DNA of 33,828 nt from contig JAEUJI010000356.1 in NCBI GenBank assembly GCA_016794805.1, forward strand, positions 1 through 33,828, given 5' to 3'. Shown here piece by piece: positions 1 through 33,828 of the stretch. This DNA is from Gemmatimonadota bacterium (GTDB taxonomy: Bacteria; Gemmatimonadota; Gemmatimonadetes; Gemmatimonadales; GWC2-71-9). Within the stretch, counting starts at the first letter, position 1. Every line of letters begins with the position of its first letter. The notes under the pieces were generated by a model. It was not told the origin of the DNA and did no database searches. It was given only the letters and a program-made list of their open reading frames with translations. Made by a program: the position numbers and the translations under genes.

Positions 1-1484
1 ACGGCCACGGGGGCGACGGCCTCCTCTTCGTACAGCAGCGATTCGATCGGCACGATGGGACGGTGGTCCACCGGTTCCGGTGCGGACTCCGGGGCCAGCG
101 CCTCGATCGGGAGGATCTCCGGTTCCATCTCCGGTGCTGCCTCGAGCGCTTCCACCGGGATGATGTCCAGCTCCGGCGGCGCCTCAGCCGCCGCCTCCAC
201 ACGGCTGCTCCGCTCCGGCTCCACCGCCGCGATCGCCGGCGGTGGCGGCGCCGCGGTGCCGAGCAGATCGAGCCGGGCAATGAGCGGCTCGATGCCCGCC
301 GCGAGGGTGCCGGGCTGGGTAATCTCGGTATAGCCGCGCAGCCGGGTGCCGGCGTCGCGGATGATGTCCGCGAACCGGCCGGCCTCGCGGCTGGCAACCC
401 CGCGCGTCACCGCCCCGCGCGCCGCCACGGCGAACGATTCGACGCACGCTTCCAGTCCGCCCGGCAGGTTCTGGGAGAGGGTGCGGAGGTCCGCCAGCAG
501 GACGTGGAAGCGGAGATCCCGCTGGGCCGTGCTGGTGGCCTGGGCGATCTCCTCCGCCGCCTGGACGAGGTGTTCTCCGCGACTCACCACCTGGGCCGCG
601 CCGAGCGGGGCGCGCGGCTCCGGGCGGGGCGGCGTGCCGCGCTTGACGATACCGTCTTCTCCCGCAAAGAAGAGGGTCTCGATGGCCACCACCGGCACCT
701 CCTCGGCGCCGGGGGCGAAGAGCAGGGTGGCGAAGGCCTGGAATTCGGGGCCGTTCGGATCGGGGCGGCCCCGGTCGGCGATCTCCCGGGCCGCCCGGAC
801 CAGGGCGTCCGCGGCGGCGGAAAGCCGCTCCGCGCCGTGCCGGGGCTGCACCTCCAGGCGGCTCACGCTCACCGCGGTGCGCTCGATGCCGTCCAGCAGG
901 TCGGGGAGCGGAGGGAAGTCTGCCAGGGCGGCGAGCCCGCGGAGCGGCTGCAGCCGGCGCACCAGCGTTTCGAGGGTCTCCTCGGTGGCGGAGCCGGCGG
1001 TGAGGCTCTTCGAGGTCTGGTCGAGGACGCTGCCCAGCGCCGCCGCCTCGCGCGCGAGGAAGGCCCGCACCCCGGTCTCCGACTGGGTCACGGCCGGGGC
1101 CGGTCCGCGCGAGGCCTGACCGGCGGCGGCTTCGAGGTCGAGCGCCAGCCGCTCGGCCCGGGCCGCGTCGTCGGGGCTCCAGTTCCGCACCCGCTCCACC
1201 AGGGTTCGCAGGATGTCCACCGCCTCGCGGACGCGGGCGGGGAGATCGCCCCCCCATTCCTGCTTGCCGTCCCGGAAGCCGCGGAGGAGGTGCTCGAGGG
1301 CATTCGCCGCCCGCGCGATCCCCGGCTGGTTGGCCATGAGGGCGCTGCCCCGCAGCGCGCGGGTGAAGCGGACCAGCTCCTCCCCGTTGGGCGCGGTGGG
1401 GCTGGCCGAAAGCGCGGCCAGGCGGTCGAGATACTCTCCCGCCTCGAGCACGAAGAAGTCGTCCAGGCCGAGCGGCTGATTCAT
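1..1484 (-). CDS. HPt-like domain protein lacking the phospho-histidine (3' end outside window)
   Basis: The frame is open from an ATG at 1484 to the window edge (494 codons) with no stop. Residues 8-75 resemble the histidine phosphotransfer (HPt) domain of CheA-type proteins: an acidic helix, then R42-A-L-R45-G-S-A where active HPt domains have H-x-x-K-G-S, then an alanine-rich helix. The phosphorylated His position is Arg, so phosphotransfer through this site is unlikely. The middle is alanine-rich and helical. The visible C-terminal part is acidic and proline-rich and holds three short repeats, IIPVEAL, ILPIEAL and IVPIESL. There is no signal peptide, so it is probably cytoplasmic. It lies 34 bp downstream of pdxJ on the same strand. 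The HPt resemblance is from memory of the family; a scaffold or signalling role is inference. Confidence 0.7.
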   Translation of the reverse strand, partial: MNQPLGLDDFFVLEAGEYLDRLAALSASPTAPNGEELVRFTRALRGSALMANQPGIARAANALEHLLRGFRDGKQEWGGDLPARVREAVDILRTLVERVRNWSPDDAARAERLALDLEAAAGQASRGPAPAVTQSETGVRAFLAREAAALGSVLDQTSKSLTAGSATEETLETLVRRLQPLRGLAALADFPPLPDLLDGIERTAVSVSRLEVQPRHGAERLSAAADALVRAAREIADRGRPDPNGPEFQAFATLLFAPGAEEVPVVAIETLFFAGEDGIVKRGTPPRPEPRAPLGAAQVVSRGEHLVQAAEEIAQATSTAQRDLRFHVLLADLRTLSQNLPGGLEACVESFAVAARGAVTRGVASREAGRFADIIRDAGTRLRGYTEITQPGTLAAGIEPLIARLDLLGTAAPPPPAIAAVEPERSSRVEAAAEAPPELDIIPVEALEAAPEMEPEILPIEALAPESAPEPVDHRPIVPIESLLYEEEAVAPVA

Positions 1485-1518
1485 GGGTGCTTTAGTGTAG
1501 GAGGCTCGGGCAGCAGGG

Positions 1519-2250
1519 TCAATTCGTGACGCGCGCGGCATCCACCAGCCGGCGCATCTCCGCCGTGGCCGGGCCGATGCCGGTGGCGATGGACCGGCTC
1601 ACGATGCTATGCCCGATATTGAGCTCTTCCAGCTCGGGAATCGCCGCGACCGGCGTCACATTGCGGTAGGTGAGTCCGTGCCCGGCATGCACCGCCATCC
1701 CGAGCTCCCGGGCGCGCCGCGCCGCGGCGACGATCTCCGCCAGGGCGGCATCGCTCGCGGGCCACCGGTGCGCGTAACGTCCGGTGTGCAACTCGAGCGC
1801 CGGCACCCCCAGGGCGCGGGACCGCTCCACGCTTTCAATCGTGGGGTCCACGAACAGGCTCACCCGGATTCCCGCCTCGGTGAGCCGGCCGATCACGGCG
1901 CCGAGCCGCGTGGGGTCGTGCCCCAGGTCGAGGCCGCCCTCGGTAGTGACCTCCTCCCGCCGCTCGGGCACCAGGGTCACCTGGAAGGGCCTGAGCCGGC
2001 AGGCCAGGGCGACGATGTCCTCGCTGAGGGCGAGCTCGAGGTTGAGCAGGGTGCGCACCGACACGGCCAGCCGCTCGATGTCATGGTCCTGCATGTGCCG
2101 CCGGTCCTCACGCAGGTGGGCCGTGATGCCGTCCGCGCCGGCGGCCTCCGCCAGCGCGGCGGCCGCGACCGGATCCGGCTCGTCGGTGCGCCGCGCCTGC
2201 CGCACGGTGGCGACGTGATCGATGTTAACGTACAAGCGCATCCGTGTCAT
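1519..2250 (-). CDS. pdxJ: Pyridoxine 5'-phosphate synthase
   Basis: PdxJ condenses 1-deoxy-D-xylulose 5-phosphate with 3-amino-2-oxopropyl phosphate to form pyridoxine 5'-phosphate, the last ring-closing step of DXP-dependent vitamin B6 synthesis, in the cytoplasm. The 243-residue product has the usual length. It shows the family N-terminus YVNIDHVATVRQAR (residues 7-20), the ADGITAHLREDRRH segment with catalytic His and Glu candidates, and the C-terminal AGHGLTYRNV and NIGHSIVSRS segments that bind phosphate. GGAG six bases upstream of the ATG at 2250 supports this start; an in-frame ATG at 2241 is the alternative. It is transcribed divergently from the lipoprotein gene at 2312 and reads toward the HPt-like gene. 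Several PLP enzymes are encoded in this window (metB, selA, the aminotransferase). Confidence 0.96.
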   Translation of the reverse strand: MTRMRLYVNIDHVATVRQARRTDEPDPVAAAALAEAAGADGITAHLREDRRHMQDHDIERLAVSVRTLLNLELALSEDIVALACRLRPFQVTLVPERREEVTTEGGLDLGHDPTRLGAVIGRLTEAGIRVSLFVDPTIESVERSRALGVPALELHTGRYAHRWPASDAALAEIVAAARRARELGMAVHAGHGLTYRNVTPVAAIPELEELNIGHSIVSRSIATGIGPATAEMRRLVDAARVTN

Positions 2251-2311
2251 TGCCGGCTCCAGAGGCCGCGTTTAAGTTGCGCTCTTCGCATCCCGCCCGA
2301 TGGAGGACTGC

Positions 2312-2791
2312 GTGAATCGTCGTCTCTTGTCCGTGTTGCTCGCCGCGGCGCTCGGCTGCGGTGGAAGTCAGTCGGCTGGGGTGACCCCTCAGGAACTCGC
2401 CACCACTCCTGAAGCCGCCGTGCGGAACTTCATGCAGGCGGTGGCCGACAGCAATATCACCCGGATGGGGCAGTTCTGGGGATCGGCCAGCGGCCCGGCC
2501 ACGGTCACCCGGCAGCCGGCGGACTACCAGGACCGCCTCGTCGTCACCCAGGCCTACCTCCGCCAGTCTCCCTTCCGGCTGCTCCGCACCGATCCGCTGC
2601 CCAATCAGGCCGACCGGCGCGCGGTGCAGGTGGAATTCGACCGGGTGGACCTCGACGGGAAGCGCTGCACCCGCGCCGTTCCCATCACGGTCCTCAACGC
2701 GGGGAAGCATGGCTGGATCGTCACCGGCCTCGATCTCAATCAGGTCGGGACGCCGGGCCGGTCCTGCTCGGTGACCCGCAGCGGGACCTGA
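2312..2791 (+). CDS. Small secreted lipoprotein, function unknown
   Basis: The product is 159 residues with a lipoprotein signal: MNRRLL, a hydrophobic stretch, and a lipobox ending ALGC with the acylated Cys at residue 16. I chose the GTG at 2312 because a perfect GGAGG (2302-2306) sits five bases before it; an in-frame ATG at 2300 would put that Shine-Dalgarno inside the gene and lengthen the signal peptide n-region. The mature protein starts with a low-complexity linker, then PEAAVRNFMQAVADSN, a pattern common in proteins with a cystatin- or NTF2-like fold, and ends with strands that include two cysteines (KRCTRAV and GRSCSV). No enzyme motif is visible. The gene converges on the epimerase gene with only four bases between their stops. 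Confidence 0.8.
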   Translation: MNRRLLSVLLAAALGCGGSQSAGVTPQELATTPEAAVRNFMQAVADSNITRMGQFWGSASGPATVTRQPADYQDRLVVTQAYLRQSPFRLLRTDPLPNQADRRAVQVEFDRVDLDGKRCTRAVPITVLNAGKHGWIVTGLDLNQVGTPGRSCSVTRSGT

Positions 2792-2795
2792 GACG

Positions 2796-3191
2796 CTACT
2801 CGGTCAGTTCGATCAGGATGCCGGCAGTGCTCTTCGGGTGAATGAACGCGATGCGATGGCCCCCAGCCCCGGTGCGGGGCGCCTCGTCCACCAGGCGGTA
2901 CCCCGCGGCGCGACAGGCGGCGAGCGCCGCATCGAGGTCCGGGACCCGGTAGCAGACGTGGTGAATGCCGGGACCCCGCCGGGCCATGAACGTGGCAATG
3001 GGGCTGTCGGGGGTCAGCGGCTCGAGCAGCTCGACCTCCGACTCGCCGAAGGGGAGCGAGACGATGCGGGCGCCGTCGGCCTGCTCCGGCGCACCGGGGA
3101 TCAGGCCGAGGACATCGCGATAGAACGCGAGGGCGGCGTCAATGCTCTCGACGGCCACCCCGAGATGGGCGATGCGGGGAGCGGCGGACAT
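2796..3191 (-). CDS. mce: Methylmalonyl-CoA epimerase
   Basis: This is a VOC-superfamily protein of 131 residues, the usual size for methylmalonyl-CoA epimerase. The enzyme interconverts (S)- and (R)-methylmalonyl-CoA between propionyl-CoA carboxylase and methylmalonyl-CoA mutase. Visible family features are IAHLGVAVES at the N-terminus (metal-ligand candidate H9), ESEVELLEPL (residues 50-59), GIHHVCYRV (H77/H78), GAGGHRIAFIHPKS and a closing ILIELTE (Glu ligand candidate E128). The start at 3191 gives the conventional N-terminus; the open frame continues upstream but would run antisense through trxA, so the longer form is rejected. No good Shine-Dalgarno is visible. No mutase or carboxylase gene is in the window. 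Confidence 0.92.
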   Translation of the reverse strand: MSAAPRIAHLGVAVESIDAALAFYRDVLGLIPGAPEQADGARIVSLPFGESEVELLEPLTPDSPIATFMARRGPGIHHVCYRVPDLDAALAACRAAGYRLVDEAPRTGAGGHRIAFIHPKSTAGILIELTE

Positions 3192-3305
3192 GGCAACCAG
3201 GGTGCGGGGCGACAGAACCGGGCCGGCGATCCGCTGCGGCCCGCGAACGATTGACGACGGCGCCGGGCCGTCGCGGGCAAGGTAACAATAAAGGAGCAGG
3301 GACGC

Positions 3306-3644
3306 ATGGCCAGCGCCAACGTGGTGCACGTGACGGATGCCAACTTCGGCAGCGAGATCCAGCAGATGCAGGGGCTGGCCCTCGTGGACTTCTGGGCCGT
3401 CTGGTGCGGGCCCTGCCAGGCGATCGCCCCGGTCATCGACCAGCTGGCGGAGAGCTACCGCGGCAAGGTGAAGGTCGCCAAGCTCGACACCGACAGCAAC
3501 CAGGAGACCGCCATGAAGTTCAACGTCCGGTCCATCCCCACCATCATGTTCTTCAAGGACGGCAAGCACGTGGACACGGTGGTCGGCGCCGACCCCCGCA
3601 TCAAGACCATCCTCGAGGGGAAGATCCAGCAGCACCTCGGCTAG
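3306..3644 (+). CDS. trxA: Thioredoxin
   Basis: This is a 112-residue cytoplasmic thioredoxin that reduces protein disulfides using electrons from thioredoxin reductase. The active site WCGPC is at residues 33-37 (Cys34 and Cys37) within DFWAVWCGPCQ, and the conserved cis-proline is P78 in RSIPT. KLDTDSNQETAMKFNVRSIPT and FFKDGKHVD are typical of TrxA. There is no signal peptide. GGAG lies nine bases before the ATG. The 114-bp gap to the divergent epimerase gene contains TTGACG at 3251 and TAACAAT at 3283, but they are 26 bases apart, too far for a standard sigma-70 pair. It also contains a perfect 6-bp hairpin (CGACGG/CCGTCG, 3255-3273). Confidence 0.97.
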   Translation: MASANVVHVTDANFGSEIQQMQGLALVDFWAVWCGPCQAIAPVIDQLAESYRGKVKVAKLDTDSNQETAMKFNVRSIPTIMFFKDGKHVDTVVGADPRIKTILEGKIQQHLG

Positions 3645-3704
3645 ACCCGGAGCGGGGTGACCACCAGGGAAGAGGACCGCGGAAAGCAGTCCGCCCACGC
3701 CCCG

Positions 3705-3729
3705 CTTCCCTTTTCCCGTTTCCCTCCCC
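3705..3729. repeat. Pyrimidine-rich TTCCC repeat, locus A of a dispersed set
   Basis: The trxA-rsmI gap carries CTTCCC-TTTTCCC-GTTTCCC, matching the sequence around 8567-8597 and, in complement, 21575-21620. A partial partner GGGAAGAGG lies upstream at 3668-3676, and a 5-bp hairpin GCGGA/TCCGC lies at 3679-3694. No run of T follows a stem, so I do not call a terminator. Confidence 0.45.
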
Positions 3730-3747
3730 CCGCCGTAGATTCAGATC

Positions 3748-4590
3748 ATGTCGCCCCCCGCCACCCTCTATGTCGTCGCCACGCCGCTCGGCAACCTGGG
3801 GGACCTGACCCACCGGGCCGAGGCAGTGCTGCGCGCGGTGCCGGTGGTCGCGGCGGAGGATACCCGCCGGATCCGGGGGCTGCTCTCCCACCTCGACGCC
3901 CATCCGCCAACCATCGTCAGCTTTCACGCCCACTCCCCCGAGCGGCGGCGGGAGTCACTGCTGGAAATCCTCGCCGACGGCCGGGACGTGGCGCTGGTCA
4001 CCGATGCCGGTACGCCGGGCATCAGCGACCCGGGCGAACTGCTCGTGGCGGAGGTCCGGGCCGCGGGATTCCCCGTGGTCCCCATCCCCGGACCGAGCGC
4101 GGTAACGACGGCCCTTTCCGCCTCCGGGCTGCCCGCCGACCGCTACACCTTCCTTGGCTTCCTGCCCCGGAAGGGAAAGGAGCGGGAACGGATGCTGGCC
4201 GGCGTGGCCCAGTCGCCCTGGACCGTCGTCCTGTATGAGGCGCCGCCGCGGCTCGCCGACCTGCTGCAGGATATCGCCCGGGTGGCGGGGGCCGAGCGCC
4301 AGGTCGTGGTGGCGCGGGAGCTGACCAAGCTGTTCGAGGAGTTCCGCGCCGGAACTGCCGCCGAGCTGGCCGCGTACTACGAAGCCACGGAGCCGCGCGG
4401 GGAGATCACCCTCGTTGTGGCCGGGAGGGAGGAGGAGGCGTCTCCCACCGTTCCCGCCGAGGACGCCGGAGCGCATGCCGCGCGGCTGCTTGGCGCGGGA
4501 CTCTCCCGCAAGGCGGCGGTGCAGCAGCTGATCCAGGACCTGGGCATCCCGCGCAACGAGGCGTACCGGATTGTGACGTCCCTGCCATGA
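3748..4590 (+). CDS. rsmI: 16S rRNA (cytidine-1402-2'-O)-methyltransferase
   Basis: RsmI uses S-adenosylmethionine to 2'-O-methylate C1402 in the decoding centre of 16S rRNA. The 280-residue product is of normal length for this tetrapyrrole-methylase-fold family. Signature segments are LYVVATPLGNLGDLTHRA (residues 7-24), AAEDTRRIRGLL (35-46), VALVTDAGTPGISDPG (about 85-100), VPIPGPSAVTTALSASG, FLGFLPRKGKER and LYEAPPRL. The C-terminal part ends with a small helical domain (LSRKAAVQQLIQDLGIPRNEAY), usual in full-length RsmI. The stop overlaps the start of the DUF4159 gene by four bases (ATGA), so the two are probably translated together although their jobs look unrelated. Confidence 0.95.
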   Translation: MSPPATLYVVATPLGNLGDLTHRAEAVLRAVPVVAAEDTRRIRGLLSHLDAHPPTIVSFHAHSPERRRESLLEILADGRDVALVTDAGTPGISDPGELLVAEVRAAGFPVVPIPGPSAVTTALSASGLPADRYTFLGFLPRKGKERERMLAGVAQSPWTVVLYEAPPRLADLLQDIARVAGAERQVVVARELTKLFEEFRAGTAAELAAYYEATEPRGEITLVVAGREEEASPTVPAEDAGAHAARLLGAGLSRKAAVQQLIQDLGIPRNEAYRIVTSLP

Positions 4591-5276
4591 GTGGTCGCTT
4601 CGTCGGGCCGATCCTGGTCCTGCTCGGTATGGGGTTCGCCGCGCCTGCCCCGGCGCAGGCGCCGCCCGGCACGATGGCGATCGGACGGCTGCACTATGAT
4701 GGAGGGGGCGACTGGTACGCCAACCCGTCCGCGCTGCCCAACTTGATTGCCGCGGCGCGCCAGCGGGCCGGCCTCCGGCTGGCGGAGAAGGAGAAGGTGG
4801 TGCGGCTGGTGGACGACGACATCTGGAACGTGGCCTACCTGCATGTGACGGGGCACGGCAACCTGCGCTGGAGCGAGCAGGAACTCGTCATCCTGCGGCG
4901 CTGGCTGGTGGCGGGTGGCTTCCTGCATGTGAGCGACAACTATGGCCTCGATGAGTCGTTCCGGCGGGAAGTGGCCCGGCTGTTCCCGGAGCGGCCGCTG
5001 GAGCCGGTGCCGGGCGGACATCCCATCTACCACCTGGTGTACGACTTCCCCCAGGGGGTTCCGAAGATCCACGAGCATGATGGCAAGCCGGCGGAAGGGC
5101 TGGGGATCTTCCTCGACGGGCGGCTCGCCCTCTTCTATGACTACCAGAGTGATCTCAGCGACGGCTGGGAGGACCCCGCCGTGCATCGTGACCCGGCCGA
5201 GAAGCACGAGGCCGCGCTTCGCATGGGAGTGAACCTGATCGCATACGCCATCGGATTCGGCGGGACCCAGCCGTGA
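4587..5276 (+). CDS. DUF4159-family exported protein
   Basis: The 229-residue product has a signal peptide (hydrophobic residues 5-20, cleavage near APAQA at 21-25). The mature part matches my recollection of DUF4159: IGRLHYDGGGDWYANPSALPNL, then DDDIWNVAYLHVTGHG, then LRRWLVAGGFLHVSDNYG, and a C-terminal GHPIYHLVYDFPQG with HEHDG. The fold is expected to be like ThuA or class I glutamine amidotransferases, but no catalytic triad is obvious. DUF4159 genes are often found beside MoxR ATPase, DUF58 and DUF4175 genes in operons thought to act at the envelope. Here it is followed directly by DUF4175 with a GTGA overlap. Biochemical role unknown. Confidence 0.88.
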   Translation: MSGRFVGPILVLLGMGFAAPAPAQAPPGTMAIGRLHYDGGGDWYANPSALPNLIAAARQRAGLRLAEKEKVVRLVDDDIWNVAYLHVTGHGNLRWSEQELVILRRWLVAGGFLHVSDNYGLDESFRREVARLFPERPLEPVPGGHPIYHLVYDFPQGVPKIHEHDGKPAEGLGIFLDGRLALFYDYQSDLSDGWEDPAVHRDPAEKHEAALRMGVNLIAYAIGFGGTQP

Positions 5277-8200
5277 GCAACACGGGCCTGGCACTCCAGG
5301 GGCTGACGGGCGGCTTCCGGCGGCTCGCGCTCACCGCCTGGGCGGGCGCCGGCCTGGGGCTGGTGCTGGCTCTGCTCGGCGCGGCGGCGTGGGGGGCGCG
5401 GCTGGGGTGGTTTTCCCAGCCCTGGTGGGTCCTGGCCACCTGGGGTGTGGTGCTGGTGCTGGCGGGCGCAGTGTTGTTCCAGCTGCGGCACCAGCTGGCG
5501 CGGCTCTCCCCGGCCTGGGTGGCAGAGCGGCTGGAGGCCCTGGGATTCCGGCAGGGGGCGCTCCGGGCGCACCTGGAGCCAGCCGTGGCCGGGACCAGCG
5601 CGGCGCTCCTCGCCGCGGCCGACGAGGCCTCAGCCCGCGAGGTAGCGACCCGGGCTCCCGCGCTTCTCAGCGAGACTCAGCTTCGATTCCGTCGGCGGGC
5701 GCTGCTCGGTCTCGGCGCGCTCGGCGCCGGGCTGCTGCTGCTCGGAACCGCCCGCCCCACGCACGGGCGGCCCGCGCTGCTCTGGCGCCCCGTTGCCGCC
5801 TGGTCGGCGACGGTGGCGCCGCTCCGGCTCACGGTCAGCGCCACGGAGATCGATCGGGGCGACTCGGTGCAGGTGGCGGTGGCGGCCCCGGGGCGCCAGC
5901 ACGCGATCCTCTGGGTGCGCGCCCCCGGTGAGACGTGGCGTGGTGAGGGGCTCGCCCTGGATTCCAGCGGCCTGGCGAGCACGACGCTCGGCCCCCTCAC
6001 CCAGGATCTCTTCGTCCGGGTGACCAGCGGCGGGCGCGGCTCCGACACCCTCGCGGTCAAGGTGCGGATCCCCGCCTTCCTCGGCACCCTCGCAGTCATG
6101 GCCCGGTATCCGCGCTACCTCGACCTCGAGGATGAGCCGCTCCCGACCGACGGGGACACGATCGTGGTGCCCGAGGGCACCCGGTTCGACACCGACGGGG
6201 AGGCCACGGCGGCGCTGGCCGCCGCGGCATGGACCGCTCCCGGCACCTCCGTGCCGCTCCAGGTGAACGGCGGGCGCTTTGCAGGGAGTTTCATGCCCGG
6301 GGGCCGCCGAGTCTGGGAGCTCGCCCTGTCCACGGTGGCCGGTCATCCGCTCGCAGGTGATACCGTGCGGCTGCCGGTGGTCGTGGTGCCGGACAGCGCC
6401 CCGCGGGTGGAGGTGCCCGTGCCCGGCGCCGACACGCTGGTGCCGCTCAACCTCCGGGTTCCCCTGGTGGTGGATGCGCAGGACGACCATGGCCTGACCC
6501 GGATCACCATCGAGAGCCGGCGCATCAGCCGGCTGGGGTTCGAGGATCCGGCTCGCGTGGAGTCGGTGGCGCTCCCCGACGGCGTCCAGGATCGCGCCAT
6601 CCTGCCGCATGAACTCGACCTCAACCAGCGCGGCCTGCTGCCGGGCGACACCGTCCGGTTCTTCGTGCGGGTGAGCGACAATGCCCCGGTGGCGCATGTA
6701 GCCCGCTCCCGCGAGTTCGTGCTGCGGCTGCCCACGCTGAGCGAAGTCCGGGAGGCGACCCGCCAGACCTCGGAGCAGGTGAGCCGCCGGCTGGACAGCA
6801 TTGCGCAGGCAAGCAAGCTGCTGGAACGGCAGACCGAGGATCTGGCCCAGGAGCGGCCGCGCAACACCGGCGCCCAGCAGGGCTCCAGCGACGAGTCGCT
6901 CAGCTTCGAGAACGCCAAGCGGGCGGAAAACGTGGCGGAGTCGCAGGAGCAGCTGCTGCGGGAGGCGGAATCGGTGCGGGAGGCGATCGAGGCGCTGCGC
7001 GAGAGCGCAGAGGCCGCGGGGCTCAACGATCCCGCCTGGCAGCAGCGACTCCAGGAGATCCAGGACCAGCTGGAGCGGGCCCTTACGCCGGAGATGCGGC
7101 AGCAGCTCGCGGAGCTGCAGCAGGCACTGAAGGACCTGGATCCGGAGCGGAGCCGGGAGGCGCTGGAGCGGCTGGCGGAGGCCCAGGAGCGGCTGCGGGA
7201 GGCGCTCGAGCGGAGCCGGGAGCTGTTCAAGCGCGCCGCCCTCGAAGGGGACATGGCCAACCTGACGGCCGAATCGCGCGAGCTCAGCCAGCAGCAGCAG
7301 CAGTGGGCCCAGCAGGTCCCGGCGCTCGACAGCACGCGCGCCGCCCGGGAGGAACAGGCCCTCGCCGCCCGGGCCGACTCGCTGGGCAGCGCCCTGGAGC
7401 GGCTGGCGGAGGAACTCGGCGAACAGAGCGCCGAACGACAGCAGGCGATGGAGCAGGCGGCGGACCGGGCGCAGCAGGCGGCGGCGCAGATGCGGCAGGC
7501 GGCGCAGTCGGCCGGGCAGGGAAAGAAGCAGCAGGCCCAGCGCCAGGGACAACAGGCGGCCGACCAGCTCAATCCCCTGGGGGACCAGATCGAGGAGCAG
7601 CGGGAGGGGATGCAGCAGGAATGGCGCGAGGAGGTCATGCAGGCTCTCGACCAGGTCCTCGCGGATGCCGGACGGCTCGCGGAGCGCCAGCTTGGGGTCA
7701 CCGACGCGCTGCGGCGGGGGGACACCAGCCCCGGCGTCCGGGCGGAGCAGGGGGCCATCGAGGAAGGAGTGGAGCGGCTGCTGGAGCAGGTGAAGGAGAT
7801 CAGCGGCAAGAACGCGCTCGTGGGCCAGCAGTCGGCGGTGGCGCTGGCGGCGGGGCGGGACAACATGCGGCGGGCCCGAGAGGCGCTTGCCAACGCGGCA
7901 CCGAATCCGCGGGAGGCGGGGCGGCGCGCCGGGGAGGCGGTGGATGCCCTCAACGCCGCCGCCTTCAGCCTGCTGCGGAGTCGCGGCTCCGTGGAGGGGG
8001 CGGGGTCAGGCTCCGGCATGCAGGAGGCGATGGAGCAGATGAGCCAGATGGCCCAGCAGCAGGGGCAGCTGGGCCAGCAGTCCGGCGGAATGCTCCCCAT
8101 GATGGGCCAGCAGGGGGGCGCCCAGATGCAGGAACAGCTGCGCGCGCTCGGGGCGCAGCAACGGGCCCTGGCGGAACGGCTGGAGCGGATGCGGGCCGGG

Positions 8201-8566
8201 GGGCAGATCCCCGGGGCGTCCGAGATGTCGCAGGAGGCCAAGGAGCTGGCGCGCACCCTGGAGGCGGGGCGGCTCGACCGGCAGACGGTCGAGCGGCAGG
8301 AGCGGCTCTTCCGCCGGATGCTCGACGCGGGCCGCACCCTGCAGGGGCAGGAAGAGGACGAGAAGCAGGAGCGGCAGAGCACCGCGGCGACCGATGATTC
8401 CATCCGGCTGCCGCCGGCGCTGCGGAGCCGGATCATCCAGGGGGAGTCCGCCCTCCGGCTGCCGACCTGGGAAGAACTCCAGGCGCTGTCACCGGACGAC
8501 CGGCGGCGGGTGGTGGAATACTTCCGGCGGCTGGCGGAACAGCCGGGAAGCGGGGAACAACGATGA
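5273..8566 (+). CDS. DUF4175-family membrane protein with long Gln/Glu-rich coiled coil
   Basis: The 1097-residue protein starts at a GTG that overlaps the preceding stop (GTGA). In order: two transmembrane segments (about residues 20-42 and 50-70), a cytosolic-type linker, a third segment (about 143-160), a beta-rich region with Ig-like features (about 170-480, including ARYPRYLDLEDEPLPTDGD and VDAQDDHGLTRITIESRR), then about 570 residues rich in Gln, Glu, Arg and Ala predicted to be coiled coil, with Met/Gln-rich tracts near residues 920-960. This matches the DUF4175 family. The order DUF4159-DUF4175 is shared with other phyla from memory. It probably anchors or organises an envelope complex; no enzymatic motif is seen. 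The gene ends in an ATGA overlap lying in a hairpin. Confidence 0.85.
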   Translation: MSNTGLALQGLTGGFRRLALTAWAGAGLGLVLALLGAAAWGARLGWFSQPWWVLATWGVVLVLAGAVLFQLRHQLARLSPAWVAERLEALGFRQGALRAHLEPAVAGTSAALLAAADEASAREVATRAPALLSETQLRFRRRALLGLGALGAGLLLLGTARPTHGRPALLWRPVAAWSATVAPLRLTVSATEIDRGDSVQVAVAAPGRQHAILWVRAPGETWRGEGLALDSSGLASTTLGPLTQDLFVRVTSGGRGSDTLAVKVRIPAFLGTLAVMARYPRYLDLEDEPLPTDGDTIVVPEGTRFDTDGEATAALAAAAWTAPGTSVPLQVNGGRFAGSFMPGGRRVWELALSTVAGHPLAGDTVRLPVVVVPDSAPRVEVPVPGADTLVPLNLRVPLVVDAQDDHGLTRITIESRRISRLGFEDPARVESVALPDGVQDRAILPHELDLNQRGLLPGDTVRFFVRVSDNAPVAHVARSREFVLRLPTLSEVREATRQTSEQVSRRLDSIAQASKLLERQTEDLAQERPRNTGAQQGSSDESLSFENAKRAENVAESQEQLLREAESVREAIEALRESAEAAGLNDPAWQQRLQEIQDQLERALTPEMRQQLAELQQALKDLDPERSREALERLAEAQERLREALERSRELFKRAALEGDMANLTAESRELSQQQQQWAQQVPALDSTRAAREEQALAARADSLGSALERLAEELGEQSAERQQAMEQAADRAQQAAAQMRQAAQSAGQGKKQQAQRQGQQAADQLNPLGDQIEEQREGMQQEWREEVMQALDQVLADAGRLAERQLGVTDALRRGDTSPGVRAEQGAIEEGVERLLEQVKEISGKNALVGQQSAVALAAGRDNMRRAREALANAAPNPREAGRRAGEAVDALNAAAFSLLRSRGSVEGAGSGSGMQEAMEQMSQMAQQQGQLGQQSGGMLPMMGQQGGAQMQEQLRALGAQQRALAERLERMRAGGQIPGASEMSQEAKELARTLEAGRLDRQTVERQERLFRRMLDAGRTLQGQEEDEKQERQSTAATDDSIRLPPALRSRIIQGESALRLPTWEELQALSPDDRRRVVEYFRRLAEQPGSGEQR

Positions 8567-8579
8567 GTTCCCGTTTCCC
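8545..8579 (+). repeat. Inverted repeat whose loop holds the ATGA stop/start overlap (locus B)
   Basis: The left arm GGGAAGCGGGGAAC (8545-8558) and right arm GTTCCCGTTTCCC (8567-8579) pair over 13 positions with one G-U pair and one bulged G. The 8-base loop contains the DUF4175 stop and the TPR gene start. The pyrimidine repeat continues to about 8597 and encodes the odd RFPFPRFPF in the TPR signal peptide. In mRNA the hairpin would present the start codon in a loop and could tune coupled translation (inference). Confidence 0.6.
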
Positions 8580-10305
8580 GTTTCCCCGGTTCCCCTTTCT
8601 CGGGCTGCTCTGCTGCTGGGCGGTCCCGGCGATGGCGCAGGACCCGCTTTCCCGTGCCTTCGATCTGGAGCGTCGCGGGAGCTACGCCCAGGCGGCGGAG
8701 ATCTATCGGGGGGTGCTGCGGGACAAGCCCGGCGAAGTCACTGCCCTCCTGGGGCTGGAACGGGCGCTCACGCCGCTCAATCGGCTGGTGGAGGTGCTCC
8801 CCGCGCTGCAGGCCGCCATCCGTGCCACGCCGGGTGCCATTCCGGTCTACGGGGTGGGGCTCCGGGTGTACGCCGCCGCCAACCTGATGGACAGCCTGCC
8901 CGGACTGGTGGACGCCTGGGCCCGGGCCGCCCCGGGGGACGAGACGCCGTATCGCGAATGGGCCAGCGCGGCGCTGCAGCGGCGGGATCGCCCGACGGCG
9001 CGGCGGGCGTTTCAGCTGGCGCGGGAGCGGCTCAACCGGCCGGACGCCCTCGCGGCGGAGATGGCGCAGCTCGCTGCCGCGGAGGAGGACTGGCCGGTCG
9101 CTACCCGCGAATGGCTGCGTGCGGTGCGGCAGCTGCCCGGGTATCGGTCGTCCGCCACGGCCACGCTGGGCCAGGCGCCCGCCCGGGCGCGCCCCGAGAT
9201 CCTCGCTGCTCTGGAAAAGGAAAGCGGCCCGGAGGCGGCCCGCCTGTCGGTGGACCTCCGTACCCGATGGGGCGATCCGCTCGGCGCCTTCGACGCCCTG
9301 ACCCGCCTGCTTACGGGGCCCGCGCCGCAGCAGATCGACCTGCTGCAGGGGTTCCTGGAGCAGGCCCGCATCGAATCCACGACGCCCTACCTGCAGGCGC
9401 AGGCGCGGGCGCTCGAGGCCCTGGCCGAGCGCTGGATCAACGCCCCGCAGCGGGCGCGCTACCGGCTGGACGCGGCGCGGGCCTACGCGGACGCCGGGGA
9501 GCGGCCCGCGGCCCGGCGGATGCTGACCCTGATCGCCAACGACTCGACCAGCGGCCCGGCGGTGGCCGCCGGGGCGACCGGCACCCTGATCGACCTGCTG
9601 GTGAAGGAAGGGAAGGTGGAGGAAGCGGGCCGCCAGCTGGACCGGTACCGCGGCGCGCTGCTCGTGGATGAGTACCTGCGGCTCCGCCGGGCCGTGGCTG
9701 CGCGCTGGGCCCAGGGTGGAGACCTTGCGCGGGCGGAGGAGATGCTGGCCGCGGACAGCAGCGTGGAGGCGCTGGCCCTCACCGGCCGGTTCCGGCTCTA
9801 CGCCGGGGACCTGAAGGCGGCCTCGGAGCAATGGAAGACGGCGGGCGCTTTCGCCGGCACTCGCGAGGAGTCCACCGAGCGCGCCCAGCTGCTGGCCCTG
9901 ATCCAGCCGATACAGGAGGACACACTCCCCGCGCTGGGCGAGGCGCTGCGGCTGCTGGATGCCGGGGACAGCCTCAAGGCCGCCGCAGCGTTCGAGCGGG
10001 TGGGCGTGGGCCTCCCTCCGGACGGCGGCCGCGCCGACCTGCTGCTCTTTGCGGGCCGGATCTACGCCGGCGCGGGCGTGGCGGCGGAAGCGGAACGGCT
10101 GTTCCGTGCGGCGGTGCAGCCGGATGCGCCAGGCACGGCGGCGGCGGCGCTGCTCGAGCTTGGCCGCCTGCTGGTGGCCACCGAACGTGGAGACCAGGCG
10201 GTGGCGGTGCTGGAACAGATGATCCTCGACTACCCGGGCAGCGCCCTGGTGCCCCAGGCACGGCGGCTGCTGGACCAGGCGCGCAACGCGGTGCCGCGGA
10301 CGTGA
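8563..10305 (+). CDS. Exported tetratricopeptide-repeat protein
   Basis: The 580-residue product has a signal peptide (residues 1-25, ending VPAMAQ) with an unusual RFPFPRFPF n-region that is encoded by a dispersed TTCCC repeat. The mature part is helical with TPR-like units, for example FDLERRGSYAQAAEIYRGVLRDKPGEVTALLGLERAL near the N-terminus and RIYAGAGVAAEAERLFRAAV near residue 500, closing with a tandem typical of outer-membrane assembly or tol-linked TPR proteins (QAVAVLEQMILDYPGSALVPQARRLL). It is likely a periplasmic protein-protein scaffold. Start and stop overlap neighbouring genes by four bases (ATGA, GTGA), so it should be made together with the DUF4175 and Tat-exported proteins. 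Specific partners are not visible. Confidence 0.85.
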   Translation: MSSRFPFPRFPFLGLLCCWAVPAMAQDPLSRAFDLERRGSYAQAAEIYRGVLRDKPGEVTALLGLERALTPLNRLVEVLPALQAAIRATPGAIPVYGVGLRVYAAANLMDSLPGLVDAWARAAPGDETPYREWASAALQRRDRPTARRAFQLARERLNRPDALAAEMAQLAAAEEDWPVATREWLRAVRQLPGYRSSATATLGQAPARARPEILAALEKESGPEAARLSVDLRTRWGDPLGAFDALTRLLTGPAPQQIDLLQGFLEQARIESTTPYLQAQARALEALAERWINAPQRARYRLDAARAYADAGERPAARRMLTLIANDSTSGPAVAAGATGTLIDLLVKEGKVEEAGRQLDRYRGALLVDEYLRLRRAVAARWAQGGDLARAEEMLAADSSVEALALTGRFRLYAGDLKAASEQWKTAGAFAGTREESTERAQLLALIQPIQEDTLPALGEALRLLDAGDSLKAAAAFERVGVGLPPDGGRADLLLFAGRIYAGAGVAAEAERLFRAAVQPDAPGTAAAALLELGRLLVATERGDQAVAVLEQMILDYPGSALVPQARRLLDQARNAVPRT

Positions 10306-11606
10306 GGCGACGGGACTTTCTTCATGTGGCTGGCGCCGGCCTCGGCCTGGGGCTCCTCGGTCCACGCGGCCTGTTGTCCGCCGGCCCGTCGGTCCACCGG
10401 GCCGCGCCGTACCTCCTGATCCCGATGGACGACAGCCAGGCCGATCACCTGAAGGCGTACGGCCTCACCTTCCGGGTGCTGGAGCGCGGCGGGCGCGCCG
10501 AGTGGTTCCTCAACTTCCGGGGCGGGGCGTTCCTGGTGCCGGGCGACGGCGCCACCACGCGGGACGCGGCCCTCGCCGGCGTGACCAGCGAGCCGGTGAG
10601 CGAGGGCCAGGTCACCGACATCAAGGCCCAGATCCAGCAGCAGAACATGGACGCCGTCCCGCTGGAGAAGCCGCCCAAGATCGCGGTGTACGCGCCGCCC
10701 AATGCCTCGCCCTGGGATGACGCCGTCACCATGGTGCTCAACTACGCCGGGATCAACTTCGAAAAGATCTGGGACGAGGAGGTCGTGGGGAAGGGACTGA
10801 CCAAGTACGACTGGCTGCACCTGCACCACGAGGACTTCACCGGGCAGTATTCCAAGTTCTACCTGAACTACTCCGGCGCCCCGTGGCTGGTGGACATGGT
10901 GCAGCGGAATACCGCCATGGCCCGGCAGCTCGGCTTCCCCAACGTGCCGGCGCAGAAACGCGCGGTGGCGGAGGAGATCCGCGGCTTCGTGAACCGCGGC
11001 GGGTTCCTGTTTGCCATGTGCACCGCGACGGAAACCCTGGACCTGGCGCTCGCCAGCGGGCGGGCGGACATCGCCGCGAGCTATGCCGATGGCTCCCCGA
11101 TGGACCCCGATGCCACCCGCAAGATGGACTGGAGCCAGGCGCTGGCGTTCCAGGGGGCCCAGCTGGAGCTCTCGCCCAACATCCCCAGCTTCTCGGACAT
11201 CGACGGCCACCAGGTGAACAGCCTCGACCGGCGCCAGCCGCTCGGGGCCTTCAAGCTGTTCAACTTCAGCGCCAAGATCGACCCCGTGCCGGCCATGCTG
11301 GTGCAGTGCCACCGGGACGTCATCCCCGACTTCTACGGGCTCACTACCTCGTTCACCAAGTCCACGCTCAAGCCATCCGCCACGATCCTGGCGGATGAGC
11401 CGGGCGCGCCGTGGGCCAAGTACATCCACGGGGAGCTGGGCCAGGGGACCTGGACCTTCTACGGGGGGCATGATCCCGAGGACCCCCAGCACCAGATCGG
11501 CGATCCGCCGACCGACCTCTCGCTGCACCCGCATTCACCGGGCTACCGGCTGATCCTCAACAACGTCCTCTTTCCCGCGGCCAAGAAGCGCGAGCTCAAG
11601 ACCTGA
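10302..11606 (+). CDS. Tat-exported protein with glutamine-amidotransferase-like elbow (often labelled asparagine synthetase B)
   Basis: The start is a GTG (10302) overlapping the TPR stop; it gives MRRRDFLHVAGAGLG, a twin-arginine signal (R-R-x-F-L), and 434 residues. The mature part begins APYLLIPMDDSQADHLKAYG. I recall close relatives in Bacteroidota databases under the name asparagine synthetase B, but no AsnB glutaminase N-terminal Cys or ATP-pyrophosphatase motif is present, so the label looks wrong. Notable are WDDAVTMVLNYAGI (about 138-151), the very conserved-looking YDWLHLHHEDFTGQY (169-183), NRGGFLFAMCTATET (231-245), resembling a nucleophile elbow with C240, and FYGGHDPEDPQHQIGDPPTD (387-405). 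A Cys/His/acid hydrolase related to class I amidotransferases is a plausible reading but unproven. Probably periplasmic and folded before export. Confidence 0.8.
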   Translation: MRRRDFLHVAGAGLGLGLLGPRGLLSAGPSVHRAAPYLLIPMDDSQADHLKAYGLTFRVLERGGRAEWFLNFRGGAFLVPGDGATTRDAALAGVTSEPVSEGQVTDIKAQIQQQNMDAVPLEKPPKIAVYAPPNASPWDDAVTMVLNYAGINFEKIWDEEVVGKGLTKYDWLHLHHEDFTGQYSKFYLNYSGAPWLVDMVQRNTAMARQLGFPNVPAQKRAVAEEIRGFVNRGGFLFAMCTATETLDLALASGRADIAASYADGSPMDPDATRKMDWSQALAFQGAQLELSPNIPSFSDIDGHQVNSLDRRQPLGAFKLFNFSAKIDPVPAMLVQCHRDVIPDFYGLTTSFTKSTLKPSATILADEPGAPWAKYIHGELGQGTWTFYGGHDPEDPQHQIGDPPTDLSLHPHSPGYRLILNNVLFPAAKKRELKT

Positions 11607-11631
11607 CGCACCCTCCCGCTATCTTTCCGGC

Positions 11632-14136
11632 ATGAGCCGTATCCCCCCCGACGTCCAGTCGTTCCTCGCCTCCGAGATCGCCGCCGCCCGCGGGCGGGAG
11701 GTCTCCTTTGTGGCCACCGTGGATGCCCGTGGCGCCATCACCGCCGCGCGCACCGTGGCGCGGGGCACGGTGGACCGGGTGCTCGCCCTGCCGGGAGTGA
11801 CGGCGCGGGGGGAGATGCTGCTCCACAACCACCCGAGCGGGCTGCTGGAGCCGTCGATGGCCGACCTTTCGGTGGCCGCCCGGCTGCACGACGGCGGGGT
11901 GGGGTTCGGCATCATCACCAACGATGCCTCGGAGCTCTATGTCGTGGTCGAGGTGCCCCGGGACAAGGGCGCCGTCCGGCTCGATGCGCTGGATGTGGTG
12001 GCGCAGCTCGGCGAGGCCGGACCGGTGGCGCTGGCGCTCGGGTCGTACGAGGACCGGCCCAGCCAGCGGGACATGGCGGCCCACATCTCCGACGCCTACA
12101 ACGACGGTGGGGTGCTGCTTCTTGAGGCCGGCACCGGGGTGGGCAAGTCGTTCGCCTACCTGGTGCCGGCGCTGGCGTGGGCCAAGGCCAATGGCGAGCG
12201 CACGGTCATCAGCACCAACACCATCAACCTGCAGGAGCAGCTGGTGGGGAAGGACCTCCCGCTGCTGCGGGACGCCCTGCAGGACGAGCATCATGTGGCG
12301 AGCTTCGCGCTGCTCAAGGGGTGGCGCAACTACCTCTGCCTCTCCCGGCTGCACCAGGCGGTCGGCAGCCAGCGGTCGCTGCTGGAACCGGACAAGTATG
12401 ACGAGCTGACGGGGCTCTTCGAGTGGGCCGGCCGGACCCAGGACGGCACCCTGGCCGACCTGGCGGTGACCCCGTCAAGCGAGGTATGGGACGAGGTCAG
12501 CGCCGAGGCCGATCTCTGCCCCCGCCTGCAGTGTTCCCACTTCGATGCCTGCTTCCTGTTCCGCGCCCGGCGGCGGGCGGCGGAGGCGGACGTGGTCGTG
12601 GTGAACCACCACCTGCTCGCGGCGGACCTGGCGGTGCGCCGGGCCTCGGAGAACTGGCGCGAGGCCGCGGTGCTGCCGCCGTACGACCGGCTGATCCTGG
12701 ACGAGGCGCACCACCTCGAGGACGTGGCCGCCGGGCACCTGGGCGCCCAGGTGACCAGCCGCGGCATCCGCCGCCTGCTCGGCCGGTTCGAGCGGAACGG
12801 CAAGGGGCTGCTCCCGACCCTGGCCGCCGATCTCGTAGCACAGGGGGACCTGCTGTCCCGCGCCAGCCTCGACCTGCTGCGGGAGCGGCTGCTCCCGGCG
12901 GTGGCGGATGGCCGGCGCGCCGCGGACCAGCTGATCCTCAGGCTGCACGGGCGGCTGGAGCAGGAGGTGGGAGGCGTCCTCCGGCTGACCGACGACTTCC
13001 AGCAGGACGCCGTCTGGGCCGGGGGGCTGCAACGGGAGCTGGACGGGGCGCTGATCGCTTTCCGCGCCATCCGGGACTACGTGGAGACCATTGCCGACCG
13101 CATGGCTGGGGGGGAACCGCTCACCGAGCGGCGCACCCAGCTGCTGGGTGAGCTCCGTGGGGTGATGCGACGGCTGGAGTCGGTCTCGGACGGGCTCAAC
13201 CAGTCGTTGCGCCCCGCCGCGGGTGGCCCTCCCATCGTGCGGTGGCTGGAGCGGAGCGGGGCCAAGGGCCAGCAGGTCGCGCTGGCCGCGGTGCCGCTCG
13301 ACCTCGCCCCGATCCTGAGGGAGGCGATCTTCGACCGGGTGAAGACCGTCGCGCTCACCAGCGCCACCCTCGCCGCCGGCGGGGAGTTTGATTTCCTCGA
13401 GTCGCGCCTGGGGCTGTCCGTGGAACCGAACCCGGTGAGCGTCAAGACGATCCTGGCCAGCCCGTTCGACTACGCGGAGCAGTGCCTGTTCGGCATTCCC
13501 AACGACATCCCCGACCCGCGCGAGGATGAGGCGGGCCACGCCGCCGCCGTGGTGCAGGTGGTGCATGACCTGGCCTGGGCATCGGACGGGGGGATGTTCG
13601 TGCTGTTCACGAGCCATAACGCGCTGCGCCGGGCCGCCGCCGAGCTCCGGGCCGTCGCCGGCGAGCGGTGGCCGATTCTGGCGCAGGGCGAGGCCTCGCG
13701 GGACGTGCTGCTGCGCCGGTTCCGCGAGCTGGGCCGCGCCATCCTGCTGGGAACCGATTCGTTCTGGGAAGGGGTCGATGTGCCGGGGCGGGCGCTGCGG
13801 TCGCTGGTCCTCACGAAGTTACCTTTCAAGGTGCCCTCCGAGCCGCTCACCGCGGCCCGGCTGGAGCGCCTGGCGGAGCAGGGGGCGGACGGCTTCATGG
13901 GGTACCTGCTGCCGCACGCCGCGCTCAAGCTGAAGCAGGGCTTCGGCCGCCTCATCCGCACCCGGGCCGACGTGGGCGCCGTGGTGCTGCTGGACAAGCG
14001 GGTCGTCACCAAGCGGTACGGCCCGCTGGTGCTGAGCGGACTGCCGCGCGCCGACCGGGTCATCGGGCGCTGGGCCGATGTCCGCACCCGCATCGAAGAC
14101 TTTTTCGCCCGCCATGGCATAGGAGCCAGCGTATGA
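11632..14136 (+). CDS. JAMM (RadC-like) domain fused to DinG/XPD-type helicase
   Basis: The 834-residue protein combines two modules. Residues 20-110 resemble the RadC JAMM domain: E23, then H65-N-H67-P-S-G with S75 and D78, fitting H-x-H-x7-S-x2-D exactly, so the zinc site looks intact. Residues 130-834 are a superfamily 2 helicase of DinG/XPD type: Walker A GTGVGKS (167-173), four cysteines C236, C296, C301 and C307 placed as for the 4Fe-4S cluster, DEAH at 357-360, then LTSATLA, GTDSFWEGVDVPG and QGFGRLIRT. DinG helicases unwind 5' to 3' and resolve R-loops, G-quadruplexes or recombination intermediates. JAMM proteins are often metallopeptidases, while RadC function is unsettled. The fusion suggests a DNA-repair factor with built-in protein or unknown processing. 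An FAH-family gene follows with ATGA overlap. Confidence 0.9.
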   Translation: MSRIPPDVQSFLASEIAAARGREVSFVATVDARGAITAARTVARGTVDRVLALPGVTARGEMLLHNHPSGLLEPSMADLSVAARLHDGGVGFGIITNDASELYVVVEVPRDKGAVRLDALDVVAQLGEAGPVALALGSYEDRPSQRDMAAHISDAYNDGGVLLLEAGTGVGKSFAYLVPALAWAKANGERTVISTNTINLQEQLVGKDLPLLRDALQDEHHVASFALLKGWRNYLCLSRLHQAVGSQRSLLEPDKYDELTGLFEWAGRTQDGTLADLAVTPSSEVWDEVSAEADLCPRLQCSHFDACFLFRARRRAAEADVVVVNHHLLAADLAVRRASENWREAAVLPPYDRLILDEAHHLEDVAAGHLGAQVTSRGIRRLLGRFERNGKGLLPTLAADLVAQGDLLSRASLDLLRERLLPAVADGRRAADQLILRLHGRLEQEVGGVLRLTDDFQQDAVWAGGLQRELDGALIAFRAIRDYVETIADRMAGGEPLTERRTQLLGELRGVMRRLESVSDGLNQSLRPAAGGPPIVRWLERSGAKGQQVALAAVPLDLAPILREAIFDRVKTVALTSATLAAGGEFDFLESRLGLSVEPNPVSVKTILASPFDYAEQCLFGIPNDIPDPREDEAGHAAAVVQVVHDLAWASDGGMFVLFTSHNALRRAAAELRAVAGERWPILAQGEASRDVLLRRFRELGRAILLGTDSFWEGVDVPGRALRSLVLTKLPFKVPSEPLTAARLERLAEQGADGFMGYLLPHAALKLKQGFGRLIRTRADVGAVVLLDKRVVTKRYGPLVLSGLPRADRVIGRWADVRTRIEDFFARHGIGASV

Positions 14137-14744
14137 TCCCGGTGAAGCCGAGCAAGATCGTGTGCATCGGCCGCAACTACCTGGCGCACGCCCGGGAGCT
14201 GGGCAACGAGCTCCCGCCCGAGCCGCTCATCTTCCTCAAGCCCCCCTCGGCGCTGCTCGCGCCTGAGGGCACGATCCTCCTGCCGCCCCAGTCGCAGCAG
14301 GTGGAGTACGAGGGAGAGATCGGCGTGGTGGTGCTGGAGCGGCTCAGTCACGTCTCGGTCGAGGCGGCGGGCGAGGCCCGGCTTGGCTTCACCTGCGTCA
14401 ACGACGTGACCGCGCGGGACCTGCAGAAGAGCGACGGGCAGTGGAGCCGCGCGAAGGGATTCGACACCTTCTGTCCGGTGGGACCGCGGGTGGTCGAGGG
14501 GCTCGACTGGCGCACCCTGGAGGTGCGCACCCGGGTGAACGGGAGCGAGCGGCAGCACGGCCGCACCGCCGACATGGCCTACAGCATCCCGGTCATCCTC
14601 TCCTATATCAGCAGCGTGATGACGCTCGAGCCCGGGGACCTGATCCCCACGGGAACGCCGGCGGGGGTCGGGAGGCTGGCCTCGGGCGACACGATCGAGG
14701 TGGAGGTCAGCGGCGTGGGGATTCTCCGGAACTCGGTCCGATGA
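14133..14744 (+). CDS. Fumarylacetoacetate hydrolase (FAH) family protein
   Basis: The 203-residue protein consists of the FAH C-terminal catalytic domain alone, as in YcgM/FAHD1-type acylpyruvases and oxaloacetate decarboxylases. IVCIGRNYLAHARELGNELPPEPLIFLKPPSAL is the usual N-terminus. VEYEGEIGVVV supplies the E-x-E metal ligands, NDVTARDLQ the Asp ligand, and the segment GQWSRAKGFDTFCPVGPRVV plus GDLIPTGTPAGVG complete the active site. It needs a divalent metal and acts in the cytoplasm on a small diketo acid; the exact substrate cannot be read from sequence. The ATG at 14133 overlaps the helicase stop (ATGA) and GGAG lies upstream at 14122, which fixes the start. It overlaps the next aminotransferase gene by four bases. 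Confidence 0.92.
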   Translation: MIPVKPSKIVCIGRNYLAHARELGNELPPEPLIFLKPPSALLAPEGTILLPPQSQQVEYEGEIGVVVLERLSHVSVEAAGEARLGFTCVNDVTARDLQKSDGQWSRAKGFDTFCPVGPRVVEGLDWRTLEVRTRVNGSERQHGRTADMAYSIPVILSYISSVMTLEPGDLIPTGTPAGVGRLASGDTIEVEVSGVGILRNSVR

Positions 14745-15916
14745 AGTTCGCCAGCCGGCTCGACCGACTGCCGGGCTACCCGCTCGCGGAGCTTCCGGCG
14801 CGGAAGCGCGCCCTGATCGCCCAGGGGGTGGACGTGATCGACCTCGGCGCGGGGGACGCGGACTATCCCCCACCTGCGGAGGTCATTGCGGCGATGCGCC
14901 AGGCCACCGGCGAAACCGCCCTGAGCAAGTACGGCTTCCAGCAGGGGAACCCGGTCTTCCGGAAAGCTGCCTGCGACTGGATGATGCGCCGGTTCGGCGC
15001 CAGCTTCGATCCGCAGGCCGAGGTGCTGCCGCTGCTCGGCAGCAAGGAGGGGCTCTCCCACCTGCCGCTCGCCGTGCTCAATCCCGGCGACGTCGCCGTC
15101 GTTCCCGAGCCGGGGTACCAGGCGTACCTGGGCGGCACGGTGCTGAGCGGCGGGGAACCGTACGTCTATCCCCTCACACCGCGCACCCGGTACCTGGTGG
15201 AGCTGGAGGAGATCCCGGCCGCGGTGCTGCCGCGGGTGCGGCTGGTGTACCTCAACTATCCCAACAACCCGACCGCCGCCATCGCCCCGATGGAGTACCT
15301 GGAGCGGACGGTCGCCTTCTGCCGCCGCCACGGGATCCTGCTGGCGTACGACAATCCCTACTGCGACCTGACCTTCGACGGCTACCGGGCGCCGAGCATC
15401 TTTGAGGTCCCCGGCGCGCGGGAGGTCGCGATCGAGTACTTCTCGCTCAGCAAGAGCTTCTCGATGACCGGCTGGCGCCTGGGGTGGGCGGCGGGGGAGA
15501 AGCGCTTCATCACGGCGCTGACGCGGGTGAAGTCCTACGTGGACACCGGGCCGTGGCTGGCGGTGCAGCAGGCGGGGGCGTTCGCGCTCGACCATGCCGA
15601 GCGGCTGATCGCCCCCAACGTGGCGGAGTTGCAGGCGCGGCGGGATGCGGGGGTCGGCGCGCTGCGGGAGGCGGGGTTCGAGCTCGAGTCTCCGGTGGCC
15701 ACGATGTACCTCTGGGTCCCGCTGCCGGCCGGGGTACCTTCGGCCGAGTTTTCGCGCCGGGCGCTGGAGGAGGCGGGGGTGGTGACCCTCCCGGGGAGCG
15801 CGTTCGGCCCCGGCGGCGAAGGGTTCTTCCGGATTGCCCTGACGGTGGGGGGGGCGCGGCTGCGCGAGGGGATTCTCCGCCTGCGCGAGGTGCTGGCCCG
15901 TGCGGATGTGGCCTGA
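14741..15916 (+). CDS. PLP-dependent class I aminotransferase, LL-diaminopimelate aminotransferase type
   Basis: The 391-residue fold-type I aminotransferase shows DLGAGDADYPPPAEV (34-48), YGFQQGNPVFRKA, LLGSKEGLSHLPLAVLNPGD (98-117), NYPNNPT (172-178, N175), AYDNPYCDLTFDGY (D204) and SLSKSFSMTGWRLGWAAG with the Schiff-base lysine at K238 and carboxylate-binding R246. The GSKEG segment and overall pattern resemble the shorter DapL-type LL-diaminopimelate aminotransferases, which make LL-DAP for lysine and peptidoglycan; AlaC-type alanine aminotransferase is the main alternative. No other lysine-pathway gene is nearby, so the specificity is not settled and I give no symbol. Its start overlaps the FAH gene stop (ATGA), and its end overlaps the next gene. 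Confidence 0.85.
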   Translation: MKFASRLDRLPGYPLAELPARKRALIAQGVDVIDLGAGDADYPPPAEVIAAMRQATGETALSKYGFQQGNPVFRKAACDWMMRRFGASFDPQAEVLPLLGSKEGLSHLPLAVLNPGDVAVVPEPGYQAYLGGTVLSGGEPYVYPLTPRTRYLVELEEIPAAVLPRVRLVYLNYPNNPTAAIAPMEYLERTVAFCRRHGILLAYDNPYCDLTFDGYRAPSIFEVPGAREVAIEYFSLSKSFSMTGWRLGWAAGEKRFITALTRVKSYVDTGPWLAVQQAGAFALDHAERLIAPNVAELQARRDAGVGALREAGFELESPVATMYLWVPLPAGVPSAEFSRRALEEAGVVTLPGSAFGPGGEGFFRIALTVGGARLREGILRLREVLARADVA

Positions 15917-16745
15917 ACCGCCTGCGCAGCGGGGCCGGGCGCGCCGGCTCGCAGGCCTCGCGGTCAGCGCGGCGCTTCACAGCCTGTTGTTCTTCGTGGT
16001 GATCACGGGCCGGCTCCCCCAGCTGCCGGAGCGGCGCATCACCCTGATCCCGATCCCCGTCCCCCAGGACGAGCGGGCAGAAGAGATGCCGGTCTACCGT
16101 CCTGAGCGGCGCCAGCGGCCGGCGGGCCCGGTGCGCCAGTTGCCGTCCACGCCCCTCCTGGTGCCGACGGTCATCGATACCAGCCGGCCGCTTCCCCTGG
16201 TGGCGCAGCTCCCGGTTGACACCCTCCCCCCGGACCGGCGGGCGCGGGCCGGCCGGATCGGGCCCGCGCCGGGGGATGGCCGGCTCTGGGTGCGGGTCCT
16301 GCCGCTACCGCCCCGGGACCTCGCGGCCCGCCTGGCGCCGAGCCATATCGAGCTGGTGGACAGCGCCGTGACGGCGATCGTCCAGGGCTACCTGGATTCC
16401 ATCGCGCGGGAGCCCGGCGCAGACCGGGTGCAGCTGCCGGACTGGACCACCGAGATTGACGGGAAGAAATTCGGGCTGGACAGCCGCCACATCTACGTCG
16501 CGGGGCTGAAGATCCCCGCGGTGGTCCTGGCGCTCCTCCCGCTGCCCTCGGGAGGCAACCAGCTCAGCGCCCTGGACCACGATGGGCAGTGGATCGCGGA
16601 GGACCTGCGCCGGGCGGCGTCGCGGGCCGCCACGCTGGAGGATTTCAAGCGGGCGGTCCGGGAGTTGCGGCAGGAGAAGCAGCGACAGAAGGACCTCGAA
16701 CGGGCGCAGCGGGAGCGACCCGATTCCACACCCGCACAGGACTGA
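15900..16745 (+). CDS. Membrane-anchored protein with TonB-like N-terminus, C-terminal domain unknown
   Basis: The 281-residue protein has one N-terminal transmembrane helix (about residues 18-36, LAGLAVSAALHSLLFFVVI) preceded by arginines, so it should have an N-in orientation with the rest in the periplasm. S23 and H27 have the same spacing (S-x3-H) as the Ser/His pair that TonB uses to contact ExbB/ExbD. A proline-rich stretch (about 40-125) follows, also as in TonB, but the C-terminal region (SHIELVDSAVTAIVQGYLDSI, then a charged helix EKQRQKDLERAQRE) is not a recognisable TonB domain. GAGG nine bases before the GTG at 15900 favours that start; the ATG at 15906 is the alternative. It overlaps the aminotransferase gene by 11-17 bases. 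Confidence 0.72.
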   Translation: MRMWPEPPAQRGRARRLAGLAVSAALHSLLFFVVITGRLPQLPERRITLIPIPVPQDERAEEMPVYRPERRQRPAGPVRQLPSTPLLVPTVIDTSRPLPLVAQLPVDTLPPDRRARAGRIGPAPGDGRLWVRVLPLPPRDLAARLAPSHIELVDSAVTAIVQGYLDSIAREPGADRVQLPDWTTEIDGKKFGLDSRHIYVAGLKIPAVVLALLPLPSGGNQLSALDHDGQWIAEDLRRAASRAATLEDFKRAVRELRQEKQRQKDLERAQRERPDSTPAQD

Positions 16746-16757
16746 GGACAGGCCGGC

Positions 16758-17201
16758 ATGAAGCTGGTGGACACTGATGAAACCGTGGTGCTGGTCACCG
16801 GCTCGGACATCCGGGCGGAGGAACGGGACCGTCCCACGGCCTATCGCCTGAAGCAGGAGGTCGACCGGCTGAGCGACGGGCAGCCGTTCCGCCGGGCGGT
16901 GGTCGTGGGGGATGCCTGGTACCTGGAGAACCGGATCTTCCACCTCAACCCGACGATCGCCATCGGCGGGCCCGGGGTGAATGGGCTCGCCGCCGAGCTG
17001 ACGCAGGCGCTGCCGGTCCTCTGGAGCCGGGACCAGCGGGCCTTCGTGCAGGCGGACTTCGATGCCGATCCCAAGCGGGGCCTGCTCTGGGGGGCGAACG
17101 CCGAGTCCACGATGGTGGCGGTGGAGACCTTCGTCAGCCAGGGCTTCCTGGCCGACCTGCTGCGCCGGATCTGGCGCTTTCGCACCGAGGTGTACGTATG
17201 A
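16758..17201 (+). CDS. Conserved-looking small protein, function unknown
   Basis: The 147-residue protein has no signal peptide or membrane segment. It alternates strands and helices: MKLVDTDETVVLVTGSDIRAEE, then RAVVVGDAWYLENRIFHLNPTIAIGGPGVNGLAAELTQALP, then a tryptophan-containing segment and a C-terminal helix FLADLLRRIWRFR. The GGPGVNG loop after a strand could bind a nucleotide or phosphate, but this is not a standard P-loop (no G-K-S/T). I do not recognise the family. GAGG lies about ten bases upstream of the ATG, and the stop overlaps the next lipoprotein gene (ATGA), so it belongs to the same transcription unit as the TonB-like and Ig-like genes. Confidence 0.7.
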   Translation: MKLVDTDETVVLVTGSDIRAEERDRPTAYRLKQEVDRLSDGQPFRRAVVVGDAWYLENRIFHLNPTIAIGGPGVNGLAAELTQALPVLWSRDQRAFVQADFDADPKRGLLWGANAESTMVAVETFVSQGFLADLLRRIWRFRTEVYV

Positions 17202-18925
17202 TCCGACGAGTCCGCCCGCTGGCCTGGCTGCTGCCCCTCCTCGCGCTCGGCTGTGACGACGCGGGACCGGTCGCCAGCACCGGGCCGGGGATCGCCCAGG
17301 TGCGGTTCCAGGCCGTGGCGCCGCCGGGCCTCGGCCGCTTCGCGCCGGGGCTGGTGGTGGAGCAGGTCAAGGCCAGCCTGATCCGGATTGTCAACGACCT
17401 GCCGGATACCGTCGGCACCCGGACGGCGCCATTCGGGGTGGAACAGAACACCCTCGCGCTCAACTTCTCGCTCTTCGTGGCCGCCCCCGAGACGCTGTAC
17501 GTCGAGCTCGAGTACCAGACCGCGGCCGGGGTGACCCTGTTCTTCGCCTCGCAGCAGGTGGTCGCGATACCCGGGGTGCCCAGCCTGCCGCCCCTGCTGC
17601 AGCCGTTCTATATCGGCCCCGGAAGCAACCTGGCCTTCGTCAACCTCACGCCGCAGGACACGATGCTCTCCGCCGGCGATTCGCTGCAGTACGACGCCAC
17701 GGCCCTCGATGGCCAGCAGCAGCCGGTGCCCACCTTCTACGCGGCCTGGAGCACCAGCGATCCCCGGGTCACGATCAATGCGCTGGGCCTGGTGCGGGCC
17801 CCGGATATCACCAAGCTGGTCACCATCACCGCCCAGACGCCCAACGGCGTCTTTGCCACCACCACCCTCGTGATCCAGGGCTCCGCCGGTCTGGGGCTGG
17901 CGCCGGACTCGGTCGAGAAGCTCCCCGGCGGTACCCAGCAGTTCGCGGTGGCGCTCGGGGGGCTCCGGACCTCGGTGTTCGCCTGGTCGGTGAACGGGGT
18001 GGATGGCGGGAATGCCACGTTCGGCACCGTGGACAGCCTCGGTTTCTACACCGCTCCGGCCCAGGTGCCATCCCCGAACTCCTTTGATCTCTGCGCCCGG
18101 GATATCACGCGCGCCGGGATCCAGGGTTGCGCCCGCGTCGTGATTTCCACGGTGCCCTCGGCCGGGGCGGACGTGATCGTCTTCAACGACATCAACCTGT
18201 TCGCCGACTACGACACGGTCCCGGGGAACCGGCGCCTGATCCGGAACCTGGTCAACTTCGCCAACAACCTGCCGCGGGGCCGCGGGACCCAGGTGCTGCA
18301 CGAGTATTCCCACGCCTCGCTCTGCCTGTCCACCGCGGAATGCGACCAGACCGATCTCGCGGAGATGAACAACGTGATCGCCGGGCAGGGGCTGGGCGTG
18401 GTGGTGTACGACACCCTCAGCCGGTTGCCATCCGCCATTCCTCCCGAGGTCAAGGCACTCTTCATCTGGACTCCGCAGCGCGCCTACGATACCCTGGAGA
18501 TCAACACCCTGAAGGCGTTCGCCTCGGAAGGCGGGCGGATCATCTTCCTGGGCGAACGGCTGCCCTACTACGGCCAGCTCAACATCGACCTGGTGGAGAA
18601 TCGTTTCTTCCTGGAGATGGGCGCGCAGCTCACCAATGTGGCGGCGGACGTGGCCTTCGGCGCGCCGTACGTGGTCCACAAGGCGGGCATCCGGTCCCAC
18701 CAGACCACCGCGGGGGTGGACAGCCTCTGGTTCTCGGCCGCGAGCATCGTCGTGCCGGGACCGAACGACTTCGCGCTGGTGGTGGATGTCCAGGGACAGC
18801 AGGCGGTGCTGGGCGGGGTGGCCAAGATCGACCTGACGCCGCTGCCGGTGCCTCCCGCGGCCGTGAGGACCACAAGGCCGGCGGCTGCCGCCTGGCGTCC
18901 GATGGTCCGCGCTGGGCTGGATTAG
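17198..18925 (+). CDS. Lipoprotein with Ig-like repeats and a C-terminal amidotransferase/ThuA-like region
   Basis: The 575-residue product begins MIRRVRPLAWLLPLLALGC, a lipoprotein signal with Cys19 as the acylated residue. Residues about 30-140 are beta-rich. Residues 150-310 hold two Ig-like (BIG2-type) units: LSAGDSLQYDATALDGQQQPV with STSDPRVTINALGLVRAPD, and a second ending NATFGTVDSLGFYTAPAQV. Residues 320-550 form an alpha/beta region (GADVIVFNDINLFADYDTV, TLKAFASEGGRIIFLGERLPYYG) reminiscent of ThuA or amidotransferase-like folds. Two Cys pairs may form disulfides. It is probably surface- or periplasm-exposed; its ligand is unknown. It overlaps the preceding gene (ATGA) and ends the plus-strand run; a hairpin repeat follows within six bases. 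Confidence 0.85.
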   Translation: MIRRVRPLAWLLPLLALGCDDAGPVASTGPGIAQVRFQAVAPPGLGRFAPGLVVEQVKASLIRIVNDLPDTVGTRTAPFGVEQNTLALNFSLFVAAPETLYVELEYQTAAGVTLFFASQQVVAIPGVPSLPPLLQPFYIGPGSNLAFVNLTPQDTMLSAGDSLQYDATALDGQQQPVPTFYAAWSTSDPRVTINALGLVRAPDITKLVTITAQTPNGVFATTTLVIQGSAGLGLAPDSVEKLPGGTQQFAVALGGLRTSVFAWSVNGVDGGNATFGTVDSLGFYTAPAQVPSPNSFDLCARDITRAGIQGCARVVISTVPSAGADVIVFNDINLFADYDTVPGNRRLIRNLVNFANNLPRGRGTQVLHEYSHASLCLSTAECDQTDLAEMNNVIAGQGLGVVVYDTLSRLPSAIPPEVKALFIWTPQRAYDTLEINTLKAFASEGGRIIFLGERLPYYGQLNIDLVENRFFLEMGAQLTNVAADVAFGAPYVVHKAGIRSHQTTAGVDSLWFSAASIVVPGPNDFALVVDVQGQQAVLGGVAKIDLTPLPVPPAAVRTTRPAAAAWRPMVRAGLD

Positions 18926-18930
18926 GAATT

Positions 18931-19011
18931 CAACCACGAAGGACACGAAGGACACGAAGGGCACAAAGGGCGAGACCGCGTCCTTCGTGCCCTTCGTGCT
19001 CTTTGTGGTTG
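18931..19011. repeat. CACGAAGG-type tandem/inverted repeat between convergent genes
   Basis: The left arm (18931-18961) has three 9-base units of ACACGAAGG type. The right arm (18981-19011) is its near-complement: 26 of 31 positions match, and three of the five mismatches would be G-U pairs in RNA read from the plus strand. The loop is 19 bases. It lies between the lipoprotein stop (18925) and the capA-like stop (19026), so it may end transcription from both sides, although there is no long T-run. Similar CACGAAGG repeats recur in GC-rich soil bacteria, from memory. Translated, it gives the KGTKGTK or FVSFV runs seen in spurious predicted proteins. Confidence 0.85.
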
Positions 19012-19025
19012 ACGTTTCTGCGGGG

Positions 19026-20093
19026 CTATGGTGGTGAGATAGCGCCGTCGACACCGATCCGGGCGCCGGTGCGCGGGAAGTCGAGCTTCGTCACCCGGCG
19101 GAGTAACGCGATCGCGGCGCCGGTGCTGTCCGGCACCACTCCCACCTGCGGCAGCTGCACCAGCGCCGGCATCCGGGCCCGCAGAAAGCCGCCCCCCGCG
19201 TCAAGCTCAAGGTCCAGGATGGTGGTCTGCCCCAGCGCCCCGTCCAGGTTGAAGCCGCGGTAGGTCAGGAAGTTCCCCAGCGAATAGAAGATCGGCTTGC
19301 CCTGGTGGAACTCCACCCCGCGCAGCACATGCGGACCGTGGCCCACCACCGCGTCCGCCCCGGCGTCCAGTACCGCGCGGGCCCAGCGCCGCAGGTTGCC
19401 CCGCGGCTCCTTCCCCAGGAATTCCGGGCCGGTGGGGGTCCGCACCGCGGCACTCCCCTCCCGGCCGCCATGGAAGGTCACCACCAGCACGTCCACCAGC
19501 GGCCGCACCGAATCCACGATCGCGACGCTCCGGGCCAGGTCGAGGAGGTTGTAGGTGTGGGGGTAAGTGGCGAAGCCCACCAGCCCCACGAGGGTCATCC
19601 GGCCATCCCGGAACACGGGGGTGATCGCCACCTGCCCCAGCGGGCCGTACGGCGTGAGGCCCAGCCCGCGCAGGGTCTCCTCGGTGTGCCGCCGGGCGTC
19701 GGGCCCGTAGTCGTTGGCGTGATTGTTGGCCAGGTTGGCATGGGTGAATCCGGCCTCCGCGAGGCGCGCCGCGAGCCAGGTCGGGGTGGCAAAGGCATAG
19801 CAGCGGGTGGACTTCGGGGCGCACTTGCTGGAACTGCCGGTGTCGGAGAGGACACCTTCGAAGTTCCCCACCACGAGATCGCCGCGGAGCAGGCTGTCCA
19901 CCTGCCGGAAGAGCCCCCGCCCGCTGTCCGGGGGCAGGCCGTCCTCGATGGTGCGGGTGCCGAGGTTGATGTCGCCGGTGAAGGCGAGCCGGATGGGGAA
20001 GGGGTCGTGGACGATGCCGGCACCGGCGGCCTGGCCGGCCAGGGGCGGCGCGATGAGCGCGGCCAGGAGCGCCCCAAAGGGGAGTCTCCGCAT
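19026..20093 (-). CDS. CapA-family exported metallophosphatase-like protein
   Basis: The 355-residue product has a signal peptide (MRRLPFGALLAALIAPPLAGQA). The mature part matches the CapA/PgsA family, a calcineurin-like metallophosphatase fold associated with poly-gamma-glutamate or capsule export: LAFTGDINLGTRTIEDG (metal-binding GD), LVVGNFEGVLSD, TPTWLAARLAEAGFTHANLANNHANDYG (the N-N-H signature), VTFHGG and VVGHGPHVLRGVEFHQGKPIFYSLGNF. Two cysteines in SKCAPKSTRCYA may pair. No capB/capC synthase genes are present, so polymer production cannot be inferred; many CapA homologues stand alone with unknown substrates. It starts eight bases after the gltX stop on the same strand and is likely co-transcribed with it. 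Confidence 0.88.
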   Translation of the reverse strand: MRRLPFGALLAALIAPPLAGQAAGAGIVHDPFPIRLAFTGDINLGTRTIEDGLPPDSGRGLFRQVDSLLRGDLVVGNFEGVLSDTGSSSKCAPKSTRCYAFATPTWLAARLAEAGFTHANLANNHANDYGPDARRHTEETLRGLGLTPYGPLGQVAITPVFRDGRMTLVGLVGFATYPHTYNLLDLARSVAIVDSVRPLVDVLVVTFHGGREGSAAVRTPTGPEFLGKEPRGNLRRWARAVLDAGADAVVGHGPHVLRGVEFHQGKPIFYSLGNFLTYRGFNLDGALGQTTILDLELDAGGGFLRARMPALVQLPQVGVVPDSTGAAIALLRRVTKLDFPRTGARIGVDGAISPP

Positions 20094-20101
20094 GTGCGGA
20101 A

Positions 20102-21520
20102 TCAGCTCCGGGCGGCGGCGATGCGCGCCAGGCTGTCTTCGCGGCCCACCACGGCGAGCAGCTCGTTGACGGGCTCGGAGACCGTGCCGCCGGTGAGCGC
20201 CACCCGCACCGGCTGCATCACGTCGCCCAGCTTCTTCCCCTCCCGCTCAGCCAGCTCCTTGAGGGCGGCCTCGAGCGCGGCGGGGGTCCACTGAGCCTCG
20301 GGGAGCGCGGTCAGCGCCGCCGAGACCAGCGCCAGGTTGGCGGTGAACGCCGCGCCGAGCTTCGTCACGAGCTGGTCGCCCTTGGGGTCGCGGGTGATGC
20401 GGGTCCGATCGAGCCGCACCGCCACCTGGTTCGCGATGTCGAGCAGCGTGCGGGACCGGGTCTTCACCGCGTCGATCAGCGGGCGCAGGTCTCGAGACCC
20501 CGGGTCCACGCCCAGGGCGCCCAGGTGGCGGCGCACCGCGGGCTCCAGTTCCGCCGCGGGGCGGGCCGAGAGGTACTGCCCGTTCATCCACTCCAGCTTC
20601 GCCAGGTCGAAGACTGCAGCCTTCTTCTGGATCCCTTCCAGCGAGAACAGCGCGATCATCTCCTCCTCCGGGAGGATCTCCCGATCTCCACCCGGGGACC
20701 ATCCCAGCAGCGCCAGGAAGTTGCGCATCGCGAGCGGGAGGATGCCCTGGTCCTGGTAGTCCCCCACCGCGGTGGCGCCATGCCGCTTGGAGAGCTTCTT
20801 CCCGTCGCTGCCCAGGATCATCGGCACGTGGGCGAAGACGGGCGGCGTCCTCCCGAGCGCGCGGTACAGGGCGATCTGCTTGGGGGTGTTCGAGATGTGG
20901 TCGTCCCCGCGGATGACATGGGTGATTCGCATCTCGATGTCGTCCGACACGACCGCGAGGTTGTAGATCGGGGTGCCGTCGCTCCGGAGGATGATGAAAT
21001 CGTCGAGGTCCCGCCCCTGGAAGCTGATCCGGTCGTGCACCGCGTCCTCCCAGGCGATTTCCTCGTCCGGCATCCGCACCCGGATGCTGAAGGGGGTGCC
21101 CGCGGCGAGCCGTGCGTCCACGTCGGCGCGGCTCAACCGGCCGCAGCGCCCGTCATAGCGGAAGCTGGAGTTCCCCTTCTCCGCGTGGGTCCGCGCCTGG
21201 TCCAGCTCCTCCCGGGTGCAGAAACAGCGGTAGGCGCGATCGGCCCGCAGCAGCCCCTCGGCGTCCGCCCGGTGGCGGCCGTAGAACTGCCCCTGGAAGT
21301 ACGGCCCCTCGTCATGAGTGACGCCGAGCCAGGCCAGGCCATCGAGGATCACCTGGGTGTGGGCCTCGGTGCTCCGCTCCTTGTCGGTATCCTCGATGCG
21401 GAGCACAAAGGTGCCGCCGGTCCGCTTCGCGTAGAGCCAGTTGAACAGCGCCGTGCGGGCGCCACCGACGTGCAGGTAGCCGGTGGGGGAGGGGGCAAAG
21501 CGGACGCGTACGGAAGTCAT
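20102..21520 (-). CDS. gltX: Glutamyl-tRNA synthetase
   Basis: This is a class I aminoacyl-tRNA synthetase of 472 residues that charges tRNA-Glu (and tRNA-Gln in organisms using the amidotransferase route). The HIGH-type motif is YLHVGG (residues 15-20) in FAPSPTGYLHVGGARTALFNWL, and the KMSKS-type motif is KLSKR at 242-246 in GSDGKKLSKRHGAT. RIEDTDKERS, FIILRSDGTPIYNLAVVSDD and HVIRGDDHISNTPKQI are characteristic. The segment RCFCTREELDQART with nearby cysteine RCG shows only part of the zinc-binding Cys set seen in some GluRS. The start gives the usual MTSVRVRFAPSPTG N-terminus. Upstream are a hairpin repeat and tRNA-Ser(GCU). Confidence 0.97.
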   Translation of the reverse strand: MTSVRVRFAPSPTGYLHVGGARTALFNWLYAKRTGGTFVLRIEDTDKERSTEAHTQVILDGLAWLGVTHDEGPYFQGQFYGRHRADAEGLLRADRAYRCFCTREELDQARTHAEKGNSSFRYDGRCGRLSRADVDARLAAGTPFSIRVRMPDEEIAWEDAVHDRISFQGRDLDDFIILRSDGTPIYNLAVVSDDIEMRITHVIRGDDHISNTPKQIALYRALGRTPPVFAHVPMILGSDGKKLSKRHGATAVGDYQDQGILPLAMRNFLALLGWSPGGDREILPEEEMIALFSLEGIQKKAAVFDLAKLEWMNGQYLSARPAAELEPAVRRHLGALGVDPGSRDLRPLIDAVKTRSRTLLDIANQVAVRLDRTRITRDPKGDQLVTKLGAAFTANLALVSAALTALPEAQWTPAALEAALKELAEREGKKLGDVMQPVRVALTGGTVSEPVNELLAVVGREDSLARIAAARS

Positions 21521-21571
21521 GAGGTCTATCGAGCCGGAAGCGAGGGACGGGAAACTGGCACCGGGAAAACA

Positions 21572-21622
21572 GAAAAGGGGAACGGGGCGGATGGGCTCAG
21601 CCCGGTTCCCTGTTCCCCTTCA
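21572..21622. repeat. GGGAA/TTCCC inverted repeat between tRNA-Ser and gltX (locus C)
   Basis: AAGGGGAAC (21575-21583) and GTTCCCCTT (21612-21620) are perfectly complementary, with a second inner stem GGGC/GCCC around 21593-21603. It resembles the repeats at 3705 and 8545. It may separate tRNA-Ser from gltX transcription, but there is no T-run. This and the tRNA with its promoter are the only features seen in the 316-bp gap 21521-21836. Confidence 0.55.
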
Positions 21623-21639
21623 TCCTGTGATCCCGCCAA

Positions 21640-21729
21640 CGGAGTCGGAGGGATTCGAACCCTCGATAAGGCTTTTGACCCTATAACGGTTTAGCAAACC
21701 GCCGCCTTCAGCCACTCGGCCACGACTCC
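21640..21729 (-). tRNA. tRNA-Ser (anticodon GCU)
   Basis: The 90-base cloverleaf reads from 21729. The acceptor stem GGAGTCG pairs with CGACTCC, and the discriminator is G, as usual for serine. The D-arm begins GGCCGAGTGG. The anticodon loop TTGCTAA carries GCT (bases 21693-21695), decoding AGC/AGU. A long variable arm (ATAGGGT paired with GCCTTAT) marks a class II tRNA, and the T-arm contains GGTTCGAATCC. The 3' CCA is not encoded. A promoter lies immediately upstream. Confidence 0.97.
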
Positions 21730-21740
21730 CGGGAGCGGGG

Positions 21741-21769
21741 ATTCTAGCGGCCCCGCTGGGCCCGGACAA
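21741..21769 (-). promoter_or_regulatory. Sigma-70-type promoter of tRNA-Ser(GCU)
   Basis: On the minus strand TTGTCC (21764-21769) and TAGAAT (21741-21746) are separated by 17 bases. The expected start is a few bases upstream of the mature tRNA 5' end at 21729, a typical stable-RNA layout. Confidence 0.7.
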
Positions 21770-21798
21770 GGCCGGGCCGCTGGCGGGTCTCGCACCCA

Positions 21799-21804
21799 TA
21801 CAAT
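21799..21804 (+). promoter_or_regulatory. Possible -10 element for the lipoprotein gene at 21837
   Basis: TACAAT lies 32 bases before the ATG on the plus strand. No convincing -35 element is found 16-18 bases upstream, so this is a weak call. Confidence 0.3.
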
Positions 21805-21836
21805 AGGATGGAAGGGTCTCCAGCCGGGAGCCACGC

Positions 21837-22496
21837 ATGCCCGCGCGGTCGCTCTGGTCCGTCATGCTCTGCTGCACCGCCTGCCTGGGCGGGGGGGAAG
21901 GACCGGCGGAGCCGGGGCGTGGTGCCGAGGGGCCCGGCCCCGCCGTCCCGGTGGATGGGGTGGTGCTGGACTCGCTCCGCGGCATCCCGGTGCCCAACGC
22001 CTCGGTGAGCCTGGGCGATACCGGGACGATGACCGATGGCGCCGGACGGTTCCGCCTCTTCGCGCCGACCGGTGCGGTGCCGGTGCTGGTCCTCGCCTAC
22101 GGTCACGAGGCGCGGGCCATGGTGCTGCCGGTGCACGGCGCGACCCGCTCCACCATCACCCTGCGGCGGCTCGCGCCACTGCTCATGGCCTGCGCCCTCC
22201 AGGCGGACACCCTGCACGCGCTGATCGTGGACCTGCAGGGGCGGAAGACGCTCAACCGGCGGGAGGGTTCCACCGTCGCGCTGACGGCACCCTCGGGCAT
22301 CACGGTGCTCAATGGATTCGCCTGGCGCTGGACCGCGATCGACAATCTCACCTGGCGGGTGCGCGTGCCCGGGGTGGGGGATTCGGTGAGCCGGATCTCC
22401 TGGCAGCTGCGCGACATTGACGGCAATCTGGATGCGTCCGAGTGCAGCCAGGTGGCCGCGCCACCAATGCCCCAGGACCCGGATTCCCTCGACTGA
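21837..22496 (+). CDS. Exported protein with carboxypeptidase-regulatory-like domain, possible lipoprotein
   Basis: The 219-residue product starts at an ATG with GGGAG six bases upstream. Its N-terminus MPARSLWSVMLCCTACLGGG is hydrophobic with cysteines at 12, 13 and 16, followed by a Gly/Pro-rich linker; this suggests a lipoprotein, though the lipobox is not canonical. Residues 40-100 form a beta-sandwich of the carboxypeptidase-regulatory or TonB-plug-adjacent type: VDGVVLDSLRGIPVPNASVSLGDTG followed by TMTDGAGRFRLFAP. The remainder is beta-rich with cysteines at two sites. Such domains commonly mediate adhesion or outer-membrane contacts. Function otherwise unknown. It converges on metB with a 23-bp gap and no visible terminator. 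Confidence 0.75.
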   Translation: MPARSLWSVMLCCTACLGGGEGPAEPGRGAEGPGPAVPVDGVVLDSLRGIPVPNASVSLGDTGTMTDGAGRFRLFAPTGAVPVLVLAYGHEARAMVLPVHGATRSTITLRRLAPLLMACALQADTLHALIVDLQGRKTLNRREGSTVALTAPSGITVLNGFAWRWTAIDNLTWRVRVPGVGDSVSRISWQLRDIDGNLDASECSQVAAPPMPQDPDSLD

Positions 22497-22519
22497 CCTC
22501 GGGGCGCGGGCCGGCCGGC

Positions 22520-23707
22520 TCAAGCCTGCGCGGGCGCCGCGTGGAACTCCGCCACCCGATCCAGGGCGGCGCCCAGGTCTTCCAGCAGGTCCTCCACGAA
22601 CTCGATCCCGACCGAGAGCCGCAGCAGGCCGCCGGTGATGCCGGCGACTTCCTGCTGTTCCGGCGTCATCGAGGCATGGGTCATGGTGGCCGGGTGCGCC
22701 ACCAGCGACTCCACCCCGCCCAGCGACTCCGCCAGGGTGAAGCAGCGCAATCCCTCGAGGAACGCGGGCACCGCCGCCTCTCCACCCTCCAGCTCGAAGC
22801 TGAGCATCGCCCCGAACCCCGCCTGTTGCCGGGCCGCGAGCCGGTGGCCGGGGTGGTCCGGCAGCCCCGGATAGTGGACCCGGGCAACCGCGGGATGACG
22901 CGCGAGCAGCTCGGCAACCGCGCCGGCGTTCTCCAGGTGGGAGCGCATCCGGGGGTGCAGGGTGCGGAGCCCCCGCAGCGTCAGGTAACTGTCGAAGGGC
23001 GCGCCGGTCACGCCGATCACGTTGGCCCACCAGGCGAGTTCCTCGGCCAGCGCCGCCTCGCGGGCGATCACCGCGCCGCCCACCACGTCGCTGTGCCCGT
23101 TGAGGTACTTGGTGGTGGAGTGCACCACGAGGTCGGCGCCCAGGGTGAGGGGCCGCTGGAGCGCCGGGGAGAGAAAGGTGTTGTCCACCACCAGCAGCGC
23201 CCCGGCTCGCCGCGCCAGGCGGGCGGCGAGGGCGAGGTCGGTGATCCGGAGCAGGGGATTGCTCGGCGTCTCCACCCAGACCATTCGCGCCGGGAGGGCC
23301 AGCGCCGCCGTCAGCCGGTCGGGGTCGCTCTGGTCCACGTAGGACACGCGGAAGTGGTTGCGGGCGGCGAGCGTGTCGAGCAGGCGGCGGGTGCCGCCAT
23401 AGCAGTCGTGCGGCGCCACCAGCCGGTCCCCCGGCTTGAGCAGCTGCAGCACCAGCAGGACGGCCGACATCCCGGTCGAGGTGATGACCGCGCCGGCGCC
23501 CTCTTCGAGTTCCGTCAGGGCGGCGCCGAGGGTATCGCGGGTGGGATTCCCAGTGCGGCTGTAGTCGTAGGGCCGCTTCTCGCGGAAGCCCGCGAAGGCA
23601 AACGTGGACGTGAGGTACAAGGGCGGGATGACCGCGCCATGTTGCTGGTCGGTCGCGACGCCGGCGCGCACGGCGCGGGTCTGGGGGCCAGGGGATCGGC
23701 GGCTCAT
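22520..23707 (-). CDS. metB: Cystathionine gamma-synthase (MetB-type)
   Basis: The 395-residue PLP enzyme of the Cys/Met metabolism family joins an activated homoserine ester with cysteine to give cystathionine on the way to methionine. It follows E. coli MetB closely from memory: VIPPLYLTSTF, YDYSRTGNPTRDTL (47-60), TSTGMSAVLLV, KPGDRLVAPHDCYGGTRRL, VETPSNPLLRI, VVDNTFLSPALQ (D175), HSTTKYLNGHSDVVGG with the PLP lysine K200, and FTLAESLGGVESLVAHPATMTHASM. Cystathionine gamma-lyase is the alternative, but the SAM-responsive leader supports biosynthesis. The ATG at 23707 has no Shine-Dalgarno of its own; it overlaps the stop of a 10-codon leader ORF, so translation is probably coupled. Confidence 0.93.
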   Translation of the reverse strand: MSRRSPGPQTRAVRAGVATDQQHGAVIPPLYLTSTFAFAGFREKRPYDYSRTGNPTRDTLGAALTELEEGAGAVITSTGMSAVLLVLQLLKPGDRLVAPHDCYGGTRRLLDTLAARNHFRVSYVDQSDPDRLTAALALPARMVWVETPSNPLLRITDLALAARLARRAGALLVVDNTFLSPALQRPLTLGADLVVHSTTKYLNGHSDVVGGAVIAREAALAEELAWWANVIGVTGAPFDSYLTLRGLRTLHPRMRSHLENAGAVAELLARHPAVARVHYPGLPDHPGHRLAARQQAGFGAMLSFELEGGEAAVPAFLEGLRCFTLAESLGGVESLVAHPATMTHASMTPEQQEVAGITGGLLRLSVGIEFVEDLLEDLGAALDRVAEFHAAPAQA

Positions 23708-23736
23708 CGGACGGCGACCGGGGACGGCAGGTGCAT
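23704..23736 (-). CDS. Putative 10-residue leader peptide coupled to metB
   Basis: GGGGAG nine bases before the ATG at 23736 starts a short frame encoding MHLPSPVAVR; its TGA overlaps the metB ATG (ATGA). It is in a different frame from metB. The only good Shine-Dalgarno near metB serves this ORF, which implies coupled initiation. It has no run of Met or other regulatory codons, so classical attenuation by its translation is not suggested. Confidence 0.55.
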   Translation of the reverse strand: MHLPSPVAVR

Positions 23737-23757
23737 GGTTCGGTTCTCCCCAACACG

Positions 23758-23785
23758 AAAAAGGCCTGACGGAAGGCCGCCAGGC
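23758..23785 (-). terminator. Intrinsic terminator in the metB leader
   Basis: On the minus strand GCCTGGCGG, loop CCTT, CCGTCAGGC form a 9-bp stem (one G-U pair) followed by C and five T. It lies after the SAM-II-like aptamer and before the leader ORF, so it can act as the expression switch for metB. Confidence 0.85.
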
Positions 23786-23790
23786 GATCG

Positions 23791-23840
23791 CGTTTTAGCA
23801 TTTGTTTAACGTGGCTGCAATAGGCGGCAAATGACCACGG
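23791..23840 (-). promoter_or_regulatory. SAM-II-type riboswitch upstream of metB
   Basis: The minus-strand RNA matches the SAM-II (metA-motif) core as I know it. P1 is CGUGG (23835-23839) with CCACG (23810-23814). The pseudoknot strand CAUUUG (23828-23833) pairs perfectly with CAAAUG (23799-23804). The conserved UAUUGCA and GUUAAACAAAUGCUAAAA segments are present. SAM-V shares this core and cannot be excluded by eye. High SAM should stabilise the fold and reduce metB expression. A 6-base pairing is possible between aptamer GCCGCC (23823-23828) and GGCGGC in the terminator 5' arm (23776-23781), which could serve as antiterminator (inference). Confidence 0.87.
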
Positions 23841-23861
23841 GGCGCTTCAGTTGTGACAGCC

Positions 23862-23890
23862 ATACTACGGCGACCGTGCACCGCCGTCAA
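23862..23890 (-). promoter_or_regulatory. Sigma-70-type promoter of metB
   Basis: On the minus strand TTGACG (23885-23890) and TAGTAT (23862-23867) are separated by exactly 17 bases. Transcription should start near 23855, about 15 bases before the aptamer, giving a leader of about 148 bases. Confidence 0.8.
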
Positions 23891-24020
23891 GCACCCCCCC
23901 GGCACCAGGCCGATCGGTGGGGCGGCAGGCGACACGGTTCGGCGCCGGTGTGGCCCCGGTTACAGCACCGCCGACCACCCGGCGGTAGTCTGCGGATGTC
24001 CCGTATCCCCTGGAGCTGGC

Positions 24021-24986
24021 ATGGTGCGGAAGAGCCGGGCCGTAGCGCTGGCCATCACCCTCGCCGCCTGCGGCGGCGGATCCGACGGGACCCAGGGTCC
24101 GCCCCCGAACCCGGACTCCACCCTCGGTCCGGGGGTGAGCCTGGGCGGCCGGCGGCCCTTTCCCGACGACAATCCGTGGAACACCCCGGTGGACCTGATG
24201 CCGGTTGACTCCAATTCCGGTGCGCTGATCGCCAGCATCGGAGTCAACGGGGCCTTCCATCCCGACTTCGGGGCCAACTGGAATGGGGGCCCGTTCGGCA
24301 TCCCCTACATCGTCGTCGACTCGAGCACCCCGCTGGTCCCGGTCACCTTCCAGTACGATGACGAGAGCGACCCCGGCCCCTATCCCATTCCCGGCAATGC
24401 CCCGATCGAGGGGGGCAAGAACAGCTCCGGAGACCGCCACGTGCTCGTGGTCGATCGCGACAACTGGATGCTCTACGAACTGTTCGCGGCCTACAAGAAG
24501 GGCAGCGGCTGGAAGGCGGGGGCCGGCGCGGTGTTCGACCTGTCGAGCAACGTCCTCCGGCCGGCGGGATGGACCAGCGCCGATGCCGCGGGGCTTCCCA
24601 TCTTCCCGGGCCTGGCGCGGTACGACGAAGTGGTGGAGCAGGGGGAGATCCGGCATGCCCTCCGGTTCACGGCGAGCCAGACGCGACGCGCCTACGTGGC
24701 GCCGGCGCGACACTATGCCAGCGACCTGACCGATCCCGACCTCCCGCCCATGGGCATGCGGGTGCGGCTCAAGGCCGGGTTCGATCAGGCAGGCTACCCG
24801 CCGCAGGCCCAGGTGATCCTGACGGCGCTCAAGACCTATGGGATGATCCTGGCGGACAACGGGAGCAACTGGTACCTGTCGGGCGCCCCCGACCCGCGCT
24901 GGGATGACGACCAGCTCAATACCCTCAAGCAGCTGCGCGGCGGCGACTTCGAGGTGGTCCAGATGGGGCCGGTCACCACCGACTGA
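24021..24986 (+). CDS. Lipoprotein of unknown function
   Basis: I chose the ATG at 24021: GGAG lies five bases upstream, and it yields MVRKSRAVALAITLAACGGG, a lipoprotein signal with Cys17. The open frame extends upstream to 23853, but that would translate the metB promoter region. The 321-residue product has a Gly/Pro-rich linker and then one conserved-looking domain: RRPFPDDNPWNTPVD, HPDFGANWNGGPFGIPYIVVD, VTFQYDDESDPGPYPIPGNAPIEGG, DRHVLVVDRDNWMLYELFAA, then RHALRFTASQTRRAYVAPARH, GMRVRLKAGFD and GMILADNGSNWYLSGAPD. The dense His/Asp/Asn/Trp content suggests a secreted hydrolase or carbohydrate-binding protein, but I do not recognise the family and assign no activity. It is divergent from metB. 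Confidence 0.82.
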   Translation: MVRKSRAVALAITLAACGGGSDGTQGPPPNPDSTLGPGVSLGGRRPFPDDNPWNTPVDLMPVDSNSGALIASIGVNGAFHPDFGANWNGGPFGIPYIVVDSSTPLVPVTFQYDDESDPGPYPIPGNAPIEGGKNSSGDRHVLVVDRDNWMLYELFAAYKKGSGWKAGAGAVFDLSSNVLRPAGWTSADAAGLPIFPGLARYDEVVEQGEIRHALRFTASQTRRAYVAPARHYASDLTDPDLPPMGMRVRLKAGFDQAGYPPQAQVILTALKTYGMILADNGSNWYLSGAPDPRWDDDQLNTLKQLRGGDFEVVQMGPVTTD

Positions 24987-25001
24987 CGGCGTGGGCGCCG
25001 G

Positions 25002-26276
25002 TCAGTCGTCGCACTGGCCCCGATTGGCGAAGGTGCAGGACGGTGGGTGGTGGTGCTGGCTGCAGGTGGACTGGCGGAAGTCGGCGGTGATGTGGCACTC
25101 GGCGCACCGCCCCCCGGCCCCCTCGTGGTTCACGCTGAACATCGTGTGGTACTGGGACGGGAGCCGGACGCCCATGTCCCAGGCCACGGTGCTGCTCGAC
25201 CCCGAATGACAGGTCCGGCAGCTCTCCGGCCAGGCCAGCAGTTCATGGTCGGGGTTCGTGGTGTTCCGGAAGTCGGTCAGGTGGCACGCTTCACAGGCGG
25301 TAGGCTTCCCGCTGAACACCCCATCGTCATGGCAGAGGTCGCAGGTGACCGTCTTGTGCGCGCCGGTGAGGGGGAAGCCGGACCGGCTGTGATCGAAGGA
25401 CGAGTTCCACGAGCGGGTGCCGTGGCAGGCCGCGCAGTCGGTGGTGAAGTTGGCGGCGGCGTGGGGCGGGGCGACCGTGGCGTCGTATTCCTCCCGGTGG
25501 CAGTTCACGCAGGCCGCCTGAATGCCGGTGTACTGATTCCCCACGTGGCATTCTGCGCACGCCACGGCCCGGTGCGCGCCGGAGAGGGGGAAGCCGCCCT
25601 GGTCGTGATTGAACCGGGCGGTGGTCCACAGGGTGGCGGCGTGACAGCGCTCGCAGTCCCGCGCGAACCCCGCGGCGAGGTGATCGGGATTCCGCGCCGC
25701 GGTGAACTGGCCCACATGGCAGCCCTGGCACTCCACCGGTCGCCCGACGAATTGCAGCAGCCCCTGTTGCGCCCGCGGGTGGCAGCTCTCGCAGTCGGCG
25801 GCGCGATGCGCCCCCTCGAGTGTGAACCGCGAGGCCTGGTGCCGCTGGAGCATCCGGCCGCGGTCGAGGAAGGTCCGCTCGGTGTGGCAGGTGGCGCAGT
25901 CGGCGCCCAGTTCACCCCGGTGCGGGTCCTGGTGGCAGGCGGCGCAGGTCCTGGGTGTATCGGCGAAACTCAGGTTCTGGTGACAGCTCATGCAGTTGGC
26001 CGCCCCGTGCGCCCCGACCAGCGGATACCCGAATTGCCCATGGTCGAAGGCGGGACCGACCCGTGCCGGCTTCCACCCATCCTCCCGGTGACAGTCGAGG
26101 CAATCGAGCGAGATCGCTCCGTGCGGGGAGACCGTCGTTTCCTGGGCCGCCGCCGGAGCTCCCATGGAGGCGACGAGGAGCACCACCCCGAGCCGCCAGG
26201 TCCAGCCGCGCGGCAGGCTTCCGCCTATCAGGGCGGCGGCAAGGCGGACTCGCAAGGTCGGGGATGAGGGGCGCAT
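25002..26276 (-). CDS. Periplasmic multiheme cytochrome c with 14 CxxCH motifs
   Basis: The 424-residue protein has an N-terminal signal (residues 1-45, ending APAAAQ) and fourteen C-x-x-C-H heme sites, among them CLDCH, CMSCH, CAACH (twice), CATCH, CERCH and CAECH (twice). Four blocks share the pattern F-x-L-x-G-A-H-x4-C-x-x-C-H, for example FPLSGAHRAVACAECH, showing internal duplication; the GAH histidines may be distal heme ligands. The C-terminus (CSQHHHPPSC) has cysteines but no heme motif. Such cytochromes relay electrons in the periplasm in metal, nitrogen or sulfur redox. The long N-region before the hydrophobic stretch means the true start could lie further downstream. No partner reductase or maturation gene is present. 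It is preceded by tRNA-Ser(UGA). Confidence 0.92.
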   Translation of the reverse strand: MRPSSPTLRVRLAAALIGGSLPRGWTWRLGVVLLVASMGAPAAAQETTVSPHGAISLDCLDCHREDGWKPARVGPAFDHGQFGYPLVGAHGAANCMSCHQNLSFADTPRTCAACHQDPHRGELGADCATCHTERTFLDRGRMLQRHQASRFTLEGAHRAADCESCHPRAQQGLLQFVGRPVECQGCHVGQFTAARNPDHLAAGFARDCERCHAATLWTTARFNHDQGGFPLSGAHRAVACAECHVGNQYTGIQAACVNCHREEYDATVAPPHAAANFTTDCAACHGTRSWNSSFDHSRSGFPLTGAHKTVTCDLCHDDGVFSGKPTACEACHLTDFRNTTNPDHELLAWPESCRTCHSGSSSTVAWDMGVRLPSQYHTMFSVNHEGAGGRCAECHITADFRQSTCSQHHHPPSCTFANRGQCDD

Positions 26277-26400
26277 CGACCGCTAAATGGGAGCAAGAAC
26301 CGGGCGCCGGTCCGAATTGTTGCATACCGAGCCAAAGTGTTGTCCTGAAAGGGCCTGGCGGCCCCCCGCGAGTCCGGCCGCGGCGTGCGCCGCGACGGCC

Positions 26401-26416
26401 CGTGGCAGCTGTCACG
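26401..26416. promoter_or_regulatory. 16-bp near-perfect palindrome upstream of the cytochrome gene
   Basis: CGTGGCAGCTGTCACG is a palindrome apart from one mismatched pair. It lies 125 bp upstream of the multiheme cytochrome start, between it and tRNA-Ser. A dimeric regulator site is possible; no promoter could be assigned with confidence. Confidence 0.3.
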
Positions 26417-26455
26417 AAACGTTCTGGAAAGATGAATGACGAGGAAGGGCGGGGA

Positions 26456-26542
26456 CGGCGTGGGTGAGATTCGAACTCACGGAACCCTTGCGGGTTCGGC
26501 GGTTTTCAAGACCGCTGCCTTAAACCACTCGGCCACCACGCC
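26456..26542 (-). tRNA. tRNA-Ser (anticodon UGA)
   Basis: The 87-base cloverleaf reads from 26542. The acceptor GGCGTGG pairs with CCACGCC, followed by discriminator G. The D-arm begins GGCCGAGTGG. The anticodon TGA (bases 26506-26508) sits in CTTGAAAA and decodes UCA and related UCN codons. A long variable arm (GAACCCGCAAGGGTTC) and T-arm AGTTCGAATCT complete a class II tRNA. CCA is not encoded. It is the second serine tRNA in this window. Confidence 0.97.
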
Positions 26543-26547
26543 CGGCA

Positions 26548-26575
26548 CGCGGGGGAAAGGTGGCCGTCCCCCGCG
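26548..26575. other. 9-bp perfect hairpin just upstream of tRNA-Ser(UGA)
   Basis: CGCGGGGGA (26548-26556) and TCCCCCGCG (26567-26575) form a perfect stem with a 10-base loop, five bases from the tRNA 5' end and 20 bases after the DUF2723 stop. There is no T-run on either strand. It may be a processing or pausing structure if the tRNA is co-transcribed; no tRNA promoter is evident here. Confidence 0.4.
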
Positions 26576-26594
26576 GATGAAGGCAAGCGTCCCC

Positions 26595-28859
26595 TTACTT
26601 GAGGTTGGCCTCGACCGCGCGGGCCACGGAATCGGCCCGGGCGGCGGTGACCGAATCGCCGGCGGCGCGGAAGCTCGCCGCAGTGGTCCCGTAGATCACG
26701 CTGTAGAGCGACAGGATGGACTGGGACGGCCGGTCCACCCAGCCGCGGGGGCGGAGCTGGGTGGCGGCGCCAAAGTTGTACGTGCCGAACAGTAGCGCGC
26801 GAGTCCGGTCCAGGTTGAGATACCCGAGGCCGCGGTTGATCGCGATCGGGCCCCCCGGCTCCAGCAGTTTCGTGTTGAGCTTCCGCACCAGCCCCTCGGT
26901 GCCGAGATAGGGCGTCAGGTTGAGCAGCTGGTCAGCGAAGCCCCCGGAGCTCCAGGCGAAGTAGATCGGCCGCTTGCCGATGTTGTCGCGGATCAGGAAC
27001 ACCGTGATGATGTCGGAGAGCATCAGCGTGTCCCGCCCGAAGGCCACCTGCAGGTCGCCGAACTTGACCCCGGAGTTGGGCGGCAGGAGCTGGGCCTCGG
27101 GGAGCTCGTTCAGCTCTTGCGGCGAGAGCGCCAGGACCGGCTCGGTGGGCTTGGGGCCGGTCCAGTCCTTCCAGATCGGCGCGGCCTTCGACGGATCGAA
27201 GGTCGGTGTCTCCCGCCGGCGCAGCTGCTGCAGGTGCCACCGGGTGTTCATCAGCGACAGATTGGCGATCGTCACGTCCGGCCGGATTCCCTCCACTTCC
27301 TGCGCGTACCAGAGGGGAAAGGTGTCGTTGTCGCCGGCGGTGACCAGGATGCCGTAGGGCTCCACCGACTCCAGCATGTCGCGGGCGAAGTCGCGGGCCA
27401 GGGTCTCGTTGGCCCGGCTGGCGGTCACCCGGTTGCCGAAGACCGGAATCAGCGCCAGCAGCAGGATGGGCGTCGCCATGAGGTAGGCGGTGCGCTGGCT
27501 GGCGCGGCCGCGGAGCATCTCCGCCACCGACTGCATGAGCGCCCCCATCCCCACCGCCACCCAGAGGCCCAGGGCGCCGAAGGACACCACGAAGAAGTAG
27601 TCCCGCTCGCGCACCTCCCGCAGCACCTGTCCCTTCTCGGGGGGCACCGGGTAGGAGAAGCCGTACTTGAAGTTGAGGTAGAACACCAGCGCCAGGGTCA
27701 GGGTGACGATCAGGGTGGTGGAGGCCCAGAAGGCGCGCCGGTCCCGCTGCCAGAGGGCGGCCGCGCCCGTGAGGCCGAGCAGGGTGAAGAGCGCCATCGC
27801 GGCGCGGCTGCCCACGTTGCCCCAGTCCCGCGCGAACTGCCAGCCGAGATACTGGATGTAGTTGCCGAGCTGCGACACGAAGTCCGCCTGCCGGTACGTG
27901 ACGGAGGGCTTGCCGTACTGCGCCCGGTTGAGGACCTCGAGGAGGGCGGTCCAGGTGACCGGCTCCCCTTCATTGATCGGGGGGAACTGCGCGGCCCGGA
28001 TGGGCAGGAACAGGTAGTTGAGCGAGATCCCCACCACCGCGCTCATGACCGCCAGGTACAGCATCGGGCGGCGGAACTCGGCGGAGTCCCGCCAGACCGT
28101 GTAGGCGGTGAGTCCCGCCAGGATCAGGCCGATCACGAACCGATCCGTGGCGGGGCCATCCACCAGCGCCGTCCACTTGCCGCTCACCGCCAGGCCGACC
28201 ATCACGCCCAGCCAGAGCGCCCACGGCTTGAGCAGGAGGCTCGGCTCCGTGAACAGCACGTAGATCGCCACCGCGGGCGCCGCGAGGACGCCCATCATGT
28301 GGTTGGTGGACGACAGCGTCAGGATGTAGCCGATGAGTACCAGCCACCGGTCCCGGTGCTGTCCCGGGACATCGTCCGCCCAGTGCACCCCGAGCCAGAG
28401 GACCATCGAGGTGGAGAGCATCGAGACGGTGTAGACCTTCTCGTTCACCGTGGACTGGTTCCACACCGTCCAGGTGAGCGCGCCGACCAGGATCCCGGCG
28501 AACGCGGCCGCCAGCCGGGCCCAGCGGAGCGGAATCACGTCCCGCATCCAGCGGTCCGCCACCAGGAAGAGGAGGGCGGCGCTGGCGGCGCTGGTGAAGG
28601 CGGCGAAGAGGTTGATCCGCACCGCGTAGAACTCCGCGATCGGCAGCGCGCCCCAGACGTGCGCCAGCACCGTGAAGAGGGGATTCCCCGGCGGGTGGGG
28701 GATGCCCAGCACGTACGCGGCGGCGATGTACTCGGAGGTGTCCCAGAACGCGGTGGTTGGCGCGAGGGTCGCGAGGTACACGAGGAAGACGACGATGCCG
28801 GTGCCGGCGGCCCAGAGGTACGGCGGTGGGTCGCGGCGATCGGTGGGGGTGGCAGTCAT
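26595..28859 (-). CDS. DUF2723-family multipass membrane protein, GT-C glycosyltransferase-like
   Basis: The 754-residue inner-membrane protein has about ten hydrophobic helices between residues 15 and 480, then a C-terminal soluble region of about 270 residues. The first loop carries FWDTSEYIAAAYVLGIPHPPGNPLF, the hallmark of DUF2723; its Asp/Glu pair corresponds to the catalytic acidic position of GT-C glycosyltransferases that use lipid-linked sugars. WTVWNQSTVNEKVYT, LSSTNHMMGV and ESVEPYGILVTAGDNDTFPLWYAQEVEGIRPDV are further family segments. It may glycosylate secreted proteins or envelope polymers, which fits the many exported proteins here, but acceptor and donor are unknown. It starts four bases after the purH stop without its own Shine-Dalgarno, so coupled translation is likely. 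Confidence 0.88.
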   Translation of the reverse strand: MTATPTDRRDPPPYLWAAGTGIVVFLVYLATLAPTTAFWDTSEYIAAAYVLGIPHPPGNPLFTVLAHVWGALPIAEFYAVRINLFAAFTSAASAALLFLVADRWMRDVIPLRWARLAAAFAGILVGALTWTVWNQSTVNEKVYTVSMLSTSMVLWLGVHWADDVPGQHRDRWLVLIGYILTLSSTNHMMGVLAAPAVAIYVLFTEPSLLLKPWALWLGVMVGLAVSGKWTALVDGPATDRFVIGLILAGLTAYTVWRDSAEFRRPMLYLAVMSAVVGISLNYLFLPIRAAQFPPINEGEPVTWTALLEVLNRAQYGKPSVTYRQADFVSQLGNYIQYLGWQFARDWGNVGSRAAMALFTLLGLTGAAALWQRDRRAFWASTTLIVTLTLALVFYLNFKYGFSYPVPPEKGQVLREVRERDYFFVVSFGALGLWVAVGMGALMQSVAEMLRGRASQRTAYLMATPILLLALIPVFGNRVTASRANETLARDFARDMLESVEPYGILVTAGDNDTFPLWYAQEVEGIRPDVTIANLSLMNTRWHLQQLRRRETPTFDPSKAAPIWKDWTGPKPTEPVLALSPQELNELPEAQLLPPNSGVKFGDLQVAFGRDTLMLSDIITVFLIRDNIGKRPIYFAWSSGGFADQLLNLTPYLGTEGLVRKLNTKLLEPGGPIAINRGLGYLNLDRTRALLFGTYNFGAATQLRPRGWVDRPSQSILSLYSVIYGTTAASFRAAGDSVTAARADSVARAVEANLK

Positions 28860-28863
28860 GTCG

Positions 28864-30393
28864 TTAGTGTCGGAATTGGCGCTTGCCGGTGATGACCATG
28901 GCGATGTGATGCTTGTCGGCCGCGGCGATCACTTCGGCGTCCCGCACCGAACCGCCCGGCTGGATGATGGCAGTGATGCCGGCCGCCGCCGCCTCTTCGA
29001 CCCCGTCGGCGAAGGGGAAGAAGGCATCGGAGGCGAGCACGCTGCCCCTGGGGTCGTGGCCCTGCTGCCGGGCCTTGTGGACAGCGAGGAACGAACTGTC
29101 CACCCGGCTCATCTGGCCGGCGCCGATCCCGATCGTCATCTCCTCCCGGGCCAGCAGCACGGCATTGGACTTGACCGAGGCGACGGCGGCCCACGCGAAC
29201 CGCAGGTCGGACCATTCGGCGTCGGTGGGTTTCCGGATGGTGGGGACGGTCCACTCGGCGTCGGACATGTCGGGCACGAAGCGGTCCTGCACCAGGAGCC
29301 CGCCCCGCACCCGCTTGAAGTCGAAGCCGGCCCCGCCGCGGAACACCGGCAGCTCCACCGCGCGCAGGTTCTTCTTGGTGGCGAGCACCGTGAGCGCCTC
29401 GTCGTGGAAGGAGGGCGCCACCACCACCTCCAGGAACAGCTCCACCAGCCCCTCGGCGGTCTTCCGGTCCACCACGGTATTGAACGCCACCACCCCGCCG
29501 AAGGCCGACTGGGGATCGCAGGCGAGCGCCTTGCGCCACGCCTCCAGCGCGCTCCCCGCGACCGCGAGGCCGCAGGGGGTGTTGTGCTTGATGATGGCGC
29601 AGGCGGGGCAATTGGACCACAGCGACGCCGTCCACATGGCGGCATCGAGGTCCAGGATGTTGTTGAAGGAAAGCTCCTTCCCCTGCCGCTGCTTGAGGTC
29701 CCGGAGCCCGCGGGGCTCCTCGTCCACGTACAGCCCCGCCCGCTGGCTCGGGTTCTCGCCGTAGCGCAGCTCCAGCAGCCGCTCGAAGGAGAACTGGATC
29801 CGGCCGGGCAGCCCGTCCTCGTGCGGGGTCAGGTAGCGTGCGATCGCGCCGTCGTAGTCCGCGGTGTGGCTGAATACCTTGGCCGCGAAGCTCCGGCGGC
29901 AGGCGGCATCCACCGTGCCGCGGCGGAGCATGTCCAGCACCGGGCCGTAGTCGGTCGGGTCCACCACCACGATGACCGACTCGTGGTTCTTCGCCGCGGA
30001 GCGGAGCATCGAGGGGCCGCCGATATCGATGTTTTCGATGGCGTCCTCGAAGCTCACGTGGGGCTTGGCCACGGTCTCGCGGAAGGGGTAGAGGTTCACC
30101 GCCAGCAGGTCGATCGGGGTGATCCGGTGCTCCGCGATGGATGCCATGTGCTCCGGCAGATCACGGCGCGCCAGCAGCCCGCCATGCACCGCGGGGTGCA
30201 GCGTCTTGACCCGGCCGTCGAGGATCTCGGGGAACCCGGTGACCGATTCCACCGCCGAGGCGGGGACGCCACCCTGCCGCAGCGCCGCGTAAGTCCCGCC
30301 AGTGGAGATGATCTCCCAGCCCAGGTCCACCAGCCCCTGGGCAAAGGACACGATCCCCCGCTTGTCACTCACCGAGATCAGCGCGCGCGGCAC
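28864..30393 (-). CDS. purH: Bifunctional AICAR formyltransferase / IMP cyclohydrolase
   Basis: PurH performs the last two steps of IMP synthesis: formylation of AICAR and ring closure. Starting at GTG 30393 the product is 509 residues, the usual length. GAGGAG lies six bases upstream of this GTG; a TTG at 30399 in the same frame directly abuts that Shine-Dalgarno and is unlikely. The N-terminal cyclohydrolase domain shows ALISVSDKRGI, STGGTYAAL and GRVKTLHPAVHGGLL. The C-terminal formyltransferase domain shows CAIIKHNTPCGLA, DPQSAFGGVVAFN, SFLAVHKARQQG, SDAFFPFADGVEEAAAAG and the closing ITGKRQFRH. It lies 10 bases downstream of purN, whose stop codon overlaps the Shine-Dalgarno. Confidence 0.97.
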   Translation of the reverse strand: MPRALISVSDKRGIVSFAQGLVDLGWEIISTGGTYAALRQGGVPASAVESVTGFPEILDGRVKTLHPAVHGGLLARRDLPEHMASIAEHRITPIDLLAVNLYPFRETVAKPHVSFEDAIENIDIGGPSMLRSAAKNHESVIVVVDPTDYGPVLDMLRRGTVDAACRRSFAAKVFSHTADYDGAIARYLTPHEDGLPGRIQFSFERLLELRYGENPSQRAGLYVDEEPRGLRDLKQRQGKELSFNNILDLDAAMWTASLWSNCPACAIIKHNTPCGLAVAGSALEAWRKALACDPQSAFGGVVAFNTVVDRKTAEGLVELFLEVVVAPSFHDEALTVLATKKNLRAVELPVFRGGAGFDFKRVRGGLLVQDRFVPDMSDAEWTVPTIRKPTDAEWSDLRFAWAAVASVKSNAVLLAREEMTIGIGAGQMSRVDSSFLAVHKARQQGHDPRGSVLASDAFFPFADGVEEAAAAGITAIIQPGGSVRDAEVIAAADKHHIAMVITGKRQFRH

Positions 30394-30403
30394 AGGCAAC
30401 TCC

Positions 30404-31009
30404 TCACGGGGACAGTTCCAGCGGTTCAGGTAGCACCACGGGCCGGCCGGCTTCGGCCGCTCGCAGGACCACGGCCGGCAACAGCCGATGTTCGGCCCGG
30501 AGCACCCGGGCCGCGAGCGTCGCGGGCGTGTCGTCCGGCAGGACGGGCACCCGGGCCTGCGCCAGGATCTGCCCCCGGTCGTAGGCCTCGTCCACCAGGT
30601 GGACGGTGGCCCCGGAGACGGTGGCGCCGCTCCGGATCACGGCCTCGTGCACATGATGGCCGTACATGCCGGGCCCCCCGAAATCGGGAAGCAGGGCGGG
30701 ATGGACGTTGAGGATCCGGTCCCGGTATGCCGCGATCACCCCCGGAGGGACCAGCTTCAGGTACCCCGCCAGCACGATCAGCTCGACACCATGGGTCCGG
30801 AGCCGCCGCAGCCACTCCGTCGCGTCCCGGTGGTCGTCCAGGCTCTCGGCGGCGATCCCGCGCCCCCGCGCCAGCTCCAGCGCGGGCGCATCCGCCCGGT
30901 TGCTGAGCACCAGTACCACGTCTGCCTGACTGGAACCCGCCAGCGCCTCCAGCAGGGCCACCAGATTGCTGCCCCGGCCGGAAACGCAGACAGCAAGCTT
31001 CATTGGCAT
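30404..31009 (-). CDS. purN: Phosphoribosylglycinamide formyltransferase
   Basis: PurN transfers a formyl group from 10-formyltetrahydrofolate to GAR in purine synthesis. The 201-residue product shows AVCVSGRGSNLVALLEAL (phosphate-binding loop), LSNRADAPALELARGRGI, VLAGYLKLVPPGVI, and the catalytic triad N101, H103 and D144 in ILNVHPALLPDF and VDEAYDRGQILAQ. Starts at 31009 and 31003 are both possible (MPMKLAV or MKLAV); neither has a good Shine-Dalgarno. It heads a minus-strand run purN-purH-DUF2723-tRNA-Ser-cytochrome. The position where PurN normally has a Ser/Lys-rich GLH-type loop reads GPGMYGHHVHEAV, still typical. Confidence 0.96.
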   Translation of the reverse strand: MPMKLAVCVSGRGSNLVALLEALAGSSQADVVLVLSNRADAPALELARGRGIAAESLDDHRDATEWLRRLRTHGVELIVLAGYLKLVPPGVIAAYRDRILNVHPALLPDFGGPGMYGHHVHEAVIRSGATVSGATVHLVDEAYDRGQILAQARVPVLPDDTPATLAARVLRAEHRLLPAVVLRAAEAGRPVVLPEPLELSP

Positions 31010-31056
31010 GGCGCAAGAACTTAGCGGCCCGGTGGCGGGGGTTGAAGGGGCTCATC

Positions 31057-31078
31057 GCGGCCCCCTTCGGGGGGGTCG
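31057..31078. other. C/G hairpin with TTCG loop in the purN upstream region
   Basis: CCCCC-TTCG-GGGGG lies in the 231-bp divergent gap between purN and the lipoprotein gene at 31241. UUCG loops are unusually stable in RNA; here it would fall in a purN 5' leader on the minus strand (read as CGAA) or upstream of the lipoprotein on the plus strand. No T-run follows and no known riboswitch pattern was recognised in this gap. Confidence 0.35.
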
Positions 31079-31240
31079 GGGCCTAAAGTCCCCCCGGGTG
31101 GACGCCGATAATCCCATGCGAACATTGAAGTTGCCGCCCGCGGGGTTATCCGTCACCCCTGGCGGCCCACCGGCTGGCCCCCTCATTGCCCTCAATCCGG
31201 GTGATAGCGTGGCCCCAACCCGAGACCGAGGACGATCACC

Positions 31241-32110
31241 ATGGCGATTCGGCTCCCGAACGCCCTGCGCACCTGCAGCCTGCTGGCCCTGGTGGCCATC
31301 CTGGCGGCGTGCGAATCCCAGCTGCGGCCCAACAGCAGCTTCAGCATCGAGAACTTCATCTCCAGCGTCACCGACCAGTCCGGCACGGTGCAGGCGGTCC
31401 TCCACCGCGGGGCGCCTCCCGCGCCGACCACCGCCGACTCCACCAAGGTCTCCGGCATCGCGGTGGTGATCAACGGCGGCAGCTCGCCGCAGAACATCAC
31501 CTCCCCGACGGCGTTCACGAAGATCATCATCGCGGCCGAAGGGCTGAGCGACTACTACGAACTGACCCTGCCCGCCGGCCAGACGGCCCAGAGTCTCCTG
31601 CTGGGCCTGTCCCAGAACGCCACCGCCGGCCAGGTCTACTTCACCTACGCCGCCGGCGACGGCGCCGGGACCTTCCAGTACGCCCGCCAGCTGATGCGGA
31701 TCCTGCAGATCGGCACCGGCGACATCCAGATCAGCGTGGCCTGGACCGACACCGCCGACGTGGACCTGCACGTGATTGACCCCGCGGGCGGCCACCTCTC
31801 CTTCGGGAACAAGTCGGTGGCGAGCGGCGGCACCCTGGACCTCGACGCCAACGCCGCCTGCAGCAAGAACACGCTGCCCGACAACTCCAGCGCCTTCATC
31901 AGCAACGAGAACGTCTTCTGGCCGACCGGCATGGCGCCGAACGGCACCTACAAGGTGTTCCTCGACTACTGGTCCGATTGCGGCGCCGCCCAGACCGACT
32001 GGGTCGTCACCGTCCAGCGGCGGGGCGCGGCGCCCCAGGTCTTCACCGGGACCTTCCTCGGCAGCTCCTCGGGCATTCCGGACGATACCGTCGCGGTCTT
32101 CACCTACTGA
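31241..32110 (+). CDS. Lipoprotein with DVDLH-motif (DUF2135/YfaP-like) domain
   Basis: The 289-residue product has a lipoprotein signal (LLALVAILAAC, Cys24), with GAGG eight bases before the ATG. Residues 30-155 are beta-rich with Ser/Thr/Gln-rich stretches. Residues 160-285 contain ISVAWTDTADVDLHVIDPAGG (D173, D175, H177), SGGTLDLDANAAC, FWPTGMAPNGTYKVFLDYWSDCG and a closing DDTVAVFTY. The W-x-T-x-x-D-V-D-L-H-V pattern followed by an Asp-rich loop resembles DUF2135 (YfaP) domains, which look like calcium-binding beta-sandwiches. The two cysteines are placed to form a disulfide. Probably an outer-membrane-tethered binding protein; ligand unknown. It converges on selA with a 69-bp gap. Confidence 0.82.
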   Translation: MAIRLPNALRTCSLLALVAILAACESQLRPNSSFSIENFISSVTDQSGTVQAVLHRGAPPAPTTADSTKVSGIAVVINGGSSPQNITSPTAFTKIIIAAEGLSDYYELTLPAGQTAQSLLLGLSQNATAGQVYFTYAAGDGAGTFQYARQLMRILQIGTGDIQISVAWTDTADVDLHVIDPAGGHLSFGNKSVASGGTLDLDANAACSKNTLPDNSSAFISNENVFWPTGMAPNGTYKVFLDYWSDCGAAQTDWVVTVQRRGAAPQVFTGTFLGSSSGIPDDTVAVFTY

Positions 32111-32179
32111 TTGCGACGCGGGAGAGGGTGACGGGGCGGTCGGGAGCGGTTGGCCCGGCCGCCCCGACTGCGTTCCGGG

Positions 32180-33535
32180 CTAGCGCTCGAAGGCGGCCGC
32201 CACCGCCGTGGCGAGCGCCTCCATCGCGCCGGAAGCAATGGTCCGGGGGTCCAGCAGGACCCGCCCCGACTCCACCCGGGAAATCACGGGCGGTTCCCCC
32301 AGCCGGAGCCGGAGCGCCAGCCCATGGGCGCCGAGCGGGCCCGGATCCAGGCTGACCAGCGTGGTCGGCAGCGAGGCGCCAGGAAAGCTGCCTCCGCCCA
32401 CCGCCGACTCCCCACGGAGGGTGCGGGCATCGGCCTCCACCGGCATCATCGCCGCCAGGCGCGCCGCCCGTTCGCCGAGGGTGGCGGCATCGGTGGTCAG
32501 CATCCGGAGCACCGGGATCTCGCGCCTCGCGGCCTCCGGGTCGCGGTAGAGGGCCAGGGTCGCCTCCAGCGCGGCGAGAGTGAACTTGTCGGCCCGGAGC
32601 GCCCGGGCGAGGGGATTGGCGCGGCAGCGCGCGACCGCGTCCCGGCTTCCGACGATGCATCCCGCCTGCGGGCCCCCGAGCAGCTTGTCACCCGAGAAGA
32701 GCACCAGGTCCGCTCCGGCGGCCACCGCCTCAGGGACTGAGGGCTCGCCCCGCAACCCGAACGCCGCCAGGTCCAGCAGCAGGCCGCTTCCGACGTCGTG
32801 GAGGTAGGGAATCCCGGCGCCCCGCGCCAGCGCCGCAAGCTCCCGGGGCTCCGGGGAGGCGACGAAACCACTCTGCGCGAAGTTCGACCGGTGGACCGTG
32901 AGGATCGCCGCCGCGCCATCCAGCGCACCCTCGTAGTCACGGAGGTGGGTCCGGTTGGTGGTGCCCACCTCCCGGAGTGCGGCGCCGCTCTTCTCCATGA
33001 TCTCCGGGATCCGGAACGAGCCGCCGATCTCGATGAGCTCACCCCGCGAGATCACCACCGGCCGCCCCGCCGCCACGGCGTTGAGCGCCAGCACCAGCGC
33101 CCCCGCGGCGTTGTTCACCGCCAGCCCGTCTGCGGCGCCGGTCAGCTCGGCCAGCAGGCCCCGGCAATGGTCCGCCCGGTGGCCGCGGGAGCCGGTGGCA
33201 AGGTCGTATTCCAGGGTGCTGTACCCGCCGCCGACGGCGGTGATGGCGTCCAGGGCGGCGGCGGCGAGCGGGGCTCTTCCGAGGTTGGTATGGAGAACCA
33301 CGCCGGTTGCGTTGATGACCGGCCGGAGGGATCGGGTGGTGAGCTCCCCCAGCCGCTCGCGCACCGCCTCCGCCCAGTCCGCCGGAGGACCGGCCCGGTT
33401 CGAGCGCGCCGACTCGAGGGCCTCGCGGACGGCGGTCACCACCGCGTTCCGGGGCGCGGTGTCGAGCAGGACGGCGATGGCGGGCTCGCGGAGCAGCCGG
33501 TCCACGGAGGGGAGCTCGCGGCGCCGGTCGGTCAT
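32180..33535 (-). CDS. selA: L-seryl-tRNA(Sec) selenium transferase
   Basis: SelA is a PLP enzyme that converts seryl-tRNA-Sec to selenocysteyl-tRNA-Sec using selenophosphate. The 451-residue length is normal. Signatures are LPSVDRLL at the N-terminus, RPVINATGVVLHTNLGRAPL (71-90), YSTLEYDLATGSRGHR (105-120), VNNAAGALVLALNA, ISRGELIEIGGSFRIPEIM, TTNRTHLRDY, LTVHRSNF and VLFSGDKLLGGPQAG with the PLP lysine at K284. It implies a selenocysteine system, though selB, selD and tRNA-Sec are not in this window, and selB often follows or lies nearby. The ATG overlaps the stop of the upstream gene (ATGA). Confidence 0.96.
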   Translation of the reverse strand: MTDRRRELPSVDRLLREPAIAVLLDTAPRNAVVTAVREALESARSNRAGPPADWAEAVRERLGELTTRSLRPVINATGVVLHTNLGRAPLAAAALDAITAVGGGYSTLEYDLATGSRGHRADHCRGLLAELTGAADGLAVNNAAGALVLALNAVAAGRPVVISRGELIEIGGSFRIPEIMEKSGAALREVGTTNRTHLRDYEGALDGAAAILTVHRSNFAQSGFVASPEPRELAALARGAGIPYLHDVGSGLLLDLAAFGLRGEPSVPEAVAAGADLVLFSGDKLLGGPQAGCIVGSRDAVARCRANPLARALRADKFTLAALEATLALYRDPEAARREIPVLRMLTTDAATLGERAARLAAMMPVEADARTLRGESAVGGGSFPGASLPTTLVSLDPGPLGAHGLALRLRLGEPPVISRVESGRVLLDPRTIASGAMEALATAVAAAFER

Positions 33536-33828
33536 GGCTTTGGTGCGGGAGCCGGCTGGGCCAGGGTAGAGTCGGTCGCGGTGCTGTCCTTCGGGGCCGG
33601 CGGCGGCGGGGGTGGCTTGGGCACCGCCAGCACGTTCTTCGCATCTCCCGCGACGCCGGCGGCGCTTCGGATGCCCCTGATCTCCACCAGGTACCGGGCC
33701 TCGGGGGTCCAGGCGCTGTCCACGCGCAGCACCAGCTTGTCGAAGAGCCGCGGGCGGCTCGCGATGACGCGCTCGGTCAGCGAATCGCGCGCGGCGGCGC
33801 CCGCCTCGGGTCGTTCGGCTGGCTGGGG
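33532..33828 (-). CDS. C-terminal part of a probable exported protein (5' end outside window)
   Basis: The frame is open from the window edge to a stop at 33532, giving 98 residues. The visible part, LTERVIASRPRLFDKLVLRVDSAWTPEARYLVEIRGIRSAAGVAG, has the pattern of a bacterial Ig-like (SbsA-type) domain strand set. It is followed by a Pro-rich tail (PKPPPPPPAPKDSTATDS) typical of secreted or envelope proteins in this window. It overlaps the selA start by four bases, so it likely heads or belongs to the selA transcript. Without the N-terminus no signal peptide can be judged. Confidence 0.65.
   Translation of the reverse strand, partial: PQPAERPEAGAAARDSLTERVIASRPRLFDKLVLRVDSAWTPEARYLVEIRGIRSAAGVAGDAKNVLAVPKPPPPPPAPKDSTATDSTLAQPAPAPKP

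Follow-up and report, generated by a model that had tools for sequence, protein, structure and literature searches.

A RadC-like DinG helicase of the Gemmatimonadota with a conserved JAMM metal site and a possible role at DNA-bound proteins

The window (i.e., the whole stretch of DNA analyzed here; 33,828 nucleotides) carries a gene (positions 11632 to 14136, forward strand) that encodes a JAMM domain joined to an XPD/DinG-type helicase. The window protein is a further member of the published, uncharacterized RadC-like DinG subgroup. Sequence comparisons indicate that the RadC-like DinG gene is an old housekeeping gene in which the catalytic residues have seldom been lost. By analogy with FANCJ and SPRTN, we tentatively propose that the helicase may bring the JAMM metallohydrolase onto DNA-bound or crosslinked proteins, with both functions residing in one chain.

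The preliminary description of this DNA regarded the fusion as uncharacterized in the literature. This novelty does not hold, and a previously undescribed architecture is ruled out, since the fusion had been published both by Cheng 2025 (PMC11981726) and by the Aravind group (PMC5512222). The former (section 3.8) named the subgroup "RadC-like DinG," with a type protein from Desulfuromonas soudanensis, listed its E/H/H/D site, and stated that there was no research on the subgroup. The latter (Iyer/Aravind 2017, citing earlier work) described RadC fusions to DinG/RAD3-like helicases and used them in proposing that RadC is a nuclease, a proposal repeated in PMC3482391, where the helicase is unmentioned. 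To these papers, the present analysis adds the near-core distribution of the gene, its occurrence in about ten phyla, the grouping of the fused JAMM domains in one separate clade, and the conservation of the ligands together with its exceptions.

RESULTS AND DISCUSSION

Domain organization and predicted structure

The open reading frame begins with ATG and runs for 834 residues uninterrupted by stops; its assignment is based on the frame itself, Pfam, and NCBIfam, and all features given below lie on the forward strand. A RadC-clade JAMM domain occupies residues 6 to 107 (positions 11647 to 11952), on the evidence of Pfam, AlphaFold2, and Foldseek. The Pfam RadC match (PF04002; residues 6 to 97) scored 35.1 bits (E = 1.4e-8; curated cutoff, 22.1), and the score was 41 bits when the N terminus was scanned alone. 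The domain contains a complete JAMM/MPN+ motif (E, H-x-H-x7-S-x2-D), comprising the predicted general base E23 (11698 to 11700), two predicted metal ligands in H65-N66-H67 (11824 to 11832), and the predicted JAMM serine and third metal ligand in S75-x-x-D78 (11854 to 11865). A variable linker follows (residues 108 to 138; 11953 to 12045; mean column identity of 0.40 versus 0.59 for the JAMM domain).

The features of XPD/DinG Fe-S helicases are all present in the remainder of the protein. These are Walker A (G167-S173, GTGVGKS; 12130 to 12150), in which G169, G171, and K172 are invariant in 130 sequences; the Fe-S cluster region with all four cysteines (C236, C296, C301, and C307; 12337 to 12552); the Walker B/DEAH box (D357-H360; 12700 to 12711; placed by sequence alignment); and motif VI (Q769-R776; 13936 to 13959) within the second motor domain. 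The latter domain corresponds to a Helicase_C_2 match (Pfam PF13307; residues 646 to 805; 13567 to 14046; E = 1.7e-41), and a fast-evolving Arch domain (residues ~373 to 560; 12748 to 13311; mean column identity, 0.37) has approximate bounds taken from homology with DinG (6FWR). The NCBIfam YoaA and DinG models span residues ~126 to 824, with the YoaA model (NF053712) matching residues 126 to 810 (E = 1.6e-167). E23, H65, H67, S75, D78, and K172 were found at the positions given in the preliminary description, and the DEAH box, four cysteines, and motif VI that it named are present as well.

An AlphaFold2 model of residues 1 to 138, built from 53 homologues, had a mean pLDDT of 91.8. In a Foldseek search with this model, RadC (2QLC) was the best PDB match (E = 3e-5), followed by JAMM/MPN proteins that included BubCD, CsRpn11, and CSN5. 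When the fused domains were combined into a profile, it too reached RadC 2QLC first, and its alignment with AfJAMM had the motif in register in a match that was not significant (E, ~0.1). The full-length model (pLDDT, 90.4) had E. coli DinG (6FWR) as its top Foldseek match. These models predict a JAMM fold for the N-terminal domain; with the Pfam RadC score above its cutoff, they bear out the earlier suggestion of a JAMM/RadC domain fused to a DinG helicase.

The window protein has the domain order of the RadC-like DinG type protein described by Cheng 2025, with E/H/H/D at the same secondary-structure positions and a YoaA-like helicase with an Fe-S region, and related fusions were recovered from Geobacteraceae and Desulfuromonadales. 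It comes from another phylum, however, and the absence of HolC, which Cheng 2025 (PMC11981726) stated for the hosts of RadC-like DinG, is not strict, since HolC was found in 2 of the 15 fusion-bearing genomes searched (L167 and L168). With stand-alone RadC (2QLC), the protein shares the JAMM fold, the HNHPSG-x3-PS-x2-D motif, and Pfam PF04002, whereas the JAMM domains of the fusions group in a separate clade, are more acidic, and lack 8 residues that follow the second strand. The motor domains, Fe-S region, and Arch are those of YoaA/DinG (6FWR); unlike the window protein, E. coli DinG has no JAMM domain, and the difference from YoaA lies in a score below the equivalog cutoff (558.9 versus 680 bits) and in the partner HolC, no homologue of which was found in the window genome. 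ExoDinG (S. aureus DinG, 8ZEF) likewise carries an N-terminal metal-dependent enzyme domain on the same type of helicase, but that domain is a DnaQ-type exonuclease.

Conservation of the JAMM site and its exceptions

From an alignment of 130 homologues, a sample with some near-duplicates, 107 motif-bearing fused proteins were picked by the pattern H-x-H-x7-S-x2-D. Residues H65, N66, H67, P68, S75, and D78 are identical in all 107 of these pattern-selected proteins, at overall identities down to ~29%, and E23 is identical in the 103 proteins that cover its position. In these alignments, the conservation of the ligands appears far beyond chance. As the pattern itself defined this set, the telling cases would be proteins that have the domain but lack the pattern. 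The 23 homologues without the motif include three cut at contig ends and one that has lost the domain (L066), and the remainder are JAMM-less helicases.

Nine fused homologues have lost one Fe-S cysteine while retaining intact JAMM ligands; the replacements are C236S in seven Gemmatimonadota (L067 to L071, L073, and L112) and C296S in L115 (KSB1) and L093 (Planctomycetes). Because the ligands are invariant in the same set of proteins, the JAMM site is under stronger constraint than the Fe-S cluster. The nine proteins concerned may have a modified cluster or none.

We sought exceptions in the genomes of the phylum that had a weak or missing JAMM match. The view that the ligands are never replaced, which was true for the first 130 homologues, was overturned by this wider search. 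Replacement of the metal ligands in close homologues, which the preliminary description had named as evidence against a JAMM site, was found solely in genus g86 (L194 in G121 and L195 in G109; reduced genomes of ~2 Mb). There, the JAMM domain is kept with a degenerate site (E23R/S, H65L/I, Q or H at position 67, and D78E), and every checked helicase motif is intact except for C236S. Moreover, genera g36, g38, g41, g73, and g79 have the helicase without a JAMM domain; L066 and L183 to L193 are such helicases from several lineages of the phylum. Given these losses and the degeneration in g86, the domain is dispensable, its activity is not indispensable, and in g86 it persists without its site.

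These exceptions are relevant to the idea that the JAMM domain is noncatalytic in vivo and is a metal-stabilized module, structural or for protein docking, by which the helicase is positioned, the ligands being kept for folding. Such a role would suit g86, which retains the domain despite replacement of E23, H65, and D78 (and, in one of its two species, of H67), as well as the several lineages that keep the helicase without the domain. However, the degeneration is limited to two small genomes, and E23 and S75 show the same invariance as the ligands, although a purely structural zinc site would need neither. We consider a structural role unlikely. The glutamate of JAMM enzymes acts as a general base, and since the site includes this glutamate and the serine, we infer that in most lineages the domain is an active metal-dependent hydrolase. 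It would act on what the motor meets.

Distribution and evolution

The window genome (G000; 3.9 Mb in 377 contigs) contains the fusion gene and one canonical RadC, and the window gene encodes the sole YoaA/DinG-type helicase found in it. Homologues of the window protein are present in 326 of the 395 Gemmatimonadota genomes, and strong matches to the fused JAMM domain occur in ~235 of the 295 genomes that are ≥90% complete (an approximate count at E ≤ ~1e-37). The gene is chromosomal, near-core in the phylum, and, judging from this distribution, ancient.

In the genome collection, fusions were found in about ten phyla. The labels outside the Gemmatimonadota are Geobacteraceae, Desulfuromonadales, KSB1, Latescibacterota, Sumerlaeota, Dadabacteria, Planctomycetes, Bacillota (Halothermothrix), Fusobacteriota, Spirochaetales, and Acidimicrobiia; some of the carriers are metagenome bins whose labels are possibly wrong, but named strains carry the fusion too (Geobacter argillaceus, Citrifermentans bremense, and Fusobacterium mortiferum). 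The L074 fusion, on a short Acidimicrobiia-labeled contig, may reflect horizontal transfer or misbinning.

A tree of the JAMM domains (108 columns, with poorly resolved inner branches) separated 62 fused domains from 18 stand-alone RadC domains by one branch (SH-aLRT, 100). On the helicase tree (81 rows), four changes suffice to explain the fused state, versus ~18 expected with shuffled labels; on the strength of this difference, the unrooted tree is compatible with a single early fusion that was lost a few times. Stand-alone RadC occurs alongside the fusion in 12 of 14 fusion-bearing genomes. No solo JAMM domain of the fused type was detected in 12 fusion-lacking genomes, in which only weak RadC-like matches in frames of 230 to 420 amino acids were seen. 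The expectation of the preliminary description that the fusion offers a clue to the role of RadC therefore stands in part: a RadC-clade domain does sit on a helicase, but the fused domain, as a clade of its own that coexists with stand-alone RadC in most of these genomes, need not share the role of the latter.

An origin from a mobile element or phage was rejected. The fusion is absent among the best 15 of the 321 plasmid records that matched the query, these 15 matching from about residue 126 onward (i.e., the helicase only); phage records gave weak, partial matches, and the gene is near-core. As a separate observation, L151 (an Oryzomonas bin) has a RadC-type JAMM motif in a frame of 2,283 amino acids, which may encode a polyvalent protein from a mobile element.

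Genomic context

The gene belongs to a block conserved across much of the phylum, which consists, in order, of TP_methylase, DUF4159, DUF4175, and TPR genes, a gene that matches no Pfam family, and the genes for RadC-like DinG, a fumarylacetoacetate hydrolase (FAA hydrolase), and an aminotransferase. The upstream portion of the block corresponds to positions 3748 to 11606 of the window. The Pfam-less gene directly upstream ends at 11606, and RadC-like DinG starts 25 bases past its stop; on the other side, the FAA hydrolase family gene (14133 to 14744, forward strand; assigned from Pfam and gene spacing) shares 4 bp (ATGA) with the end of the helicase gene. On account of this gap and this overlap, the gene is probably an operon member that is not separately induced, and cotranscription with the FAA hydrolase gene is probable.

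A defense function, including that of type IV CRISPR DinG, is unsupported. PADLOC matches are confined to the helicase part of the window protein, the conserved neighbors that fall in named families are either metabolic or functionally uncharacterized, and neither source pointed to Csf genes or to a defense locus around the window gene. We suggest that the role would instead be one of constitutive genome maintenance, which would fit a near-core gene with a neighborhood conserved in the phylum and with no fusion among the best 15 of the 321 plasmid records.

The neighbors of the fusion gene vary between phyla. In KSB1, a beta-CASP metallo-beta-lactamase gene related to CPSF73/SNM1A lies directly upstream in four loci (L082, at 7002 to 7967, L089, L091, and L097), and this arrangement hints at a possible connection with DNA repair.

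Proposed function

Characterized JAMM enzymes are known to cleave peptide or isopeptide bonds, and FANCJ is an Fe-S helicase related to the DinG type. According to a passage in PMC12279946 (citing Yaneva 2023), unfolding by FANCJ makes DNA-protein crosslinks cleavable by SPRTN. In the analogous process proposed for RadC-like DinG, the YoaA/DinG-type helicase would, by homology, move 5' to 3' on single-stranded DNA; the motor would run into a protein bound tightly, or crosslinked covalently, to the DNA and strain or unfold it; and the JAMM domain would then cleave peptide bonds of the DNA-bound protein. The resemblance, an Fe-S helicase working with a zinc metalloprotease, concerns the mechanism only: FANCJ and SPRTN are two proteins, SPRTN is a SprT protease and not a JAMM protein, and we claim no protease homology.

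Several observations point to a protein substrate. The E/H/H/S/D site is invariant in a set of proteins nine of which have lost an Fe-S cysteine, and the predicted fold is nearest to RadC, with JAMM/MPN proteins such as CsRpn11 and CSN5 coming next and the fused-domain profile reaching 2QLC and then AfJAMM (the latter match being nonsignificant). The fused JAMM domains are acidic (mean net charge over residues 1 to 110 of -5.7, versus -2.6 for stand-alone RadC), and R44 is the only nearly invariant basic residue in the JAMM core, unlike what is typical of DNA-cutting domains; this acidity counts weakly against the nuclease proposal. On the other side, we know of no RadC-family protein with demonstrated peptidase activity, the site is degenerate in one genus with an intact helicase, the domain has been lost in several lineages, and the gene neighbors give no pointer to crosslink repair except for the beta-CASP gene of KSB1.

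The main rival is that the JAMM domain is a nuclease or another nucleic acid-processing enzyme, which would trim or nick the strand that helicase action exposes. We know of no JAMM nuclease shown by experiment, and the acidic domain with its one core arginine is also unfavorable to this idea, as is the DALI search of Cheng 2025 (PMC11981726), in which the RadC-like domain retrieved metalloproteases and zero nucleases. In its favor, and against peptide cleavage, the domain has the same position as the DnaQ exonuclease, endonuclease, and HNH domains of ExoDinG, EndoDinG, and CasDinG-HNH (PMC11981726), and the RadC clade has been argued to lack a groove for a ubiquitin-like tail in a study that favored a nuclease (PMC5512222; nuclease also in PMC3482391). 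The KSB1 neighbor, moreover, is itself a beta-CASP nuclease gene. Nucleic acid cleavage is a serious possibility, if less likely than not, and we rank a protein substrate slightly ahead of it.

The fold also resembles those of Rpn11, CSN5, and the bacterial BubCD structure, as would be expected if the domain were a deconjugase for a ubiquitin-like modifier (of the eukaryotic or Bil type) acting on a modified repair protein. RadC-clade domains, however, reportedly lack the tail groove (PMC5512222), and we regard deconjugation as very improbable. An E2-type conjugating enzyme was found in 0 of 15 fusion-bearing genomes by a search whose control likewise returned 0.

The wider claim built on the cleavage of DNA-bound proteins, namely, that RadC-like DinG is a widespread single-chain bacterial machine for the repair of DNA-protein crosslinks or protein roadblocks (a FANCJ-like helicase with its own JAMM protease), is more doubtful than protein cleavage as such. 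If true, it would give a RadC-clade domain its first defined function and would provide, so far as we know, the first JAMM enzyme acting on a DNA-bound protein without a ubiquitin-like tag.

RadC domains are found across bacteria. The fusion links an intact RadC-clade site to a motor with assayable activity, and natural controls exist in the form of dead-site and domain-less relatives, so that the question of protease or nuclease becomes directly testable. The interest of RadC-like DinG lies in making the RadC question assayable and not in the novelty of its architecture. The dead-site JAMM domains of genus g86 (L194 and L195) are comparable to the pExoDinG of Cheng.
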